NCBI GenBank assembly: GCA_003577275.1
Contig: QEVO01000001.1
Location: 496,001-560,000 of the forward strand
Direction of reading: 5' to 3'
Length of the DNA: 64,000 nt
Source of the DNA: Pseudomonadota bacterium
Lineage (GTDB): Bacteria; Pseudomonadota; Alphaproteobacteria; Sphingomonadales; Govanellaceae
The notes under the pieces: model-generated
Database searches by the model: none
What the model saw: the letters and a program-made list of their open reading frames with translations, nothing else
What the model was told of the DNA's origin: nothing
Position numbers and translations under genes: made by a program
Shown here: one piece after another, positions 1 through 64,000 of the stretch
Position numbering within the stretch: the stretch's first letter is position 1
Layout: each line of letters opens with the position of its first letter

Positions 1-3000
1 GCGATAGCCGAGCTTGGCGATGATCTCGCGCACTTCCTCGGCGACGAAGCTGAAGAGGTTGACGACTTTCTCCGGCGTGCCGGTGAATTTCTTGCGCAGC
101 TCCGGGTCTTGCGTGCACACGCCCACCGGACAGGTGTTGGAGTGGCACTGGCGCACCATGATGCAGCCCATGGCGACGAGCGACGCCGTGCCGACGCCGT
201 ATTCCTCGGCGCCCAAGAGCGCCGCCACCACCACGTCGCGCCCGGTTTTGATGCCGCCGTCGACGCGCAACGTCACGCGATCGCGCAATTTGTTCAAGGT
301 CAGCACCTGATGCACTTCCGACAGGCCCATTTCCCACGGCGTGCCGGCGTACTTGATGCTGGTCTGCGGGCTCGCCCCGGTGCCGCCGCAGTTGCCGGAG
401 ATCAGGATCACGTCGGCCTTGGCCTTGGCGACGCCGGCGGCGATGGTGCCGATGCCGGCCGCCGAAACGAGCTTGACGCACACCCGCGCTATGGGATTGA
501 TCTGCTTTAGGTCATAGATGAGCTGCGCCAGATCCTCGATAGAATAAATATCGTGGTGCGGCGGCGGCGAGATCAGCATCACGCCGGGCGTCGAATGGCG
601 CAGCCGTGCGATCTCGACTGTTACCTTGAAGCCCGGCAGCTGGCCGCCTTCGCCGGGCTTGGCGCCTTGCGCGATCTTGATCTCGATCTCGCTGCAATTG
701 TTCAAATATTCGGCAGTAACGCCGAACCGCCCCGAGGCGATCTGCTTGATGGGTGAATTGGCATTGTCGCCGTTCTCCCGCGGCCGATAACGCTCCGCGC
801 CTTCGCCGCCTTCGCCCGAGGACGATTTGGCGCCGATGCGGTTCATGGCGATAGTCAAGGTTTCGTGCGCCTCCGCCGACAGCGCGCCTAACGACATACC
901 GGGGGTGATGAAACGCTTTCTGATCTCGGTGATGGATTCCACTTCCTCCAGCGCGCCCGGCTTTGCCGGATACTTGAAATCAAGAAGGTCGCGCAAATTG
1001 ACCGGCGGCATGTCGTAAAGCGCGTGCGCGTATTTCAAATACAGGGAATAGGAATCGGTGGCCACCGCCTGCTGCATCATGTGGATCAGGGGGCCGTCGA
1101 AAGCATGCACCTCGCCGCCCTTGCGGTAGCGGTAGATGCCGCCGATGGGCAAGCTGATCACATCATCGCGATAAGCCTTGGCGTGCTGTTCGAGAATTTT
1201 CTTCTGCACGCCGGCGGAGCCGATGCCAGAAATTTTCGACGGCATGCCGGGGAAGAATTCCAGCACCAGCGAGCGGCTCAATCCCACCGCTTCGAAATTA
1301 TAGCCGCCGCGATAGGAGCTGATGACCGAGATGCCCATCTTGGACATGATCTTCAAAATGCCTTGGTCGATGGCGGTGCGGAAATTGCGCAGACACTCGT
1401 CGAATGATTGGTCGCCGAACAGCCCGCGACGGTGGCGATCGGCGATGGATTCTTGCGCCAGATAGGCATTGACCGTGGTGGCGCCGACGCCGATCAGCAC
1501 CGCGAAGTAATGGGTGTCCAGACACTCCGAGGAGCGCACGTTGATCGAGGTATAGGTACGCAAGCCCTGCCGCATCAGGTGCGAGTGAACGCCGCCGGCG
1601 GCCAGAATCATCGGGATCGGCGCGCGATCCTCGCTGATGTATTCGTCGGTTAAAAAGAGCTGACCCTTGCCGGCGCGCACCGCATCCTCCGCCTCCGAGC
1701 GGATGCGTTTGATGGCGTCCTTCAAGGCGTCGTCGCCGCCGTCCGTCGGGAAGGTGCAGTCGATCACCTGGGCGCTGTCGCCCCAGTGCTTTAACAGCAG
1801 ATCGTATTCGCCGTTGGTGAGCACCGGCGAGGACAGCACCAGCACATTGGTCTGATTGGCGTTCTGCTCCAGCACGTTGTTGAAGTTGCCGAACCGCGTT
1901 TTTAAGCTCATCACGCGGTATTCGCGTAAACTATCGATGGGCGGGTTGGTGACTTGGCTGAAGTTCTGCCTGAAATAGTGGCTGAGCGGCCGATACTGGC
2001 TGGAAAGCACGGCCAAGGGCGTGTCGTCGCCCATGGAGCCGACGGCTTCCTTGCCTTCTTCCGCCAGCGGCTGGAGAATGAGTTCGAGGTCTTCCACCGA
2101 ATAGCCGGCGGCCACTTGGCGACGCCGCAATTCTTCCTTGTCGAAGTGCGGCGTTTCCTTCACCGCCTTGCGGTCAAACAGGTTGTCGAAGGTTTTGAAG
2201 TTTTTCACCCACTCCTGATAAGGATGCTCGGCGGCCAGATAGTCCTTCAGCTCGCGATCGTGATAAAACACGCCGCGCTCCAGATCGACGCCGATCATCT
2301 GCCCTGGCCCTAAGCGCCCTTTCTCCTTCACCTTGGCTTCCGGGATCATCACCATGCCGGTTTCTGATCCGACCGCCAACAGTCCGTCGTTGGTGACGGT
2401 GTAGCGCATGGGACGCAGACCATTGCGGTCAAGCCCGGCGATGATCCAGCGCCCGTCGGTGGCGGCGATGGCGGCGGGGCCGTCCCACGGCTCCATCACC
2501 GAGTTGGCGTAGGCGTACATGGCGCGGTGGCTGTCCGGCATCGACGAGGTTTTCTTCGACCACGATTCCGGAATCAACAGCGTTTTCACCAATGGCGCGA
2601 TGCGGCCGGCGCGCACCATCGCCTCGAACACGCTGTCGAGCGCCGCCGAGTCGGAAGCGCCCGATGGGATCAAGGGCTTGATCACGTCGCTGGCTTCGCC
2701 GAACGCCATCGCCGCCATCTTGATTTCGTGGTTGCGCATCCAGTTCTTGTTGCCGCGGATGGTGTTGATCTCGCCGTTGTGCGCCAGCATGCGGAACGGC
2801 TGCGCCAGCCACCAGGTGGGGAAGGTATTGGTGGAATAGCGCTGATGATAGATGGCGAAGTTGGAGACGAAGCGGCCATCCAACAGATCGGGGTAAAACG
2901 ACGACAATTGTTCGGCGAGGAACAACCCCTTGTAGATGATGGAGCGGCACGACAGCGTGCAGACGTAAAAATCCTTGATATGCTGCGCCAGCACCGCCTT

Positions 3001-3594
3001 TTCGATCTTGCGGCGAATCAGGTAGAGCTCACGCTCGAACTGCTCCTCGGGCACGCCGCGCGGGTTGCCGACCATGATCTGCTCGATCTCGGGGCGGGTG
3101 GCGTTGGCCTTTTCGCCGATCACCGAGGCGTCCACCGGCACCTGCCGCCAGCCGTAGATGTAATAGCCGTAATCGAGAATTTCCGATTCGACGATGGCGC
3201 GGCAGGCTTCCTGCGCCGCCATGTCGGTGCGCGGCAGAAACACCATGCCGACGGCGAGCTTGCCTTCCATCACCTTGTGGCCGGCGCGGGTCACCTGCTC
3301 GCGGAAGAAATCCTGCGGAATGGCGATGTGAATGCCGGCGCCGTCGCCGGTCTTGCCGTCGGCGTCCACCGCGCCGCGATGCCATACCGACTTTAAGGCC
3401 TCGATGCCAGCCAGCACCACGCGACGGCTGGGTTTGCCGTCGATGGCGGCAATGAGGCCGACGCCGCAGGCGTCATGCTCGTCCTCGGGGTCATACATCC
3501 CCTCGCGGCCTAAGCGTTCGGCTTCGCGCTGCTGCCATTGCACGATCGCTGCGGCTGTCGCCAGTTCGTTATTATTGGTGTGTTGGGCCGACAT
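1..3594 (-). CDS. gltB: Glutamate synthase large subunit (partial, C-terminus outside window)
   Basis: The large (GOGAT) subunit hydrolyses glutamine and uses the ammonia to convert 2-oxoglutarate into glutamate. The reading frame starts at the ATG at 3594 and stays open for 1198 codons to the window edge; the family is about 1500 residues, so roughly the last 300 are missing. A 42-residue propeptide precedes Cys43 (DACGVG), the N-terminal nucleophile of the class II amidotransferase domain. The central and FMN-binding domains follow ([20 protein letters not shown]), and the 3Fe-4S ligands [11 protein letters not shown] lie near residues 1150-1160. It begins 13 bp after the gltD stop, so the two are one minus-strand operon with gltD first. 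The gltD-gltB order and sequence are clear; only completeness is unseen. Confidence 0.98.
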
Positions 3595-3607
3595 GGAAAT
3601 TTCTCCG

Positions 3608-5086
3608 TTAAGACGCTGCAACCAGCACTTTGCGTTTGCGCGAGCGGGCGGCGGGCGCGGGCCGCGCCGCCAAATACTTGTCGATGGCCGTCGCCGCCTC
3701 GCGGCCATCGCGGATCGCCCACACCACCAGCGACGCGCCACGCACGATATCGCCCACCGCGAATACGCCGTCCAGGTTGGTCATGGCGGTCTTATGATCG
3801 ACCTTCACCGTGCCCCAGCGCGTCACCTCCAGCTCCGGCGTATTAAACAGCGTTGGCAGGTCTTCCGGGTCGAATCCTAAAGCCTTGATCACCAAGTCGG
3901 CCTCGATTCTGAATGTAGAGTCCTTCACTGCTTCCGGCGAGCGGCGGCCGCTGGCGTCGGGCGAGCCTAAGCGCATGCGCTGCGCCAGCACGGCCTTGAC
4001 CGCGCCGACGCCATCGCCGCCGTCGCCGACGAAGGCTTGCGGCGCCGACAGCCAGATGAATTCGACGCCTTCTTCCTCGGCGTTTTTCACCTCGCGCATC
4101 GAGCCCGGCATGTTGTCGCGGTCACGGCGATAGAGACACTTGACTGATTTGGCGCCCTGACGCACGGCGGTGCGCACGCAGTCCATGGCGGTGTCGCCGC
4201 CGCCGATGACGACGACATGTCTGCCCGCTGCGTTCAATTGGCCGGAGTTGAAGGCCGCCACCGTATCGCCCAAGCCGACGCGGTTGGCGGCGATCAGATA
4301 ATCGAGCGCCGGCACCGCGTTATCAAGGCCCGCGCCCGGCACGGCAACGTCGCGGGGTTTATAGACGCCGGTGGCGATGAGCACGGCGTCGTGGCGGTCG
4401 CGCAGCTCTTGCAGCGTGGCGTCGCGCCCCACTTCGAAGTTGAGATGAAAGATCACGCCGCTATCGACATATTGCTTGGCGCGACGCTGCACCACCTCTT
4501 TTTCCAGCTTGAAGCCGGGGATGCCGTAGATCAGCAAGCCGCCGATCCGGTCATAGCGGTCATAGACATGGACCTCATACCCGCGCCGGCGCAACCGTTC
4601 GGCGGCTGCCAGACCGCCGGGCCCCGCGCCGATGATGCCAACCGAGGCGGGCAGTTCGCGCTTGGGCGTAAAGGGTTTGATCCAACCCTGATCCCAGGCG
4701 GTGTCGGTGATGTAACGCTCCACCGCGCCGATGGTCACCGAATCGAAGTTTCGCTCGATGACGCAATTGCCCTCGCACAGGCGATCCTGCGGGCAGATGC
4801 GGCCGCACACCTCGGGCAGGGTGTTGGTGGCGCTGGCCAGCTCGTAGGCCTCTTCCAGCCGGCCTTCGGCGGTCAGCTTCAGCCAGTCGGGGATGTTGTT
4901 GCTCAAGGGGCAATGGATCTGGCAATAGGGCACGCCGCATTGCGAACAGCGCGCCGCCTGCTCCGCCGCCTGGCTGGTGGAGAAGCGATCATAGATCTCC
5001 TTGAAGTCGACGGCGCGCTCGGCGGCGCTCCGCTTGGTCGGCATGCGTTGCTCGACGGTGACGAATTTGAGCATTTTTTGCGCCAT
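3608..5086 (-). CDS. gltD: Glutamate synthase small subunit
   Basis: The 492-residue beta subunit of NADPH-GOGAT passes electrons from NADPH through FAD and Fe-S clusters to GltB. Two cysteine clusters (Cys47/50/55/59 and Cys94/98/104/108) bind 4Fe-4S. An FAD dinucleotide fold, GIIGAGPGG, lies at 150-158, and a second Rossmann motif ([12 protein letters not shown]) lies in the middle for NADPH. The start was placed at ATG 5086 ([10 protein letters not shown]) because an AAGGA ribosome-binding site lies just upstream. An in-frame extension to 5173 gives an N-terminus unlike the family. It is the first gene of the gltDB operon. Two 10-bp direct repeats about 90 bp upstream may control it. Confidence 0.97.
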
Positions 5087-5175
5087 CGTCCTTACACTCT
5101 GGTTGGGTTGCTTGGCCGGGAACTCAGCGGGGAGTATATCGGCCAGCGTGCGGGCCACAAAGGAAAAAAGCACAT

Positions 5176-5209
5176 TTAGGACAATAAAGCTGACCTAAAT
5201 TAGGACAAT
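5176..5209 (-). promoter_or_regulatory. Pair of direct repeats upstream of gltDB
   Basis: The 10-mer TTAGGACAAT occurs exactly at 5176-5185 and 5200-5209, 24 bp apart, in an AT-rich stretch about 90-120 bp upstream of the gltD start. Its position suits an operator or activator site, for example for a nitrogen or amino-acid regulator, but the binding protein cannot be named from sequence. Confidence 0.35.
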
Positions 5210-5279
5210 TTTTGCAATATTAGCCCCGAGCGATGGATCTGGCCCGCCATAAGGAGGGCATTTTAGTACCGTAACGGAC

Positions 5280-6086
5280 CTAATTACCGAGAGCAAGACA
5301 GATCAGCGCCACCGAACCGAGGGTGATTCGGTACCAGGCGAAGGGGCCAAAGCCGTGCCGGCTGACGAAAGCAACCAGCGATTTGACCACCATCAGCGCC
5401 GCCGCGAAAGCCACCAGGAAGCCAATGGCGATCGATATCCCATTGTCCAGGCTAAGCGCCGCGCGCTGCTGATAAAGGTCGTAAGCCGTCGCCGCCGCCA
5501 TGGTGGGGATGGCCAGAAAGAAGGAATATTCGGTGGCGGCGCGGCGGTCGACGCCCATCAACAGCGCCCCCATGATGGTGGCGCCGGAGCGCGACACGCC
5601 GGGAAACATCGCCAGGCACTGCATCACGCCGATGCGCAGCGCCAGGCCAGCGGAAAAGTCCTCCACCCGGTGATGGCGGGCTTGTTTGACCAGGCGCTCG
5701 ATGAGCAGGATGGCGACGCCGCCGATGACCAGGGCCCAGGCGACGCCCCAGGGATTTTCCAGAAGCTCCTTGATTTTTTTATAGACCACAACCCCCACCG
5801 CCATGGCCGGCAGGAAGCCCAAAAGAACGGCGATCACAAACCGCCGCGCCCCCGGTTCGCCCTGAAGGAGGCCCACGGCGACGGTCGTCAGCTTCTGACG
5901 GTAAGCCAAGCAGACCGCCAGGATGGCCCCCAGTTGAATGGCGATCTTGAAGGTGCCGCCAGGGTCGGAGAACCCCAGGAAATGATCGGCCAGCACCAGA
6001 TGCCCGGTGGAGGAGACGGGGATGAATTCGGTCAGTCCCTCCAACAGCCCAAGCAGAAAGACCTGGACGAGGTGCAGCATGTCCAT
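5280..6086 (-). CDS. uppP: Undecaprenyl-diphosphatase
   Basis: This integral membrane phosphatase (268 aa, normal length) regenerates undecaprenyl phosphate for peptidoglycan and other envelope polymers and gives low-level bacitracin resistance. The two family signatures are present: EGLTEFIPVSSTGHLVL near residues 15-31 and FPGVSRSGAT in the second half. They hold the Glu, Ser/His and Arg residues of the active site facing the periplasm. Several hydrophobic helices surround them. It lies on the minus strand, separated from gltD by about 190 bp, and shares orientation and a 28-bp gap with the NDUFA9-like gene upstream, so those two may be co-transcribed. Confidence 0.96.
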   Translation of the reverse strand: MDMLHLVQVFLLGLLEGLTEFIPVSSTGHLVLADHFLGFSDPGGTFKIAIQLGAILAVCLAYRQKLTTVAVGLLQGEPGARRFVIAVLLGFLPAMAVGVVVYKKIKELLENPWGVAWALVIGGVAILLIERLVKQARHHRVEDFSAGLALRIGVMQCLAMFPGVSRSGATIMGALLMGVDRRAATEYSFFLAIPTMAAATAYDLYQQRAALSLDNGISIAIGFLVAFAAALMVVKSLVAFVSRHGFGPFAWYRITLGSVALICLALGN

Positions 6087-6114
6087 GGCGGCGCGCTCCT
6101 TGATTTTTTAAGGG

Positions 6115-7059
6115 CTATTCGGCGCTGGGCCGGGCGAACTGGCCGAGCTTGCGGTAGCGCTTCAGATAGGTTGGCGCAATCGACTCCGCCGGCGTCGGCG
6201 CAATGCCGAGCGTTGTCAAGCCGCCCGTTCCCGTCACTACATTATCCCGCGCCAGCAGGCGGACCTGGTCGACGGTAAGGGGCGGCGTGGGCAGTATCTG
6301 CAGGAAAAACGCCAGTATCTTGGCGGCAAAGAACGGCAGGGGGATGAGCGGCCGCGCGACGCCGATTTCCTGGAACACGTATTCATATACCTGCCGCAAG
6401 GTATAGATGGTGGGGCCGCCCAGCTCATAGGTCTGGCCGGCGGCCGCCGGGCTTTCCAGCGCCGCCATGATGGCGTCGGCCACATCGCCTACATAGACCG
6501 GCTGAAACTTGGTATCGCCGCCGATCAGCGGCAGCACCCACAGCATCTTCGCCAGGCCGGCGAAGCGGTTATAAAAACCGTCATCGGGGCCGAAGACGAC
6601 GCTGGGGCGAAAGATGACAGCGGCAGGATATGCCGCCTTGACCCGCGCCTCGCCCCGCGCCTTGGTGCGGGCGTAGCGGGCGGACGATGCGGCATCGGCG
6701 CCTAGGGCCGAGAGGTGGACCAGGCGGCCGACGCCGGCCGCGGCGGCGGCTTCGGCGATGAGCCCGGCGCCTTCATCCTGCAGGGCAGCGAACTTCTGCG
6801 CCCCCGTCTCATAAAGGATGCCGACCAGGTTGACCACCGCCTCAGCGCCGCTGACCGCCGCCTTGACCGAGGCGGCGTCACGCACATTGGCCTGCATCAG
6901 CTGAATCTGCCCCACCGCGCCCAGGGGCTTTAAAAACATCGCTTCGTTGGGACGCCGCACCGCCACCCGCACCCGGTAGCCCTTTGCCGCCAGACGCTGC
7001 ACCAGATGGCGGCCGATGAAGCCCGAGCCGCCGAATACCGTCACCAGGCGATCCGCCAT
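6115..7059 (-). CDS. NAD(P)-binding SDR protein, complex I NDUFA9-like
   Basis: A 314-residue atypical short-chain dehydrogenase of the family that includes the mitochondrial complex I accessory subunit NDUFA9. The N-terminus VTVFGGSGFIGRHLV is the GxxGxxG nucleotide-binding fold. The rest has the usual extended-SDR features (VNLVGILYE, HLSALGAD, VIFRPSVVFGP), but the classical YxxxK catalytic pair is not obvious, in keeping with a structural or binding role. In Alphaproteobacteria this gene commonly neighbours uppP, as here. Whether it is a complex I subunit in this organism is inference from the family. Confidence 0.88.
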   Translation of the reverse strand: MADRLVTVFGGSGFIGRHLVQRLAAKGYRVRVAVRRPNEAMFLKPLGAVGQIQLMQANVRDAASVKAAVSGAEAVVNLVGILYETGAQKFAALQDEGAGLIAEAAAAAGVGRLVHLSALGADAASSARYARTKARGEARVKAAYPAAVIFRPSVVFGPDDGFYNRFAGLAKMLWVLPLIGGDTKFQPVYVGDVADAIMAALESPAAAGQTYELGGPTIYTLRQVYEYVFQEIGVARPLIPLPFFAAKILAFFLQILPTPPLTVDQVRLLARDNVVTGTGGLTTLGIAPTPAESIAPTYLKRYRKLGQFARPSAE

Positions 7060-7189
7060 CGCGCTCTCCGTAAAGACATGCCCCCACCGCGGCGGCCGGC
7101 CAGGATGCCCGCCGCCTGCCGTCTGGTTAGCAAAATTCCCCTCATATCTCTAACCTTTTTTATCCTCAGGGGCGACGCGGCCGCAGGGC

Positions 7190-7218
7190 TTGACATTACG
7201 TCGGCCAAAGAGTAGCGA
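7190..7218 (+). promoter_or_regulatory. Candidate sigma-70 promoter for tRNA-Leu
   Basis: TTGACA at 7190-7195 matches the -35 consensus. TAGCGA, a weak -10, follows after 17 bp at 7213-7218. The tRNA begins 23 bp further on, as expected for a short leader. Confidence 0.5.
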
Positions 7219-7241
7219 CAGGGGACTTTTTTAGCACCCGT

Positions 7242-7328
7242 GCCCAGGTGGCGGAATTGGTAGACGCACTAGCTTCAGGTGCTAGCGGTCGAAAGATCGT
7301 GGAGGTTCGAGTCCTCTCCTGGGCACCA
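7242..7328 (+). tRNA. tRNA-Leu(CAG)
   Basis: An 87-nt class II tRNA. The acceptor arm GCCCAGG (7242-7248) pairs with CCTGGGC (7318-7324), and CCA is encoded at the 3' end. The D-arm has the usual GGTAGACGC, the anticodon loop CTTCAGGT carries CAG at 7276-7278, a variable arm follows, and the T-arm contains GGTTCGAGTCC. The body is close to Escherichia coli tRNA-Leu(CAG). It decodes CUG, a frequent codon in a GC-rich genome. No integrase or att duplication is visible beside it. Confidence 0.97.
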
Positions 7329-7428
7329 CTTGACGTTCCTTAAACTGTTTTCCCTTCATCCCTAAAGCACGATATCTCCAGATTGGCGGCCTGCCCGGCG
7401 CTGGCTTGCGCCGTGCGGCGGCGGAAAG

Positions 7429-7446
7429 CCGATTTCATGAAATCGG
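7429..7446. promoter_or_regulatory. Perfect 18-bp palindrome upstream of the CocE/NonD locus
   Basis: CCGATTTCATGAAATCGG is its own reverse complement, about 150 bp before the first hydrolase gene. It is followed by an A-run, not a T-run, so it is unlikely to be a plus-strand terminator. A dimeric regulator site is more likely; the AraC protein at the end of the locus is one candidate. Confidence 0.35.
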
Positions 7447-7592
7447 AAAAAACTTTTCGCCAAGCGGCTTGATCTGGTGGGCGGCGGCTTTGCAGAGCCA
7501 TCAAGATACCGCTTTAATCCCAAGACGGGCGCTAAGAGGAGCAAACGTCCCCGCGTGACAGGGGAGCGGGATTTTCAGGGAAAGGCTCTACC

Positions 7593-9488
7593 ATGCATAT
7601 CAGGCAAGTGTTGGCGGCGTGCCTCCTGTTGGTCATGGCCGGCGCGGCGGCGGCCTCGCCGCCGGTGCGGGTGCTGGAAAACACCACCGAGCGGCGGCAG
7701 AACGAAATGCTGCCGATGCGCGACGGCGTGCGGCTGTGGACCAGCATCCACTTTCCCAAGGGCATGACGGCAAAAGCGCCGGCGATCTTGGTGCGCACGC
7801 CTTATGCCTTTGAAATGGAAAGCACCTTGGCCCAGGGCATGGTCGCCGACTTCGCCGCCGCCGGCTACATCATCATCTTCCAAAACGAGCGGGGGCATTT
7901 TTGGTCGGAAGGCGAAACCCGGATCATCGCCAATAGCGCCGAGGATGGCTATGACACCATCGATTGGATTGCCAAGCAGCCGTGGTCAAACGGCAAGGTC
8001 GGCACCTTCGGCTGTTCCTCCTCCGGCGACAGTCAAGTAAAATTGGCGTCCCTCGGCCATCCCGCCCATGGCGCGGCGATGACCATGTCATCGGGGTCAT
8101 CCGTCGGCGTCTTGGGCGCTTTTCATGAGCAAGGGGCATTCTATCGCGGCGGCGTGCCGCAGGTGCCGTGGTGGACGTGGTATGCGGCGGCAGGCATCAG
8201 CGATTATCCGAAATTTCCCGCCGGCATTTCCGATCATAACCGGGACTGGCTGGCGCATTCCTTGCGCGATTGGCTGGCAAGAACGCCCGAGTCCAATTAC
8301 AACCCCGAAACCGGGTACCCTGAGGATCTTTTGGTCAGTCACTTGCCCTCCATGGATGTTGTTCGCGCCGTCAATGGCCAGATCACGGAGTTTGAAAAAT
8401 TCATCCGCCGCCAGCCCAATGATCCGGCGTGGAAGAAGGAAAGTTTCTTCAGCGCGGGCGATCCTTACGGCGTGCCGACCTTATGGGTGTTCCAGGCCTA
8501 TGATATCGGGCTCAGCCCAAACGTGGCGGCGTTTGAATATGCTCATGCCAAGGCGGACAAGAAGGACATCAGAGACAGTCAATACATGCTCATATCCGCC
8601 AAAGGTCATTGCTCCATGTTGACCGAAACGGCGCACACCATCAACGGCGAGCGCTATGTGGGAGACGCCAGATACCCATACAAAAAAGCCTTTATTGAGT
8701 GGTTCGACCATTGGCTGAAGGACAAGAAAGGGAAGGCGCTGAAAAAGCCGCGAGCGGAAGTATATGTTTCAGGGCGCAATCAGTGGCGGCAGTTCGTCTC
8801 CTGGCCGCCGGCGGGCGCGCAACAAGTGTCCTACTACCTCGACAGCGAGGGCCGCGCCAATAGCCGGCATGGCGACGGACGACTGAGAGCCGCGGCGGCG
8901 GCGACCGTGCGCCAGGATGCTTATGAGTACGATCCCCGCTATCCCGTGCCCTCGGTGGGCGGCGACGTGTGTTGTGTGGGACCGAAATATCAGCCAGGCA
9001 GCTATGACCAGTCACAAGTAGAGGCGCGGAATGATGTTTTGGTCTACACCTCGGAGCCGTTGCCGCAGGCATTGGAGGTGGTCGGCTTCGTCGAGGCGGT
9101 GATTTTTGTCTCGTCCGATGCGCCGGATACGGATTTTACCGCCAAGCTGGTGGACGTAGACGCCGAGGGCCGGGCCTATAACGTCGGCGACAGCATTCAG
9201 CGGGCGCGCTGGCGGGATGGCTATGATAAACCGAAGATGATGGAAAAGGGGGGCGTTTATGAACTGCGCATCGGGCCGTTCTTCGCCGCCAACCGCTTCA
9301 ACGCCGGCCACCGCCTACGGCTGGACATCACCAGCAGCAATTTTCCCCGCTATGAACGCAACCTCAACACCGGCGGCAATAATTTCGACGAGACGGCGGG
9401 TCGCACGGCGCGCAACGTGATTCATCACGGGTCGCAATATCCGTCGCGGATCATCCTGCCGGCGCTGGCGGAAGAGCCGGACAGATAG
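7593..9488 (+). CDS. CocE/NonD family hydrolase, Sec-exported
   Basis: A 631-residue alpha/beta hydrolase of the peptidase S15 / cocaine esterase group (X-Pro acyl peptidase fold with a C-terminal jelly-roll). These enzymes cleave esters or N-terminal acyl-peptide bonds. A Sec signal peptide (residues 1-22, ending AGAAAAS) sends it to the periplasm. GCSSSGDS at 140-147 supplies the nucleophile, Ser142, and KGHCSM carries a likely catalytic His. The C-terminal part (about 400-625) fits the PepX_C beta domain. It is first in a plus-strand group with a TonB receptor, a second CocE/NonD hydrolase and an AraC regulator, which suggests import and hydrolysis of one substrate type. The substrate is unknown. 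Confidence 0.9.
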   Translation: MHIRQVLAACLLLVMAGAAAASPPVRVLENTTERRQNEMLPMRDGVRLWTSIHFPKGMTAKAPAILVRTPYAFEMESTLAQGMVADFAAAGYIIIFQNERGHFWSEGETRIIANSAEDGYDTIDWIAKQPWSNGKVGTFGCSSSGDSQVKLASLGHPAHGAAMTMSSGSSVGVLGAFHEQGAFYRGGVPQVPWWTWYAAAGISDYPKFPAGISDHNRDWLAHSLRDWLARTPESNYNPETGYPEDLLVSHLPSMDVVRAVNGQITEFEKFIRRQPNDPAWKKESFFSAGDPYGVPTLWVFQAYDIGLSPNVAAFEYAHAKADKKDIRDSQYMLISAKGHCSMLTETAHTINGERYVGDARYPYKKAFIEWFDHWLKDKKGKALKKPRAEVYVSGRNQWRQFVSWPPAGAQQVSYYLDSEGRANSRHGDGRLRAAAAATVRQDAYEYDPRYPVPSVGGDVCCVGPKYQPGSYDQSQVEARNDVLVYTSEPLPQALEVVGFVEAVIFVSSDAPDTDFTAKLVDVDAEGRAYNVGDSIQRARWRDGYDKPKMMEKGGVYELRIGPFFAANRFNAGHRLRLDITSSNFPRYERNLNTGGNNFDETAGRTARNVIHHGSQYPSRIILPALAEEPDR

Positions 9489-9770
9489 GCCCCGTCGGCT
9501 GCCGCAGAACTAATAAATATCAGGCTATTTCAAAGTAATAGAGGGGATCAACGTGGTCCCGCGCGAATCGGCTTGAGGTTGGTTTTTCCGGGCTTACTTT
9601 GGCAAATTCAGACGGCTTTCGGCAAAGAACCATCCGCCTGCCCTGTCCAATCGCCTCATTTTTCGGTCCTCTTGCAAGAGGCAGTCGCCAAGGCTTGTGT
9701 TCTAATGCACGGACGCAATCCCTGCCTGGCGCAGGGCGTTTCGGGAACTTTATGGCGGGAGGAAAAATAC

Positions 9771-11996
9771 ATGAAAAGAACAAGCGGTTCAGTCACGGCT
9801 ATCAAGTATGGCGCTTCGAGCATCGCCGCTTTGAGCGTGGCGTTCGGCATCCTGGCGTCCGCCCGCGCGGCGGAGGATAAGCTCGCCCTGGAGGAAGTGC
9901 TGGTCACCGCCTCCAAGCGCGGCTTCGCCGAGACGCTGCAGAGCGTGCCCTTAAGCATTCAGGCCTTGACCGAACGCACCCTGGAACAGGCGGGGGCCAA
10001 GGACTTTTTCGATTTCGCCCGCATGGCGCCCAGCGTGTCGGTGGTGGACCAGGGCATCGGCTCCGCCCAGGTATCGATCCGCGGCGTGCGCGTCGGCATC
10101 ATTCCGGCGCAGACCACGCAGGAAAAGCCGCTGACCAGCATCTATTATGACGATCTGCCGGTGTCGTTCGCCAATTTCAACCCCAACCTCGACCTCTTCG
10201 ACGTGCAGCGGGTGGAAGTGTTGCGCGGACCGCAGGGCACGCTTTACGGCGCCGGCGCCATGGGCGGCAATATCCGCTTCGTCACCAACCGCGCCAGTCT
10301 TACCGACTGGGAGGTGAAGGGCGAAGGCACCATCGCCACCATCCGTCACGGCGGCGAGATATATGACCTGAAAGGTCTGGTCAACGCGCCGGTGGTGGAA
10401 GATAAGCTGGCGCTGCGCATAACCGGCACCATGAATTGGGACGACGGCTATATCGACAACGTGTTCCTCGGGGAAAAAGATTGGAACAGAAGCCGCCGCA
10501 AAGGGGTGCGGGCGTCCGCCTTGTTTCAGCCCAGCGAAGACTTGTCGATCATCGCCAACCTCATTTACCAGGATATGGAGTTCGATCACGGCCGCGGCCA
10601 GATCAACATTCCGGGGCTGCGCAATCCCACCCAAAGCTATTACGGCGCGCTGCCGTTCTTGGACGAGATCGCGATCTATAACCTGACGGTGGAATACGAT
10701 CTCGGGTGGGCCAATTTCTTCTCCTCCTCGTCGTACTATGATCGCAACATGAATGAATCCGGTTCGGTGCAGGAGCTCATGGAAGCATTTTTCGGCGTCC
10801 AGACGCCCTATCCCAACCGGGTGTTGTGGGACAATCGGGATTTCGTGCAGGAATTCCGCCTCACCTCACCGCAAGAACAGCGGCTGACCTGGGTGGTTGG
10901 CGCATTTTACGCCAACCAGAAAACCGACTATATGCAGGACTTCACGTACCCGGGCTTTGGCGAGATGTTCGAGATCCCCACCGACATGTTCGGCGCGCCG
11001 GAGGACGTGCTGTTTTACGGCGATGTCAGCAACCGCCAGAAACAGTATGCGCTATTCGGCGAGGCGACCTACAATATAACCGAGGAGCTGCATTTCACCG
11101 CCGGTCTTCGTTGGTTTGACTGGAAGCAAAAGTTCGATCTCTTGTACGCCGGATTTTTCCAAGGCGGACTTTATACTCTGGTCGATAAAACCTCGGCCAA
11201 CAAATTCACGCCCAAGTTCACGCTGTCCTATGAGGGCAGCGACGATTGGATGGTCTACGCCACCGCCGCCAAGGGCTATCGCCTGGGCGGCATGAACGAT
11301 CCGGTGCCGAGCGATCTTTGCGCCGATGACTTGAACGAAGTCGGCCTGACCGAAGCGCCCACCACCTTTGCTCCCGACAGCCTGTGGAGCTATGAGCTGG
11401 GCGCCAAGACGCAGTGGTTCGAACGCCGCATGACCTTGAACGCCGCCCTGTTCTACATCGACTGGACCGCCGTTCAAACCCTGAAACGGCTGCCCAATTG
11501 CGGTTTCTACTTCACCGAGAACGTCGGCAAGGTGGAAAGCAAGGGCATCGAGGTTGAGATGGTCGCCATGCCGGTGCGCGGACTGACGGTGATGCTCAGC
11601 GGCACCTATACCGATGCGACGTTGGCCGAGGATGTGCCGAACCTGTTTGGCGTCGAGGGCGATCGCGTGCCCTATGTGCCGAAATTCGCGCTGAGCGCAT
11701 CGGTGGAATACATGCAGCCCATCGCCAACTCGATGGATGGCTACATCCGCTTCGATTTGCAACATGTCGGCCATCGCAATACAGAGTTCAATGAAGCGCT
11801 GGGCATCGACATGGATTCCTATCAAATCGGCAACGTCCATGTGGGCGTGCAGATGGAGAGATGGGAAGTCGCTTTGTTTGTGAAGAATATCTGGGACAAG
11901 CGGGCGATATTGAGCGCCGAGAACAACTTCGGCATCGATAGCTGGACCATTGAGCGCCCGCGCACCATCGGCTTGACAGTCCGGGCGCATTACTGA
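9771..11996 (+). CDS. TonB-dependent outer-membrane receptor
   Basis: A 741-residue TonB-dependent transporter. The start at 9771 (MKRTSGSVTAIKYG) has a strong GGAGG site and is followed by a signal peptide ending SARAAED; an in-frame opening 66 codons earlier lacks both. A TonB box-like LEEVLVTASKR follows, then the plug (VPLSIQALTERTL, VEVLRGPQGTLYGAGAMGG) and a 22-strand barrel ending in an aromatic residue, VRAHY. The plug is of the type found with carbohydrate, polyphenol or unknown organic substrates rather than siderophores. It lies between two exported CocE/NonD hydrolases, so it probably imports their substrate or product; that is inference from context. Confidence 0.93.
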   Translation: MKRTSGSVTAIKYGASSIAALSVAFGILASARAAEDKLALEEVLVTASKRGFAETLQSVPLSIQALTERTLEQAGAKDFFDFARMAPSVSVVDQGIGSAQVSIRGVRVGIIPAQTTQEKPLTSIYYDDLPVSFANFNPNLDLFDVQRVEVLRGPQGTLYGAGAMGGNIRFVTNRASLTDWEVKGEGTIATIRHGGEIYDLKGLVNAPVVEDKLALRITGTMNWDDGYIDNVFLGEKDWNRSRRKGVRASALFQPSEDLSIIANLIYQDMEFDHGRGQINIPGLRNPTQSYYGALPFLDEIAIYNLTVEYDLGWANFFSSSSYYDRNMNESGSVQELMEAFFGVQTPYPNRVLWDNRDFVQEFRLTSPQEQRLTWVVGAFYANQKTDYMQDFTYPGFGEMFEIPTDMFGAPEDVLFYGDVSNRQKQYALFGEATYNITEELHFTAGLRWFDWKQKFDLLYAGFFQGGLYTLVDKTSANKFTPKFTLSYEGSDDWMVYATAAKGYRLGGMNDPVPSDLCADDLNEVGLTEAPTTFAPDSLWSYELGAKTQWFERRMTLNAALFYIDWTAVQTLKRLPNCGFYFTENVGKVESKGIEVEMVAMPVRGLTVMLSGTYTDATLAEDVPNLFGVEGDRVPYVPKFALSASVEYMQPIANSMDGYIRFDLQHVGHRNTEFNEALGIDMDSYQIGNVHVGVQMERWEVALFVKNIWDKRAILSAENNFGIDSWTIERPRTIGLTVRAHY

Positions 11997-12036
11997 TCTT
12001 CTCGCCGTCGGGTCTGAGAAAGAAGGAGCGCCGCCC

Positions 12037-14211
12037 ATGACGTTTGAGGATCATGATCCGACGGTCAGGGGCGGGCCATCCTTCACCCGGCGGCGCTTCC
12101 TGCAATCGGCGAGTCTGGCGGCGCTGGCCGTCGGCGCCTTGGGCGGTATGGCGACGGAAAGCTTGTTCCGTCCCGCCCGGGCGCAAATCGCCACAACCGC
12201 GGCCAAGGTGCGGGAGATTGAGAACGTCTGGATTCCCATGCCCGATGGCGCGCGGCTGGCGGCCCGTGTTTGGCTGCCCGTGGGCGCAGAGCAAAACCCC
12301 GTGCCCGCCATTTGGAATTATTGCCCTTATTTCAAGCGCAGCTTCACCCGGCTTGGCGATGACATGCGTTTTCCCTACTACGCGGCGCGCGGCTATGCTT
12401 GCGTGCGGGTCGATATCCGCGGCTCCGGCGATTCCGACGGCCGGCCGATGGATGAATACGTCAAGCAAGAGCAAGACGACGCCCTGGAAGTGATCAAGTG
12501 GATCGCCGCGCAGCCCTGGTGCAGCGGCGCGGTGGGCATGGAAGGCATTTCCTGGAGCGGCTTTAACTCCCTGCAAGTGGCGGCGCGCCGCCCGCCGGCG
12601 TTGAAAGCCATCATCACCCACTGCTCCACCGATGATCGCTACGCCGATGACGCCCATTACAAAGGCGGCTGCATTCTCCACGATCAGTTCAACTGGGGCG
12701 CCATGTTCTGGACCATCCAGGGCCAACCCTCGGACCCGGAAATTACCGGCGCGGAAGGGTGGAAAGAACGGTGGCTTGAGCGCCTCAATGCCGTTGACCT
12801 AAATCTGGGAACATGGCTTACCCATCAGACGCGGGACGATTTTTGGAAGCATGCTTCGGTGTGCGAAGATTACAGTCAGATCCAGTGTCCGGTGTACGCC
12901 ATCGGCGGTTGGGTCGACGCCTACAAGAATACGGTGTTTCGGCTGCTGGAGAACCTTAAGGTTCCCGCCAAGGGCCTGGTGGGGCCGTGGACTCACACCT
13001 ACCCGCATACCGGCGTGCCGGGGCCGGCCGTCGGTTATCTGGATGAGGCGCTACGGTGGTGGGATCATTGGCTGAAGGGCATTGACACCGGCATCATGAC
13101 CGAGCCCAAGCTGCGCGTCTGGATGCAAGATAAAGCGGCGGCGGAAGACATGAAGGAAACGCCGGGCCGCTGGGTGGCGGAAGAGTCATGGCCCTCCGCG
13201 CGCATCCGCAATAAAAATTATATCCTGAATGCCGGCGGCCGGCTGCAGGAAAAATCCAAAGGCGAAGCCAAGATTGACCTTCTCCCCATGCAAACGGTGG
13301 GGCTGTCGTCGGGCAACTGGTGTCCCTCCGGCGGCACATCGCCCGAGGATTTGCGCATCGAATTGGCGCAAGATCAACGCCTGGACGATGCGCGGTCGCT
13401 GACCTTCGACAGCGAACCGTTGACCCGCGACATGGAAATTCTTGGCGCGCCCACGCTGACGCTGGAGCTGTCGGTGGACCGGCCGGTGGCGTTCGTGGCG
13501 GTGCGCTTAAACGAGGTCTGGCCGTCCGGGGAATCCAACCGCGCGACTTATGGCATTCTCAATCTGACCCATCGCAACAGCCACGAATTCCCCGAAGCGT
13601 TGGAGCCGGGCCGCCGCTACAAGGTCACCGTCAAGCTCGATCATACGGCGCATGTGTTCAGCGCCGGCAATCGAATCCGCGTGGCGGTTTCAACCTCCTA
13701 TTGGCCGATGATCCTGCCGTCGCCGGAACCGGTGACGTTGTCGCTCTACGCCGGCGCCAGCAAGCTCACGCTGCCGGTGCGGCCGCCGCGCCTGGCGGAT
13801 CGCGCCTTGCAGGATTTTGGCCCGCCGGTGGCGCCCGATATCGCCGCCAAGTTTGGCGATCCAAAGCCGGGCGAGCGGGTGGTGGAATGGGATGTCGCCC
13901 GCAGCAAACAAACCATTCGTCATACCGGCGCCAGGGAACGGGCGCTCATCCTCGCCACCAACACGGAAATATTTTCGGCCAACGACATCACCTACGAAAT
14001 TGCCGACCATGATCCCACCAGCGCCATGATCGAGCAGCGCTGCATGATGGGCAGCGCCCGGGGCGATTGGCGGCCGCAGGTTCATTCCACCGCCCGCATC
14101 ACCATGACCAAGGACGAACTGATCCTGGTCGGGGAAATGATCGCCTATTATGGCGAAGAAAAAGTGTTTGCGCGCGCCTGGGAGCGCAAAATACCGCGCC
14201 GCCTGGTTTAG
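12037..14211 (+). CDS. CocE/NonD family hydrolase, Tat-exported
   Basis: A second peptidase S15/CocE-type hydrolase, 724 residues. Its N-terminus has a twin-arginine signal (TRRRFLQSASLAALAVGAL) ending near ARAQI, so it is exported folded through Tat, unlike its neighbour at 7593. The nucleophile elbow GISWSG lies at 170-175 (Ser172). The catalytic Asp is likely near GGWVDAYKN and the His near GPWTHTYPH. The C-terminal half is the PepX_C jelly-roll plus about 130 extra residues ending in a domain not seen in the first paralogue. It follows the TonB receptor by 40 bp with a GAAGGAG site, so the two are likely one transcript. Confidence 0.91.
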   Translation: MTFEDHDPTVRGGPSFTRRRFLQSASLAALAVGALGGMATESLFRPARAQIATTAAKVREIENVWIPMPDGARLAARVWLPVGAEQNPVPAIWNYCPYFKRSFTRLGDDMRFPYYAARGYACVRVDIRGSGDSDGRPMDEYVKQEQDDALEVIKWIAAQPWCSGAVGMEGISWSGFNSLQVAARRPPALKAIITHCSTDDRYADDAHYKGGCILHDQFNWGAMFWTIQGQPSDPEITGAEGWKERWLERLNAVDLNLGTWLTHQTRDDFWKHASVCEDYSQIQCPVYAIGGWVDAYKNTVFRLLENLKVPAKGLVGPWTHTYPHTGVPGPAVGYLDEALRWWDHWLKGIDTGIMTEPKLRVWMQDKAAAEDMKETPGRWVAEESWPSARIRNKNYILNAGGRLQEKSKGEAKIDLLPMQTVGLSSGNWCPSGGTSPEDLRIELAQDQRLDDARSLTFDSEPLTRDMEILGAPTLTLELSVDRPVAFVAVRLNEVWPSGESNRATYGILNLTHRNSHEFPEALEPGRRYKVTVKLDHTAHVFSAGNRIRVAVSTSYWPMILPSPEPVTLSLYAGASKLTLPVRPPRLADRALQDFGPPVAPDIAAKFGDPKPGERVVEWDVARSKQTIRHTGARERALILATNTEIFSANDITYEIADHDPTSAMIEQRCMMGSARGDWRPQVHSTARITMTKDELILVGEMIAYYGEEKVFARAWERKIPRRLV

Positions 14212-14292
14212 CCGGCGAATCGCCGTTATTTGCATAAAAATTGATTCTGCAGACGATTTCCCGTACCCTCTAGGCCAACAGAGGGACCCATA

Positions 14293-15372
14293 TTGTCGCA
14301 AGGCTTTGCACCAACGTTGAGAAACCGGCTTGAGAATGGCCCAGCGATTGCCCGCGCCCCGTTGGTGGGCGGCGCGGCGCGCCTGCAGGACGCCTTTGAG
14401 CTCATTGACACCGCCATCGACGCCAGCCGTCTTTATACCCTGGAGCGGTCTGATTTCCGGCTGGCCGGCGCGCGCTTCGATATTTCCCGGCAGGAAGGGC
14501 GGGGCTATTGGGAATTCCTGCGCCTGGCCAAGGATCTGTTCGTCATCATCAGCGATATGACCTATCGCGACAAGGTGCCGGTGCAGGTGCCGGGCGAGGA
14601 TTTCATCGAATTTCATTTCCACTTCAGCGGCCGCCTCAGCCTGATGCCGGCGCCGGACGCCATGCCCATTGACGTCCAGGGGCCGAGCCTGTTGATCTGG
14701 CGTCAGGCGTCGGGGTGCGACATTACCGAATATATCCATGGCGGGCTGCGCGATACCACGCTGACGGTCTATTGCCGCCGCTCCGCGCTTGATCGCTATT
14801 TCGGCCGCTATGTGGAAACCTTGCCGTCAAATATCCTCAACTGTGAGGACGTCGGCTTTTTGCGCATGCCGATCTATCCCAAGCTTGCCACCAAAGTCAG
14901 CAACATCATTCGCTCGCCTTATGATGGCGCGCTGCGGTTGGTGTCCAGCGAGGCCATGGTGGTGGAGATGTTGTGCGAAGTGATGTCCATGATGCAGGCG
15001 CATCAGCAGGATACCGAGTCCAGCCTCAGCCTTTCTGACCGCGACATCAGATGCCTGCAAAAGGCGCAGGAAATGCTGCTGGAGCGCCATACGCCGCCGC
15101 CCACCATCCAGGATATTGCCCACAATATCGGCATGAGCACCACCAAGCTCAAATCGGGTTTTCGGGCGATCTTCGGCAAGACCATTCACGAATACGCCCA
15201 TGACCTGCGCATGGATTACGCCTGCGATCTGTTGAAAAACCGCGACCTTCCCATTGCCGTGGTGTCGGAAATGCTGGGCTATGAGTACCAGAACAGCTTC
15301 ACCGTCGCCTTCAAGAAGCACCATGGCGTATTGCCCAAGGAATATCGCCGCTCGCCATTTGACGCTTCTTAG
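14293..15372 (+). CDS. AraC family transcriptional regulator
   Basis: A 359-residue regulator. The C-terminal AraC/XylS DNA-binding domain (about 255-355) has two helix-turn-helix units: IQDIAHNIGMSTTKLKSGF and VVSEMLGYEYQNSFTVAFK. The N-terminal 220 residues look like an AraC-binding, cupin-like ligand domain. The start is TTG at 14293, preceded by GAGGG at a good spacing; no in-frame ATG lies early enough. It is downstream of and co-oriented with the hydrolase/TonB-receptor group and most simply controls it in response to an imported compound. The effector is unknown. Confidence 0.92.
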   Translation: MSQGFAPTLRNRLENGPAIARAPLVGGAARLQDAFELIDTAIDASRLYTLERSDFRLAGARFDISRQEGRGYWEFLRLAKDLFVIISDMTYRDKVPVQVPGEDFIEFHFHFSGRLSLMPAPDAMPIDVQGPSLLIWRQASGCDITEYIHGGLRDTTLTVYCRRSALDRYFGRYVETLPSNILNCEDVGFLRMPIYPKLATKVSNIIRSPYDGALRLVSSEAMVVEMLCEVMSMMQAHQQDTESSLSLSDRDIRCLQKAQEMLLERHTPPPTIQDIAHNIGMSTTKLKSGFRAIFGKTIHEYAHDLRMDYACDLLKNRDLPIAVVSEMLGYEYQNSFTVAFKKHHGVLPKEYRRSPFDAS

Positions 15373-15529
15373 AATTTAGCGCCATGCCGCCATTTGCCCG
15401 GTTTTCTGCCGGCCATCTTAAAAGTTATTGCTCCCCCCTTAAAACGGCCATCGGTTAATTCCCTATAGTCAGGGTAGATACTTGTCGGTTTGCGTCCATT
15501 TGGTTGATGGGGGGTCACGGACTTTGACC

Positions 15530-17962
15530 ATGAAGTCACAGGCGCGGGTGGTTGTCATTGGCGGCGGGGTTGTGGGCTGCTCGGTGCTCTATCACCTGAC
15601 GAAATTCGGCTGCCGGGACGCGGTGCTGTTGGAGCGCAAGGTGCTGACAGCGGGATCCACCTGGCATGCCGCGGCGGGGTTTCACGCCTTCAACGGCGAC
15701 CCCAACATTGCCAAGCTTCAGGCTTATACCATCTCGCTTTACCAGGAAATTCAGGAAGCCGGCGAGCAGAACGTCGGCTTGCACGTGCCGGGCGGCATCA
15801 ATCTGGCGGCGACTCCGGAACGCTGGGAGTTTTTGCGCACCGAATGGTCGCGGCATCGCTTCATGGGGCTCGATACCCATCTCATCGGTCCCGCAGAGAT
15901 CAAAAAAATGTGCCCGATCGTCGATGTCGGCGATGTCATCGGCGGGCTTTACGATCCCCACGATGGCCATCTTGATCCATACGGCTGCACCCATGCCTAT
16001 GCCCGGGCGGCGCGCAAGAACGGGGCCGAGATTTACCAGCAGACCAAGGTGGAGGCATTGACGCCGCGCGCCGCCGGCGGTTGGGACGTGGTCACCGATC
16101 AAGGCACCATTTGCGCCGAACATGTGATCAACGCCGCCGGTCTGTGGGCGCGGGAAGTGGGAGCCATGGCGGGGGTGCGCCTGCCGCTCATCCCCATGGA
16201 GCACCATTACCTGATCACCGAAAACATCCCCGAGCTGGAAGCGCTTGATCGGGAAATTCCGGTCACCGTCGATCTTGACGGCGAAATCTACCTACGACAG
16301 GAGCACAAGGGCGTGCTCCTCGGGGTTTATGAAAAGAATTCCACGCCGTGGGCCTTGAGCGGCACGCCGTGGTCTTACGGCGAAACCGATCTGTTGCCGC
16401 CCCACCTTGAACGTCTGGAAGACAACTTGGTGCAGGGCTTCAAGCGCTTCCCCAGCGTCGGCGCGGCGGGCATCAAGCGGGTGGTCAACGGCCCCTTCAC
16501 CTTCACGCCTGACGGCAACCCCTTGGTGGGCCCGGTGCGGGGCCTGCGCAATTACTGGGTCGCCTGCGGCTGCATGGCCGGCTTCAGCCAGGGCGGCGGC
16601 GTCGGCCTGGCGCTGGCGCAGTGGATCCTGGAAGGCGAGCCGCAGGATAACGTCTACGCCATGGACGTCGCCCGCTTCGGTGAATTCGCCACCCCCGCCT
16701 ACACCGCCGCCAAGGCGCGGGAATTTTACGAGCACCGCTTTTACCTGGCGCGGCCCAACGAGCAATGGCCGGCGGGGCGGCCGGCCAAGACGACGCCGGT
16801 TTACGATCTGCAGCAGGCGGCCAACGCGGTGTTCGGCGTCACCTACGGCCAGGAAATGGCGTTGTGGTTCGCGCCCCCCGGCTCTGAGCCCGTCGAGACC
16901 CCCACCTTCCGCCGCTCCAACGCCTTTCAGCCGGTGGGCGAGGAATGCCGGGCGGTGCGTGCCGGCGTCGGCGTCTTTGATGCCAGCGGCTACGCCAAGT
17001 ACGAGGTCAGCGGCCCGGCGGCCGAGACCTGGCTCGATCATTTGCTGGCCTGCCGCCTGCCGGCGATCGGCCGCGCCCGCCTGGCCCCCATGCTGGCGCC
17101 CTCGGGCCGCCTGATGGGCGATCTGACGGTGATGCGGCTGGCCGCCGACCGCTTCATGGTCACCGGCTCGGGCTATCTTCAGGAATGGCACCTGCGCTGG
17201 TTCGAGCACCATCTGCCTGAGCGCGGCGTTCAGGTGAGCAATGTCTCCGACAGCCTGTTGATGCTGGCCGTTGCCGGACCCAAGGCCGCCGCGCTGGTTG
17301 GCCGCTTGACCGGCGGCGATCATGATCCCGCCGCCATGCCGCTGTTATCGGTCATGGAGCGCGATATCGGCTTGGCGCCGGCGCGCCTCGCCCGCCTGTC
17401 GCTGACCGGCGAAACCGGCTATGAGATATACGTGCCGAGCCAATACCTGCGCGCGCTCTATGTCCGCTTGCTGGAAGAGGGCAGGGATCTCGGCATCCGG
17501 CCTTACGGCGTCTGGGCGTTGCTGTCGCTGCGGCTGGAGAAAAGCTATGGCATCTGGTCGCGGGAGTTCGCCACCGACTACACCCCCCGCATGTGCGGCC
17601 TGGATCGCTTCGTCGACTATGGCAAGGCCGACTTCATCGGCCGGGAGGCGGCGCTGCGCGAGCGCGAGGCGACGCCTCCGCGCCAGTTGGCGACCTTCAT
17701 CGTCGACGCTAAGGACGCCGATGCCGCCGGCTTCGAACCGATCTGGATCGGCGAGCGCGTGGTCGGCTACACCACGTCGGGCGGCTATGGCCACACGGTG
17801 GGCGAAAGCCTGGCCATGGGCTATGTGGCGAGCGCCGATATCAGCCCTGACGCGCCTTATGAAATCCACATCCTGGGCGAGCGCCGCAAGGCGCGGATGA
17901 TCCGGGAGCCAATTTACGATCCGGCAGGCGCACGCATGCGGCGCAGCGCTGCGGCACGGTAG
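15530..17962 (+). CDS. FAD-dependent oxidoreductase with GcvT domain (dimethylglycine/sarcosine dehydrogenase-like)
   Basis: An 810-residue two-part enzyme. Residues 1-390 are a DAO-type FAD domain (VVVIGGGVVGCS at 6-17). GSTWHAAAGFH carries His46 at the position where dimethylglycine and sarcosine dehydrogenases bind FAD covalently. After a linker (FAO_M-like), residues from about 430 to the end match aminomethyltransferase GcvT and GcvT_C, which bind tetrahydrofolate and take the released one-carbon unit. The family demethylates N-methyl amino acids. The start was set at ATG 15530 (MKSQARVVV); the site upstream is weak. The exact substrate cannot be told from sequence. It begins 157 bp after the AraC gene and may or may not belong to that locus. 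Confidence 0.88.
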   Translation: MKSQARVVVIGGGVVGCSVLYHLTKFGCRDAVLLERKVLTAGSTWHAAAGFHAFNGDPNIAKLQAYTISLYQEIQEAGEQNVGLHVPGGINLAATPERWEFLRTEWSRHRFMGLDTHLIGPAEIKKMCPIVDVGDVIGGLYDPHDGHLDPYGCTHAYARAARKNGAEIYQQTKVEALTPRAAGGWDVVTDQGTICAEHVINAAGLWAREVGAMAGVRLPLIPMEHHYLITENIPELEALDREIPVTVDLDGEIYLRQEHKGVLLGVYEKNSTPWALSGTPWSYGETDLLPPHLERLEDNLVQGFKRFPSVGAAGIKRVVNGPFTFTPDGNPLVGPVRGLRNYWVACGCMAGFSQGGGVGLALAQWILEGEPQDNVYAMDVARFGEFATPAYTAAKAREFYEHRFYLARPNEQWPAGRPAKTTPVYDLQQAANAVFGVTYGQEMALWFAPPGSEPVETPTFRRSNAFQPVGEECRAVRAGVGVFDASGYAKYEVSGPAAETWLDHLLACRLPAIGRARLAPMLAPSGRLMGDLTVMRLAADRFMVTGSGYLQEWHLRWFEHHLPERGVQVSNVSDSLLMLAVAGPKAAALVGRLTGGDHDPAAMPLLSVMERDIGLAPARLARLSLTGETGYEIYVPSQYLRALYVRLLEEGRDLGIRPYGVWALLSLRLEKSYGIWSREFATDYTPRMCGLDRFVDYGKADFIGREAALREREATPPRQLATFIVDAKDADAAGFEPIWIGERVVGYTTSGGYGHTVGESLAMGYVASADISPDAPYEIHILGERRKARMIREPIYDPAGARMRRSAAAR

Positions 17963-18026
17963 AACCTTCGTCGGCTTGTGCAGTCCGCCCCCCTGCCTTA
18001 TGGTGCGCGGAAAGAGGAGGCGGCGG

Positions 18027-18644
18027 ATGACCATCCATTTGCATCACGGCGATCTGCCCGATGGGCTGAAGTTCCCCGGCGGCGCGGCGATTGCCGTCGA
18101 TACCGAGACCTTGGGCCTCAATCTCACCCGCGATCGCCTCTGTCTGGTCCAGCTTTCCGCCGATGGGGCCGAGTTCCACCTGGTCAAGATCGCCGCCGGT
18201 CAGCCCGCCGCTCCCAACCTGAAGCGCCTGCTGGAAGACCCTGCCAGGCTCAAGATTTTCCATTATGCCCGGTTCGATCTGGCCATGCTCAAGCGCGGCC
18301 TCGGCATCGCCGTCGGCCCGGTTTACTGCACCAAGGTCGCCTCCCGGCTGGTGCGCACCTATACCGACCGCCATGGCTTGAAGGACTTGTGCCGGGAGCT
18401 CCTGGACGTCGACCTCTCCAAGCAGCAGCAGTCCTCCAACTGGGGGGCGGACGCGCTCAGCGAGGCCCAGCTCGCCTATGCCGCCGCCGATGTCCAGCAC
18501 CTGCACGCCTTGCGGGCAAAGCTCGACGACATGCTCGCCCGCACCGGCCGCGACGCTCTGGCGGCGGCCTGTTTCGCCTTTCTGCCGACCCGCGCCGAGC
18601 TCGACCTGGCGGGGTGGGGCGAGGAAGACATTTTTTCTCATTAA
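18027..18644 (+). CDS. rnd: Ribonuclease D (short form)
   Basis: A 205-residue DEDDy 3'-5' exoribonuclease acting on tRNA precursors and other structured RNA ends. The four acidic residues fall in AVDTETLGL (Exo I), HYARFDLAML (Exo II) and YAAADVQHL (Exo III, with Tyr). It lacks the two HRDC domains of E. coli RNase D, as is usual for the short alphaproteobacterial form. The start at 18027 has an AGAGGAGG site. It lies directly before lptC, a common alphaproteobacterial arrangement. Confidence 0.92.
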   Translation: MTIHLHHGDLPDGLKFPGGAAIAVDTETLGLNLTRDRLCLVQLSADGAEFHLVKIAAGQPAAPNLKRLLEDPARLKIFHYARFDLAMLKRGLGIAVGPVYCTKVASRLVRTYTDRHGLKDLCRELLDVDLSKQQQSSNWGADALSEAQLAYAAADVQHLHALRAKLDDMLARTGRDALAAACFAFLPTRAELDLAGWGEEDIFSH

Positions 18645-18748
18645 TTTTCTCACGAAGTGGCGTTTATATTGCTACTATGAGCAGCACGGCATGAGTTTTG
18701 CTTGCCGCGCGGTTGGCGTGCGTTCAGGTTGAAAGTGGGCAGCAGCAG

Positions 18749-19477
18749 ATGGCTGAAAAAACGTCATCGGGAGATAGTCAGACGCCATCCGGGCACGGCA
18801 GGCCGTCGCCCGAGGCCGAAGAGCGCCTGGGGCAGTTTTTCTCCGAGCGGCCGGCGGCGGAGGCCGACGAGAGCATCACCAAATGGCTCAAGCGGGGGCT
18901 GCCCATCGCCACCGTGATTCTGGTGATCATGGTCGTGCTATGGCCGATCCTCAACGATACCGGCACCAGCATCACCCTGTCCTATGAAGCCGTGCAGCGC
19001 CATGGCGAGCAGATTCGCATGGTCGGCGCCAAATATACCGGCACCGACATCAAGGACCGGCCGTTCGAGCTGAGCGCCGACCTTGCCGTCCAGGAAGGCC
19101 CGAAGGCCGAGAAGGTCACCTTGGAAGGGGTGCGGGCTAGCCTTGATACCGGCGAGCGGGGCAAGGTGACGGTGGCCGGCAAGTCCGGGGTCTACCGGCC
19201 CAAGGCGGAAAAGCTGATGGTCGCGGGCGGCATCGAACTGGCCTCCGATACCGGATATGTGCTGTCCGCCGAGGCGGCCGAGGTCGATTTGAAAACCGGC
19301 ACCGGGCGCAGCGCCACGCCGGTTTCCGGCTCGGCGCCGTTCGGCTCGTTCTCGGCCAACAGCTTCGAAATCAATGTCCGCGATCGCTTGCTGAAGCTGG
19401 AGGGCGGCGTCAGGGTACGCCTCAACCCCGGCGAATTGGATAATGTCGACGCCGGCACCGGCGAGGCCATGGAATAA
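18749..19477 (+). CDS. lptC: LPS export ABC transporter periplasmic protein
   Basis: A 242-residue bitopic inner-membrane protein: a cytoplasmic tail of about 45 residues, one membrane segment (PIATVILVIMVVLWPIL), then a periplasmic OstA-type beta-jellyroll that receives LPS from LptBFG and hands it to LptA. The start at 18749 (MAEKTSSGDS) is preferred over an in-frame TTG 51 bases earlier, though its ribosome-binding site is weak. The Pro/Glu-rich cytoplasmic tail is longer than in enterobacteria, as in other Alphaproteobacteria. The gene is followed by lptA and lptB. Confidence 0.9.
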   Translation: MAEKTSSGDSQTPSGHGRPSPEAEERLGQFFSERPAAEADESITKWLKRGLPIATVILVIMVVLWPILNDTGTSITLSYEAVQRHGEQIRMVGAKYTGTDIKDRPFELSADLAVQEGPKAEKVTLEGVRASLDTGERGKVTVAGKSGVYRPKAEKLMVAGGIELASDTGYVLSAEAAEVDLKTGTGRSATPVSGSAPFGSFSANSFEINVRDRLLKLEGGVRVRLNPGELDNVDAGTGEAME

Positions 19478-19515
19478 TACCAGCCGGGCCTGAAGGAAAA
19501 GGGAAACGTGAGTTA

Positions 19516-20082
19516 ATGACAATAGACAACCGAACCATGAAAGCAGTTCTTGTCGCCTTGGCGCTGGCGCCGGCATTGGCCGGCAGCGCTCCGGGCAGCG
19601 ACCCAGTTTCCGCCTTAAAAGAGCATGATATTCGCCAAGCGATTGACATTTCCGCCGACCGCTTGGAAGTGCGCACCAAGGATAACGTGGCGGTGTTCGA
19701 GGGCCGGGTCGAGGCGGTGCAGGAGGATCTGAAGCTGCAGGCCGACCGCATCACCGTGCATTACCAGTTGCGCCGCGCCGAAACGCCCAACGATCGGCCG
19801 CCGGCCATCGCCCGCATCGACGCCACCGGCAATGTGCAGTTGTCCTCGCCCAGCGAGCGGGTGGCCGGCGACTGGGGCGTCTACGACATGGAGCAGAAAA
19901 TCGTCACCCTGGGCGGCTCGGTGATCCTGACCCGCGATGAAACCATGGTGCGCGGCGACCGGCTGCAAGTCAATTTGGAGACCGGCGTCACCCGGCTGGA
20001 GACGGCGGACGCGGGGGCCGGCGTCGGCGGCGAGCAGGGCCGTGTGCGCGGCCGTTTCGTGCCGGCGGAAAAGCAGCAATAG
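19516..20082 (+). CDS. lptA: LPS transport periplasmic protein LptA
   Basis: A 188-residue secreted protein with an N-terminal signal peptide (MKAVLVALALAPALAGSAPG, from an internal Met8) and an OstA/LptA domain (ISADRLEVRTKDNVAVFEGR through the GGSVILTRDET repeats). It polymerises into the periplasmic bridge that carries LPS to the outer membrane. Upstream AAGGGA supports the start at 19516; Met8 is an alternative. It sits between lptC and lptB in one operon. Confidence 0.93.
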   Translation: MTIDNRTMKAVLVALALAPALAGSAPGSDPVSALKEHDIRQAIDISADRLEVRTKDNVAVFEGRVEAVQEDLKLQADRITVHYQLRRAETPNDRPPAIARIDATGNVQLSSPSERVAGDWGVYDMEQKIVTLGGSVILTRDETMVRGDRLQVNLETGVTRLETADAGAGVGGEQGRVRGRFVPAEKQQ

Positions 20083-20134
20083 GGAAGGCCATTGGGGGGG
20101 ATCACACACTAAATTTTAAGGCATTACGCGTTCA

Positions 20135-20956
<822 letters not shown>

Positions 20957-20965
20957 GTAGAGGTC

Positions 20966-22474
20966 ATGGCGTTATCTCCAAGACTGGAGCTTAAGCATAC
21001 CCAGACGCTGGTGATGACGCCGCAACTGCAACAGGCGATCAAGCTGTTGCAGTACACCAATCTCGAACTGAACGATTTCGTGGTTCAGGAAGTGGAGCGC
21101 AATCCACTTCTGGAGTTCGGTGAGGAGGACGCACCGATCGCCAACGAAGGCGAGGCCCCGCCGCCGCCGGATGCCGAGGGGGCGGCCACCGCCAGCGATA
21201 TTATGCTCAACGATGGCGCGCCACAGGCCAGCGAGGCGCTCGATACCGACTTTGAGAACGTTTACAACAACGACGCCGCGACGGATCGGACCGAAAGCGG
21301 ACTGGGCTCGGGCCTGAACGGCGGCAGCGGCGGTCGCACGGATTTCAGCGATTCCACCCTCGACTTTCAGGACAATCTGACGGCTGAGACAACGCTCAAG
21401 GATCATTTGGAAAGCCAGCTTGGGCTGGCCGGGTTCGCGCCGCCCGAGGAGATGATCGCCCATTTCCTCATCGATCTGGTGGATGAAGCCGGTTATATCC
21501 GCGAGAATTTGCAGGGCGTGGCCGAAAAGCTCGACTGCGAGGTTCAGGAGGTGGAGGCGGTGCTGGCCCGCTTGCAGGAATTCGAGCCGGCCGGCGTGTT
21601 CGCCCGCAGCCTGCAGGAATGCCTGGCGCTGCAACTGAAGGACCGCAACCGTTACGATCCGGCCATGGCGGCGCTCCTTGGCAACCTTGATCTGGTGGCG
21701 CGCCGGGATATGATGGCGCTGAAGCGGCTGTGCGGCGTCGACGGCGATGACTTGGCCGACATGATCGGGGAGCTAAAGGCGCTCAACCCCAAGCCCGGCC
21801 TCGCCTTTTCCAGCGAAACGGTGCAGGTGGTGGCGCCTGATGTGTTTGTCCGCCGCGCCGCCAAGGGCAAATGGCAGGTGGAGCTTAACAACGATACTCT
21901 GCCCAAGGTGCTTCTCAATGCCCGTTACTACGCCGAGGTTGCCGGCCGGGCCCAAAGCAAAGAAGAAAAAGCCTTTATTTCCGAGTGCTTAAGTTCCGCC
22001 AACTGGCTCGTCAAAGCGCTCGATCAGCGGGCGCGCACGATTTTGAAGGTGGCGAGCGAGATCGTGCGCCAGCAGGAGGGCTTCTTCCTCTATGGGGTGA
22101 AGCATCTCAGGCCCTTGAATTTAAAGACCATTGCGGACGCCATTGCGATGCATGAAAGCACCGTCAGCCGGGTCACCACCAACAAGTACCTGGCCTGCGA
22201 CCGTGGCCTGTTTGAGCTGAAGTACTTCTTTACCTCAGCCATCCCGGCATCCGGCGACGGCGAGGCCCATTCGGCGGAAGCGGTTAAGGAACGCATTAAG
22301 GAATTAATAGATGCGGAGAAGCCAGACGGTATTCTGTCCGATGACAAACTGGTCGAAATCCTGCGCGGACAGGAAATCGACATCGCCCGCCGCACCGTGG
22401 CCAAGTATCGGGAAGCACTGAAGATTCCCTCTTCGGTGCAGCGCCGGCGGCTGAAATCCGTAAGCCTTCAGTGA
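20966..22474 (+). CDS. rpoN: RNA polymerase sigma-54 factor
   Basis: A 502-residue sigma-54 that recognises GG/GC (-24/-12) promoters and needs enhancer-binding ATPases. The Gln/Leu-rich activator-interacting region I is at the N-terminus (LELKHTQTLVMTPQLQQAIK). An acidic, Gly/Ser-rich spacer follows (about 50-135). The core-binding and helix-turn-helix regions occupy the middle, and the RpoN box ARRTVAKYRE is close to the C-terminus. It is followed by hpf and ptsN, whose products are often linked functionally to nitrogen control. Confidence 0.97.
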   Translation: MALSPRLELKHTQTLVMTPQLQQAIKLLQYTNLELNDFVVQEVERNPLLEFGEEDAPIANEGEAPPPPDAEGAATASDIMLNDGAPQASEALDTDFENVYNNDAATDRTESGLGSGLNGGSGGRTDFSDSTLDFQDNLTAETTLKDHLESQLGLAGFAPPEEMIAHFLIDLVDEAGYIRENLQGVAEKLDCEVQEVEAVLARLQEFEPAGVFARSLQECLALQLKDRNRYDPAMAALLGNLDLVARRDMMALKRLCGVDGDDLADMIGELKALNPKPGLAFSSETVQVVAPDVFVRRAAKGKWQVELNNDTLPKVLLNARYYAEVAGRAQSKEEKAFISECLSSANWLVKALDQRARTILKVASEIVRQQEGFFLYGVKHLRPLNLKTIADAIAMHESTVSRVTTNKYLACDRGLFELKYFFTSAIPASGDGEAHSAEAVKERIKELIDAEKPDGILSDDKLVEILRGQEIDIARRTVAKYREALKIPSSVQRRRLKSVSLQ

Positions 22475-22517
22475 AGGTTGCCCCTGCCGGCGGCGGCCAG
22501 ATGTGCTATGGTGAAGG

Positions 22518-22546
22518 TTGACAGAGTGTAGGCCGCCCTCTATCTT
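22518..22546 (+). promoter_or_regulatory. Sigma-70-type promoter for hpf-ptsN
   Basis: TTGACA (22518-22523), 17 bp, TATCTT (22541-22546), about 70 bp upstream of the hpf start. This gives hpf and ptsN a promoter separate from read-through of rpoN. Confidence 0.55.
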
Positions 22547-22614
22547 GCGCGGCCTTATAAAACCCATCTTGCGCTGGGGCAGACTACCACCTTCTTGGGG
22601 ATGTTGATCTTAAC

Positions 22615-23208
22615 ATGAAAGTCGTCGTAAACGGCCATCAGATCAGTGTGGGGGACGCGCTGCGCTTTCACGTTGATGAAAATCTGAAAACTGTCGTTGG
22701 TAAGTACTTTACCAACAGCATCGAAGCGACGGTGACCTTCTCCAAGGAGGGCGCGTTCCATCGCGCCGATTGCACGGTGCATATCGGTAAGGATCTGTTC
22801 CTGCACGCCCGCGCCGACGACGCCGACATCTACGCGGCGTTCAACCAGGCGGTGGAGCGGCTGGACAAACGGCTCCGGCGGTATAAGAACCGACTCAAGG
22901 ATCATCACAAACGCCGGCTGGATAGCGCGGCAGACGCCTGGCGGGTTTCCTATTCGGTCATTCCGGCGGCGGAAGATCTGCCGGAGGAAGCTCATGGCGA
23001 TATGAACGGCGGGCCGGTCACCGTGGCGGAATCGACCACACAAATCCCGCGGCTGACGGTCAGTGACGCGGTGATGCAGCTTGACTTGGCGGACAATCCG
23101 GTGTTGGTGTTTCGCAACAGCGCGCATGATGAGATTAACGTGGTCTATCGGCGCAAGGATGGGAATATCGGCTGGATCGATCCCGCCAAACGCAGCAAGG
23201 AAGCTTGA
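22615..23208 (+). CDS. hpf: Long-form ribosome hibernation promoting factor
   Basis: A 197-residue long HPF. The N-terminal S30AE/YfiA domain (1-105) binds the 30S decoding channel. The C-terminal domain (about 135-195, VSDAVMQLDLADNPVLVFRN) dimerises to form 100S ribosomes in stationary phase. The two-domain form is normal for Alphaproteobacteria. The stop lies six bases before the ptsN ATG, so translation is probably coupled. Confidence 0.95.
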   Translation: MKVVVNGHQISVGDALRFHVDENLKTVVGKYFTNSIEATVTFSKEGAFHRADCTVHIGKDLFLHARADDADIYAAFNQAVERLDKRLRRYKNRLKDHHKRRLDSAADAWRVSYSVIPAAEDLPEEAHGDMNGGPVTVAESTTQIPRLTVSDAVMQLDLADNPVLVFRNSAHDEINVVYRRKDGNIGWIDPAKRSKEA

Positions 23209-23213
23209 TCGGT

Positions 23214-23678
23214 ATGGAGATCGCTGACCTCGTCAGCCTGAACGCCGTCATTCCTAAACTTAAAGCTTCAAGCAAGAAGCAGGCGCTTCAGGAATTATCG
23301 TCGCACGCCGCGAAATTCGTGGGCCATCCGGCGCACCAGATTTTTGACGTGCTGCGCGGCCGCGAGCAGCTCGGCACCACCGGCATCGGCCAGGGGGTGG
23401 CCATTCCGCACGGCAAAATCGCCGGCCTTGACAGAATCTACGGGTTTTTTGCCCGGCTGGCGGCGCCCATCGATTTTGAATCCCTCGACGGTCAACCGGT
23501 AGACTTGATTTTCATGCTGCTGGCGCCCGAAACCGCCGGCGCCGATCATCTGAAGGCGTTGGCCCGGGTCTCCCGCCTGCTGCGCGACCAGCGGGTGTGC
23601 GACAAGATCCGCGGCTCCAATAACGCCGATGCGATCTATGCCTTGCTGACGGAATCTCCCGCTTCCCACGCCGCCTGA
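23214..23678 (+). CDS. ptsN: PTS IIA-like nitrogen regulatory protein
   Basis: A 154-residue EIIA-Ntr of the PTS-Ntr phosphorelay, which reports nitrogen and potassium status by its phosphorylation state. GVAIPHGK carries the phosphorylated His66. The ATG at 23214 is placed 11 bases after AAGGA; a TTG overlapping the hpf stop is too close to the same site. It is the last gene of the rpoN block. Confidence 0.95.
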   Translation: MEIADLVSLNAVIPKLKASSKKQALQELSSHAAKFVGHPAHQIFDVLRGREQLGTTGIGQGVAIPHGKIAGLDRIYGFFARLAAPIDFESLDGQPVDLIFMLLAPETAGADHLKALARVSRLLRDQRVCDKIRGSNNADAIYALLTESPASHAA

Positions 23679-23692
23679 CAGGCGCTTAGCGC

Positions 23693-23911
23693 CTAGTGCA
23701 GCCAGGTGGGGTGCATGTTATTTTCCATGGATATCGCCACCGCGGTTTCGAAACTATCGAAGATCGCCAACTCGCGACCGCTGGCGGCGTGAACGGCAAA
23801 CCCGGTCGTGCCGTGATGCAGGATCGGTTTGATGTAGACAACGTCGTTCTCACCCAACTGGGCGAACATTTCCGGCGTCATCCGTTTCAGGTCATGCTGT
23901 AAGATTGCCAT
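23693..23911 (-). CDS. DUF1150 family small protein
   Basis: A 72-residue protein of the alphaproteobacterial DUF1150 family. The fold markers are LGENDVVYIKPI, GFAVHAASGRELAIFDS and a C-terminal HPTWLH. The second Met (23911) is the better start because GGAG lies seven bases upstream; the first ATG is only one base from it. The family is often found beside small heat-shock proteins; none is here. It converges on ptsN with a 14-bp gap. Function unknown. Confidence 0.82.
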   Translation of the reverse strand: MAILQHDLKRMTPEMFAQLGENDVVYIKPILHHGTTGFAVHAASGRELAIFDSFETAVAISMENNMHPTWLH

Positions 23912-23917
23912 CACCAT

Positions 23918-24166
23918 ACTCCACTCGACATCTTAAATAGCAAGACGACTGACGTCCCCAGACGTGCCATCTTCAACCTGCGATGTCGGCGGTTATTCCC
24001 TGCGGGAGGGGCAATCCGGGTCGGATCGCGGCAGAGTTTGGAACGTCATCTCCTCGCAACGAGCAAGCCTGACATCGCGTCCAGCCGGGGCCCTTTTTGG
24101 CGCCTCGCCCAGACTTACCGTCCTTTCGGACCGGCACTTCATAGGTGGGGTGGCGGCCCCCAGACG
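23918..24166 (-). ncRNA. Possible structured RNA in a 249-bp gap (unassigned)
   Basis: No convincing gene fills this gap. Read on the minus strand it has several compact hairpins: GTCC-GAAA-GGAC with a GNRA loop (around 24113-24124), CTCG-TTG-CGAG (around 24052-24062), and GACGTC copies at both ends that could close the molecule. A 65-codon opening exists but has no family-like features. The RNA reading is a guess from base-pairing by eye; it is not a recognised SRP, RNase P, tmRNA or E. coli-type 6S RNA. Confidence 0.25.
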
Positions 24167-25576
24167 TCAAGAGAGCGGAGCCTTAGGCTCTGCGGATGCT
24201 GATGCGGGTAGCTGGCCCTCATTGCTTTCCGGCGGCCGCACCCAGCATTCGGCGCCGCGTTCCTTCAGCGTGGCGCACAAAGCCTCCGCTTCGGCGCGGT
24301 CGGTCAACGGTCCGGCGTTCAAGCGGTAGTAGAAGCCGCGGGGGTCCTGCTGGCGCGCGCCGAAATCGATCTCGGTGCGGCGCGGCGGCAGGTGGCCGAT
24401 GACGTCCGCATTGCGGGTTTTCAGGGTTTCCCACCCGGCCTTTAGCTGGCTGGCCTTGCGGTAGGCGGCGAGCTGCAGCGCCCAGCCTTGGCGGGCGTCA
24501 AGGAGCGGGATGTCGCTCAAGTCGGCGTCAGCCTGAGCTATCGGCGCGCCGGTGGATACGGGTTCGGCGGCAGGCTCGGGAGCTGGCTCCGGGGTCGGCT
24601 CGGGGGCCGCTGCGACGGCGACTTCCGGCGCTGCCGGCGGCGCGCCGACCACCGCCACGGCCGCCAGTCGCTGGCCTTGACCGTCGGCGAAGCGTTCATA
24701 GCCGGGGGCGTTCAGGTCGCGTTGCGGGAATTTGCCGCCGTTCATCAGGGCATAAAGCCGGGTCTGCGGCGGCAGGCTGCTTAAGGTGGTGAAGAAAGCC
24801 ATCTGATGCGCCGTCCGTTCGGCATCGAGGTCAACCGCCAGCAGGCTCGTTGACTTTGCCTGATCGCCCGCCAGGGCATAGGCCAGGGCGAGATTTTGCC
24901 GCACCGCGGCCCCGCCGCCCTCATCGCGCACGATGGCCTCTAGGACGGCGATGCCGTCCTCGGGCGCGCCATGGAGGGCCAGCGACAGGCCGTAATTGTT
25001 GCGCAGGCGCACATCGCCATCGCTGTCCAAGGCGCGGCGGTAGACCGCGATGGCGTCCTCATGTCGGCCTAAAAGATCGGCGCAGAGCGCCTTGCCGCGC
25101 AGCGCCTCAGGATGGGTTGGCGACAGGGCAAGGGCGGCGTCGAGGACGGAATCGGCCGCCTCCGGTTGGCCGAGCGCCAGCAGCGCCATGCCTAGGCCGG
25201 CATGGGCGTCGGCGCTGTCGTCATCGGCACCCGCCGCCTGACGGAAGGCGGCCTCGGCCTCGACATACTGACCGAGCGCCGTCAGCGACCGACCAAGGCC
25301 GATGAGCGGCTCGGCATCGCCCGAATCCTTGGCGTGAGCGGCGCGGAAGAGCGGCAGCGCCGCCGTGTGTTCGCCGCGCGCCGCCATGCCTTCGGCCAGC
25401 GCCAAAAGGCTGCCGGATTGGCCGGCGGCGGTGGTCTTGGCGCTGGTCACTGCCGGCGAGGTGTGGCTGCAGGCGGCAACCGACAGCACGAGGAGCGCCG
25501 CAGCCGCCGTCATGGCAAGACTGCCGGAGCGGGGAACGATCAAGGGGAATAAGCCGCGTCGCATCGGATTGGTCAT
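24167..25576 (-). CDS. TPR lipoprotein with C-terminal SPOR domain (TadD-like)
   Basis: A 469-residue exported protein. The N-terminus is a lipoprotein signal (hydrophobic stretch then lipobox SVAAC). About eight tetratricopeptide-like repeats (roughly 50-260, for example AGLGMALLALGQPEAADSVL) resemble the Flp pilus assembly lipoprotein TadD. A Pro/Glu/Ala linker (about 320-355) leads to a SPOR domain (WALQLAAYRKASQLKAGW to the end) that binds denuded peptidoglycan. A TPR-plus-SPOR arrangement suggests an envelope scaffold near division septa or polar machines. It is not beside the tad genes at 62860-64000. Exact role unknown. Confidence 0.85.
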   Translation of the reverse strand: MTNPMRRGLFPLIVPRSGSLAMTAAAALLVLSVAACSHTSPAVTSAKTTAAGQSGSLLALAEGMAARGEHTAALPLFRAAHAKDSGDAEPLIGLGRSLTALGQYVEAEAAFRQAAGADDDSADAHAGLGMALLALGQPEAADSVLDAALALSPTHPEALRGKALCADLLGRHEDAIAVYRRALDSDGDVRLRNNYGLSLALHGAPEDGIAVLEAIVRDEGGGAAVRQNLALAYALAGDQAKSTSLLAVDLDAERTAHQMAFFTTLSSLPPQTRLYALMNGGKFPQRDLNAPGYERFADGQGQRLAAVAVVGAPPAAPEVAVAAAPEPTPEPAPEPAAEPVSTGAPIAQADADLSDIPLLDARQGWALQLAAYRKASQLKAGWETLKTRNADVIGHLPPRRTEIDFGARQQDPRGFYYRLNAGPLTDRAEAEALCATLKERGAECWVRPPESNEGQLPASASAEPKAPLS

Positions 25577-25697
25577 GGTTCGGCGGTCCGTGTTGGCGTC
25601 AAAACTATCAAGCTCCCGTCACGGGGCCTACCCTAATGACGGTAGCGGAGAAGTCTTTCGATCCTCTTAAGGATAGGTAAAAAGCCGCCTTTTTCCG

Positions 25698-26156
25698 TCA
25701 GCACTTGCCGCCCGGTTGGTGCAGGCAGTCGCAATGGCGCATGTTGCCATCGTAACTGTGACGTTCCAGGTATTCATCCAGGGCCTGGGTTAGGATGTCT
25801 TGACTGCTGCGCTTTGAATGCGCTGAAAATACCCGCAGCCGCAAATGGCGCTCCTCGTCGAGGCGCAGCGTCAGGGCCGCTCGATTGCCGCCGACATCGG
25901 TAGGCCCAGCCGCCCGACCGCCAAAGTCACGCGATTTTCCGCCGTTATTTTTGGCTGCCTTGACCTCGGCCGCCGGCGGCGGCGCGAAGCGTGGACGAGC
26001 CGCGCTAGCCTCGGCAAGCTGCGTCAGGTCATGGCGCGGCGTCTCCCCCTCCGTGGCTTCGGCAAAGGGGTAGTAGATGGGAGATGCCGTCTGGGCGGGG
26101 GCCGCCTGGCCCTTTCGCGCCAAAAGAGCGCCGGTTAATCTTGCGGGTCGTTTCAT
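25698..26156 (-). CDS. Ribbon-helix-helix protein, partner of ParA-like ATPase
   Basis: A 152-residue protein with a Pro/Ala-rich N-terminal half and a C-terminal ribbon-helix-helix-like segment (ALTLRLDEERHLRLRVFSAH then SSQDILTQALDEYLE), like the DNA-binding partners of partition ATPases. The extreme C-terminus is Cys/His-rich (MRHCDCLHQPGGKC). The ATG at 26156 has GGAGG ten bases upstream; a GTG at 26177 overlaps the ATPase stop but lacks a site. It follows the ParA-like gene by 17 bp. Likely role: DNA- or cargo-binding adaptor and autoregulator of the pair (inference). Confidence 0.72.
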   Translation of the reverse strand: MKRPARLTGALLARKGQAAPAQTASPIYYPFAEATEGETPRHDLTQLAEASAARPRFAPPPAAEVKAAKNNGGKSRDFGGRAAGPTDVGGNRAALTLRLDEERHLRLRVFSAHSKRSSQDILTQALDEYLERHSYDGNMRHCDCLHQPGGKC

Positions 26157-26173
26157 GGATATTGAGCCTCCGA

Positions 26174-26890
26174 TCACGATGCGTTGATCTGGCGGCGGCC
26201 AAATCCCGCCGGCCGGACAAAGGCTTCGCGTCGCAAGCTAGCGTTGGATTGAAAAACAGTGCGCCGGAAATTCTTTTCGAGCCGGTCGCTAAGATAGGTC
26301 CACAGATTGAAGATTTCCTTGGCCGAATTGCCGTTAGGGGCCAGTTCGACGACGGTGCGCCCGTCGATCATGCTGGAGGCGAAATCCGTGCGATGATGAA
26401 TGGTGACGGGGGCGACCGTGCCATGCTGGGAGAGGGCAACGGCGGCATCGGCGGTAATGCGGGCGCGCGGCGTCGCGCCATTGACCACGAACACCACCGG
26501 TTTGCCGGCGCGCTCCGCCAGCTCCACGGTGGCGCCGGCGGCGCGCAGATCGTGGGGGCTCGGCCGGGTGGGGATGACCACCAAGTCAGCGATGGCGATC
26601 ACGCTTTGGATCGCCGTGGTGATCGCCGGCGGGGTGTCGATGATGGCGAGCTTAAAGCCCTGCGCGCGCAGGTTATCAAGATCGATCAGCAGCCGGGCAA
26701 TGGTGGTGTGGGCAAACGCCGGCGCTTGCTCATGGCGGGCGTTCCACCATTCCGACAGGCTGCCTTGGGGATCTGTATCGACCAAGACCACCGGTCCGGC
26801 CCCGGCGCGTTCCGCCTGAACGGCCAAATGTCCGCTAAGCGTCGTCTTGCCGGACCCGCCCTTTTGCGAAGCCATAGCGACTACTTGCAT
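26174..26890 (-). CDS. ParA/MinD-like ATPase (orphan)
   Basis: A 238-residue deviant Walker A ATPase (MASQKGGSGKTTLSGHLA), with Asp in VDTDPQGS and the Walker B-like LAIIDTPPA. Such proteins form gradients on the nucleoid to position DNA or protein cargo. The start is Met at 26890 (MQVVAMASQKGG). No parB, parS, gidAB or replication gene is near, so this is not the chromosomal parABS locus. It forms an operon with the ribbon-helix-helix gene downstream, as in plasmid ParA/ParG-type or cargo-positioning systems. Confidence 0.88.
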   Translation of the reverse strand: MQVVAMASQKGGSGKTTLSGHLAVQAERAGAGPVVLVDTDPQGSLSEWWNARHEQAPAFAHTTIARLLIDLDNLRAQGFKLAIIDTPPAITTAIQSVIAIADLVVIPTRPSPHDLRAAGATVELAERAGKPVVFVVNGATPRARITADAAVALSQHGTVAPVTIHHRTDFASSMIDGRTVVELAPNGNSAKEIFNLWTYLSDRLEKNFRRTVFQSNASLRREAFVRPAGFGRRQINAS

Positions 26891-26947
26891 TATCCCAACC
26901 CTAGTTTGCGCCGCCAATCGAGGCTGGCGCGGATCATGCGCGTCAGA

Positions 26948-26979
26948 ACGTTAAAATAATCGTCGAGACGTTAATAATC
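26948..26979 (-). promoter_or_regulatory. Tandem repeats upstream of the ParA-like gene
   Basis: ACGTTAAAATAATC (26948-26961) and ACGTTAATAATC (26968-26979) lie 20 bp apart, 60-90 bp upstream of the ATPase start. Ribbon-helix-helix partners of partition ATPases commonly bind direct repeats at their own promoter, so an autoregulatory site is plausible. Confidence 0.4.
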
Positions 26980-27115
26980 TGTAAAACCGGTTGGCCCTAT
27001 CGTAACTTTTAGGTCCAGTATTTTCATTATCTTGGCGCACCAGGCAGGCGTTGGCCTTGGCATTGTTAACCATAAATGCAATTCTAAAACTCCCTGGTTG
27101 GAGGGCTTTTTCGTC

Positions 27116-28006
27116 ATGATCCGGGCGCGACGGACGGCCGTGTTGGCGCTGGTTTCCCTGTGCCTCCTGACTGCCGGCGCAGCGGCCGGCATTCGCGAGG
27201 GCGCAGACGCTTACGGCCGCGGCGATTATGCAACGGCGCTCAAAGAGTGGTTGCCGGCGGCGGAACAGGGGGACGCCAACGCCCTTTTCAACTTGGGTCA
27301 GCTCTACCGCCTGGGCCAGGGCGTGCCCAAAGATGTTCAAAAAGCGGAAGATTATTATCGACGCTCTGCCGAAAAAGGGCATATCGGCGCGCAAGGCAAC
27401 CTCGGCACGCTCTATTATTTCGCCGTGCCCAATGCGCCGCGGGTTGATGATGCCTTGAAATGGTGGCAACGCGCCGCTACCAAGGGCGATGCGCGCTCGC
27501 AATACATGCTGGGCGTGGTGTTCTACAACGGCAAGGACGTGCCGCGCGATCCGGTGCGCGCCTACGGCTGGATGCGGTTGGCCGTCGCCGCCGGCCTGGC
27601 GGAAGCGGTGGCGGCGGAAAAGGTGCTGATCAGCAACCTCTCTGTGAGCGAACTGGCCGCCGGCGCGGCCCTGTCGCAGACTTTGCTGTCCGGCGGCGCG
27701 GCGGCAAGCCCACAACCCAAGGCCGCGCCCAGCCCGCCCCCGGCTGCGCCAGTAGGTGGCGGCTTCTTCGTCCAGGTGGGGGCTGTGGCCGATCCCGGCC
27801 AGGCGCAAGCGATGATCGACAATCTCGCTACGGCGCAGCCGGCGTTGGCCGGGCTTGCCAGCCGCAGCGAGGAGGTGACGACCGCTGCCGGGCAACGGCT
27901 TTATCGGGTGCAATTCGGCCCGCTGCAGAGCCGGGCGGCGGCGCAAAAAGTTTGCAACGAGCTTAAGGCTGCGGATAGGGATTGTTTCGTGACGCCAGCT
28001 CGCTGA
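27116..28006 (+). CDS. SEL1-repeat protein with SPOR domain
   Basis: A 296-residue exported protein: signal peptide (LVSLCLLTAGAAA), SEL1-type repeats from about 30 to 165 (NALFNLGQLYRLGQGVPKD, AQGNLGTLYYFA, SQYMLGVVFYNGKDVPRD), a Pro-rich linker, and a C-terminal SPOR domain (GGFFVQVGAVADPGQAQAM to FVTPAR). The ATG at 27116 has GGAGG upstream. It resembles polar or septal peptidoglycan-binding scaffolds. Its 3' end overlaps the convergent pabBC gene by 44 bp. Confidence 0.88.
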   Translation: MIRARRTAVLALVSLCLLTAGAAAGIREGADAYGRGDYATALKEWLPAAEQGDANALFNLGQLYRLGQGVPKDVQKAEDYYRRSAEKGHIGAQGNLGTLYYFAVPNAPRVDDALKWWQRAATKGDARSQYMLGVVFYNGKDVPRDPVRAYGWMRLAVAAGLAEAVAAEKVLISNLSVSELAAGAALSQTLLSGGAAASPQPKAAPSPPPAAPVGGGFFVQVGAVADPGQAQAMIDNLATAQPALAGLASRSEEVTTAAGQRLYRVQFGPLQSRAAAQKVCNELKAADRDCFVTPAR

Positions 28007-29771
28007 CCGCCATCAGGCCACGCAGGGAATTGCCGATATAAAGCCGGTCGGCCGACCGCAGGTCAGCCGGGTAGAGCGTCGCTTCGCGGGCGCGGCCGCT
28101 CTTTAATAATTCCGCGCGCAAAATGCCCGGCAACAAGCCGGCGCTCAACGGCGGGGTCAGGAGAACGCCATCGCGTTCGACAAAGATGGTGGTGAAACTG
28201 CCCTCGGTTACTTCGCCGCGCTCATTGGTCAACACCGCTTCGAAGCACCCTTGCGCCTGCGCTTCTCGAAGCGCTTGTTGGTACGGCGTGCGCGCCGTCG
28301 TCTTGTGATACAAGAAAGCATCGCGAGAGTTGATGACAACATTGGAGACGCAGAGGCGAAGCGATTCCGGCGCCGGCGACAATGGCGTAGCCGTCAACGC
28401 GATCACGCCGCGCTCGGAGAGCAGAAGACGCACCCGGTGCGGCGTCGGCGGCAAGCTGGCTGCAAGATCAGCGAGCGCGGCGCCAATGGCGTCGCGGTCG
28501 ACGGTAAATCGGAAATAGGTCGCCGATTGGGTCAATCTTTGCACATGCGCATCCAGGCGCAAGAAACCGCCGTCGGGCTGCCAGCGCAACGTTTCCACCA
28601 GATCAAAGGCCGGCGCGGCGGTGGTGAGAAACGCGGCTTTGAGAAGGCATTCCTGATATTCCGCATCGGCCACCGAATCAATGACGATGCCGCTGCCGAT
28701 GCCCAGCGATCCCTGCCAAGTCCTGGCGCGACGCTTGTCAGGCTTGAGCGTCAAGGTGCGGATGGGGACGCTGAAGGTCATGTCGCGCTCGGGCGTGATG
28801 TAGCCGATGGCGCCGGTGTAAACGCCGCGCGGTGGCTGTTCCAGGTCGCGAATGATTTCCATGGCGCGGATCTTCGGCGCGCCGGTCACCGAGCCGCAGG
28901 GAAACAGGCTGGCGAACAATGTCTGCAGCGGCGTCTCCGGTGCGATCCTGGCGCTAACCGTCGAGGTCATTTGCAACAGCGTGCGGTAGGTTTCAATGTC
29001 GAACAAGGCCGGCACTTCCACGCTTCCCGGCTGTGCGAGGCGGCTCAAGTCGTTGCGCAACAGATCGACGATCATCAGGTTTTCCGCCTGGGATTTGGCG
29101 TCGCCGCGCAGCGCATCGGCGATATTTCTATCCTCTTCCAGCGTTCGGCCGCGCGGCGCGGTGCCTTTCATCGGCCGCGCCGTCAACTGGGGCCCGCGTT
29201 TTTGGAAAAAGAGTTCGGGAGAAAGCGACAGGATATCCCAGTCCTCGTTATGGATGTGCGCGCCGTAGGCCACCGGCTGCGCCCGGCGCAAGCGCGTAAA
29301 CAAATCATCGGGCCAGCCTTGCAAGCTAAAATGCAGCGGGAACGTAAAGTTGATCTGATAGACGTCGCCAGCCAAGAGATAATTCTTGATGGCGGCAATC
29401 GCTGTTTCATACCGCGCCTTGTCGACGCTCGGCGTGATATCGTCGACTAATACTGCGCCGCCCCGGTCTGCGTGCGCCGGCGCAAGATCAGGCGTGGTGA
29501 ACACGCCAAACCAGGCAAGCGGCATGTCACTCAAGACTGGCGCTATGGGGCGCAGCTTCGGCTCCAGGGCATAGCCCGCCTCATAGGCGATCCAGCCGGC
29601 GACATAATGGCCGCGCGCCAGCGCCGCTTCCAATTGCTGGAATAAGGCATCAACTTCGCCATAGTCATGACACGCAATGATGTCGAGCGGCGCGCGAAAC
29701 AACAGCCGCTTGCCGACGCCGGCGCGATTGTCGTCCAGCAAGACGAAAGGGCCGGTTGTGCGTTCTGACAT
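27963..29771 (-). CDS. pabBC: Aminodeoxychorismate synthase component I / aminodeoxychorismate lyase fusion
   Basis: A 602-residue fusion. Residues 1-370 are PabB, which makes 4-amino-4-deoxychorismate from chorismate with ammonia from PabA (markers: RPMKGTAPRG, MIVDLLRNDLSR, PCGSVTGAPK, and IGSGIVIDSVADAEYQEC). Residues from about 380 on are the PLP-dependent lyase PabC (YHKTTARTPYQ with the probable PLP Lys, EVTEGSFTTIF, LLPGILR), which releases pyruvate and p-aminobenzoate for folate. The fused form is widespread in Alphaproteobacteria. Its last 44 bases overlap the convergent SPOR-protein gene. Confidence 0.93.
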   Translation of the reverse strand: MSERTTGPFVLLDDNRAGVGKRLLFRAPLDIIACHDYGEVDALFQQLEAALARGHYVAGWIAYEAGYALEPKLRPIAPVLSDMPLAWFGVFTTPDLAPAHADRGGAVLVDDITPSVDKARYETAIAAIKNYLLAGDVYQINFTFPLHFSLQGWPDDLFTRLRRAQPVAYGAHIHNEDWDILSLSPELFFQKRGPQLTARPMKGTAPRGRTLEEDRNIADALRGDAKSQAENLMIVDLLRNDLSRLAQPGSVEVPALFDIETYRTLLQMTSTVSARIAPETPLQTLFASLFPCGSVTGAPKIRAMEIIRDLEQPPRGVYTGAIGYITPERDMTFSVPIRTLTLKPDKRRARTWQGSLGIGSGIVIDSVADAEYQECLLKAAFLTTAAPAFDLVETLRWQPDGGFLRLDAHVQRLTQSATYFRFTVDRDAIGAALADLAASLPPTPHRVRLLLSERGVIALTATPLSPAPESLRLCVSNVVINSRDAFLYHKTTARTPYQQALREAQAQGCFEAVLTNERGEVTEGSFTTIFVERDGVLLTPPLSAGLLPGILRAELLKSGRAREATLYPADLRSADRLYIGNSLRGLMAVSELASRNNPYPQP

Positions 29772-29816
29772 TGCTACCCGTCAATGGTCGGTGGGAGGGC
29801 CGGCGGCGCGTCCGGT

Positions 29817-30287
29817 TTAGCGGATCGGCAGCGCCGTGGTGGAGCTTACCTGTTTTAAGGTAAAGCTGGAGCGGATGCTGGCAACTCCGGGAATGCGGGT
29901 CAAGGTGGTCTTGAGGAAATGTTCGTAAGTCTCCAGATCCGGCATGACCAGACGCAGGTGATAATCGGCGTCGCCGGTCATCAGGTAGCATTCCATCACC
30001 TCGGGACACTCATGGATGGCGTTCTCGAACTTCTCCAGATATTCCTCGGTCTGCCGCTCCAAGGTGACCTGCACGAAGATGGTGATCTGCAGGCCCACCT
30101 TGCGCGGCTCCACCAAGGCGACATAGTCGCGGATGACGCCGGCTTCCTCCAGCGCCCGCACCCGGCGCAGGCAAGGGGAGGGCGACAGCCCCACCGCCTC
30201 GGCCAGTTCGACATTGCTTAAGCGGCCATTCTTCTGAAGGATGGTGAGGATTTTACGATCGATGGCATCAAGGGCGATTGTTGACAC
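29817..30287 (-). CDS. Lrp/AsnC family transcriptional regulator
   Basis: A 156-residue feast/famine regulator: winged helix-turn-helix (1-60, LSNVELAEAVGLSPSPCLRRV) followed by the RAM effector domain (65-145). It is transcribed divergently from a 2-oxoacid dehydrogenase E1-type gene 165 bp away. In Pseudomonas putida the Lrp-type MdeR controls methionine gamma-lyase and the E1 gene mdeB, so the same kind of local control is likely here. The effector amino acid is not known. Confidence 0.93.
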   Translation of the reverse strand: MSTIALDAIDRKILTILQKNGRLSNVELAEAVGLSPSPCLRRVRALEEAGVIRDYVALVEPRKVGLQITIFVQVTLERQTEEYLEKFENAIHECPEVMECYLMTGDADYHLRLVMPDLETYEHFLKTTLTRIPGVASIRSSFTLKQVSSTTALPIR

Positions 30288-30310
30288 TTTATTGTACTTT
30301 TCAGCAAGAG

Positions 30311-30360
30311 TTGCGCAATCTTATGCCAAATATTAGGGCAAGTTCTGGCATCTTCGCAAC
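30311..30360. promoter_or_regulatory. Candidate Lrp-type operator between divergent genes
   Basis: TTGCGCAA (30311-30318) is a perfect palindrome. It is followed by ATGCCA and TGGCAT in inverted orientation about 20 bp apart and then TTCGCAA. A multi-site region of this sort between an Lrp gene and its divergent partner fits autoregulation plus activation. A hairpin, GCCGCCC-ATAG-GGGCGGC (30406-30423), lies in the leader of the partner gene. Confidence 0.3.
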
Positions 30361-30452
30361 AACATATGGGGGATAGAGCGGTAGAATCTCCATCAATAAA
30401 GACGTGCCGCCCATAGGGGCGGCGCGCGCTTTCTGGCGGAGTGTGAAAACCC

Positions 30453-32828
30453 ATGACCAAGGCGGCTCATCCGGCGGCGGATAGCGGCGCAGCGTATCTG
30501 GCCAACCTCAATAAGCTGGAGCTTCTCGGGCTTCTGGATCGGAAGGTGCAGTGGCTGTCGGCCTGGACCATTCACCACGCCAACCACGTGCGATCGAGCC
30601 GCGACGGCTTGAAGGTCGGCGGCCATCAGGCGTCCAGCGCCTCGCTGGCGCAAATTTTGTCGACGCTATTCTTCAGCGTGCTGAAGCCCGAGGACCGGGT
30701 GGCGGTCAAGCCCCATGCCAGCCCGGCGTTTCATTCCATCCAGTATCTGCTGGGTAATCAAAGTCTGGATCAGTTGCAGCGCTTCCGGGCGATGGGCGGC
30801 GCGCAGTCCTACCCGTCGCGCACCAAGGACAAGGACGACGTGGATTTCTCCACCGGCTCGGTGGGGCTTGGCGTGGCGATGACGCTGTTTTCCTCGATCG
30901 CCCAGGATTATCTCTTGGCCAAGGGCTGGCTGGCGGAGGAAAAGGCCGGGCGGATGATCGCGCTTCTGGGCGACGCCGAGCTTGATGAGGGCAACATCTA
31001 CGAAGCGCTGATCGAAGGCGCCAAGCACGACGTGCGGAATCTGTGGTGGATCATCGACTACAACCGGCAAAGCCTGGACTCGGTGACGCCGGATCGCATG
31101 TTCGCCCGCTTCGAGGAAATTTTCGAGGCCTCGGGCTGGAAGGTCATTACGCTCAAATACGGCAAAAAGCAGCAGGCGGCGTTCCGCAAAGCCGGCGGCC
31201 AGGCGCTCAAATCCTGGATCGACAATGCGCCCAATTCACTCTATTCGGCGCTGACCTATAAGGGCGGCGCGGCGTGGCGCGAGCGCCTGACCCAGGACAT
31301 TGGCGGCGAGCGCGGCGTCAAGGCGCTCCTCGCCGATTATGCTGATGAGGAGTTGCAGGAGCTGATGACCAACTTGGGCGGCCATGACATCGAGCTCTTG
31401 TTGGAAACCTTCCACGGCGTGACCAGCGATGCGCCGCACTGCTTCATTGCTTACACGGTCAAGGGTCACGGTCTGCCGCTCCAGGGCCATAAGGACAACC
31501 ATGCGGGTCTGATGAACGACAAGCAGATGGAAGAATTTCGCGACCGCATGGGGGTACCGGAGGGGGCCGAGTGGCAGCCGTTCGCCGGCATGGAGGATCG
31601 CGCCGAAGAATTGCAGGCGTTTATCGAGGATGTTCCTTTCTTGGCCAAGCGCAATCGTCGTTATATCGCGCCGATGGTGCCGGTGCCGGATCGTGAGGCC
31701 TTCGCCGTGGCGGCGGAGGCCAAGCAATCAACCCAGGTCGCCTTCGGCAAGATCATGAATGATCTGGCGCGCGGCGACAGTGAGCTGGCGACGCATCTGT
31801 TGACCACTTCGCCCGACGTGACGGTGTCCACCAATCTCGGCGGCTGGGTCAACCGCCGCGGCATCTTCCATGCGCAGGCCAAGGAAGACGTGTTCATGGA
31901 AGAGAACGTCCTATCGCCGCAGCGCTGGGCGATGTCCACCGCCGGCCAGCATCTGGAGCTGGGCATTGCCGAGAACAATCTCTTTCTGGCGCTCGCCGCG
32001 TTCGGCCTGACGGGATCGCTGTTTGGCACCCGGGTGCTGCCGGTGGGGACGCTTTATGATCCCTTCATCTGCCGCGGCCTCGACGCCTTGATCTACGGCT
32101 GTTATCAGGACTCCCGCTTCATGGTGGTGGCGACGCCTTCGGGGTTGACCTTGGCGCCGGAAGGCGGCGCGCACCAGTCGGTCATGACGCCGCTCATCGG
32201 CATGGGACAGGACAAGCTCGCTTATTTCGAGCCGGCTTATGTGGACGAGTTGGCCGAGATCATGCGCTGGGGATTTGACTACATGCAGCGCGACGACGGC
32301 GGCTCGGTCTATTTGCGACTTTCTACGCGCGTGATCGAGCAGCCGGCGCGCGCCAACGATGCCTGGCGGGAAGAATTGCTGGAAGGCGCTTACTGGCAGG
32401 CGCCGCCGGCGGATGGAGCGGAGATCGCCATCGTCTACACCGGGGCGACCGCGCCCGAGGCGCTGGCCGCCTTCGAGGCGTTGCGGGAGGATGCGCCGGG
32501 CGCGGGCCTTCTCGCCGTGCCGTCGCCGGACCGGCTCTATGCCGGCTGGTTTGACAGCCAGCGCCGCCGCCAGATCACGGGCAAGCGCCAGCCAAGCCAC
32601 GCCGAGCGGTTGTTGACTCCCCTCGCGCCCCACGGCGCGCTGGTCACGGTGATCGACGGCGCGCCGCAGACGCTGGCCTGGCTCGGTTCGGTCAAGGGCC
32701 ATCGGGTAGCGCCTCTGGGCGTCGATCATTTCGGCCAGTCGGCGGATATCCCTGATCTTTACCGCGTCTACCGGCTGGATGCCGACGCCATCCTCGACGC
32801 CTGCGCCAACGCGCTGCTACGGGATTAG
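30453..32828 (+). CDS. 2-oxoacid dehydrogenase E1 component, MdeB/AceE-type
   Basis: A 791-residue thiamine-diphosphate enzyme of the homodimeric (AceE/transketolase-like) E1 family, which decarboxylates a 2-oxoacid. The ThDP/Mg motif is GDAELDEGN...IIDYNRQ near 170-207. TVKGHGLPLQGHKDNHAG and LGIAENNLFLAL mark the transketolase-like pyrimidine domain. It is closest in layout to MdeB of the methionine gamma-lyase pathway (2-oxobutyrate) and to AceE-like proteins. No E2 or E3 gene is in the window, so it must use a complex encoded elsewhere or act alone. It is divergent from an Lrp regulator. Annotated by many pipelines simply as transketolase; the 2-oxobutyrate assignment is inference. Confidence 0.82.
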   Translation: MTKAAHPAADSGAAYLANLNKLELLGLLDRKVQWLSAWTIHHANHVRSSRDGLKVGGHQASSASLAQILSTLFFSVLKPEDRVAVKPHASPAFHSIQYLLGNQSLDQLQRFRAMGGAQSYPSRTKDKDDVDFSTGSVGLGVAMTLFSSIAQDYLLAKGWLAEEKAGRMIALLGDAELDEGNIYEALIEGAKHDVRNLWWIIDYNRQSLDSVTPDRMFARFEEIFEASGWKVITLKYGKKQQAAFRKAGGQALKSWIDNAPNSLYSALTYKGGAAWRERLTQDIGGERGVKALLADYADEELQELMTNLGGHDIELLLETFHGVTSDAPHCFIAYTVKGHGLPLQGHKDNHAGLMNDKQMEEFRDRMGVPEGAEWQPFAGMEDRAEELQAFIEDVPFLAKRNRRYIAPMVPVPDREAFAVAAEAKQSTQVAFGKIMNDLARGDSELATHLLTTSPDVTVSTNLGGWVNRRGIFHAQAKEDVFMEENVLSPQRWAMSTAGQHLELGIAENNLFLALAAFGLTGSLFGTRVLPVGTLYDPFICRGLDALIYGCYQDSRFMVVATPSGLTLAPEGGAHQSVMTPLIGMGQDKLAYFEPAYVDELAEIMRWGFDYMQRDDGGSVYLRLSTRVIEQPARANDAWREELLEGAYWQAPPADGAEIAIVYTGATAPEALAAFEALREDAPGAGLLAVPSPDRLYAGWFDSQRRRQITGKRQPSHAERLLTPLAPHGALVTVIDGAPQTLAWLGSVKGHRVAPLGVDHFGQSADIPDLYRVYRLDADAILDACANALLRD

Positions 32829-33214
32829 GTAAGGGTAATATATAGCCCCATCACCGCCGCCACGGTGATCATCGCCCAAGTCAATAACGTGCCGATGAAG
32901 CGAAAGGGGTTGGGCGCCACGGCGGTGCGTAAGCCGATGGCGTGAGAAATCCGCCCCACGGTCAGCGCGGTTCCCATGATGCACAACAAGGCCTCCGGCT
33001 GATCATTGACCTCCAGGAGGGCGAGGAGGAACAGGGCCAAAGGCACATACTCGGCGAAATTGCCGTGGGTGCGGATTTTCAGTTCCAGGTTGGTCTTGCC
33101 GCCGGCGCCAATGCTGACCTTTTCGGTAACCCGGCCGCGCACCACCAGAATTGACAAAAAGATGAAGATAAGGGCGTTCAGTGAGGTAAACGCCAGCGTG
33201 ATCGGCAATATCAT
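32825..33214 (-). CDS. MAPEG family membrane protein
   Basis: A 129-residue protein with four hydrophobic segments and the MAPEG marker RTHGNFAEYVPLALFLL. The family (membrane-associated proteins in eicosanoid and glutathione metabolism) has mostly uncharacterised bacterial members, some with glutathione transferase or peroxidase activity. Its 3' end overlaps the convergent E1 gene by 4 bp. Confidence 0.88.
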   Translation of the reverse strand: MILPITLAFTSLNALIFIFLSILVVRGRVTEKVSIGAGGKTNLELKIRTHGNFAEYVPLALFLLALLEVNDQPEALLCIMGTALTVGRISHAIGLRTAVAPNPFRFIGTLLTWAMITVAAVMGLYITLT

Positions 33215-33305
33215 GGCAAAAATCTCCCCTTGACATCTTAGACGCTGACGATGATGAGAGAGACCGTCGCTTCCAGCAACTCGTTTTTTTGATTTGAGGA
33301 TGACG

Positions 33306-33953
33306 ATGATCGATGACCTGATCGAAGGCTATCGCCGCTATCGCGCCGGCTGGACCGAGGCCGAGCGGGAGCTTTATCGCCAACTGGTGGAGCATGGCCA
33401 GTCGCCCAAGGTGATGGTGATCGCCTGCTGCGACAGCAGGGTCGACCCGTCGATCATTCTCGACGCCAAGCCGGGCTCGCTGTTCATGGTCAGGAACGTC
33501 GCCAACCTGGTGCCGCCGTTTGAGCGCGACGGCGCCTACCATGGCACCAGCGCCGCCCTGGAGTTCGCGGTGCGGCGCTTGAACGTTGATCATATCATCG
33601 TCATGGGCCACGCCCACTGCGGCGGCATCAGGGCGCTTTATGAAGAAAATCAGGAATCATCCGCGAGCGATTTCATTCTCGGCTGGATGCGCATCGTCGC
33701 CGAGGCGGGGCGTCACGTGCACGCAAATTGCCGCGACATGACGCCGCCGCAACAGCACCGCGCGCTGGAGCAGGAGGCGATTCGGGTCAGCATCAGGAAT
33801 CTGTTGACCTTTCCCTGGATTGAAAGCCAGGTGAGCGCGGGCAAGCTGCATCTGCACGGCTGGTATTATGCGTTGGCGGAAGGCATCCTGATGGCGCTTG
33901 ATCCTCGGAGCAATGAGTTTCGCTCGCTCCTTGACGGTAACGTAAAGAAATAA
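33306..33953 (+). CDS. Beta-class carbonic anhydrase
   Basis: A 215-residue zinc enzyme interconverting CO2 and bicarbonate. CCDSR supplies Cys41 with the Asp43/Arg45 dyad, and GHAHCGG supplies His102 and Cys105, so all zinc ligands are present. The ATG at 33306 is six bases from GAGG; two in-frame starts upstream overlap that site. A strong intrinsic terminator follows 2 bp after the stop. Confidence 0.95.
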   Translation: MIDDLIEGYRRYRAGWTEAERELYRQLVEHGQSPKVMVIACCDSRVDPSIILDAKPGSLFMVRNVANLVPPFERDGAYHGTSAALEFAVRRLNVDHIIVMGHAHCGGIRALYEENQESSASDFILGWMRIVAEAGRHVHANCRDMTPPQQHRALEQEAIRVSIRNLLTFPWIESQVSAGKLHLHGWYYALAEGILMALDPRSNEFRSLLDGNVKK

Positions 33954-33955
33954 AA

Positions 33956-33985
33956 AAAGCCGCGGCGCTCGGCCGCGGCTTTCTT
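33956..33985 (+). terminator. Intrinsic terminator after carbonic anhydrase
   Basis: AAAGCCGCGGC and GCCGCGGCTTT form a GC-rich stem with a five-base loop, flanked by an A-run before and TTTCTTT after. It can act for both the carbonic anhydrase and the convergent receptor gene. Confidence 0.85.
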
Positions 33986-34002
33986 TCGCCGATAGTAGGC
34001 TG

Positions 34003-36243
34003 TTAAAAATCCACCGCAACGCCGGCCACCACGGTGCGCGGCTTGCCGGGCCGCAAGCCCGCCGGACGGCGCGCCACGGCATATTCCTTGTCGGTTAAAT
34101 TCTGCACCGATCCGAAGAGCCGCACCGAATCCGAGATCTGGTAGCGGCCGGCAATATCGAATACTGCTCGGCCATTGATTTTTTCCGCCGCTGCGATCGC
34201 GCCCTGGCCTGGCTCGGTGCGTATGGCGCTGATGTAGTTCATGCTCAAGTCAATGCCCCAGGCATCTTTGGCGACGCCGATGACGGCGTTGAGCTGATGC
34301 TTCGGCAGATAGGGCAGATTATCGCCATCGGTCACCGTGCCCCAATAACCGCTCACAAAGCTGGTTTTGAACTCAGCGTCGGTGAAGGTATAGGTAAGAG
34401 AAACAGGGAGCGAAACGTCCCATTCCAATTCGGCGCCAAGATCGGCGCTGGCGGCGACTTCCATGCCGATCACTTTCACCGCGCCGCCATTGAACTGATC
34501 GCCAATTTCTCCTTGATTGCAGCCGCTGGCGTTGGTGCAGGTGCCGAGGATGTTGGAATAGTCACTGTAGAACCCGATGGCTTCAAGGGCCAGCGTGCGG
34601 TTGTTATAGCGCACGCCGGCTTCCCAGTTGGTGCTCTTTTCCTCTTTGGCCTCGGCGCTGCCGGGACCGGGAGGACTGAAGCCACGATGGACGCCGGCGA
34701 TCAGATTCACGCGCTCGTTGACGCTGTAGGTGACGCCGATACCAGGGATCAGCACCTTGATCGAGCTCTTATTGACGCTGGTCGGACCTGCGGCGCGGGC
34801 AGGATCGGCGGTGGAATAATTCAGGCGCTTCAAATCGATATCTTCATACCGCAGGCCCGGCACGATGAGCCAATCGCCGAGCCGCATTTCATCTTGCACA
34901 TAGAACGCCCAGGCTTGAGCTTGCCCCACCCGGTTTTCCTGCGAGCCCGGCGCGCCCGCCGACGTCAGCACCATGGTTCCGTTGAGCATCTGATAACGGT
35001 CGTCATTCTGGAAACGATCTTCCTCATCTTCGTGATAACGAACGCTGATTTCCAGATCATGCCGCGCCGCGCCGGTGTTGAAATGCACGCCGGCGATGGA
35101 TTGAATGCCCTGGGCGTAATATTCGCGGTTGTTGTTGCGCACTCGCAAGGCGTTGGCGGCGCTATCGATGTCGCCGCGCAGGATGCCGATGGCGGTGGCG
35201 TTGGCCGCTGGATTATCGAGCACGCTACTCAAACTCACCGTACCGCCGCCGGGATTAAGATCATTGAGCTTGTACCAAGCGCGCTTGAAGCGGTTGTAGT
35301 AGGCAACGGTGGTCAGATCCACCGTATCGTTGAAAGAGATGAAGTGCGTGCCCTGCACCTGCCAGTGTTCGGTATCGATGTTGTCGAGCGCGGATGCGGC
35401 GTAGCGGCGGTAGGGCGTGGCCGAGAAATCCGCGTCGGTCAGACCGAGATAGGTCTCGTCCGACTGCTGATCGGTGTAGGACAGCTTGAGCTCGAAGGAT
35501 TGGTAAAGGTCGGCGTCTTTGGCGCTGCTGACGCGAAACTTGGCGAGATAATCCTCAAGCTCATAGCCGGTCTCGCTGCCGGTATCGAGCTTCTTGAAGC
35601 CGTCGGAACCGCTTTGATAGGTCTCAAAGATCGCGCCGAGATGATCGGTGGAGCCGCCGGCATAGCCATGAATTTGATAAAGGCTGTCGCTGCCGAGGCG
35701 AACGTCGGCGTGGCCCGACAGCTCATCGGGAATGCCGGTGCTGACCAGGTTCACCGCGCCGCCCACGGTGCGTGGGCCAAACTTGATGGCGCTCGATCCC
35801 TTGCGCACTTCTACCGCCGACATCCGGGCCGAGGTGGGGAAGTAATAAGCGGCCGGGGCGGCATAGGGCGCGGGCGCGATCAGCACGCCGTCTTCCATCA
35901 GGGTGATTTTTTCCGAGCGCTCGGTGCCGGTGCCGCGAATGCCGATGTTGGGGCGCAGGCCAAAGCCCTCTTCTTCTTGGATGATGACCCCCGGCACCTG
36001 GCGGAGGATGCGGTGGATGTCCTCGTATTCGAATTTTTCCAGTTGCAGCTTATCGATAAGCTGGGCCGAGCCCGGAATCTCTTTCTGCTTGGCTGCCGTG
36101 CCGATGACGCTGATGTAGGCGATCATGCGGTCGGAATGCGGGTCGGCAGCGGCGACGGCGGCTTCCTCGCCAACCGCTGCCGTCGCGGCCAAGATGACGG
36201 GCAGCGCCGTTGCGGCGGCGCGATGGCGTAGCTTCGTAGTCAT
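34003..36243 (-). CDS. TonB-dependent receptor, FecA-like
   Basis: A 746-residue TonB-dependent transporter: signal peptide (ending in the Ala-rich segment near 25), a short TonB-box region (ISVIGTAAKQKE), the plug (about 50-165, LRQVPGVIIQEEEGFGLRP and APAPYAAPAAYYFPT) and a barrel ending VAGVAVDF. The plug sequence is of the ferric-dicitrate receptor type. It lacks the extra N-terminal signalling domain of true FecA, so no FecIR-type surface signalling is expected. The start has AGGAGGGGG upstream, and a Fur-box-like sequence lies about 100 bp upstream. Iron(III) chelate uptake is likely. Confidence 0.9.
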   Translation of the reverse strand: MTTKLRHRAAATALPVILAATAAVGEEAAVAAADPHSDRMIAYISVIGTAAKQKEIPGSAQLIDKLQLEKFEYEDIHRILRQVPGVIIQEEEGFGLRPNIGIRGTGTERSEKITLMEDGVLIAPAPYAAPAAYYFPTSARMSAVEVRKGSSAIKFGPRTVGGAVNLVSTGIPDELSGHADVRLGSDSLYQIHGYAGGSTDHLGAIFETYQSGSDGFKKLDTGSETGYELEDYLAKFRVSSAKDADLYQSFELKLSYTDQQSDETYLGLTDADFSATPYRRYAASALDNIDTEHWQVQGTHFISFNDTVDLTTVAYYNRFKRAWYKLNDLNPGGGTVSLSSVLDNPAANATAIGILRGDIDSAANALRVRNNNREYYAQGIQSIAGVHFNTGAARHDLEISVRYHEDEEDRFQNDDRYQMLNGTMVLTSAGAPGSQENRVGQAQAWAFYVQDEMRLGDWLIVPGLRYEDIDLKRLNYSTADPARAAGPTSVNKSSIKVLIPGIGVTYSVNERVNLIAGVHRGFSPPGPGSAEAKEEKSTNWEAGVRYNNRTLALEAIGFYSDYSNILGTCTNASGCNQGEIGDQFNGGAVKVIGMEVAASADLGAELEWDVSLPVSLTYTFTDAEFKTSFVSGYWGTVTDGDNLPYLPKHQLNAVIGVAKDAWGIDLSMNYISAIRTEPGQGAIAAAEKINGRAVFDIAGRYQISDSVRLFGSVQNLTDKEYAVARRPAGLRPGKPRTVVAGVAVDF

Positions 36244-36341
36244 TACCCCCTCCTGATCAGTAGGTATGGATCCTATATTTTTTGCGAGTCATTCTTAACT
36301 GCAAGAACAGCGATAGCCAAGAATCGGGAGGAAGGCAAGAT

Positions 36342-36360
36342 GAAAATGATTATTAACTGC
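36342..36360 (-). promoter_or_regulatory. Weak Fur-box candidate upstream of the FecA-like gene
   Basis: GAAAATGATTATTAACTGC matches about 12 of 19 positions of the GATAATGATAATCATTATC consensus, in an AT-rich stretch 100 bp upstream of the receptor start. A second candidate, a TTGCGAG/CTGCAA inverted pair, lies at 36281-36303. Neither is strong. Confidence 0.3.
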
Positions 36361-36430
36361 ATTAATTTTCCGATTTAGGCTTGTCAGCCGAGGGCGGGGG
36401 AGGTTAGAGCAGGCAAGGCCATCAAACGGA

Positions 36431-37093
36431 ATGATCTTTATGCGCGCCTTAAGATACCTTTCGCTCTGCCTGGGAGTTGCGGCGGCGGGCTGCGCCACCT
36501 CGCCCACCCGCGAGTTGTTGGCAGATTTCGGCGATCAGACCACCGCCTGGTCGGAGATGGGCATCTGCGCCGGCTATGGCTGCACCACTTATTACAAGCT
36601 GGGGCTTGATGCGGCGGAGGCGGGGCGCATCGTGGCGGCCTATGGCGCGCCAGCGGCGTCGCCCGCCGACGAACGGCAAGCCATCCGCCGCGCCATCGCT
36701 GAGATCGAGATCATCGTTGGGCCAAAGACCGGCACCGCCGGCGACGAGCCAGGGGCGGCCATCATCAACTTCTCCCGCCGCGGCCAGATGGATTGCATCG
36801 ACGAGTCGTTCAACACCACCACCTATTTAAGGCTGATGGAAAAGAGCGGATTATTACGCTTTCACCGGGTGGGCGAGCCGCTGCGGCGGGGCTATTTCCT
36901 GGATCGCTGGCCGCACAACACGGCGACGATCACCGACACTGCCGATAACCGCCGCTACGTGGTCGATTCCTGGTTTCACGGCAACGGCGTGCCGCCGGAG
37001 ATCGTGCCAGCCGAAGAGTGGCTAAAGGGCTGGCGCCCTGAAACCCAATTGCCGGCGCGCGCCGGCGGCCAGACCGCGGCTATCTCTCAATAG
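36431..37093 (+). CDS. Putative lipoprotein, function unknown
   Basis: A 217-220 residue exported protein (ATG at 36431 or 36440). The N-terminus LRYLSLCLGVAAAGC is a lipoprotein signal with the lipid-bearing Cys in AAGC. The mature part has conserved-looking motifs: GICAGYGCTTYYKL, a MDCIDESFNTTTYL segment and RYVVDSWFHGNG. A Cys, His and Asp in that order could form a papain/transglutaminase-like active site, but I cannot confirm this. It converges on the XRE repressor gene with a 7-bp overlap and is probably a host gene marking the left edge of the phage-like cluster. Confidence 0.75.
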   Translation: MIFMRALRYLSLCLGVAAAGCATSPTRELLADFGDQTTAWSEMGICAGYGCTTYYKLGLDAAEAGRIVAAYGAPAASPADERQAIRRAIAEIEIIVGPKTGTAGDEPGAAIINFSRRGQMDCIDESFNTTTYLRLMEKSGLLRFHRVGEPLRRGYFLDRWPHNTATITDTADNRRYVVDSWFHGNGVPPEIVPAEEWLKGWRPETQLPARAGGQTAAISQ

Positions 37094-37656
37094 CGGCGGA
37101 TCAGCATGGCGCGCCGCGCCAGCGAGCGTAGGGCGGCGTCGTAGGCCACGGCGGCGGCATCGCCCAGGCCAACCACGGTGTAGCGCCCCGGCGCTGTCCC
37201 CGCCAGCAACCGACCGTAGAGCCGCCGCCCGCCGTCCAGTTCGGCCAGACATTCCTTGCCCACGAGGCGCGCCGCTTCCGCCACCGGCACCGGCAGGCAG
37301 ATCACCGTGTCGCCGACCTGAAAGTCGGCGGTGGGCTGGGCAATTTTCAACGCCACGGCGCCCGCGCCCGGAGGATGGAGCGACAATGTTTCACCGTCGG
37401 CGGGGATGATTTCCCCGCCGGTCGATAAAGTGCCAGCGAAAGGCACCGGGCCATCGCCGTCCATCGGCATCAGCTCGGCCACCGAGCACTGCAGCGCCGT
37501 GGCGATCTTTTCCAGCCAGTCGAGGGTGACCTTGCGGCTCCCGGTTTCAAGCCGGCCAATGGTCTGCGCCGTGGTCGGCTGGGGCCGGATTAGCGCGGCA
37601 ACCTGATGAAGGGTCAGACCTTTTTGCTTGCGAATCTCGCGTATTTTATTGTGCAT
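37087..37656 (-). CDS. XRE-family repressor with S24-like C-terminal domain lacking catalytic serine
   Basis: A 189-residue phage-type repressor. Residues 3-62 are an XRE helix-turn-helix (IRKQKGLTLHQVAALI, TAQTIGRLETGSRKVT). The C-terminal part (about 90-160) has the LexA/CI-like beta fold (ALKIAQPTADFQVGDTVIC, LVGKECLAELDGGRRLYGRL), but the position of the S24 nucleophile (GDSM in LexA) reads AQPT, so RecA-stimulated self-cleavage is not expected. It is divergent from the DUF6456 gene, with ACCAA/TTGGT sites in the gap and AGAGG before the ATG. By position it resembles RogA, which represses the GTA activators in Caulobacter crescentus; orthology is not proven. Confidence 0.85.
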   Translation of the reverse strand: MHNKIREIRKQKGLTLHQVAALIRPQPTTAQTIGRLETGSRKVTLDWLEKIATALQCSVAELMPMDGDGPVPFAGTLSTGGEIIPADGETLSLHPPGAGAVALKIAQPTADFQVGDTVICLPVPVAEAARLVGKECLAELDGGRRLYGRLLAGTAPGRYTVVGLGDAAAVAYDAALRSLARRAMLIRRY

Positions 37657-37685
37657 GCTAAACCTCTTTAGCCAGTTTTAAGGCA

Positions 37686-37718
37686 TTTTTGGTTTTATTT
37701 CAATCACAAAACCAAAAA
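37686..37718. promoter_or_regulatory. Operator-like inverted repeat in the divergent regulatory region
   Basis: TTTTTGGTTTT (37686-37696) and AAAACCAAAAA (37708-37718) are exact reverse complements with an 11-bp spacer. The centres of the half-sites are two helical turns apart, as for a dimeric repressor. Another ACCAA lies at 37724-37728 within ATAACCAA (37721-37728), the same 8-mer found at the structural promoter. Confidence 0.65.
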
Positions 37719-37742
37719 ATATAACCAATATGGAAAAAATTA

Positions 37743-37771
37743 TTGACAGCCCAAAGTTTTCAATGATAGCT
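37743..37771 (+). promoter_or_regulatory. Candidate promoter for the DUF6456 gene
   Basis: TTGACA (37743-37748) is a perfect -35. A poor -10 (GATAGC or ATAGCT, 37765-37771) follows after 16-17 bp. A strong -35 with a weak -10 suggests a promoter needing help or relief from repression. Confidence 0.45.
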
Positions 37772-37780
37772 GCAAAATGT

Positions 37781-37791
37781 ACCAATTTGGT
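37781..37791. promoter_or_regulatory. ACCAA-T-TTGGT palindrome just upstream of the DUF6456 gene
   Basis: ACCAATTTGGT is a perfect odd palindrome between the candidate promoter and the GGAGG site. A bound repressor here would block transcription of the DUF6456 gene. Confidence 0.55.
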
Positions 37792-37809
37792 GAATTTATG
37801 GAGGCGGAC

Positions 37810-38616
37810 ATGCGGCAAAATACAGCGGTCGATACCCGGAGCTCGGCGGAGCCCGTCAGCAGGCGGGCGGCGCGACTCCTGCTGCGGCTGAGCGCCGGCG
37901 AGACGGTCCATGCCACTGACGACGGTGTTTTCTTCGGCGGCGAAGACGTGACGGCGGAGGTGGCGGCGCTGATCGCCCATGATCTGGCGGCGCGGGACCG
38001 TCGGGGCGGCGTGCGGCTGACCGCGCCCGGCGCCGGTTACGCCAAGCGCCTGGCCGCGCGCTCGGCCCTCCGCCGCGCCGGTCGGCAGGGGGATGCAGCA
38101 GCGCTGGCGGTGATTGCGCCGTATCGCGATCAACATCAAGACATCGATATCATGATGGCGTCCGATGGCGACAAAGTCGCAGAACGGCGCTTTTTCAACC
38201 ATCGGGAATGCCCGCTGGCTTGGCTGCGCCGGCGTCGCGACCGGGCTGGCCGGCCGCTCATCGCCGACCGCCAGTTCGAGGCCGGCATGCGCTTGCGTAA
38301 CGACTTCGAGCGCGGCGGTCTATCGCCGCGGGTCACCGCCTCCTGGAGCGCGCTGCCCGTGGGCCGCGCCGGGGCGGCAAGCCGGCGCGGCGGCCTCGAT
38401 CCCAGCGACAGTCAGATGAGCGCCCGCCAGCGCTTCCGCCGCGCCGTCACCGCTCTGGGGCCGGGCCTTGCCGAGGTGGCGATCCGCACCTGCTGCGCTT
38501 ATGAGGGGCTGGAAGCGGTAGAGAAGAGCCTGGACTGGCCGGCGCGCTCGGGCAAGGTGGTGTTGAGCTTGGCTTTATCTCGGCTGGCCGATTATTACGG
38601 AATTGGAAAAAAATAA
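37810..38616 (+). CDS. DUF6456 protein, candidate GTA activator/antiterminator
   Basis: A 268-residue protein. The N-terminal region (about 15-100) looks like a winged helix. The DUF6456 domain spans 133-266: ECPLAWLRRRRDRAGRPLI, LRNDFERGGLSPRVTASWS, ALGPGLAEVAIRTCCAYEGL and WPARSGKVVLSLALSRLADYYG. The ATG at 37810 has GGAGG five bases upstream; an ATG at 37777 has none. The C-terminal part is of the kind compared with sigma region 4 in GafA. My recollection is that DUF6456 belongs to the GafA/GafZ lineage, but I cannot search. Its stop codon lies inside the operator of the structural promoter, so it is tightly linked to the genes it would control. Confidence 0.8.
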   Translation: MRQNTAVDTRSSAEPVSRRAARLLLRLSAGETVHATDDGVFFGGEDVTAEVAALIAHDLAARDRRGGVRLTAPGAGYAKRLAARSALRRAGRQGDAAALAVIAPYRDQHQDIDIMMASDGDKVAERRFFNHRECPLAWLRRRRDRAGRPLIADRQFEAGMRLRNDFERGGLSPRVTASWSALPVGRAGAASRRGGLDPSDSQMSARQRFRRAVTALGPGLAEVAIRTCCAYEGLEAVEKSLDWPARSGKVVLSLALSRLADYYGIGKK

Positions 38617-38633
38617 CCAAATAGGTTATTTTT
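38609..38633. promoter_or_regulatory. Perfect 10-bp inverted repeat beside the structural-gene promoter
   Basis: AAAAATAACC (38609-38618), five bases AAATA, GGTTATTTTT (38624-38633). The arms are exact reverse complements. The left arm contains the DUF6456 stop codon, and the right arm ends 3 bp before the -35. A further GGTTAT at 38657-38662 overlaps the -10, 33 bp from the right arm. The 8-mer ATAACCAA is shared with 37721-37728. The U-rich right arm could also weakly terminate the DUF6456 transcript. Confidence 0.65.
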
Positions 38634-38636
38634 ATA

Positions 38637-38665
38637 TTGACTAATAAAACGCTCATGGTTATACT
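38637..38665 (+). promoter_or_regulatory. Near-consensus sigma-70 promoter of the structural cluster
   Basis: TTGACT (38637-38642), a 17-bp spacer, TATACT (38660-38665): one mismatch to consensus in each hexamer. It is the best promoter in the window and points into the terminase genes, with a leader of about 110 bases. Confidence 0.75.
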
Positions 38666-38716
38666 TTAGTCAAGATCGAGAAAAAGGTTCGCAGGCGCCA
38701 TCGCGCCGATGATACG

Positions 38717-38750
38717 AAAGGCCGCTCCCGCTAGAGAGCGGCCTTTTGCT
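38717..38750 (+). terminator. Intrinsic terminator in the leader of the structural cluster (attenuator)
   Basis: AAAGGCCGCTC (38717-38727) and GAGCGGCCTTT (38736-38746) pair perfectly over 11 bp around an eight-base loop, and the downstream arm runs into TTTT. It lies between the promoter at 38637 and the terS start at 38781, so it would stop transcription before the first structural gene unless bypassed. Confidence 0.8.
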
Positions 38751-38780
38751 GTTGTGCGCCTTGAGTTTGATGAGGATGGA

Positions 38781-39239
38781 ATGGCGAAGGCCACGAGCTG
38801 GACGCCGCGCAAGCGCGGCCAATTCCTCAGCGCGCTGCGCAAAACCGGCAATGTCACGGCGGCGGCCGAGGCGGCGGGACTGTCGCGCAGCCAGGCCTAT
38901 CAGCTGCGGCGCAGCGACGACGGTTTTCGCCAGGATTGGGACGACGCTTTGCAGGCGGCGATCGATGATCTGGAAGAGGAGCTGCGGCGCCGCGCGCTGC
39001 ACGGCGTCGAGCAGCCGATCTACTATGGCGGCAAGGAATGCGGCCGGGTGCGGACCTATAACGATGCCCTGGGGATGTTCTTGTTGCGCGCCCGCCGCCG
39101 GGAGCTGTTCGACAAAGCGGGCGAGGACGGATCGGCGGTCTCCATCGACGCCTCGCCGCTGGCCGAGATCCAAGAACGCTTGAAGCGCCTGCGCGCCCGT
39201 CAAGCCAAGGGCCGCAAGTCGGATGGCGATAAGCCGTGA
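38781..39239 (+). CDS. Terminase small subunit (GTA g1-like)
   Basis: A 152-residue DNA-recognition component of the packaging motor. The N-terminal helix-turn-helix (SALRKTGNVTAAAEAAGLSR, SQAYQLRR) is typical of small terminases. The middle and C-terminal helices (DLEEELRRRALHG, FLLRARRRELFDKAG) form the oligomer. The start at 38781 (MAKATSW) has GAGGA upstream; a longer frame to 38709 would run through the attenuator hairpin. Its TGA overlaps the GTG of terL. Confidence 0.88.
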   Translation: MAKATSWTPRKRGQFLSALRKTGNVTAAAEAAGLSRSQAYQLRRSDDGFRQDWDDALQAAIDDLEEELRRRALHGVEQPIYYGGKECGRVRTYNDALGMFLLRARRRELFDKAGEDGSAVSIDASPLAEIQERLKRLRARQAKGRKSDGDKP

Positions 39240-40564
39240 CCGGCGATGAGGAGGGGCAACGCTCGCTGGCCGAAGTCATGGCCGCTCTGCCGACGGGCGA
39301 TGAAGCGGATATCCTGGGCGCGCTGAAGGTCGCCGACCTTACGGAGCTTCTTTATGAGTGGCGGTTCTGGGCCCGACCGCAGCAACTGCCGCCGCCGGGA
39401 GAATGGGCAACCTGGCTCATTCTGGCCGGCCGCGGCTTCGGCAAGACCCGCACCGGGGCGGAGTGGGTGCGCGGCCTGGCGGAACACGCCGGCCCCGGTT
39501 TTCGCATCGCGTTGGTGGGAGAGACGGCGGTCGATGTGCGGCAGGTGATGGTGGAGGGCGAATCCGGTCTCCTGCCCTGCGCCCGGCCGGACTTCAGGCC
39601 CCGCTTCGAACCGTCGAAGCGCTGCCTCACCTGGCCCCAGGGGGCGCAGGCTTTTCTCTACTCGGCGGACGATCCGGAGCAATTACGCGGACCGCAGCAT
39701 CATGTGGCTTGGTGCGACGAGCTGGCGAAATGGCGGCGCGCCGGGGAGACGTGGAGCAACTTGCAACTGGGCCTGCGTCTTGGCGAGCGGCCGCAAGTAG
39801 TGGTGACGACGACGCCCCGGCCCCTGAGGCTGCTGAAAGACTTGCTCGCCGATCCGATGACGGTGGTGACCCGCGGCTCGACCTACGACAACCGCGGCAA
39901 TCTGCCGTCGGCTTTTTTCCGGCAAGTGGTGGAAAAGTATGCCGGCACGCGGCTGGGCCGGCAGGAGATCGAGGCCGAAATTCTGGAGGATACCCCGGGC
40001 GCGCTGTGGACGCGGGCCTTGTTGCGGGCCTGTCGCGCCACCGCTGCGCCGGTCATGCGCCGGGTGGTGGTGGGCGTCGATCCGCCGGTGACCGGCGGTG
40101 AGAAGGCCGACGCCTGCGGCATCGTGGTGGCCGGCGAGGGCGAGGACGGCCGCTATTACGTGCTGGAGGATCGCACCACGGTGGGAGCCAGCGTCCACGG
40201 CTGGGCGCGGGCGGCGGTCGCCGCCTATCACGACCATGAAGCCGACCGGCTGGTGGCGGAGGTGAACAATGGCGGCGATCTGGTGGCCGCCGTCATTCGC
40301 CAGGTTGATCCAACCATCAGCTATCGCGCGGTGCGGGCCAGCCGCGGCAAATGGGCGCGCGCCGAACCCATCGCCGCCCTTTATGAACAGGGCCGGGTCA
40401 GCCACCTAGCGGCCATGCCGGCGCTGGAGGATCAGATGGCCAGTTACGCGCCGGGCGGGGATATGGCCTATGGCAGCCCGGACCGGTTGGACGCCCTGGT
40501 GTGGGCGCTGAGCGAATTGGCGCTCGGGATGAGCGCCAATCCGCGATTACGAACGATCGGTTAA
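39236..40564 (+). CDS. Terminase large subunit (GTA g2-like)
   Basis: A 442-residue packaging motor with an N-terminal ATPase and C-terminal nuclease. Walker A LAGRGFGKT is at 63-71 and Walker B-like VAWCDELAKW follows. The RNase H-fold nuclease acidic residues sit in VVVGVDPPVTG, LVAEVNNGGD and SPDRLDALVWAL. In GTAs this motor packages host DNA headful-wise. All motifs are intact. It starts with GTG in a GTGA overlap with terS and ends 8 bp before a convergent passenger gene. Confidence 0.95.
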   Translation: MTGDEEGQRSLAEVMAALPTGDEADILGALKVADLTELLYEWRFWARPQQLPPPGEWATWLILAGRGFGKTRTGAEWVRGLAEHAGPGFRIALVGETAVDVRQVMVEGESGLLPCARPDFRPRFEPSKRCLTWPQGAQAFLYSADDPEQLRGPQHHVAWCDELAKWRRAGETWSNLQLGLRLGERPQVVVTTTPRPLRLLKDLLADPMTVVTRGSTYDNRGNLPSAFFRQVVEKYAGTRLGRQEIEAEILEDTPGALWTRALLRACRATAAPVMRRVVVGVDPPVTGGEKADACGIVVAGEGEDGRYYVLEDRTTVGASVHGWARAAVAAYHDHEADRLVAEVNNGGDLVAAVIRQVDPTISYRAVRASRGKWARAEPIAALYEQGRVSHLAAMPALEDQMASYAPGGDMAYGSPDRLDALVWALSELALGMSANPRLRTIG

Positions 40565-40572
40565 GCTCTAAG

Positions 40573-40923
40573 TTATTGAGCGCGCGCTGCTTTATAGGCG
40601 CGAATGGCCTCATTGAATTCGTTGCCCGTCGCCACTTCGGCATCCACCGCCGCGTTATAGCGCTCGACAAAGCTTTTTTGCATATCGGCCGTCAGCTGTT
40701 CCTTCGGCACCAAGGCTTCCTGGGCCTGCAGGCAATTGCGAAACGTCTCGCTATCGGCGAGGAATTTTTTGACCGCGCTCTGGGCAGCGATCATATCCTC
40801 CTGGGTGGCGGCGGCGCCGCTGGGGATGGCCGGCGCCGGCGGCCGGGTGCAATCGTCGGCCAAGGCGCTGCCGGCACTGAGCGCCAAGGTCATGGTAAAG
40901 GCAATGGTTACAATAGATTTCAT
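40573..40923 (-). CDS. Small secreted protein, antisense passenger in the cluster
   Basis: A 116-residue protein with a clear signal peptide (MKSIVTIAFTMTLALSAGSA, cleaved near ALADD). The mature form has two Cys (DDCTRP and FRNCLQ) and is helical and charged. Similar small secreted proteins are widespread in Alphaproteobacteria, but I know of no function. The start at 40923 has GGAGA upstream, and a perfect TATAAT lies about 60 bp upstream on the same strand, so it is expressed independently. It sits on the opposite strand between terL and portal, where the R. capsulatus GTA has nothing. Confidence 0.8.
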   Translation of the reverse strand: MKSIVTIAFTMTLALSAGSALADDCTRPPAPAIPSGAAATQEDMIAAQSAVKKFLADSETFRNCLQAQEALVPKEQLTADMQKSFVERYNAAVDAEVATGNEFNEAIRAYKAARAQ

Positions 40924-40983
40924 GAAGCAACGTCTCCAAAGAGCAAACCCTCGACCGACCGGGGTCGGCCGCAACGGAGGCGG

Positions 40984-40989
40984 ATTATA
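40984..40989 (-). promoter_or_regulatory. TATAAT -10 element for the antisense secreted protein
   Basis: On the minus strand the hexamer reads TATAAT, with no convincing -35 at 16-18 bp. The start codon is about 60 bp downstream. Confidence 0.45.
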
Positions 40990-41104
40990 AACTGACGGGC
41001 CGGCCAAAGGCTAGCCCGTCACGATTCCATTCATCACCACCAAGTTCGACGGCATTCGGGCTGAGGAGCCACGCTTCCGGCTCGAACGGCGGCGGCGAGG
41101 GCAT
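40985..41104 (-). pseudogene. Possible gene remnant (39 codons)
   Basis: A minus-strand frame encodes MPSPPPFEPEAW...GRPVSL followed by TAA. Its amino-acid composition looks protein-like, and the frame remains open upstream past 41190. It has no ribosome-binding site of note and its stop overlaps the -10 of the neighbouring gene. It could be the tail of a decayed gene that arrived with the passenger insertion. Confidence 0.25.
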
Positions 41105-41197
41105 GCCCTGCAGTTTTTCATGATAGGCCCTGACCCCAAGTGCAGACCCGCATGACCTTCGCCGCCCGCGACTATTCTTAGATGTGGAGAGGCACAG

Positions 41198-42418
41198 ATG
41201 AGTTCATTCAGTGAGCGCGTAAAGCGCCTGTTTTGGCCAAGCGGCGCGCCGATCGAGGCCAAGCGAAGCGCCGTCGCCGGCCTCTTGGGCAGCGAATTTT
41301 CCACCTGGGTCGGAACGGCGGGGCCGCGCTGGACCAGCCGCAATTATCGCCGGCTGGCCGAGGAGGGCTATCGCAAGAACGTCATCGTCCACCGCTGTGT
41401 GCGGCTGATCGCCGAAAGCGCCGCCTCGGTGCCGTGGCGGCTGACCCGCAACGGCAAGGCCATCGACCGTCACCCGCTGCTTGACCTCCTCAATCGCCCC
41501 AACCCGATGGAAGCCGGCAAGGCGCTGTTTGAAAATTTCTATGCCTTCTTAAGCATCGCCGGCGACAGCTATCTGGAGATGGTGACTGCCGCCGACGGCG
41601 CGCCCGCCGAGCTATACGTGCTGCGGCCCGATCGTATGAAAGTTATTCCCGGTCCCAGCGGCTGGCCGCGCGCCTATCGCTATGAGGCCGGCGGCCAGGT
41701 CCACGATTTCGCGGTCGATCAGCTGACCGGCCAGTCGGCGGTTTTGCATATGAAAACCTTCAACCCGCTGGACGAGACTTACGGAATGTCGCCCCTGGAA
41801 GCCGCCGCCTTCGGCATCGACATTCATAATGCGGCCAGCGGCTGGAACAAGGCGCTGTTCGACAACGCCGCCCGGCCATCGGGCGCGCTGGTCTACGAAC
41901 CGGGCGACGCCGGCCACTTGAGCGATGAGCAATTCGCCCGGCTGAAAGAAGAGCTTGCCGATACCTACCAGGGTGCGCTCAATGCCGGCCGCCCCATGCT
42001 GTTGGAAGGCGGCTTGAAATGGCAGCCGATGGCGTTCTCGCCCCAGGACATGGAGTTCGTCGAGGGTAAGCATGTGGCGTCCCGCGAGATCGCTCTGGCC
42101 TTTGGCGTGCCGCCGCTCCTTCTCAATATCCCCGGCGACAATACCTACGCCAACTACCAGGAAGCCAATCGCGCGCTGTGGCGGCTGACGCTGCTGCCGC
42201 TTCTGGAAAAGACGGTTTGCGCTCTTAATCACTGGCTGGTGGATGATTTCGGCGACGGCCTGGCGCTCGACATCGATCGCGACGCCATCTCGGCGCTGCA
42301 AGCGGAGCGCGCCGCCGCCTGGGAGCGGGTCGGCGCCGCCCGGTTTTTGACCATCAACGAAAAACGCCGGGCGGTGGGCCTGGAGCCGCTCCCCGGCGGC
42401 GACGTTCTAGTGTCCTGA
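41198..42418 (+). CDS. Phage portal protein, HK97 family (GTA g3-like)
   Basis: A 406-residue portal that forms the dodecameric DNA channel at one capsid vertex. Typical HK97-type motifs: NVIVHRCVRLIAESAASVPW, HPLLDLLNRPNPME, VLHMKTFNPLDETYGMSPLEAA and FGVPPLLLNIPGDNTYANYQEA. GAGAGG precedes the ATG. The last codons and the TGA lie within the left arm of a palindromic element (42407-42484), so the C-terminus VLVS comes from the insertion. The length is still about that of the RcGTA portal. Confidence 0.94.
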   Translation: MSSFSERVKRLFWPSGAPIEAKRSAVAGLLGSEFSTWVGTAGPRWTSRNYRRLAEEGYRKNVIVHRCVRLIAESAASVPWRLTRNGKAIDRHPLLDLLNRPNPMEAGKALFENFYAFLSIAGDSYLEMVTAADGAPAELYVLRPDRMKVIPGPSGWPRAYRYEAGGQVHDFAVDQLTGQSAVLHMKTFNPLDETYGMSPLEAAAFGIDIHNAASGWNKALFDNAARPSGALVYEPGDAGHLSDEQFARLKEELADTYQGALNAGRPMLLEGGLKWQPMAFSPQDMEFVEGKHVASREIALAFGVPPLLLNIPGDNTYANYQEANRALWRLTLLPLLEKTVCALNHWLVDDFGDGLALDIDRDAISALQAERAAAWERVGAARFLTINEKRRAVGLEPLPGGDVLVS

Positions 42419-42484
42419 TTTGCGAAATTCGCATGATTTCTATATCAGCGCTTAAGCGAATTTTGCAAATTGAAAGGACACTAG
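42407..42484 (+). mobile_element. 78-bp CTAGTGTC-ended palindromic element, copy 1
   Basis: Left arm 42407-42432 (CTAGTGTCCTGATTTGCG...) and right arm 42456-42484 (...AAAGGACACTAG) are near-perfect inverted repeats with a 23-nt loop containing CTATATCAG (42440-42448). It has no coding capacity and ends in CTAG. It resembles a MITE or REP-type hairpin element. It provides the stop codon of the portal gene. Confidence 0.7.
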
Positions 42485-42498
42485 CAACCTATTGAATC

Positions 42499-42578
42499 CT
42501 AGTGTCGTTTTGGTTTTTGAAGTTCGTGTGAGCGGCCTATATCAGTCATGAAACGAACTTCAAAAACCACGACACTAG
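42499..42578 (+). mobile_element. 80-bp CTAGTGTC-ended palindromic element, copy 2
   Basis: Left arm 42499-42527 and right arm 42553-42578 pair almost perfectly (CTAGTGTCG... with ...CGACACTAG; inner arm TTTTTGAAGTTCGT). The 25-nt loop has CTATATCAG (42537-42545), as in copy 1, in the same orientation. The inner arms differ in sequence from copy 1, so the two are diverged relatives and not a recent duplication. Fourteen bases separate them. Confidence 0.7.
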
Positions 42579-42784
42579 TGGATGCGCCGCCCGCTGTACC
42601 GAAATGACACAATTGTCTAAAAAAGGCACAGCGTCGCTGGACAATAATGGGACGGCGGGCGGGACTTTAATTCAAAAAATAAGAAAAATCCGCGCAAATG
42701 CCGGCCAATCGGCACTTGGCACGGTTTCTGCTTTGATGAGGTCGAACGATGTTGCCAATGACAAAGACTTTCGGAGCGACGACC

Positions 42785-42967
42785 ATGACCAGCGGTAAGC
42801 GAATGATCCCTCAGGCAGGCAAACGGCGGGTGGCGATTTGGGCCGCCGCCGCATGGCTTGCCGGGGCGGGAAGCGCTTATGCCGAGAAGTGGCCGAACCT
42901 CGATCCGGCTTTTGTCATTCACCCTCTTCACTCACTCACTCCTGCCCCGGCGTTGCGGTCCTGCTGA
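42785..42967 (+). CDS. Possible small secreted peptide
   Basis: A 60-codon frame with a signal-peptide-like N-terminus (RRVAIWAAAAWLAGAGSAYA, cleavage before EKWP) and a GGAG site upstream. The C-terminal part is short and Pro/Leu-rich. The stretch 42579-42784 before it holds no convincing gene. It is immediately followed by a strong terminator. It may be a real micro-gene or the remains of one. Confidence 0.35.
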   Translation: MTSGKRMIPQAGKRRVAIWAAAAWLAGAGSAYAEKWPNLDPAFVIHPLHSLTPAPALRSC

Positions 42968-43012
42968 GACGGCGCCGCGCCGGACACCAGTTACCTTCGC
43001 GTCGCAAACTAG

Positions 43013-43041
43013 CGGCCTCTCCCCGGAGAGGCCGTTTTTTT
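43013..43041 (+). terminator. Strong intrinsic terminator inside the structural cluster
   Basis: CGGCCTCTCC and GGAGAGGCCG (43013-43034) form a 9-10 bp GC-rich stem followed by seven T residues (43035-43041). It stands between the portal region and the DUF6127 gene, upstream of protease, capsid and all tail genes. Confidence 0.85.
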
Positions 43042-43066
43042 ATCCATTGATCGCAGCCAACAGACA

Positions 43067-43387
43067 ATGGCCGATACCGATACGTTTCCCTATTACCGCT
43101 TTGCCCGCCTGGTGCGACAAGCCAATCTTGAAGGCGCATCGTTCGAAACCTTGCGGCAATTGATTGCCGAAGCGAGCGACCAGGGCGCAGCGCGGGCCTT
43201 AGAACGCTGTGGCCTGCATGACCATGACGCCGGCCGCGACATCGGCGAACTGCGGGCGCTTCTCGATGCTTGGCGCGACACCAAGCGCACGGCGCGCCGC
43301 AGCCTGGTGCGCTGGCTGATTTCGACCGCCCTTGCCGCCATGCTGGTGGGCGCGGCGATCAAAGTTCGTCTGCTGCATCTGCCGTAA
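43067..43387 (+). CDS. DUF6127 small membrane protein (GTA g3.5-like)
   Basis: A 106-residue protein: soluble helical N-terminal half (FARLVRQANLEGASFETLRQ) and one C-terminal membrane segment (RWLISTALAAMLVGAAI). It occupies the place of the small gene between portal and protease in alphaproteobacterial GTAs, annotated DUF6127. Its role in particle assembly is unknown. It lies 26 bp after the internal terminator. Confidence 0.8.
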   Translation: MADTDTFPYYRFARLVRQANLEGASFETLRQLIAEASDQGAARALERCGLHDHDAGRDIGELRALLDAWRDTKRTARRSLVRWLISTALAAMLVGAAIKVRLLHLP

Positions 43388-43410
43388 CCCGTACTGATCA
43401 AGAGGGATAG

Positions 43411-44001
43411 ATGTCCACACCGCTTGCCACAAGCGGCGCCATGACGCGCGCCGACGGCGGCTATTTTGCCGGCTATGCCAGCGTCTTTGGCCGCATCGAC
43501 AAGGGCCGCGATATCGTCGTGAAAGGCGCGTTCGCCCGCTCCATCGCCGAGCGGGGGCCGCGCGGCATCAAAGTATTGTGGCAGCATGATCCGCGCGAAC
43601 CCATCGGGGTTTTGGAGGAGATTCGCGAAGACGATTACGGGCTGTTCGTGCGCGCCCGCTTACTGCACGACGTGCGCCGCACCAGCGAGGCGCGGGCGTT
43701 GTTGCAGGCGGCGGCCGTCGATGGGTTGTCCATCGGCTATAAAACCGTTGCCGCCGATACCGACGATCGCACCGGCGTACGCCAGTTGAGGGATGTCGAT
43801 CTGTGGGAAGTGTCATTGGTCACCTTCCCGATGCAGGAAGCGGCGCGGGTGGTGCAGTTCAAGAGCGCTGCCGGGTGGGTCGATGTCGTCCGCGCGCTGC
43901 GGCAATTCGAATGGGGAATGAGCGAGCTCGCCATCCGCGCGCGGCATCGGCTGGGCACAACCCCACATTTTAAGGTCACAGACACAAGGAGGTTCATATG
44001 A
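43411..44001 (+). CDS. HK97-family prohead protease (GTA g4-like)
   Basis: A 196-residue capsid maturation protease of the herpesvirus-assemblin-like fold. It has FAGYASVFGRIDKGRDIV, the catalytic His in KVLWQHDP, the Ser in VDGLSIGYKT and the Glu-bearing LWEVSLVTFPM. It removes the scaffolding arm of the capsid protein. It overlaps the capsid start by 4 bp (ATGA). Confidence 0.94.
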   Translation: MSTPLATSGAMTRADGGYFAGYASVFGRIDKGRDIVVKGAFARSIAERGPRGIKVLWQHDPREPIGVLEEIREDDYGLFVRARLLHDVRRTSEARALLQAAAVDGLSIGYKTVAADTDDRTGVRQLRDVDLWEVSLVTFPMQEAARVVQFKSAAGWVDVVRALRQFEWGMSELAIRARHRLGTTPHFKVTDTRRFI

Positions 44002-45242
44002 CCGCTCAAGAGTTCGACTCTCCCGATACCCGGGAAGTCAAGGCCGCCGTCGACGCGCTGGGACGCGCGTTTGAGGATTTCAAGGCCGTCAACAACGCAG
44101 CGGATGCCGAACACGCGCGGCATGGCGCTATCGATGTGGTGCTGGAAGAAAAGGTGGAGCGCCTGAACAAGGAGGTCTCCGGCTTGAGTGGCCGGCTGGA
44201 ACGTTTGCAGCTTGCCATCAATCGGCCGCACCGCGAGGGACGGAGCGAGATCTCCGGCCCGGCGGCCGAACATAAGCGGGCGTTCTGCGATCGTTTCATG
44301 CGCAAGGGTAATGAACAGGGCTTGCAGGAGCTGGAGGAAAAGGCGCTCTCCATTGGCGTCGGCGCCGACGGCGGTTATGCCGTGCCGCAGGAGATCGATC
44401 AGAAGATCGACGCGCGGCTGAAGGATTTCTCGCCCATTCGCCGCCTGGCGACGGTGGTGCAGATCGGCTCAGCCAATTACCGCAAGCTGGTCAATCTAGC
44501 GACCGGTGCGTCAGGCTGGGTGGGCGAAACGGCGGCGCGGCCAGTCACGGCATCCACCCAATTTGCCGAAGTGGCGCCGCCGCTGGGCGAGATCTACGCC
44601 AACCCGGCGGCCACCCAGGCGATGCTCGACGATGCCTTCTTCGATGTCGAAGCGTGGCTGGCGGAAGAAATCGCCGCCGAATTCGGCATTCAGGAAGGCG
44701 CAGCCTTCGTCAGCGGCAACGGCACCGATAAGCCGAAAGGATTTTTATCCTACACCACGGCGGCCACCAATGACGCCGGCCGCGCTTTCGGCACGTTGCA
44801 GCATGTGGTGACTGGCGTAAACGGCGGCTTTCCGGCCAGCAATCCATCGGACATCCTGATTGATCTTGTGCATGCCCTGCGGCCTGTCTATCGCGGCGGC
44901 GCAGCGTTCGTGATGAACACCAATACCATCTCGCTCATTCGCAAGTTCAAGGATTCCACCGGCGATTATTTGTGGCGGCCGGGCCTGGGCGAGGCCGGAC
45001 CGGCGACGCTGCTCGGCTATCCGCTGATCGAAGCCCAGGATATGCCGGACATCGCCACCAACAGCCTGTCCATCGCCTTCGGCAACTTCGAGCGCGGCTA
45101 TATCATCACCGACCGCACTGGCGTGCGCGTGTTGCGCGATCCGTTCTCGAACAAACCTTATGTGCATTTCTACGCCACCAAGCGCGTTGGCGGCGGCGTG
45201 GTCAACTCGGAAGCGATCAAGCTGTTGAAATTCTCCGTCTAA
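43998..45242 (+). CDS. HK97-family major capsid protein (GTA g5-like)
   Basis: A 414-residue HK97-fold capsid protein. The N-terminal ~100 residues are a charged coiled-coil delta domain (VDALGRAFEDFKAVNN, EEKVERLNKEVSGLSGRLER), expected to be cut off by the upstream protease. The mature part has YAVPQEIDQKIDARLKDFS, the E-loop/P-domain region (VGETAARPVTASTQFAEV) and AFGNFERGYIITDRTGVRV. A hairpin follows the stop. Confidence 0.96.
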   Translation: MTAQEFDSPDTREVKAAVDALGRAFEDFKAVNNAADAEHARHGAIDVVLEEKVERLNKEVSGLSGRLERLQLAINRPHREGRSEISGPAAEHKRAFCDRFMRKGNEQGLQELEEKALSIGVGADGGYAVPQEIDQKIDARLKDFSPIRRLATVVQIGSANYRKLVNLATGASGWVGETAARPVTASTQFAEVAPPLGEIYANPAATQAMLDDAFFDVEAWLAEEIAAEFGIQEGAAFVSGNGTDKPKGFLSYTTAATNDAGRAFGTLQHVVTGVNGGFPASNPSDILIDLVHALRPVYRGGAAFVMNTNTISLIRKFKDSTGDYLWRPGLGEAGPATLLGYPLIEAQDMPDIATNSLSIAFGNFERGYIITDRTGVRVLRDPFSNKPYVHFYATKRVGGGVVNSEAIKLLKFSV

Positions 45243-45249
45243 GGCGGCA

Positions 45250-45275
45250 GAGGGCGGCCGCTCGCGGTCGCCCTC
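45250..45275 (+). terminator. GC-rich hairpin after the capsid gene
   Basis: GAGGGCGGCCGC and GCGGTCGCCCTC form an 11-12 bp stem with one G-U pair, but the following sequence, CTTAACTTTAA, lacks a continuous U-run. It may protect or attenuate the mRNA and so raise capsid expression relative to distal genes. Confidence 0.45.
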
Positions 45276-45300
45276 CTTAACTTTAAGCGAGGCTGAAATC

Positions 45301-45510
45301 ATGACCGTCTATATGTGTGACGTTATCGGCGATGGCACGGATGATAACCCCTTCCGTCCCGCCATCGACGATCATCTGAAAGGCTGGTCGGCCATTGACG
45401 GGCGCGAGGATGCGACGCAAGGCGCGGGCTCCATGGTGGTGTTTTGTTCGCCCACGCCCCAAGAAGCGGCAGCGATCGCCGCGGACGAGCGCATCGAGGC
45501 CTTGGCATGA
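45301..45510 (+). CDS. Small phage protein, unknown
   Basis: A 69-residue acidic protein (MTVYMCDVIGDGTDDNPFRP, ending EAAAIAADERIEAL). It starts 58 bp after the capsid stop and overlaps the next gene by ATGA, so it is translated. The N-terminal half resembles proteins found with fibre genes in alphaproteobacterial phages, but I cannot assign a function. It is not part of the R. capsulatus GTA core. Confidence 0.65.
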   Translation: MTVYMCDVIGDGTDDNPFRPAIDDHLKGWSAIDGREDATQGAGSMVVFCSPTPQEAAAIAADERIEALA

Positions 45511-45710
45511 CGGAGCGGCAGCGCATAGAGGCGGCTTTGGCACGCGCGCCCGGAGGGTTGCCTGAGGGAGCGTTCGACGGCAGAGAGCGCGCGGCGGTGG
45601 CAGCGGTTCTGGCGCGGAGGTTTCCTGGATTCCAGATTGCCGCCGGCGCATCTAAGGCGCAGGTCGTCACGGATCTAGTAGAGTTTCTCTTGTCGCATCA
45701 GCGGAGGTAG
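45507..45710 (+). CDS. Small phage protein, unknown
   Basis: A 67-residue helical, basic protein (MTERQRIEAALARAPGGLPE through VVTDLVEFLLSHQRR). It starts in an ATGA overlap with the preceding gene and ends 4 bp before the fibre gene, which implies tight co-translation. No recognised domain. Confidence 0.6.
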   Translation: MTERQRIEAALARAPGGLPEGAFDGRERAAVAAVLARRFPGFQIAAGASKAQVVTDLVEFLLSHQRR

Positions 45711-45714
45711 GCCC

Positions 45715-46758
45715 ATGGGCACCTTCGTTCAAGACAGCTTCACCGACAGCGACGCGACGAATCTTTCCAGTCATACCGGCGAGACCGGCGCGACGTGGGC
45801 CAAGCTCACCGGGTATACCGGAAATTGCTATATCAACGGCAACGTCCTTGAGAACGAGGACGGCAGCGACGCCGATGCCGCCTACTACGCCAGCGGCGCG
45901 CCGGCCAGCGCCGACTATGACGTCGAGGCGAAGTACACGTGGGTAAGCAGCCAGTTGTGCGACTGGCGAATCTGCGGCCGCATCGACACGTCAAACGGCA
46001 ATTATTACTCCTTCTACTACCGGCGCGGCAGCAACACCTATCGCCTGACCAAGCGAGTCAGCGGCACGACGACGACATTGGCGAGCGCGGCGGGGAGCAG
46101 CCCGAACAGCGGCTCCTGGCTGACGCTGCGGCTCAATCTCAACGGCAGTGCGCTGGAGGGATTCGAGGGCGCGTCTTCCGTCCTGTCGACGACCGATTCC
46201 TCCATCACGGCCGCCGGCAAGGCCGGCGTCGCCGCCACCTCCACCGGCGTCAGCGGACCGCGCATTCGCTGGGATGATTTCCTGGCCACCGAGGCGGGCG
46301 GCGATACCGCCATCAGCCCGGCGAACGCCAGCCACGGTCACAGCGCCGGCAACGTTACGCTGGGGCAGACGCATGCGCTGAGCATCAGCGCCGCCGTCCA
46401 TACCCACGCGGCGCAAAATGTCGCATTGTCGGTTTCGGGCGCGCTCGACATCGCCAATGGGACGCATGGCCACGCGGCCGACAATCTGACGCTGGCGCAG
46501 CACAGCCAGATCATTATCGCCGCAGGACTGCATGGCCATGCGGCGGATATGGCGTCTCTGTCGCAAGTTCATCTGTTGAGCGTGTCGCCAGCCCTTCATG
46601 CCCATGCCGCAAGCTTAGCGGTTCTGGCGGCGGAGGGGGTGCTGGCGCCTCCGCCGCGGCGGCTTCAGCCCGAGGCGCGATTGATCGTTGCCGCTGACGG
46701 TAGAACCAGAACCATGACTGCTGCGAAAAGAAACCGCAGCCTTACTCCGGAGCGATAG
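45715..46758 (+). CDS. Head or tail fibre-like protein with 22-residue His-rich repeats
   Basis: A 347-residue protein. Residues 1-195 look like a beta-sandwich lectin-type (concanavalin-like) domain (FVQDSFTDSDATNLSSHTGE, WRICGRIDTSNGNYYSFYYR, IRWDDFLATEAG). From His207 to about 310 come five units of exactly 22 residues beginning HGHSAGN, HTHAAQN, HGHAADN, HGHAADM and HAHAASL. The C-terminus is basic (AAKRNRSLTPER). It sits in the extra block between capsid and g6 and is followed by a fibre-tail adaptor-like gene, so a host-binding fibre is likely. Regular His pairs could bind metal, as in some phage fibres; that is inference. Confidence 0.72.
   Translation: MGTFVQDSFTDSDATNLSSHTGETGATWAKLTGYTGNCYINGNVLENEDGSDADAAYYASGAPASADYDVEAKYTWVSSQLCDWRICGRIDTSNGNYYSFYYRRGSNTYRLTKRVSGTTTTLASAAGSSPNSGSWLTLRLNLNGSALEGFEGASSVLSTTDSSITAAGKAGVAATSTGVSGPRIRWDDFLATEAGGDTAISPANASHGHSAGNVTLGQTHALSISAAVHTHAAQNVALSVSGALDIANGTHGHAADNLTLAQHSQIIIAAGLHGHAADMASLSQVHLLSVSPALHAHAASLAVLAAEGVLAPPPRRLQPEARLIVAADGRTRTMTAAKRNRSLTPER
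46333..46650 (+). repeat. 66-bp coding repeats in the fibre gene
   Basis: Five in-frame repeats with a 66-bp period (22 codons) start at 46333, 46399, 46465, 46531 and 46597 with CAC/CAT-GGC-CAT-like triplets. They are diverged at the DNA level but keep period and His positions, so protein selection maintains them. Confidence 0.8.
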
Positions 46759-46761
46759 ACC

Positions 46762-47136
46762 ATGGCCAAGATAGTTCATGACGACGTTCTTGACGGCGCG
46801 CTGAACGTCGTGAAAAACAACTGCACGCGCATGACGGCGTGCAGCCAGCAGCCGACCACGTATACGGAGGGCAACGCCACCTATGCGCTGGCCGATGTGA
46901 CCATGGCGTCAGGCGATTTTACCGCGGCGGATGGTGACACTTCGGGCCGTAAACTGACGGTGGCGCAAAAAACCGGCGTTGCCGTGGATGCCAGCGGCAC
47001 GGCAACCCATGTGGCGCTCCTCGATGTCACGAACTCCAAACTTTTATATGTGACGACCTGCACTTCCCAAGCGCTCACCGCCGGCAACACCATGACGTTC
47101 AACAGCTGGAAGATCGAGATCGCCGATCCGGCGTAA
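46762..47136 (+). CDS. Phage structural protein, unknown (decoration-like)
   Basis: A 124-residue beta-rich protein (MAKIVHDDVLDGALNVVKNN, TTYTEGNATYALADVTMASG, ATHVALLDVTNSKLLYVTTC). Short Ala/Thr-rich beta proteins at this position, next to fibre genes, are often capsid or fibre accessory proteins. I do not recognise a defined family. Four bp after the fibre gene and 12 bp before the adaptor gene. Confidence 0.68.
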   Translation: MAKIVHDDVLDGALNVVKNNCTRMTACSQQPTTYTEGNATYALADVTMASGDFTAADGDTSGRKLTVAQKTGVAVDASGTATHVALLDVTNSKLLYVTTCTSQALTAGNTMTFNSWKIEIADPA

Positions 47137-47148
47137 GGAGAACCGACG

Positions 47149-47424
47149 ATGACCGTTCTTCTGAAAGATCCGAACGCAGCGCTTGATTACAGCGTCGACT
47201 GGTCGGCCTATCTTGAAGCAGGAGAGACCTTGGCCGGCAGCGCCTGGCAGATTGATCCCGCCGGCGAGCTTGCCTATACGGCCGCGTCCTTTGACACCGC
47301 AAGCGCCACGGCGACGCTCACGGGCGGCGTCATCGGCCATGTCTACCGCGTCACCAACCGCATCACCACGTCCTTGGGGCGCATCGATGATCGCTCCTTC
47401 ATCCTCCGGGTGGAAGATCAATGA
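47149..47424 (+). CDS. Fibre-tail adaptor-like protein
   Basis: A 91-residue Ig-like beta protein: LLKDPNAALDYSVDWSAYLE, then ATATLTGGVIGHVYRVTNRI and a terminal DDRSFILRVEDQ. This matches the pattern of small proteins named phage fibre-tail adaptor in databases (recalled, not searched). It overlaps the g6-like gene by ATGA. Absent from the RcGTA core. Confidence 0.65.
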   Translation: MTVLLKDPNAALDYSVDWSAYLEAGETLAGSAWQIDPAGELAYTAASFDTASATATLTGGVIGHVYRVTNRITTSLGRIDDRSFILRVEDQ

Positions 47425-47987
47425 GCAATCTCCTGCTTTTCAGCGGACCAGCCGTCGAGCCCGTGACCATTGCCGAGGCCAAGACCTTCTTGCGTCTCGA
47501 CACCTCCGACGATGACGCGTTGGTTGCCGCCGCCATTGTGGCGGCGCGCCAAGCGTGCGAGAGCTTCACCGGCCGCGCCCTGATCACCCAAAGCTGGCAG
47601 CTCTATCTCGATCATTGGCCCGAGCGCGACATCGTTCTGCCGCGCCCGCCGCTGCAATCGGTTACCAGCATCAACACATTCGATGCCGACGGCGTCGGCG
47701 CGACGCTCGATCCGGCCACCTATTGGGTGGATGTTTCGGCCTTGCCGGGTCGGGTGCGGCGGCGCAGCGATGCGGTATGGCCATCGCCCGGGCGCAATGT
47801 CGCCGGCATCGAGATTACCTATATCGCCGGCTATGGCGACAGCTGGAACGACGTGCCGGAACCGTTGCGGCAAGGCATATTGATGACCGTCGCCAATTTC
47901 TACGAATACCGCGATGCGCTTCACCCGGTGACGCTGCCGGCGCCCATCGCGGCGCTGTGGCGGCCTTATCGCCTGGTGCGGCTATGA
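47421..47987 (+). CDS. Head-tail connector, phiE125 gp8 / gp6-like (GTA g6)
   Basis: A 188-residue adaptor that docks under the portal. EPVTIAEAKTFLRLDTSDDD is the hallmark start. A helical bundle follows (ALVAAAIVAARQACESFTGR), then a beta insertion (YLDHWPERDIVLPRPPLQSV) and the second helix (VPEPLRQGILMTVANFYEYR). Overlaps the head-tail adaptor gene by ATGA. Confidence 0.9.
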   Translation: MSNLLLFSGPAVEPVTIAEAKTFLRLDTSDDDALVAAAIVAARQACESFTGRALITQSWQLYLDHWPERDIVLPRPPLQSVTSINTFDADGVGATLDPATYWVDVSALPGRVRRRSDAVWPSPGRNVAGIEITYIAGYGDSWNDVPEPLRQGILMTVANFYEYRDALHPVTLPAPIAALWRPYRLVRL

Positions 47988-48319
47988 GCGCGGCCAAACC
48001 TAAGATCGGGGCATTGCGCGAGCGCGTGACCTTGGAAGCCGAGCACACTCAGGAAGGGCTTGGCGGCGGCTATAGCCGCGCCAGCGAAATGCTGGGTCTT
48101 GCCTGGGCGGCAATCACCGCAAAAAACTCCGAGGTTATCGTCAAGGGCGGCCAGCGCCGGCGGCGGCAAACCTTCGAGGTCATCATCCGCAAACGCGAGC
48201 GGCTGGAGGATATTCGCCGCGTGCTATGGCTGGGGCGGACGTTGGCGGTCGTCGGCGTCATGACGCTGCCTACCCGCGGCTATGCCGCGTTGATATGCGA
48301 AGAGGAGACGGCGGTATGA
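47984..48319 (+). CDS. Head closure / head-tail adaptor (GTA g7-like)
   Basis: A 111-residue stopper protein of the SPP1 gp16 type: KIGALRERVTLEAEHTQEGL, LAWAAITAKNSEVIVKGGQR, TFEVIIRKRERLEDIRRVLW. The ATG at 47984 lies in an ATGA overlap with the g6-like stop; a longer open frame upstream is only the g6 gene read in another phase. Overlaps the next gene by ATGA. Confidence 0.88.
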   Translation: MSAAKPKIGALRERVTLEAEHTQEGLGGGYSRASEMLGLAWAAITAKNSEVIVKGGQRRRRQTFEVIIRKRERLEDIRRVLWLGRTLAVVGVMTLPTRGYAALICEEETAV

Positions 48320-48687
48320 TCGACGTTGAGATCGTGCGTTCCCGCCGCAACCGTCTCGGTATTCTCGACGAGCTCGGCGGCGCGGCGGGAGAAGCGATGC
48401 TTGGTTTTGCCGAGGAACTGGCGGACGAAGCCCGTGTTCGGGTGATGGAGCAGCGCCACCCGACGCGAGCGCTGCCCAGCGCCCTTGCCGACAGCATTGT
48501 CGTGGAGACCACCGAGAGCGGCGCGGCGGTGCGCGCCACTGCGCCTTATGCGCCTTACGTGGAATTCGGCACCCGGCGCATGGCGGCGCGGCCGTTCCTG
48601 GCCCCGGCTGCGGAATACATGCGCGGCGTCGCGGGGAGCGCCATCGCTGACGCCCTCCGCCGGCTGCTGCGAGGAGGGGCTTTATGA
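48316..48687 (+). CDS. HK97 gp10-family protein (tail completion)
   Basis: A 123-residue head-tail joining protein. The YAPYVEFGTRRMAARPFLAP motif is diagnostic of the HK97 gp10 family. It is translationally coupled by ATGA to both neighbours. This gene is common in siphophages but is not one of the RcGTA core genes as I know them, so the cluster keeps a more complete phage neck. Confidence 0.87.
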   Translation: MIDVEIVRSRRNRLGILDELGGAAGEAMLGFAEELADEARVRVMEQRHPTRALPSALADSIVVETTESGAAVRATAPYAPYVEFGTRRMAARPFLAPAAEYMRGVAGSAIADALRRLLRGGAL

Positions 48688-49079
48688 CCGCTATCGGCTG
48701 GGAGCTGCAACAAGCGGTGATCGAGGCGCTGCAAGGCGATAGCGAAATCATGGCGATTGCCAATGGCATCTACGATTTCGTGCCGGAAACGGCGGCAATG
48801 CCCTATGTGCGGGCGGCCGTCGTCTCGTCGCGGCCATGGTCGGCGAAAACCTTCGATGGCCGGGAAGACGTGGTGCGTCTTGACATCTGGAGCGAGTCCT
48901 TGAGCCGCCAAACCGTGCTGACGCTGATGGATCTGGCGCGAACGCGGCTGACGTCGGCGGCGCTCAGCATGACGGGAGCGACGGTGGTTCTGGTCAATTT
49001 CGAATTTGGCGAGATCATCGCCGAGCCGGACGGCGAGGCGCTGCACGGCGTCATGCGCTTTCGCGTTCTGGCGCAATAA
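48684..49079 (+). CDS. DUF3168 tail terminator (GTA g8-like)
   Basis: A 131-residue tail-terminator protein that caps the tail tube before head joining: GWELQQAVIEALQGDSEIMA, IYDFVPETAAMPYVRAAV, DIWSESLSRQTVLTLMDLAR. Overlaps the HK97 gp10-like gene by ATGA. Confidence 0.9.
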   Translation: MTAIGWELQQAVIEALQGDSEIMAIANGIYDFVPETAAMPYVRAAVVSSRPWSAKTFDGREDVVRLDIWSESLSRQTVLTLMDLARTRLTSAALSMTGATVVLVNFEFGEIIAEPDGEALHGVMRFRVLAQ

Positions 49080-49107
49080 CCATCCCCATTTATGGAAGGA
49101 GTAAACC

Positions 49108-49521
49108 ATGGCTGCTGAAAAGGGCCGCGCCTTTCTGGTGAAGATCGGCGACGGCGGCGCACCGGAGACCTTCGCCACCATTGGCGGCCTGCGCGCGACA
49201 TCGCTGACCATCAACAACGAAGTTGTCGACATCACCAGCAAAACTTCCGCCGGCTGGCGCGAGCTGCTCGCCGGCGCCGGCATTCGCGCGCTCGCCATCG
49301 CTGGTGGCGGCGTCTTTACCGACAGCGCTGCCGAAGGATTGCTGCGCGGCAAGGCCCTTGCCGGCTCCATCGATAACTATGAGATCGTGTTCGAAAGCGG
49401 CGCAAAATTTTCCGGCGCCTTTTATGTCTCGTCTCTGGAATATGCCGGCGACCATAACGGCGAGCGCACCTATTCCCTACGCCTGGAGAGCTCGGGCGTC
49501 ATCAGCTACACGACGGCGTAA
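49108..49521 (+). CDS. Major tail tube protein, TP901-1 family (GTA g9-like)
   Basis: A 137-residue tail tube subunit with the TP901-1-type pattern: FLVKIGDGGAPETFATIGGL, NNEVVDITSKTSAGWRELL, FSGAFYVSSLEYAGDHNGE. A strong GAAGGAG site gives it higher expression potential than its coupled neighbours, as expected for an abundant protein. Confidence 0.92.
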   Translation: MAAEKGRAFLVKIGDGGAPETFATIGGLRATSLTINNEVVDITSKTSAGWRELLAGAGIRALAIAGGGVFTDSAAEGLLRGKALAGSIDNYEIVFESGAKFSGAFYVSSLEYAGDHNGERTYSLRLESSGVISYTTA

Positions 49522-49526
49522 AGATC

Positions 49527-49847
49527 ATGGCCAACCGACTGCGTGGGGAAAGCGAGATTACGCTTGGCGGCGTCACCTACCGTCTGCGTCCGACCTTTGC
49601 CGCGATCATGGAGATCGAGGACCGTCTGGGCGGCGTGGTGCCGCTGGCGGTGCGGGCGGCGCGCGGCGAATTCGGCCTGAAAGACTTGACGGTGATCGTC
49701 TGGGCGACGCTGAACGCGGTGGAAGGGCAGAAACTGGAGCTTGCCGCAGTGGGCGATTTCATCCTTGAGCGCGGCATCGCCGAGACCACGCCCATGGTGC
49801 GTGACGTGTTGACGCAAATATTGGGCGGCAGCCATGACGGCGGCTGA
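49527..49847 (+). CDS. GTA gp10-like tail assembly chaperone
   Basis: A 106-residue protein of the gene transfer agent family of small tail chaperones (ESEITLGGVTYRLRPTFAAI, EIEDRLGGVVPLAVRAARGE). It overlaps gp10.1 by 14 bp. In many phages such a pair is linked by a programmed frameshift; here the second gene has its own ATG. Confidence 0.88.
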   Translation: MANRLRGESEITLGGVTYRLRPTFAAIMEIEDRLGGVVPLAVRAARGEFGLKDLTVIVWATLNAVEGQKLELAAVGDFILERGIAETTPMVRDVLTQILGGSHDGG

Positions 49848-50061
49848 CTCCGACACGGCGGCGCGGATGGATTGGGCGGCGGCGGCAGGCGTGGCCTTGA
49901 CGCGGCTCGGCTGGCCGCCGCCGGTGTTCTGGGCGGCGACGCCGGCGGAACTGCGGCTGGCCTTAAAAGCCCTGACGATCACGCAGGGGATATCACCGCC
50001 GCTCGGCCGGCGTGAGCTTGAGACGCTGCGTCGCCGCTTCCCCGATCGCGTTTCGGATTAA
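49834..50061 (+). CDS. Phage tail assembly chaperone (rcc01693/gp10.1-like)
   Basis: A 75-residue protein of the TIGR02216-type family seen in GTAs: AAAAGVALTRLGWPPPVFWA, ELRLALKALTIT and the C-terminal PLGRRELETLRRRFPD. It overlaps gp10 by 14 bp and ends 22 bp before the tape measure gene. Confidence 0.86.
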   Translation: MTAADSDTAARMDWAAAAGVALTRLGWPPPVFWAATPAELRLALKALTITQGISPPLGRRELETLRRRFPDRVSD

Positions 50062-50083
50062 TCAACCCAAGCAGGATATTGTC

Positions 50084-50713
50084 ATGGCGGAGACCGTGCT
50101 TGATAGCCTCGTCGTCAAGATCGAGGCCGATACCCGCGGCCTGGAGGCGGGAGTCAGCCGCACCACCGCCAGCCTGCAAGGGCTCGAAACCTTCGCCGGC
50201 CGCGCCCACGGCGCCACGCTTGAGCTTGGCGGCATCGCCGGCGGCATGGCCAATGAACTTGGCGCAGCCGCCGAGCGGGCCAGCGATCGCATGGCCGGCG
50301 CGTTCGCCCGCATGGCGCGCAGCGGCCGGTTGTCGTTTGAAGGCTTGCGCGACGCGGCGCTGGCGGCCATCGCCGAGATCGTCGCCAACCTGCTATCGGT
50401 GGGCATTAGAAATATTTTCGGCAGCGTGTTTTCCACGGTGCTGCTACCGGGGCGCGCCGGCGGCGGCGCGGTTTCGCCGGCGCAAGCCTATGTGGTGGGC
50501 GAGCGCGGCCCCGAGCTGTTCGTGCCGCAAGTTGCAGGGCGCATCACCGCGCCCTCTGCCGCGGCGCAGTTTCGTGAACCGCCGTCGCGCGGCCGCGCCG
50601 CTATCACCATCAACGTGCAAGGCGCGGGCGATGGCGAAGCCTTGCGGCAAAGCTCGTCGCAGGTGGCGCTGGCGGTTCGCCGCGCCCTCATGCGCGCCGA
50701 GCGGAGTTTATAG
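50084..50713 (+). CDS. Short tail tape measure protein (GTA g11-like)
   Basis: A 209-residue tape measure, far shorter than in ordinary siphophages (often 700-1500) but like the ~220-residue RcGTA g11, predicting a very short tail. It has VLDSLVVKIEADTRGLEAGV, a helical middle (AERASDRMAGAFARMARSGR, LSVGIRNIFGSVFS) and the conserved AYVVGERGPELFVPQVAGR end. The start at 50084 has AGGAT; an earlier in-frame ATG overlaps gp10.1. Confidence 0.9.
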   Translation: MAETVLDSLVVKIEADTRGLEAGVSRTTASLQGLETFAGRAHGATLELGGIAGGMANELGAAAERASDRMAGAFARMARSGRLSFEGLRDAALAAIAEIVANLLSVGIRNIFGSVFSTVLLPGRAGGGAVSPAQAYVVGERGPELFVPQVAGRITAPSAAAQFREPPSRGRAAITINVQGAGDGEALRQSSSQVALAVRRALMRAERSL

Positions 50714-53080
50714 ATGTATTGGCTCGCCACGGCGGCGGATCAGCGCGAGCGCGCCTATATACGCCGCTTCAGCCCGCCCTACTGGACGGTGAACTTCCCG
50801 CGGCCGATGATGGCGGCGGTCAGCGCCACCTCGGCTGCGAGCCTGGCGGTCAAACTGGTGTTCTTGAAATATAATGACCTTGCCGGTCTGATTTGGAACT
50901 CCGTCGATCCGTACGATCACCCGCTGTTATCTTATGAGACGCGCAAAGATTACTCTGGCGTGGTGTGGTCGTTTCGCTGGCAAAGCGACGGCCTGAAGGG
51001 GCTGGATGCGGTCAATGGGCCGACGTTGACCATCGAAGGCCGCGATGCCTTGGGCGCGGCCAAGACCTGGTACGTGCGGTTATGGAATTACGCCGTCGGC
51101 ACCGCCACGGATGCCATCATCACCCTTGATTTCGATGATCTTGATGGCGGTTTTCTGTTGCCGTCGGAAGCCGACCCGGTTTATCCCCGGGACATCGACC
51201 GGCTGTTCATCAGTCTGGTGGCCGATGTTTACAATCCGTCCAATAGCGCCCCCATTGAGCCCTCGCCCGGCGTTTTTGCCGAACACGTCGCCGATCTGAC
51301 CCTATCGCAAATCAACGTCAGCGGATCTCGCGCCATGCTCGCCATCGGCGACGGCCATGTGAAAGTGCATGACCTGCGGCTCGCCAACGGCTATGACGAT
51401 GTCTACAACGTGACGCCAGCGCGGGTGATGCGCAATGCGCTCTACCTCGGCTATCGCGACTGGATCGATCATTACCTCGGCATGAGTCACTATTTCTCGC
51501 TCACCTGGAACGCCGGCGAGGCGCGCTTCGTTATTGACCCGACCAAAGCAAAACTTAACCCGGCAGCGGACCTGTGGCATCAGGATTTTCTCGCTCAGGC
51601 TAAAACGTATGGCTTCAAGGTCGTCCTGTCGCTATCATACGAACTGTTGGATGATCATGCCCCTGCCGCCTGGAAACAGCGCACTCATGACGGCGGCGCG
51701 GCGCAGACCGGCTGGTCGCCGCCGTCGACGCTGATCGCTCCCACCAATTCAACAGCGCTCTCGTATCTGCGCGACGTCTGGCTGGCGCTGGCCGGCATCC
51801 AGTCATCCTTGAGCGCAGCGATCATTTTCCAGATCGGCGAGCCGTGGTGGTGGCACCAGCTGACCGGCGATCAAGCGCCGTGCTTTTATGACGCGACGAC
51901 GACGGCGCTTTATACCTCGGAGACCGCCAATCCCGTGCCGGCCATGCACCAGTCGATTTTTGACACACCCACCCCGGCGCAGCAGGATTATCTGGATTGG
52001 CTCGGCGGCAAACTTGGCGCATCGACGCTGTGGCTTCGCGATCAGCTCAAGGCAACTTACCCGGCGGCGGACGTGACTTTGCTTTTTTATGCGCCGCAGG
52101 TGCTCAATCCGGCGGCGCCCATGCTCCTAAGCGTCAATTATCCCGTTGCGTCGTGGGTCTACCCCGCCTTCGATTTTTTAGAGATCGAGGATTACGATTA
52201 TGTGATTGATGGCGATTGGCCGCAGCACGCGGCGGGCTTGGCGGCCATTGCCGATGACTTAGGCTATGGCCCGGCGGACAGTCATTATTTCTCAGGCTTC
52301 AATCTGCTGCCCAATATGCCGCAGGTGTGGGCCAACATCGATCAGGCGATATCGGATGCGCGCGCGCGCGATTTTGCCGAGGTCTTTGTGTGGGCTTATC
52401 CGCAAATTTTGCGCGACGGCTTTGTCTATTTTGCCGATCAGGAGGATGACGTGACAGGCTTTCACGAGGTGCGCTTCCCCGAGGCCATCAGCTTCGGCTC
52501 GTCGGGCGGCCCGCGCTTTGCGACCACCGTGGTGGAGACCATCTCCGGCCATGAGCAGCGCAACGCCGACTGGCAGCAGGCGCGCGCCGTCTATGATGTC
52601 GGCACCGGCCTTAAAACCGAAAGCGATCTTTTCGCACTCCTCGCTTTCTTTCGCGCCCGTCAGGGCCGGGCCTACGGTTTTCGCTTCAAGGATTGGTCGG
52701 ATTTTCGCTCCGCTGATCCCGGCGTCGCGCCAACCCCCACCGACCAGGCGATCGGCGTTGGCGATGGCGCAACGACGGCGTTTCAACTGACCAAGCGTTA
52801 TGTCAGCGGCGCGACCGTCTTCGATCGCGTCATTCGCAAGCCGGTCGCCGGAACGGTGCGCGTGGCGCTCAACGGCGTCGAGGCGGTGAGCGGTTGGAGC
52901 GTGGATGCGGCCACCGGCGTCATCACCTTCACGACGCCGCCGGCGGTGGGCGTTGCCGTCACCGCCGGTTTTGAGTTCGATGTGCCGGTGCGTTTCCGCG
53001 ATGATAGCCTGGCGATTTCCCTGGAAACCTTCGCCGCCGGCGATGCGCCGTCGGTGGGACTGATCGAGGTGCGGCTCTGA
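50714..53080 (+). CDS. Fusion: sheath/TIM-barrel-like region + DUF2460 distal tail protein (GTA g12-like)
   Basis: A 788-residue protein. The C-terminal ~205 residues (from EVRFPEAISFGSSGGPRFAT near 585) are DUF2460, the whole of g12 in RcGTA. In front are about 580 extra residues: a beta N-terminal region (WTVNFPRPMMAAVSAT, RLWNYAVGTATDAIITLDFD), then a TIM-barrel-like hydrolase fold from about 245 (FLAQAKTYGFKVVLSLSYEL, AAIIFQIGEPWWWHQL, FLEIEDYDYVIDGDW, FAEVFVWAYPQ), with acidic residues at strand ends as in glycosidases. The N-terminal part resembles proteins called non-contractile tail sheath in some databases (recalled). It may coat the tail or degrade surface glycan. It overlaps g13 by one base. 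Confidence 0.82.
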   Translation: MYWLATAADQRERAYIRRFSPPYWTVNFPRPMMAAVSATSAASLAVKLVFLKYNDLAGLIWNSVDPYDHPLLSYETRKDYSGVVWSFRWQSDGLKGLDAVNGPTLTIEGRDALGAAKTWYVRLWNYAVGTATDAIITLDFDDLDGGFLLPSEADPVYPRDIDRLFISLVADVYNPSNSAPIEPSPGVFAEHVADLTLSQINVSGSRAMLAIGDGHVKVHDLRLANGYDDVYNVTPARVMRNALYLGYRDWIDHYLGMSHYFSLTWNAGEARFVIDPTKAKLNPAADLWHQDFLAQAKTYGFKVVLSLSYELLDDHAPAAWKQRTHDGGAAQTGWSPPSTLIAPTNSTALSYLRDVWLALAGIQSSLSAAIIFQIGEPWWWHQLTGDQAPCFYDATTTALYTSETANPVPAMHQSIFDTPTPAQQDYLDWLGGKLGASTLWLRDQLKATYPAADVTLLFYAPQVLNPAAPMLLSVNYPVASWVYPAFDFLEIEDYDYVIDGDWPQHAAGLAAIADDLGYGPADSHYFSGFNLLPNMPQVWANIDQAISDARARDFAEVFVWAYPQILRDGFVYFADQEDDVTGFHEVRFPEAISFGSSGGPRFATTVVETISGHEQRNADWQQARAVYDVGTGLKTESDLFALLAFFRARQGRAYGFRFKDWSDFRSADPGVAPTPTDQAIGVGDGATTAFQLTKRYVSGATVFDRVIRKPVAGTVRVALNGVEAVSGWSVDAATGVITFTTPPAVGVAVTAGFEFDVPVRFRDDSLAISLETFAAGDAPSVGLIEVRL

Positions 53081-53922
53081 TGCGTACCATCGCCGCGGCG
53101 CTGGCGTCGCACTTGTCGGCGGAGGTGACGACCCTTGCCATGTGTTTTGCCGTGCGCCGGCGCGACGGCGTGCGCTTAGGATTCACCACCGCCGATCAGG
53201 CGCTTGAAATCGATGGCGCGCGGTACTTGCCCGGCGCCGGCCTGACGCCCAGCGACATCGCCGCCAGCCGGCAGATGAATGTAGACGAGATGGAAGTGGT
53301 CGGCGTGCTCTCGGCGCACAGCATCAGCGACAATGATTTGCGGGCTGGCCTTTATGATTTCGCCGAGGTTGAAATTTTTCTCGTCAATTGGGCATCCCCC
53401 AGCGATGGCCGGGTGACGCTGCTGCGCGGCTGGCTGGGCGAGGCGACGTTGAAGAACGGCGCTTTCGTGGCCGAGGTGCGCGGCCTTGCCCAGTCCTTGC
53501 AGCAAACCTTCGGCGAGGTCTATTCGCCGGAATGCCGCGCCGATCTGGGCGACGCGCGCTGCCGGGCGGATTTGAGCGCTGTGACCGTGACCGCCACGGT
53601 CGCAACCGCCGGCACCACGCGCGCCTTTACCGCCACCGCGCTGGGCGTGGCTGACGGCTGGTATGACTATGGCGTGCTGCGCTGGCTGACCGGGGTCAAT
53701 GCCGGACGTCGCATCGAGGTCAAGCGCCAGCTCGGCAACACCCTCGAACTTTACGACGCCATGCCCTTAGCGCCAGCCATCGGGGATGTGTTCAGTCTGG
53801 CCGCCGGCTGCGACAAGCGGTTCGCCACCTGCAAAACCAAATTCGCCAACGCCGCCAACTTTCGCGGCGAGCCGCACGTACCGGGAATCGATTCGCTGCT
53901 CGACTATCCGGGCTTACGCTGA
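53080..53922 (+). CDS. DUF2163 tail hub protein (GTA g13-like)
   Basis: A 280-residue baseplate hub protein: LAMCFAVRRRDGVRLGFTTA, LPGAGLTPSDIAASRQMNVD and the Cys-rich C-terminal region with SPECRADLGDARCRADLS and AAGCDKRFATCKTKFANAAN, where Cys residues may bind an Fe-S cluster or metal as in lambda L-type proteins. It starts in a TGATG overlap with g12. Its 3' end overlaps a convergent passenger gene by 9 bp. Confidence 0.92.
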   Translation: MRTIAAALASHLSAEVTTLAMCFAVRRRDGVRLGFTTADQALEIDGARYLPGAGLTPSDIAASRQMNVDEMEVVGVLSAHSISDNDLRAGLYDFAEVEIFLVNWASPSDGRVTLLRGWLGEATLKNGAFVAEVRGLAQSLQQTFGEVYSPECRADLGDARCRADLSAVTVTATVATAGTTRAFTATALGVADGWYDYGVLRWLTGVNAGRRIEVKRQLGNTLELYDAMPLAPAIGDVFSLAAGCDKRFATCKTKFANAANFRGEPHVPGIDSLLDYPGLR

Positions 53923-54513
53923 GGGCGTTGCCGTCTCCACCGGTGCGGCAGTCTCTTCCTGGCCGTCCGGCTTTTTGGGGAAGAGCTGATCGTGGGCCTG
54001 ATTGACCCGGGCGTTGATGGCGGCGATGCCGCTGGCGATGGCCTGCAGGTTGAAGACCTCGCCCCGGTAATAAAGCCGGCTGGCTTGTGGATCATAGAGG
54101 CGGTAAATGTGCTCGTCCTTGGGCGTCTTGTCGCCCAACGCCTCCTTGGGGCCGAGGAAATCAAAGGCGATCACCTGATTTTTGCTGGCGTTGATCCAGT
54201 CCTCGGTCTTCTCGTCGGCCAAGTCCCACAGGTTGCGCAAGCGATCGTCAGCCAGGGGGAAGTCATCGGGCAGGCCCAGCGCGCGGCGCAAGAATTCGCC
54301 GCGCCGCTTGGCCTTGGCCCGGGTCGGCCATAACAGGCGCACCACTTGGGAGGCGCTGGTCAGAAACGCCTGGGCGGCGAAAAACGCGCCGGCCTTCGCC
54401 TTCTTCTCCATGGACTGGTTGAAAAGCTGCAGCGCCGCCTCGGTGTACATGCATTGGTTTCTCAGCTCATGAACGTAAAGCGCGAACGTATTGGCATCCA
54501 TGGACAAGGTCAT
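53914..54513 (-). CDS. Conserved hypothetical protein, antisense passenger in the cluster
   Basis: A 199-residue mostly helical protein (TFALYVHELRNQCMYTEAAL, AFFAAQAFLTSASQVVRLLW, RLRNLWDLADEKTEDWINAS) with an Ala/Pro/Glu tail. No signal peptide or membrane segment. The helical pattern recalls HEPN-type or host toxin-associated helical bundles, but I do not recognise the family. The start at 54513 has GGGAG eight bases upstream. It is inserted between g13 and g14 on the opposite strand, with its start region overlapping the earliest possible g14 start. A moron-type cargo gene, possibly serving the host or regulating the particle. Confidence 0.75.
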   Translation of the reverse strand: MTLSMDANTFALYVHELRNQCMYTEAALQLFNQSMEKKAKAGAFFAAQAFLTSASQVVRLLWPTRAKAKRRGEFLRRALGLPDDFPLADDRLRNLWDLADEKTEDWINASKNQVIAFDFLGPKEALGDKTPKDEHIYRLYDPQASRLYYRGEVFNLQAIASGIAAINARVNQAHDQLFPKKPDGQEETAAPVETATPSA

Positions 54514-55003
54514 AGCATCGACTCCCTCGAAGGGCGCCTATCATAGTGGCTTCGCCGGCGATTTGAAGCGCAATCTGATCCCCCCTTTGGGCTTACGCGG
54601 CCGCATCATTAAGACGGCGCGAGGGTTTATCGGCACCCCCTTCCTGCACCAGGGCCGGACCCCCGGACGGGGGCTCGATTGCTTAGGCGTCATGGTGGCG
54701 ATCGGCCGCGCCCTTGGGCTTTTTGACTATGATGTGGCCGGCTATCCGCGCCATCCCACCGATGATCTGCCCTTGCCCCCCCATATCGCCGCCGCCGGGT
54801 TTACGCCCATCCCCCTCGCCCAGGCGCGGCCTGGCGACGCCTTGCTGATGCGGATCATCCGTCAGCCGCAGCATGTGGCGCTCCTCACCGATATCGGGCT
54901 GCTTCATGCCTGGCTACAGGCCGGGGCGGTGGTGGAGCATGGCCTGGATCCCTGGTGGCGGCGGCGCATCATCGCCGCCTATGCCTTTCCCGGAGTGAGA
55001 TGA
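54500..55003 (+). CDS. NlpC/P60 tail peptidase (GTA g14-like)
   Basis: A peptidase of up to 167 residues that cuts peptide crosslinks in the recipient cell wall during DNA entry. KTARGFIGTPFLHQGRTPG and GLDCLGVMVAIGRAL give the catalytic Cys; QHVALLTDIG carries the His. The start is uncertain: ATG 54500 overlaps the antisense gene and adds ~30 residues not seen in the family. TTG at 54563 or 54587 would give the usual N-terminus but lacks a clear ribosome-binding site. The insertion of the antisense gene may have replaced the original start region. Confidence 0.85.
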   Translation: MDKVIASTPSKGAYHSGFAGDLKRNLIPPLGLRGRIIKTARGFIGTPFLHQGRTPGRGLDCLGVMVAIGRALGLFDYDVAGYPRHPTDDLPLPPHIAAAGFTPIPLAQARPGDALLMRIIRQPQHVALLTDIGLLHAWLQAGAVVEHGLDPWWRRRIIAAYAFPGVR

Positions 55004-55004
55004 C

Positions 55005-57296
55005 ATGGCGACACTGGTATTGGGAGCCGTTGGCTATGCCTTGGGGGCCTCGGCGGGGGGGATCATCGGCAGCGTGCTCGGCGCTGCCGGCGCCATTATC
55101 GGCAGCCAAGTGGGCGGGGTCATCGACCGCGAGGTGTTCGGCCTCGGCGGCGGCCGCACGGCGGAGGGGCCGCGACTGGGCGACCTGAGCGTGCAAAGCT
55201 CGGCCTATGGCCAGGCCATTCCCTTGGCCTATGGCACGACGCGGCTGGCCGGCAATGTCATCTGGTCCACCGGCCTTATGGAGACCCGCCATGAGGAGAC
55301 GAAAAAGGTCAAGGGCGGCAAGGGCGGCGGCTCGACCAAGGTCACCAATGTCACCTATACCTACAGCGCCTCCTTCGCCGTCGCCATAAGCGCCCGTCCG
55401 ATCGCCGGCATCGGCCGCATCTGGGCCGATGGTAAGCTGTTGCGCGACAGTTCCGGCCGACTGGCGGTTGACGGCGTACTGCGGATCTATGACGGCGGAG
55501 AAGACCAAACTCCCGATCCCTTGATCGAGGCCAAGGAAGGGGTGGGCAACGCACCCGCCTATCGCGGTCTTGCCTATGTGGTGTTCGAGCAGTTGGCGCT
55601 GGCCGAATACGCCAACCGCATTCCCAACCTGACCTTCGAGGTGATTGCTGATGACGGCGGCGATGTGGCGCTGGCGACGGTGGTTGCCGACCTGGCGGCG
55701 CGCGCCGGACTGGCGGCGATTGACGTCAGCGCGCTCAGCGATACGGTTTCGGGCTTCGTCATCGGCCGCCAGATGAGCTACCGCCAGGCGTTGGAGCTGT
55801 TGGCGCAGGCCTATCGCTTCGATGTGGTTGAGGTCGATGGCGTGCTGATATGCGCACCGCTGGATCGCGCCAGCGTGGCGACCGTCGCATATAATGATCT
55901 GGCGCGTCCCGAGCGCGGCTCCGATGCGGCGATCACGGTGCGCGGCCAGGAAATGGAGCTGCCGCGGGAAATCGCCCTGCGTTACATCGATCCGGCGCGG
56001 GATTTTCAGGCGGGCGTGCAGCGCGCGCGCCGCGCCGCCACGCTCAGTCATGTTGCCCAGACGCGGGATTTGCCGCTGGTGCTTGACGCCAGCGCGGCCA
56101 AGCGCGCCGCCGAGATCGAGCTGGCGCTGGCCTGGCTGCGTCGCGAGGCGCTTTCCTTTGCCTTACCGCTGCGCTGGCTCCGGCTTGCGCCGGGCGATGT
56201 GATAACGCTTAATCTTACAAACATTGCGCCGGTAAGCGTGATCCTCGATGAGGTGCAGATGGGCGGCGGCCGCGTGCGCTGCCGCGCCACGCCTTACGCC
56301 GCCGCCGTGTTGGGCAGCGCGGCGGCGGGCGATGGCGGCGCGGTGCCGGCGCAAGTTATTCCCGAGTTGGCCGCAACGATTTATTTCCTCCTCAATCTGC
56401 CGCCGGTGAGTGCGGCGGACGGCGCGCAGCCGACTTTCTACGTCGCGCTGAGCAGCGCCACCGATGGCTGGCGCGGCGCGGTATTGTTCCGTTCCGTGGA
56501 CGCTGGGGCATCGTATGAAGAAATCGCCGCCAGCGCCGCGCCGGCAACGGTGGGTGAAACGGTGAATGCGCTGGCGGATGGTCCCTGCAACTATTGGGAC
56601 GAGGCGAACGCGCTGACGGTGACGCTCCTCAGCACCGGCATGACGCTGGAATCCCGTCCCGAGCTTGCCATTCTCAACGGCGCCAACGCGGCGCTGGTGG
56701 GCGATGAAATCATTCAGTTCCGCAACGCCTTCTTGAACATGGATGGCGATTGGGTGCTCAGCGGCCTGTTGCGCGGCCGGCGCGGCACGGAACGGCACAT
56801 GACAGGCCATAGCGCCGGCGAGCGATTCATTTTGCTGGAAGCTTCCGCGGTGCTGCCGATTGAAACCACGCTCGGCGCCATGGGCCGCGAAGACCTTTAT
56901 AAAGGCGTTTCCGTGGGCGCATTGATCGAGGATGCGACCGCCACCGCCTTTACCTATACGGCGGAACACTTGAAGCCGTTCGCGCCGGCGCACGCCAGCG
57001 GCGCGCGCGATGGCTCGGGCAATCTGACGCTGAGCTGGATTCGTCGCACCCGCATCGGCGGCGATTGGCTCGATGGCGCGGATGCGCCCTTGGGCGAAGA
57101 GGCGGAAGCTTACGAAGTCGATATCATGAACGGCAGCAACGTCATGCGTACGCTGACATCTGGCGCTGCGACGGCAACGTATACGGCAGCCGATCAGACC
57201 GCTGATTTCGGCGCGCCGCAAAGCTTTGTAACGGTGCGTATTTATCAATTAAGCGCCACCGTCGGACGCGGCGCGGCGCTGCAAGCGACACTCTAG
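55005..57296 (+). CDS. Tail tip / host-specificity protein (GTA g15-like), without TIM-barrel domain
   Basis: A 763-residue tail-tip protein. The N-terminus is Gly/Ala-rich and hydrophobic (VLGAVGYALGASAGGIIGSV, GSQVGGVIDREVFG). Then come the phage tail-tip core (LSVQSSAYGQAIPLAYGTTR, YTYSASFAVAISARPIAGIG, GLAYVVFEQLALAEYANRIP) and C-terminal fibronectin-like modules. RcGTA gp15 is about 1300 residues and includes a GTA TIM-barrel-like domain after the N-terminal part. No counterpart is visible here, and the length difference agrees. It starts two bases after the g14 stop. Confidence 0.9.
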   Translation: MATLVLGAVGYALGASAGGIIGSVLGAAGAIIGSQVGGVIDREVFGLGGGRTAEGPRLGDLSVQSSAYGQAIPLAYGTTRLAGNVIWSTGLMETRHEETKKVKGGKGGGSTKVTNVTYTYSASFAVAISARPIAGIGRIWADGKLLRDSSGRLAVDGVLRIYDGGEDQTPDPLIEAKEGVGNAPAYRGLAYVVFEQLALAEYANRIPNLTFEVIADDGGDVALATVVADLAARAGLAAIDVSALSDTVSGFVIGRQMSYRQALELLAQAYRFDVVEVDGVLICAPLDRASVATVAYNDLARPERGSDAAITVRGQEMELPREIALRYIDPARDFQAGVQRARRAATLSHVAQTRDLPLVLDASAAKRAAEIELALAWLRREALSFALPLRWLRLAPGDVITLNLTNIAPVSVILDEVQMGGGRVRCRATPYAAAVLGSAAAGDGGAVPAQVIPELAATIYFLLNLPPVSAADGAQPTFYVALSSATDGWRGAVLFRSVDAGASYEEIAASAAPATVGETVNALADGPCNYWDEANALTVTLLSTGMTLESRPELAILNGANAALVGDEIIQFRNAFLNMDGDWVLSGLLRGRRGTERHMTGHSAGERFILLEASAVLPIETTLGAMGREDLYKGVSVGALIEDATATAFTYTAEHLKPFAPAHASGARDGSGNLTLSWIRRTRIGGDWLDGADAPLGEEAEAYEVDIMNGSNVMRTLTSGAATATYTAADQTADFGAPQSFVTVRIYQLSATVGRGAALQATL

Positions 57297-57308
57297 GAGA
57301 CACGTCCC

Positions 57309-57809
57309 ATGGCCGATCAAACCCCGCGCCTGAAATTGCCCTACATTCGGGCAAGCCAAGCGCAAAAGGAAGTAACCCACAATGCCGCCCTCAATTTGGC
57401 GGATGCCCTGATCCAAGCGGTGGTCGAGGATAAGGACTTAAGCGCGCCGCCCGGTTCGCCGGCGGAGGGCCAAGTGTGGATTGTCGCCGCCGCCGCCACC
57501 GGCGCCTGGGCCGGCCAGAGCGGCAAGCTCGCCCACTATATCGGCGGCGCCTGGGTATTTTTGACCCCCGCCGAGGGCTGGCGGGCATGGCTGCGTGATG
57601 AGGCGCTGGAGGCCCGCTACACCGGCTCCGCCTGGGTGGTGGGCGAGGAGCGGGTGGTCAAGGTCATGGTCGGCGGCGCCCAAGTCATTGGCGCGCAGCA
57701 GTCAGCCATCGCCGATGCCGCGGGCGGCGCCACGGTCGATGCGGAGGCGCGCACCGCTTTGAACGCCCTTCTGGCTGCCTGCCGCGCCCATGGCCTGATC
57801 GCTACGTAA
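57309..57809 (+). CDS. DUF2793 protein (fibre-related)
   Basis: A 166-residue protein matching DUF2793: TPRLKLPYIRASQAQKEVTH, NAALNLADALIQAVVED, GQVWIVAAAATGAWAGQSGK, IGGAWVFLTPAEGWRAWLRD. Such proteins are fibre or fibre-base components in alphaproteobacterial phages and GTAs. In R. capsulatus the GTA fibre is, as I recall, encoded away from the main cluster; here the gene directly follows g15 by 12 bp. It is the last gene before the cluster-end terminator. Confidence 0.88.
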   Translation: MADQTPRLKLPYIRASQAQKEVTHNAALNLADALIQAVVEDKDLSAPPGSPAEGQVWIVAAAATGAWAGQSGKLAHYIGGAWVFLTPAEGWRAWLRDEALEARYTGSAWVVGEERVVKVMVGGAQVIGAQQSAIADAAGGATVDAEARTALNALLAACRAHGLIAT

Positions 57810-57849
57810 CAGTCTTTTTTCCTTTCCATCCATTGTCCCGCCTGTCCCG

Positions 57850-57878
57850 CCCCGACACGATAAGTGTCGGGGTTTTTT
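57850..57878 (+). terminator. Intrinsic terminator at the end of the GTA-like cluster
   Basis: CCCCGACAC, loop GATAA, GTGTCGGGG, then TTTTTT (57873-57878). A perfect 9-bp stem 40 bp after the last structural gene. Confidence 0.92.
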
Positions 57879-57966
57879 ACATTTTTCGGCTTCCATCTCG
57901 CCATCCAATCGCCAGCCGCTTGTAATCAAAGCAAATACCTTGGCTGGCCCAACTTTTGCTTGTACG

Positions 57967-57975
57967 TTATCCACA
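57967..57975 (+). promoter_or_regulatory. Single DnaA-box match
   Basis: TTATCCACA is the strict DnaA-box consensus. Only one is present, about 50 bp upstream of the small gene at 58022. One box does not make an origin; it could be regulatory or chance. Confidence 0.25.
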
Positions 57976-58021
57976 GGGGGGCCTGTTCGGTAGTTAGAAC
58001 ATGAAAGCCCGGAGGTGTGAC

Positions 58022-58261
58022 ATGGATGACCATGTTGGACCGATGCCGAAGATGATCTGGACCGGCATCAATTGGCGCCCTGACCGTCGCGACGGCGATG
58101 ATGGCCGGCTCGGCCGCCGACGCACTGATTCCTGGATGCCATATAGCACGCCGTATGTCGCCCAGGCGTTGGCCCAGCAGGGCAAACGCGGCATCATTTC
58201 TCCCCCTTACCATAATGGCAAGGCCATCCGCCCGATGCCGCGACGGACCACCAATGCCTAA
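58022..58261 (+). CDS. Small hypothetical protein
   Basis: A 79-residue basic, Pro/Arg-rich protein (MDDHVGPMPKMIWTGINWRP, DSWMPYSTPYVAQALAQQGK). GGAGG six bases before the ATG supports real translation. It has no signal peptide or membrane segment and I do not recognise a family. It lies between the cluster terminator and the OmpA-like gene. A minus-strand frame over the same bases lacks a comparable start. Confidence 0.55.
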   Translation: MDDHVGPMPKMIWTGINWRPDRRDGDDGRLGRRRTDSWMPYSTPYVAQALAQQGKRGIISPPYHNGKAIRPMPRRTTNA

Positions 58262-58381
58262 ATAGTCACAATTTGCTGAAATTTGTCCGCAATTTCACCA
58301 CACTAGTCTGCTAATGACAACAATCAAGCGGGCGCGATGCCAGCGGTCTTTCAAGTATCCATGAACACAAGGAGAGGAACA

Positions 58382-59482
58382 ATGAACAGAGCGGCGCGTG
58401 TATTTATCGCCACCAGCCTTGGCGCAATGGCCATACCGGCGATTGCAGCGGAAAACGACCCTTGGTATTTCGCCATTCGCGGCGGTGCAGCCATCACTCA
58501 AGATTCGCAATATGAGAGTTCCGCCACCGGACTTTCCGGTGACGCGGACCATAAAACCGGCATCGCTTTCGGCGCCGGCATCGGCTACGACTTCGGCGAC
58601 GCGGCGTTGGAGTTCGAGTTGTCGCGTCGTCAGAACACGGTTGAAACCGTCACCTTGTCCAACGCTGGCGGTCTTGGTACGGGTACGGGTAGGATCGGCG
58701 TTGATGGCAAGACCAGAGCCACCGCCGGCATGCTCAACCTTTATTATGCGCCCGACGTCGAGTTTATGTTGAAGCCTTATGTCGGCTTCGGCATGGGAAT
58801 GGCCGATGTGGACTACAAAAACCATCGTCTCGAGAACGGCCTCGGCATTGCCGATGATTCGAAGATGGTGTTCGCTTATCAAGGCATCGCCGGACTACGT
58901 TACGCAATTTCCCGGGCGGTGGATATGACCCTCGATTATCGCTATTTCTCCACCGAGAATCCGAAGTTGAAAGACGCCCTCGGCCGTTCGTTCAAAGGCG
59001 ACTACGACAGTCATGCCTTCATGGTCGGACTGGTGTGGCGCTTCGGCGGGGCGAAAGAGGTGGCGGCGGCGCCGGAACCCGCCTATGTCGCCGCGCCGGC
59101 TCCGGCGCCGGAACCGACGCCGCCGGCGGTCGAGCCGGCGGCCGGCCCGCAACCGGTGGAGTTCATCATCTATTTTGACTGGGACAGCTCGGTGATCACG
59201 GCGGATGCCGCCCGCATCCTGGATGAGGCGGCTGAGGCGGCCAAGGGGCGCTCGCCGGTCAAGGTGGTGCTTAAGGGCCATACCGATACCTCGGGCAAGA
59301 ACGCCTATAACGACAGCCTTTCGCAACGCCGCGTCATTGCCGCAGAGCAGGAGCTCATCACGCGCGGCGTGGCGGCGGACGCCATCGCCATCAGCAGCTT
59401 TGGCGAGGAACAGCCGGCGGTGTCCACCGGCGACGGCATTCGCGAGCCGATGAACCGGCGCGTCGAAATCAGAATCGAATAG
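58382..59482 (+). CDS. OmpA-family outer membrane protein (beta-barrel + peptidoglycan-binding domain)
   Basis: A 366-residue envelope protein: signal peptide (ATSLGAMAIPAIAAE), an eight-strand beta-barrel (about 25-225, WYFAIRGGAAITQD to GDYDSHAFMVGLVWRFGG), an Ala/Pro linker, and an OmpA C-terminal domain (VEFIIYFDWDSSVITADAAR, LKGHTDTSGKNAYNDSLSQR, EPMNRRVEIRIE) that binds diaminopimelate in peptidoglycan. It tethers the outer membrane to the wall. AAGGAGAGG precedes the ATG at 58382. A strong terminator follows. Confidence 0.94.
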   Translation: MNRAARVFIATSLGAMAIPAIAAENDPWYFAIRGGAAITQDSQYESSATGLSGDADHKTGIAFGAGIGYDFGDAALEFELSRRQNTVETVTLSNAGGLGTGTGRIGVDGKTRATAGMLNLYYAPDVEFMLKPYVGFGMGMADVDYKNHRLENGLGIADDSKMVFAYQGIAGLRYAISRAVDMTLDYRYFSTENPKLKDALGRSFKGDYDSHAFMVGLVWRFGGAKEVAAAPEPAYVAAPAPAPEPTPPAVEPAAGPQPVEFIIYFDWDSSVITADAARILDEAAEAAKGRSPVKVVLKGHTDTSGKNAYNDSLSQRRVIAAEQELITRGVAADAIAISSFGEEQPAVSTGDGIREPMNRRVEIRIE

Positions 59483-59503
59483 ACGCATAAAATTCAATTG
59501 TGG

Positions 59504-59539
59504 AAACGGGCATCCCTTGCAAGGGATGCCCGTTTTTTT
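59504..59539. terminator. Bidirectional intrinsic terminator between convergent genes
   Basis: AAACGGGCATCCC and GGGATGCCCGTTT pair perfectly over 13 bp with loop TTGCAA, followed by a T-run on the plus strand. The OmpA-like gene and the MFS gene converge on it. Confidence 0.93.
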
Positions 59540-60728
59540 ATTTCTCAGGCCAGCGCTTCAAGGCCAGGCCGGCGATCAGCGACAACAGCGACAACGCCAG
59601 CAGAAACAGGCCCAACGGCACGGCGGAATGATTGCCCGCCAGCGCCAGCAACAATGTCGCGGCGGTGGATGCCGCCATTTGCAGGAAAGATGACAACGCC
59701 GACGAGGTGCCGGCGATTTGCGGATAGCGGTTGGTTGATCCCGCCAGACAATTGGGCAGCGCCATGCCCGAGCCGCAGGACATGACGGCGAACGGCAACA
59801 TGATCGACATCACCGATATTGGGGCCATAAGCGCCAGGATGAGCAACGCCGCCGAACCGATGACGGCGATGCCGGCGCCGATGCGGATGGTGGGATCGAT
59901 CTGGCTGCGGCCGGAAGTTCTGGTGGCGAGAAAATTGCCGATGAAGTAGCCGGCGACGCCAACGCAGGAATAATAGCCATAGGCGCTGGGCGTAATGCCG
60001 ACGACATCGATCAGGAGGAACGGCGCCGAGGCGAAAAAACACAACACCGCCGAAACATGTCCGGCGCCGCTTAAAGTATAGGCTACGAACGGTGGCGAGC
60101 GTAACAGCCGAGCGAAGGCATGGGCGATGTCCTTCACGCTGGCCGGCGAACCGGCCAGCCGGGGCCGGGTTTCCGGCAGCCGCAGGCTAACCCAGGTCAA
60201 AAGTCCCAACCCTACGATCGCCAACATCCCGAACGCCGTCTGCCAGCCGCCGATGTCCTGGAGCTGACCGCCCAATAGCGGCCCCAAAGCCGGCGACAGG
60301 GTGGTCGCCATGGCGACGAAGGCGAAGGCGCGGGCGGTGCGTTCAGGCCCAAAGAGGTCGCGCACGATGGCGCGCGACAACACTCCGCCGGCGGCGGCGC
60401 AGCAGGCTTGCAAAAAACGCCCCACGGCCAGCCACTCGATACCGGGGGCGAACATGCAGGCCAGGGAGAGCAGCGAAAACAGCGCCAGGCCGATCAGCAG
60501 AACCGGCTTGCGGCCGACGCTGTCGGAAATCGGGCCATAGAGAATTTGCCCGATGGCAAGGCCAGCGATATAGGCCGTGAACGTGAGCTTGACTTCGCCC
60601 ATGGAAGCGCCGAACTCGGCCGAGAGCGAAGGCATGGACGGCGTATAGAGACTGGCCGCCAGACGCGGCACGGCGGCCAACAGGGTGACGATGGCAATGG
60701 TGGTTCTGAGCGACGGGGCGGCAGGCAT
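59538..60728 (-). CDS. Bcr/CflA family drug-resistance MFS exporter
   Basis: A 396-residue, 12-helix major facilitator of the Bcr/CflA (drug:H+ antiporter, DHA1) subfamily. Helix 1 has the conserved AASLYTPSMPSLSAEF, motif A is GPISDSVGRKPVLL, and GRFLQACCAAAGGVLSRAIV and the PALGPLLGGQL antiporter motif follow. It ends at the shared terminator. Likely exports bicyclomycin-, chloramphenicol- or sulfonamide-like compounds; substrate not predictable. Confidence 0.93.
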   Translation of the reverse strand: MPAAPSLRTTIAIVTLLAAVPRLAASLYTPSMPSLSAEFGASMGEVKLTFTAYIAGLAIGQILYGPISDSVGRKPVLLIGLALFSLLSLACMFAPGIEWLAVGRFLQACCAAAGGVLSRAIVRDLFGPERTARAFAFVAMATTLSPALGPLLGGQLQDIGGWQTAFGMLAIVGLGLLTWVSLRLPETRPRLAGSPASVKDIAHAFARLLRSPPFVAYTLSGAGHVSAVLCFFASAPFLLIDVVGITPSAYGYYSCVGVAGYFIGNFLATRTSGRSQIDPTIRIGAGIAVIGSAALLILALMAPISVMSIMLPFAVMSCGSGMALPNCLAGSTNRYPQIAGTSSALSSFLQMAASTAATLLLALAGNHSAVPLGLFLLALSLLSLIAGLALKRWPEK

Positions 60729-60793
60729 GATGCGGCGACTATAGCGGCCGCCCGCCGAGGGACAAGAAAAAGTTCAGAAGGATGACGTGACCG

Positions 60794-61078
60794 TCAGCCA
60801 AGCACGCTGGCGAGCTGCATGGCCAGAGACATGTCGCCGGCAACCTTCAGTCGGCCGGTCATGAAGGCCATTTGCGGGTTAAGGTCGCCGGACAAGATGC
60901 TGCTCAAGTCTGCTTGGGAGAGCGTCAAGGTAACGTCCGCCGGGCCGTCCCCTTGGCTGATCGTAGCGCCATCGATAATTAGAATGTCACTACCGCCAAG
61001 ATCAAACTTCACTCGGCGCGACAATGTCGCGCCCTTTATCTTCGTCTTCAGATCACCGAGCACCGCATCTTCGATCAT
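60794..61078 (-). CDS. SCP2 sterol-binding domain protein
   Basis: A 94-residue stand-alone SCP2 domain: VKFDLGGSDILIIDGATISQ, VTLTLSQADLSSILSGDLNP, QMAFMTGRLKVAGDMSLAM. Such domains bind lipids or acyl-CoAs in a hydrophobic tunnel. 24 bp separate it from the upstream DUF2849 gene, so they may be co-transcribed. Confidence 0.92.
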   Translation of the reverse strand: MIEDAVLGDLKTKIKGATLSRRVKFDLGGSDILIIDGATISQGDGPADVTLTLSQADLSSILSGDLNPQMAFMTGRLKVAGDMSLAMQLASVLG

Positions 61079-61102
61079 GGCCTGCTCCTTATAGCTAGAT
61101 AG

Positions 61103-61417
61103 CTAGATGGAAAAATCGGGCGCCACGGCGGCATGGCCGTACTTTACGGAAGGGCCGGCGGCGCGAATGCGTTCGCGGGCGCTTAAGGGCTTGTTGCGCG
61201 CCGCCACCTCGGTCGGATAAATGGCGACCACTTGGCAGGCTTGCTCGCTGGCCTTGGCTTTCTCCAAGGCGCCGGCAAGGCTCGTCTCATCAAATGGCGT
61301 GGCGGCGGCGATGTCCTCGACCCAAGCCCCGGCGCCATCATTGACAAAATAGACGATCACGCCGTCCCGCAACCGGTTGGCGGTAATGACCTTGAAAACT
61401 TCACCTTGTTCTTCCAT
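61103..61417 (-). CDS. DUF2849 family protein
   Basis: A 104-residue alphaproteobacterial DUF2849 protein: FKVITANRLRDGVIVYFVND, WVEDIAAATPFDETSLAGAL, VVAIYPTEVAARNKPLSARE, RIRAAGPSVKYG. In many relatives this gene stands beside sulfite reductase (cysI/sir) and cysG genes; those are not here. Function unknown. Confidence 0.85.
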   Translation of the reverse strand: MEEQGEVFKVITANRLRDGVIVYFVNDGAGAWVEDIAAATPFDETSLAGALEKAKASEQACQVVAIYPTEVAARNKPLSARERIRAAGPSVKYGHAAVAPDFSI

Positions 61418-61503
61418 ACGCCGCTATTCTCCCATCAGATGACCGCACTATATCACACCCTACCGCATCTGACACGGCGCCGTCTGTCCATAACAGGAAA
61501 AAA

Positions 61504-62682
61504 TCAGTCAATGAACCGATCGGCCGGCAGGCGGACGGTCACGGTGGTGCCTTGGCCTTCGACGCTGGCGATGCTCACCGAGCCGCCATGCTGTTCGATC
61601 AACACCTTGGCCAGCGGCAGGCCGACGCCGATGCCGGCCTTGGGATTGGTGTAGGTATCCTCGATGCGGCGGTAGGGCTGGAAGGCGCAGGCCAGCTCAT
61701 TTTTGGCGATGCCGACGCCGGTGTCCCGGCACCTGATTTCCGCCCCGCCCTTGCCGCGACGCAAGGTTAAGTGGACGCGGCCGCCTTCGGGGGTGAATTT
61801 GATGGCGTTGGAGACCAGCACCATCAGCACCTGGCGGATCCGCGCCTCATCGCCGCGGAACCTCGGCAGGGGGTCGACGATATCGCGCGCCAGCTCTACC
61901 TTGGCTGCCGCCGCCTTGCCGGCCATGGCGGCTAGCACCGCCTCCACACAGGTTGCCAACGAGAACTCGTGGTCGAAAAGCTCAAACCGTCCGTCCTCGG
62001 AATGGCTGAGGTCGAGAAGGCCATTGATCAAACGCAACAGATCCTGGCCGGCGGCGTGAATATCGCGGGCGTAGGCCCGATACTCCTCGGCTTGCAGCGG
62101 TCCTAACAGACCGGAGGTCATGATTTCAGAGAACCCCAAAATGCCGTTGAGTGGGGTGCGCAGATCGTGGCTGAGAAAGGTCAGGATGCGGTTGGTGATT
62201 TCTCTGGTCGCCGCATCTTCGGCCCTCCAGGCGGGTTTGGCGCGCATGATGCAGACGAAATTGCCGTTGCTTGCCGTAGAGGTATAGGGGCGCACCGTGA
62301 GTTCCACCGGCTGCGGTTCCTGCCGCTTGCCGACCACGTCGACGATGACGACGGTTGGCTTGCCGTTCTCCACCGCCCGCTCGATCTGACGCATCGCTCG
62401 ACGGCCGTGGTTGCGGTTGACGGCAAGCAGGGAGAATAACGGATTGCCGCATACCTCATCCCGGCGGTAACCGATTTGGCGCTCGAACTGGCGGTTGACG
62501 TCAACGACGATGGGGGCCACCGTCTGGCCTTTGCTGGCGACGATGGCGATGGCCTCATCCACCTCATGGAACACCGAGTCAAAAAGACCGGGCCGGGCGG
62601 CGGCTGGCGGGGCATCGCCGGCAATTGCCATGGCTTTCGAGCGTGGTGACGCCTTATCTCCGGCGGCGGTCGCTCGCTTCAT
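61504..62682 (-). CDS. PAS-domain sensor histidine kinase
   Basis: A 392-residue apparently cytoplasmic kinase. The PAS domain (about 35-150, APIVVDVNRQFERQIGYRRD, PVELTVRPYTS) is followed by HisKA with the phospho-acceptor in LSHDLRTPLNGILGF and an HATPase_c domain (VLVSNAIKFTPEGG as N-box, CRDTGVGI and GIGVGLPLAKVLI as G-boxes). No membrane segment is present. The ATG at 62682 is preferred; a TTG at 62739 is possible. No response regulator is adjacent, so its partner is elsewhere. Confidence 0.92.
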   Translation of the reverse strand: MKRATAAGDKASPRSKAMAIAGDAPPAAARPGLFDSVFHEVDEAIAIVASKGQTVAPIVVDVNRQFERQIGYRRDEVCGNPLFSLLAVNRNHGRRAMRQIERAVENGKPTVVIVDVVGKRQEPQPVELTVRPYTSTASNGNFVCIMRAKPAWRAEDAATREITNRILTFLSHDLRTPLNGILGFSEIMTSGLLGPLQAEEYRAYARDIHAAGQDLLRLINGLLDLSHSEDGRFELFDHEFSLATCVEAVLAAMAGKAAAAKVELARDIVDPLPRFRGDEARIRQVLMVLVSNAIKFTPEGGRVHLTLRRGKGGAEIRCRDTGVGIAKNELACAFQPYRRIEDTYTNPKAGIGVGLPLAKVLIEQHGGSVSIASVEGQGTTVTVRLPADRFID

Positions 62683-62800
62683 GCCCGTGATCACCCTCCG
62701 TCGCGCCGGACGCGCCTTAATGGCTCTATTGGCGGTCAATCTGGCGTTGACAAATACAATACCTGGTGATCTTCCTCCAAAGCGAATCGCAAATCAATGC

Positions 62801-62831
62801 AAAAAAAGCGGCCCGCAGAAGGGGCCGCTTT
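62801..62831 (-). terminator. Intrinsic terminator after tadC
   Basis: AAAGCGGCCC and GGGCCGCTTT form a 10-bp stem; on the minus strand the stem is followed by a run of seven U. It ends the minus-strand tad transcript. Confidence 0.85.
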
Positions 62832-62859
62832 GAGGTTGTGGAGGATGCTATCTTCTAAT

Positions 62860-63840
62860 CTAGCGATTCACCAGGTTATCAGCGACGCTGCAGGCGGCGG
62901 GCCCCATCAGCACCACGAACAGCGTCGGCATGATGAACACGATCAGCGGAATGGTCATGATCGCCGGCAGGCGGGCTGCTTTTTCCTCGGCCCGCATCAT
63001 GCGTTCGTTGCGAAATTCGGCGGACAGCACCCTAAGCGACTGAGCCAACGGCGTGCCGTATTTTTCCGCCTGGATCAGCGTTGCGGTGACCGCCTTGATC
63101 GCCGGCAGCGCCACGCGGTTGGTCAAATTGATCAGCGCCTGGCGACGCTCCGGGAGGAAGCCGAGCTCAATGGCGGTCAGACCGAACTCGTCGGCCAGCT
63201 CCGGACTGCCGCGCTCGTTCTCGCGCGCCACCCGCTGCAGGGCGGAATCAAGGGTCAGGCCCGCCTCGGCGCAGATCACCAGCAAATCCAAGGCATCCGG
63301 CAGCGACTTGCGGATGGCGTCCCGCCGCCGGGAAATCATGTTCTTTAAGTAAACGTCAGGCGCGGCGGAGGCCAGCAGCATGGCGCCCACTCCGCCGGCG
63401 AATTTCATGAAGCGCGGCCAATCGACGACCTGGAAGCCGAATATGATGACAAAGGCGATGATGCCGATGAGCGCCGGCAGCACCATCTTGAAGAACATAT
63501 AGACGACAATGGCGTCCTTGGAGCGAATGCCGGCCTCGGCAAGCTGGGCCCCGATCTTCTTTTGCTGCTCCTCCTTCAAGATATTGAAGCGGTTGGTCAG
63601 CTGCTTCATCAGGCTGACGCTTTTGGCGCGGTTGGTGGGCAGGCGTTTCTTGGGCGCCAGATAGCCGGCCTTGAGCGCGTCGCGGCGGGATTTTAAGGCT
63701 TTCAGGCGGCCGTGCATGGGGGTGCGGACAAGGCCCGAACTCCACACCGCGAGCACCATCAGAAAGGCCGCGCTGCCAGCGAGCAGCGTGATCAGGTCTT
63801 CGACCTTAAGGCCCAACGGCAAATAATCGGCGATCGTCAT
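62860..63840 (-). CDS. tadC: Type II secretion F-domain inner-membrane protein of Tad/Flp pilus
   Basis: A 326-residue inner-membrane platform protein of the Flp pilus. It has an N-terminal helix (LITLLAGSAAFLMVLAVW), a basic cytoplasmic region, central helices (VLPALIGIIAFVIIFGFQVV), the T2SSF domain (ISRRRDAIRKSLPDALDLLV, CAEAGLTLDSALQRVA, ELGFLPERRQALINLTNR) and a C-terminal membrane segment (LPAIMTIPLIVFIMPTLFVV). It overlaps the tadB stop by 4 bp (ATGA) and is followed by a terminator, so it is last in its operon. Confidence 0.93.
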   Translation of the reverse strand: MTIADYLPLGLKVEDLITLLAGSAAFLMVLAVWSSGLVRTPMHGRLKALKSRRDALKAGYLAPKKRLPTNRAKSVSLMKQLTNRFNILKEEQQKKIGAQLAEAGIRSKDAIVVYMFFKMVLPALIGIIAFVIIFGFQVVDWPRFMKFAGGVGAMLLASAAPDVYLKNMISRRRDAIRKSLPDALDLLVICAEAGLTLDSALQRVARENERGSPELADEFGLTAIELGFLPERRQALINLTNRVALPAIKAVTATLIQAEKYGTPLAQSLRVLSAEFRNERMMRAEEKAARLPAIMTIPLIVFIMPTLFVVLMGPAACSVADNLVNR

Positions 63841-64000
63841 ATTTCAAACGAAATCATCTTAGAGATCATGAACATACCGATGCCCATCCAGATCAGCGAG
63901 CCGACGGAAGCGATCTGCGCCCGCGGATCGGTATAAAGCACCGAGGCGTATTCCGGATTCATCGTCATGATGATCCCGAACATAATGAACGGCAGCGCGC
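63837..64000 (-). CDS. tadB: TadB-like pilus platform protein (C-terminal fragment at window edge)
   Basis: The last ~54 codons read ALPFIMFGIIMTMNPEYASV, LYTDPRAQIASVGSLIWMGI and GMFMISKMISFEI, the membrane end of a TadB-type T2SSF protein, closing with a TGA that overlaps the tadC start. The rest lies beyond the window. Confidence 0.88.
   Translation of the reverse strand, partial: ALPFIMFGIIMTMNPEYASVLYTDPRAQIASVGSLIWMGIGMFMISKMISFEI

Follow-up and report, generated by a model that had tools for sequence, protein, structure and literature searches.

Gene-transfer agents (GTAs) kill the cell that produces them, which makes the way they are kept in check a central question. To our knowledge, GTA repression is known in detail for Caulobacter and Rhodobacter only. 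The locus described here raises the question of which protein keeps such a cluster silent in a member of the Sphingomonadales, and through which sites on the DNA.

Gene content of the locus

The window, i.e., the whole stretch of 64,000 nucleotides that was analysed, belongs to a 3.25-Mb genome in 14 contigs (88.6% complete) whose closest named relative is the metagenome-assembled genome (MAG) Sphingomonadales bacterium BROCD004 (88% identity of the DUF6456 protein). The gene order is XRE on the minus strand followed on the plus strand by a DUF6456/GafZ-like gene, TerS, TerL, portal, capsid and tail genes. The XRE-family (HTH_3) regulator, a possibly RogA-like protein of 189 aa and the proposed repressor, is encoded at 37087-37656 (Pfam HTH_3, E 3.2e-11). 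The GafZ-like DUF6456 protein is encoded at 37810-38616 (Pfam DUF6456, E 1.1e-47); the start at 37810 was favoured over 37777, and GGAGG lies at 37800-37804. GafA homologues are described as annotated DUF6456 proteins (PMC9638019). The DUF6456 model also matches the Caulobacter control genome, and a search of viral contigs with the DUF6456 protein gave no matches. TerS is the first gene of the particle operon (38781-39239; PHROG 4044, E 4.4e-33), and TerL (39236-40564; Pfam Terminase_6N/6C), portal (41198-42418; Pfam Phage_portal, E 2.8e-88) and major capsid (43998-45242; Pfam Phage_capsid, E 6.1e-88) follow on the same strand. With TerL, portal, capsid and tail genes in order and Rcc01698_C among the Pfam matches, the cluster is, as judged from its genes, an RcGTA-like GTA. 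A GTA_holin_3TM gene is present at a remote place in the same genome.

Inverted repeats in the window

An earlier note had proposed that AACC(AA)/GGTT half-sites link the regulator promoters to the structural promoter, and all five strings that it listed are present where it had placed them. Measured against dinucleotide shuffles, AACC/GGTT was in excess in 38600-38700 (4 vs 0.7, P 0.0005) and not significantly so in 37657-37809 (4 vs 1.7, P 0.066). Dyads of the form ACC-N5-GGT or AACC-N5-GG numbered two vs 0.06 in 37657-37809 (P 0.009); the count of two in 38600-38700 is one site matching two alternative forms. The half-sites belong to real, recurrent palindromes that resemble binding sites, but the unit is the spaced dyad ACC-N5-GGT and not loose AACC/GGTT. 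The shared 8-mer ATAACCAA does occur at both 37721 and 38613, but with 27 genome copies (16 + 11, vs 37 for the reversed control) it is uninformative alone and was dropped as a marker. The mismatch-free TAACC-N5-GGTTA has a single occurrence in 3.25 Mb, at 38614.

Three operators are predicted from the dyads. Operator 1, ATAACC-AATAT-GGAAAA (37721-37737), has its last G 9 nt before a TTGACA and is conserved in the sister species (L010); operator 2, ACC-AATTT-GGT (37781-37791), lies near the predicted gafZ transcription start; and operator 3, AAAAATAACC-AAATA-GGTTATTTTT (38609-38633; a 10-bp inverted repeat, P 0.011), is centred at about -51 of the structural promoter. The sister species keeps 37721-37733, 37781-37791 and 38609-38633, with one change, at the centre of the last. 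Across the 1302 AT-rich positions in the window, four separate places carry the dyad, and three of these are sites of the earlier note; the fourth, at 50877, has three G/C among its five centre bases. The long inverted repeat TTTTTGGTTTT/AAAACCAAAAA (37686-37718; 11 bp, P 0.006), whose left arm lies inside the predicted spacer of the XRE promoter, is present but not conserved, its right arm being lost in the sister species. GGTTAT at 38657 does overlap the -10, but would amount to no more than half of a weak site, AACG-CTCAT-GGTTAT (38648-38662), which has one mismatch to AACC-N5-GGTT and reads ATAACG-CTCAT-GGTTAT in the sister species. It may be part of a weak second operator, in the register of the second dyad of the lysis promoter described below.

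The dyad between XRE and gafZ

The comparison set comprised 60 genomes, 30 of which (own genome included) have a DUF6456 relative; the 30 span six families and are related, not 30 independent events, and two (G041 and G022) are very close. When 1344 (64 x 21) trinucleotide dyads were ranked without bias, ACC-N5-GGT came first, occurring in 15 of 20 XRE-gafZ intergenic regions, and the top tetranucleotide dyad was AACC-N5-GGTT (11 of 20). One of the forms ACC-N5-GGT, AACC-N5-GG or CC-N5-GGTT was found in 28 of 29 such regions (shuffles: mean 3.5, maximum 8), the contig of the thirtieth genome stopping short of XRE. No strict form of the dyad was found upstream of XRE in L055.

Most loci outside family f5 have a pair of dyads around the gafZ promoter, 24-25 bp from each other and in many cases arranged as TTTACC-N5-GG..TATAACC-N5-GG. 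These are read as covering both promoter boxes of gafZ, -35 and -10, which should keep RNA polymerase out and suggests XRE as the repressor of gafZ. In the window the predicted -35 of this promoter is TTGACA (37743-37748, plus strand), which is conserved in the sister species. A divergent XRE promoter is predicted on the minus strand as TTGAAA (37698-37703), a 17-nt spacer and TAAAAC (37675-37680); its hexamers are nearly conserved in the sister species, which lends the prediction weak support.

The dyad at the structural promoter

The structural promoter, as defined from 20 aligned promoters, consists of TTGACT (38637-38642), a 17-nt spacer and TATACT (38660-38665) on the plus strand. Aligned on the -35, all 20 promoters have TTGAC and a 17-nt spacer, and 17 conserve a G at -14. 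Their top dinucleotide dyad was CC-N5-GG, which ends 9-12 nt before the -35 in 19 of the 20, vs 0.21 in shuffles. When the ten promoters of family f5 were added, so that every genome with a DUF6456 match was represented, the dyad ended 9-12 nt before a TTGAC(A) -35 in 28 of 30 (shuffles: mean 0.30, maximum 3), and the two imperfect dyads read CC-N5-TG (G052) and CC-N5-AG (G046). From the last G of the operator to the -35 the distances in the window's own genome are 9 nt (gafZ), 11 nt (structural) and 9 nt (lysis).

The first transcribed bases are also conserved, as CAAGATC in the window (38671-38677, plus strand) and CATGCTC in the order consensus; this element, CAtGcTC, is order-wide in the 20 aligned promoters and could be a pause or loading element. 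The pattern TTGACANNCGTNACG, scanned in 296 genomes, matched 43, and seven of the 30 matches examined as loci were GTA promoters, all previously in the set. In G052 a divergent small ORF, to which no function was assigned, lies between the structural promoter and TerS (L031, about 780-1280).

Unlinked clusters and the lysis operon

Ten genomes of family f5 have the particle cluster away from the XRE-gafZ pair, by about 37 kb (G055), about 80 kb (G046), or hundreds of kb or on another contig in the others. Their structural promoters have TTGACA followed by a CGTnACGCT-like sequence in 10 of 10 and the dyad in nine of 10, and the dyad lies just upstream of the XRE gene in 11 of 11 f5 cases examined. 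The same site at unlinked loci favours a diffusible regulator over duplication of a stretch. These comparisons strongly support the view of the earlier note that regulator gene and particle operon are under the control of one DNA-binding protein, the same spaced dyad occurring at both places in six families and also where the two are unlinked. In G029 and G049 (L220, L221) the best TerL match is partial, suggesting decayed clusters; promoter and operator are kept.

The form ACCW5GGT has 13 sites in the window's own genome and 17 in the reversed control, so there is no genome-wide excess. Two of the 13 lie in the GTA locus; another (C6:62044) is in an AT-rich stretch, 31 bp from a further dyad, and both of these are conserved in the sister species. 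These two dyads are upstream of a Peptidase_M15_3 (endolysin) gene and the GTA_holin_3TM gene, a predicted pair of release genes as expected of a GTA. The promoter is read as TTGAAA-N17-TATAAT, with one dyad 9 nt before the -35 and the other inside the spacer. The suggestion of the earlier note to look for palindromes near lysis genes was thus borne out. The lysis sites were examined in one genus, and none of nine further sites in G003 lies at a lysis operon. The other ten ACCW5GGT sites were not accepted, most being inside long open frames; two of them lie before a threonine-dehydratase-like frame and near a tRNA-like stretch (functions assigned by eye).

The probable binder of the dyad

An HTH was found in 22 of 22 XRE proteins, and conservation across the order is high in the stretch of the recognition helix, TTAQTIGRLETG. 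For XRE proteins encoded next to gafZ in other orders the alignment spans the full length, at 27-31% identity. RogA pairs its HTH with a LexA/CI-like C-terminal domain; here an S24 domain was not matched in the C-terminal half of the protein in Pfam and PDB profile searches, and structure models from two-row alignments (pLDDT 42 and 46) were set aside.

The XRE profile (A2) had a single match per genome in seven of 18 genomes and no match in five genomes of family f4, four of five of family f8, G184 and G128. Two of these genomes separate the candidates. G184, from another order, has a DUF6456 gene adjoining TerL and keeps TTGACT and the TGTCACGCT spacer; in spite of its GafZ/DUF6456, neither an XRE match nor the dyad was found. 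G016 (f8) has neither a DUF6456 nor an XRE match, and its promoter has TTGACA without the spacer dyad and without CC-N5-GG. On these genomes, each a single case, the dyad was assigned to XRE and the spacer dyad to the DUF6456 protein; XRE rather than the DUF6456 protein is the likely binder of ACC-N5-GGT. The match in G010 (L245, f8), partial and weak at 62.6 bits, is a weaker XRE relative in a genome without a DUF6456 match.

GafZ without GafY

GafZ of Caulobacter corresponds by homology to the C-terminal portion of GafA (PMC9632790). Three relatives from the same class but other orders (L142, L145, L146) have a GafY gene between XRE and gafZ, and G080 has GafY in fused form. The GafY gene that marks a GafY/IHF-activated GTA was not found in the order: the GafY profile matched only full-length DnaA in 29 of 30 genomes and had no match in G039 (64% complete). 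The same profile recovered true GafY at E<1e-27 in three control genomes outside the profile (G179, G115, G198); GafY was likewise not found in G184 and G128, outside the order. A PF08299 probe matched only DnaA in 12 genomes, and since it was not validated on GafY the profile with held-out controls was used.

Within the spacer of the structural promoter (38643-38659, plus strand) lies a dyad, AGCGTnACGCT, for which 66 of 100 cells are complementary across 20 promoters (next best centre, 41). It is degenerate in the window (one of five pairs) and in L056 (none of five). Caulobacter GafZ is described as requiring a palindrome between -35 and -10 (PMC11150451). AGCGTnACGCT, the proposed GafZ loading site, occupies the same place, and in the window only its right half, ACGCT (38649-38653), is left. 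Downstream, in the leader before TerS, is a terminator hairpin with a T-run (38715-38748, plus strand; -24.4 kcal/mol, z -5.9); in the sister species the stem is conserved, the loop changed and the T-run short. A strict scan found a clear terminator in seven of 19 leaders, to which the sister species can be added by its stem, so the leader terminator is not universal. Antiterminators of the GafZ kind read through terminators together with NusA/E/G.

Proposed circuit and alternative explanations

We consider it quite probable that the dyad is the binding site through which XRE represses three promoters (gafZ, structural and lysis), and that GafZ acts as an antiterminator. In resting cells an XRE dimer would occupy the ACC-N5-GGT sites of the divergent XRE/gafZ promoter region and would also sit some 51 bp ahead of the particle operon's start and at the remote endolysin-holin promoter, keeping all three targets off. 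Departure of XRE would turn on gafZ together with the particle and lysis operons. GafZ would then load at the structural promoter, between -35 and -10, and let RNA polymerase pass the leader terminator. A GafY-type activator would not be needed because the -35 boxes are consensus or near-consensus. The dyads, their positions, their co-occurrence and the lysis sites come from genome comparison, and from them we infer the binder, repression at the structural promoter and antitermination by GafZ. Repression at the structural promoter would perhaps operate via blocked alpha-subunit contacts, but an operator near -51 leaves the core promoter uncovered and makes repression less obvious there than at gafZ. 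Also against the proposed circuit are the degenerate spacer dyad in the window and L056, the scarcity of strict leader terminators, the imperfect structural dyads of G052 and G046, the missing strict form in L055, and lysis sites that come from one genus, the nine sites of G003 being negative.

Phage lambda CI activates a neighbouring promoter, and XRE bound to the same sites might similarly activate the structural promoter from -51 while repressing gafZ. The site is upstream of the core promoter and its distance from the -35 is almost fixed, as for contact with RNA polymerase. Nevertheless, this alternative is unlikely: with a -35 at or near consensus and the conserved -14 G an activator seems unneeded, the second operator of the lysis promoter is in the spacer beside a perfect TATAAT, and there would be little point in activating the particles and at the same time repressing their antiterminator. 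It is hardly credible that 38609-38633 is simply the gafZ terminator, or that the repeats are by-products of AT-rich intergenic DNA. The repeat and the gafZ stop codon overlap, and the repeat has a folding energy of -8.7 kcal/mol, but its outer arms are noncomplementary in most relatives (GGAAA, GGCAC, GGATA), several relatives have it well away from the end of any gene, and its frequency across the 30 promoters is far from the shuffled mean.

Two further alternatives keep the sites and change the binder. The gene for the DUF6456 protein sits between the two site clusters and Caulobacter GafZ is a DNA-binding protein (PMC11150451), so this protein might itself bind ACC-N5-GGT at all the promoters. 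We regard this as very improbable and disfavour it as the dyad binder, since G184 has DUF6456 and the spacer dyad but lacks both XRE and the ACC-N5-GGT dyad, Caulobacter GafZ is reported to bind the structural promoter only (PMC9632790, PMC11150451), and the dyads beside the f5 XRE genes and at the lysis operon would be left unexplained. A third, host factor such as IHF, which acts at Caulobacter GTA promoters (PMC11150451), or another regulator is, if anything, a shade less probable still: the dyad is missing where XRE is missing (G184, G016), although host factors are presumably still there, and 28 of 29 regions have it next to the XRE gene.

Comparison with known systems

The control region with XRE as proposed repressor resembles that of Caulobacter crescentus in its XRE-family, possibly LexA-like, putative repressor over gafZ, DUF6456 protein and RcGTA-like cluster, and probably in the palindrome, degenerate in the window, within the structural -35/-10 interval with a terminator downstream. 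The Caulobacter structural promoter is described as having a poor -35 and requiring GafY and IHF, a near-consensus -35 swap as making it GafYZ-independent, and GafZ as carrying polymerase past terminators (PMC11150451). Unlike in Caulobacter, GafY was not found here, the -35 is consensus or near it, and an operator lies at the structural promoter itself. RogA is reported to bind no more than two promoters, those of gafYZ and CCNA_02002, at GGAA-N4-TTCC (PMC9632790), whereas the sequence here is ACC-N5-GGT and is found at the structural and lysis promoters as well. Caulobacter CdxB is likewise one XRE repressor coupling GTA activation and lysis genes; it acts on gafYZ and lypABC, and holin-endolysin reportedly was not found there (PMC13236601). 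In contrast to CdxB, the sites here are on the gafZ, structural and holin-endolysin promoters. In Rhodobacter capsulatus the C-terminal part of GafA is reported to bind the RcGTA promoter (PMC9638019). GafA fuses GafY and GafZ, of which the GafZ part alone was found here.

Phage lambda uses one repressor, CI, at several operators, and an antiterminator, Q, loaded at the late promoter before a leader terminator. The element here is a GTA, and its likeness to lambda would be one of circuit logic. We give about equal weight for and against the broader proposal that the order runs its GTA phage-style, in which a single XRE repressor would gate the regulator, particle and holin-endolysin promoters directly, a GafY-less GafZ would be a Q-like antiterminator at AGCGTnACGCT, and the activator layer would have been lost with the move to consensus promoters. 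In searches of the open-access literature we recognised no paper with this operator, with a GafY-less GafZ, or with an XRE repressor that acts directly at the structural or holin promoter of a GTA. The locus offers a predicted operator at base resolution, a predicted regulon with lysis genes, a simpler circuit testable by one deletion, and a natural comparison for when GafY is needed or not.

Other genes of the window

An ORF upstream of XRE (36431-37093) is conserved and lipoprotein-like and had zero Pfam, NCBIfam or PHROG matches; relatives are found close to the cluster in L010, L041 and L157, the last being in a genome without a DUF6456 match. A tail protein of 788 aa (50714-53080) combines NCTSP_N, a TIM-barrel NCTSP domain and DUF2460.

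Follow-up and report, generated by a model that had tools for sequence, protein, structure and literature searches.

The DNA ahead of the terminase small subunit gene (terS) in the window, that is, in the whole stretch of 64,000 nucleotides analysed here, combines a sigma-70-type promoter, a putative leader terminator and an adjacent gene for a DUF6456 protein. Comparison with related clusters makes it quite probable that this site is an RcGTA-type late-promoter control module working like lambda pR'-tR', by processive antitermination of the Q/AlpA/GafZ type. The genes that follow form an RcGTA-type gene transfer agent (GTA), with homologues of the RcGTA genes in order from head to tail: small and large terminase subunits, an HK97-type portal, an S78 protease, capsid and connectors, as well as tail tube, tape measure, hub proteins and an Rcc01698-type protein (Rcc01698_C). 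The large terminase gene terL (39236-40564, plus strand) encodes Terminase_6N/6C, with relatives at 52-65% identity, and a putative terminator lies at the end of the cluster (57849-57881, plus strand). The anatomy of this DNA, its conservation and the family of the regulatory protein are direct observations.

The terS promoter (38637-38665, plus strand) comprises a -35 box TTGACT (38637-38642), a 17-nt spacer and a -10 box TATACT (38660-38665). It matches the consensus at 10 of 12 positions and is the sole sigma-70-type match between 36000 and 42000, a region that yields a mean of 1.5 matches when shuffled. As a single pattern match it is not significant; what matters is its conservation, and the same layout is repeated in relatives. 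A putative intrinsic terminator (38717-38747, plus strand) begins 52 nt past the -10 box. Its arms, AAAGGCCGCTC (38717-38727) and GAGCGGCCTTT (38736-38746), are fully complementary and form an 11-bp stem with an 8-nt loop; the fourth T of the TTTT tract is at 38747 and is followed by GCTG. The predicted fold has an energy of -24.4 kcal/mol (z = -5.3), a stability equalled in none of 200 shuffles, and a scan of the leader found a hairpin as good in 0 of 100 shuffles. Perfect GC-rich stems of at least 10 bp beside a T-run occur at just four sites in the 64 kb. A sister genome of the same genus retains the promoter, the start region and the two arms of the stem, with divergence confined to the loop and to the leader in between. 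Termination in the leader may be partial, because the U-tract is short (4 T in the window, 3 T in the sister genome). From the end of the hairpin, 34 bp lead to the ATG of terS, the first structural gene (38781-39239, plus strand; phrog_4044 terminase small subunit, E = 2e-32), which has a GAGG at 38772. An alternative longer terS frame from 38709 is without a ribosome-binding site and would cross the hairpin. The first-pass annotation had placed a promoter and then a perfect 11-bp hairpin ahead of terS, and its coordinates coincide with ours.

Leader terminators are a recurrent feature of the order to which the window belongs. A search for TerL picked out 47 of 61 genomes, and terS could be located in the terL-upstream DNA of every one of these 47. 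A leader terminator was called when the stretch between promoter and terS contained a hairpin that folds at -10 kcal/mol or lower and has a U-tract. Of the 47 GTA clusters, 32 have such a structure; dinucleotide shuffles predict 10.1, and the numbers for the reverse strand and for an upstream control are 15 and 8 (P about 2e-14 if clusters are taken as independent, a value that overstates independence since clusters are related). The sequence of the hairpin varies between families and its location is kept. A few compensatory pairs were seen in Rhodobacterales and Sphingomonad leader hairpins, in uncertain alignments whose covariation terms are near zero. No terminator was recognised in 15 of the 47 leaders; families f3 and f7 are without one, as are some clusters of f2, f5 and f6.

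A further putative intrinsic terminator lies within the operon, in the gap between the portal and protease genes (43012-43042, plus strand; -18.8 kcal/mol, six T past the stem). The sister genome has exactly the same sequence here, and the relative G003 has an unlike hairpin with a T-run at a comparable place. By analogy, this internal terminator parallels terGTA of Caulobacter. Since it is strong and in the sense orientation, polymerase would have to resist termination if it is to transcribe as far as the capsid and tail genes.

We then searched for the promoter layout across Alphaproteobacteria with a 60-column matrix that extends from the -35 box to about +22 and was trained on the window's order alone. 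The class sample (TerL in 38 of 40 genomes reached via named records, and in 82 of the 289 genomes surveyed for the class) yielded 80 extra upstream regions, a few of them from Sphingomonad genomes of the same order. Of these regions, 29 scored above 14 bits, the top reverse-strand score being 12.6. Iteration of the matrix raised the number to 36. With the 35 training loci, the final set numbers 71 of the 127 clusters compared in Alphaproteobacteria, which share a module of fixed layout consisting of -35 box, spacer ACGCT, -10 box and start-site motif. Represented in the set are, among others, Bradyrhizobiaceae, Methylocystis, Pseudolabrys, Jannaschia, Nioella and Roseicyclus. Leader terminators were recognised in 18 of the 36 extra members, compared with 7.7 expected, and not in the other 18; many Rhizobiales are without a recognised one. 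In Rhodobacterales they are present in 9 of 10 leaders, mostly beginning 10-20 nt past the start, and gafA is located elsewhere in the genome. The published GafZ element of C. crescentus had no copy in the family searched. Two GTA clusters of other alphaproteobacterial families, L226 and L237, differ in their promoter, and no start-site motif was recognised in either; in both, a hairpin with a T-run stands nearly at the predicted start, ahead of terS, and is possibly another form of leader control.

Two elements of this module were absent from the first-pass annotation and, together with the internal terminator, give the mechanism its specificity. The spacer element ACGCT (38649-38653, plus strand), the proposed loading site of the DUF6456 protein, is half of AGCGTnACGCT. 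Across the 71 clusters its core is conserved (C 89%, G 83%, T 89%), with the full form in many of them and only the half-site in the window. It occupies the place of the GafZ-binding element of Caulobacter and of the Q-binding and AlpA elements. The start-site motif CAAGATCGAGAAAAAGG (38671-38687, plus strand) corresponds to the conserved motif CATGCTCgagAATTGgG (CAtGcTC..aATTG), whose first hexamer is -10-like, resembles the lambda pR' pause element and may itself be a pause element. At lambda pR', a sigma-dependent pause element spans +1 to +6, changes at A+2 and T+6 disrupt it, and the pause occurs at about 16 nt (PMC4604602). Relative to the predicted start, A+2 is found in 86% and T+6 in 94% of 80 loci; the window keeps both, and not the AATTG. 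The start at 38672 (plus or minus 1) was predicted from the -10 box, so that the match to the pause element may be displaced by one position. The distance from the motif to the -10 box is fixed within 1 nt in 74 of the 80 loci. A leaderless peptide starting in CATGCTC was ruled out: many members have no ATG or reach a stop at once.

The DUF6456 gene, which would encode the GafZ-like antiterminator, lies just upstream (37777-38616, plus strand). Its product matches PF20057 with E = 1.1e-47 and 161.9 bits, above the family cutoff of 26.3, and its real start is probably the ATG at 37810, which has a GGAGG ahead. The protein can be aligned to a GafA-type protein over the C-terminal two-thirds of the latter; in a 408-aa GafA-type ORF of Jannaschia helgolandensis, the DUF6456 region is C-terminal, behind an extra GafY-type N-terminal domain. 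Because the window protein is colinear with the part of GafA that follows the GafY-like domain, it corresponds to GafZ. In a structural model, residues 209-275 resemble sigma region 4 (3vfz) with a TMt of 0.85, but with a Foldseek E above 0.5; such a fold in the last 65 residues would agree with the report on GafZ, the similarity being weak. A profile of 17 DUF6456 proteins retrieved no Q or AlpA chain among solved structures at E up to 1. A search for GafY with the short GafA N-terminal domain found none in the window's genome, which is 88.6% complete, and only marginal matches elsewhere in the order. With a single-protein query, DUF6456 matches were present in 30 of the 61 related genomes and not detected in those of families f4 and f8, whose antiterminator may be different or diverged. 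The loci of these two families (L130-L176) have family-specific spacers, TTGCACCC..CACCAT in f4 and AAGCGGGGTT in f8. A phage origin of DUF6456 was discarded: the sole 'phage' match, MW462191.1 (L257), is probably a mislabelled bacterial contig, a 103-kb freshwater sequence whose DNA-binding-protein/DUF6456 pair lies among genes of bacterial type, EvgS and protease II included.

Divergent from the DUF6456 gene is a gene for an XRE-family, perhaps RogA-like, repressor (37087-37656, minus strand; HTH_3, E = 3e-11). Of the 30 DUF6456 loci, 29 encode an XRE homologue on the other strand, an arrangement that by analogy is the one expected of a RogA-type repressor (PMC9632790). When a LexA/CI-like domain was sought in the C-terminal region of the XRE protein, no significant match was found. 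Putative repressor operators, assigned to neither strand, lie near both promoters. The perfect palindrome ATAACCAAATAGGTTAT (38613-38629), 7 bp upstream of the terS -35 box, has its only exact match in the 64 kb at this position; with up to 2 mismatches it occurs at nine sites in the window versus 2.5 expected. Related copies are situated between the XRE and DUF6456 genes, flanking the likely DUF6456 promoter: ATAACCAATATGG (37721-37735), with 2 mismatches to the 38613 site, upstream of that promoter (TTGACA at 37743), and TACCAATTTGGTGA (37780-37793), the sole exact match to TACCNNWTNGGTNA in the 64 kb, directly before the likely DUF6456 start codon. Most relatives have a palindrome in the equivalent position, those of f4 and f8 differing in sequence. 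Since an operator-like palindrome stands at the terS promoter and related copies between the XRE and DUF6456 genes, initiation is probably repressible or otherwise regulated. The earlier suggestion that transcription starts constitutively is thus not supported.

Taken together, these elements suggest the following sequence of events, in which termination, protein binding, pausing, readthrough and repression are predicted from the DNA. The XRE repressor, by binding next to the DUF6456 and terS promoters, would hold the system off. RNA polymerase would start at about 38672 and, when unmodified, halt at the leader hairpin and release an RNA of about 75 nt. Release of the repressor would allow the gene just upstream to produce the DUF6456 protein, which would bind the element between -35 and -10. 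The protein would join polymerase near the start, perhaps at a sigma-dependent pause caused by the start-site motif, and render it termination-resistant, and the modified polymerase would cross the leader and internal terminators of the 19-kb operon. The main proposal of the first-pass annotation, antitermination by a GafZ-like DUF6456 protein through the leader terminator, appears well supported by comparison and by the work on Caulobacter (PMC11150451), and its description of GafZ as an antiterminator agrees with the same publication.

The leader hairpin has also to be considered as a mere 3' terminator of the DUF6456 unit, whose position behind the terS promoter would be an accident. Between the end of DUF6456 (38616) and the hairpin there is no further GC-rich-stem terminator, and the hairpin would stop that transcript too. 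However, the leader terminator remains where DUF6456 is not the upstream neighbour, in 11 of 11 f4 clusters, 6 of 6 f8 clusters, half of f5 and the Rhodobacterales. Its presence in f4 and f8, where DUF6456 is not adjacent, argues that leader hairpins are not terminators of this gene, and we hold such an accident to be very improbable. Somewhat less improbable, though still unlikely, is control at initiation only, in which the XRE protein would act at 38613-38629, DUF6456 would be an activator, and the hairpin would be a 5'-UTR structure serving RNA stability or terS translation. Operator-like palindromes are indeed present, RogA directly represses gafYZ in Caulobacter (PMC9632790), and GafA and GafY are activators in Rhodobacter and Caulobacter, respectively. 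This scheme is difficult to reconcile with the GC-rich stems directly followed by T, often unrelated in sequence, that 32 of the 47 leaders have in the sense orientation and 15 in the reverse one, with an internal sense terminator in the operon, and with a close homologue, GafZ, that is an antiterminator.

The start-site motif could also act as RNA, either through nut/boxA-like recruitment of Nus factors or as part of a leader that is a riboswitch-type attenuator. The motif is transcribed, its TGCTC is reminiscent of how boxA begins, and GafZ was purified together with NusA, NusG and NusE (PMC11150451). Yet the CTTTA part of boxA is absent, the leader has no match in Rfam, and the motif sits at the predicted start in a register to the -10 box that varies by at most 1 nt in 74 of 80 loci, as for a DNA/sigma element. 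We give this reading the least credence.

Antitermination by GafZ has been demonstrated in Caulobacter, where the protein requires a site in the -35/-10 spacer, allows a fraction of the polymerase to read through terGTA and is also effective at rrnB T1 (PMC11150451). The window resembles this system in its DUF6456-type protein and GTA cluster, which are homologous, in a putative -35/-10 element and a putative terminator early in the operon, and perhaps in a LexA/CI-like repressor of the activator genes (PMC11150451). In Caulobacter, however, the terminator follows the first gene, with three 150-bp repeats, whereas in the window it is in the leader; gafYZ is unlinked there and the DUF6456 gene adjacent here (PMC11150451). 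RogA of Caulobacter does not bind the structural promoter there; the structural promoter of the window has an operator-like site, and this putative operator is unlike the Caulobacter GGAA-N4-TTCC. The -35 box of Caulobacter is a degenerate AATCAT that needs GafY and IHF, while that of the window is near consensus and no GafY was found; PgtaT given a consensus-like -35 is active without GafYZ (PMC11150451). With its consensus -35 box and no GafY found, the terS promoter should need no activator.

Like lambda and 21 Q at pR'-tR', the window has a proposed antiterminator gene beside the late promoter, a putative loading site in the -35/-10 spacer, a hexamer at +1 to +6 that looks like a -10 box and a putative intrinsic terminator in the leader, with structural genes downstream (PMC6606751, PMC4604602). 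In the profile search of solved structures, DUF6456 has no detectable sequence similarity to Q, and the pause in the window is only predicted. The P. aeruginosa AlpA/alpB/tB system has a -35/-10 element GGGACG-N5-GGTA, comparable to the consensus ACG-N6-GGTA here, and an intrinsic terminator immediately ahead of the first ORF (PMC7969949); AlpA is unrelated in sequence searches and controls lysis genes, not a GTA. The Rhodobacter capsulatus GafA has a DUF6456-containing C-terminal part that binds a fragment with -35, -10 and start, and controls a homologous structural cluster; it differs from the window protein in being fused to a GafY-type N-terminal domain and regulated by CtrA and GtaR (PMC9638019, PMC6363796).

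Antitermination in a GTA has been published for one species, Caulobacter, the authors only suggesting that Rhodobacter GafA might share it (PMC11150451). In the literature searched, which left out most subscription papers, a leader terminator or start-site motif was described for no GTA. We give about even chances to the broader idea that RcGTA-family GTAs across Alphaproteobacteria have one ancestral Q-type late-promoter module, with a DUF6456 loading site in the -35/-10 spacer, a promoter-proximal sigma pause element at the start and terminators either in the leader or within the operon. If so, Rhodobacter GafA would also be an antiterminator, and activation by GafY and IHF in Caulobacter would be a later addition after loss of the -35 box. 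With the conserved module, a mechanism shared by GafA and GafZ can be put to a direct test in many genera. The module identifies spacer element, start-site motif and leader terminator as the cis elements for mutation, and it offers compact natural promoter-terminator pairs for studying the effects of DUF6456 on RNA polymerase. If the mechanism holds, these domesticated particles would have retained a phage-style late-gene switch long after other phage functions were lost.

Some features of the operon stand apart from this control region. A minus-strand frame without a Pfam match (40573-41007) lies between terL and the portal gene in an otherwise co-directional operon, and its terminator region is also found in the sister genome. 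The portal/protease gap contains two neighbouring repeat-like elements (42410-42590) with ends CTAGTGTC and GACACTAG, one of which has 17-nt perfect inverted arms (42511-42527 and 42553-42569); they look like small non-autonomous insertions. Finally, the tape-measure-like protein (50012-50710) has 233 aa, which is short for an RcGTA-type cluster.
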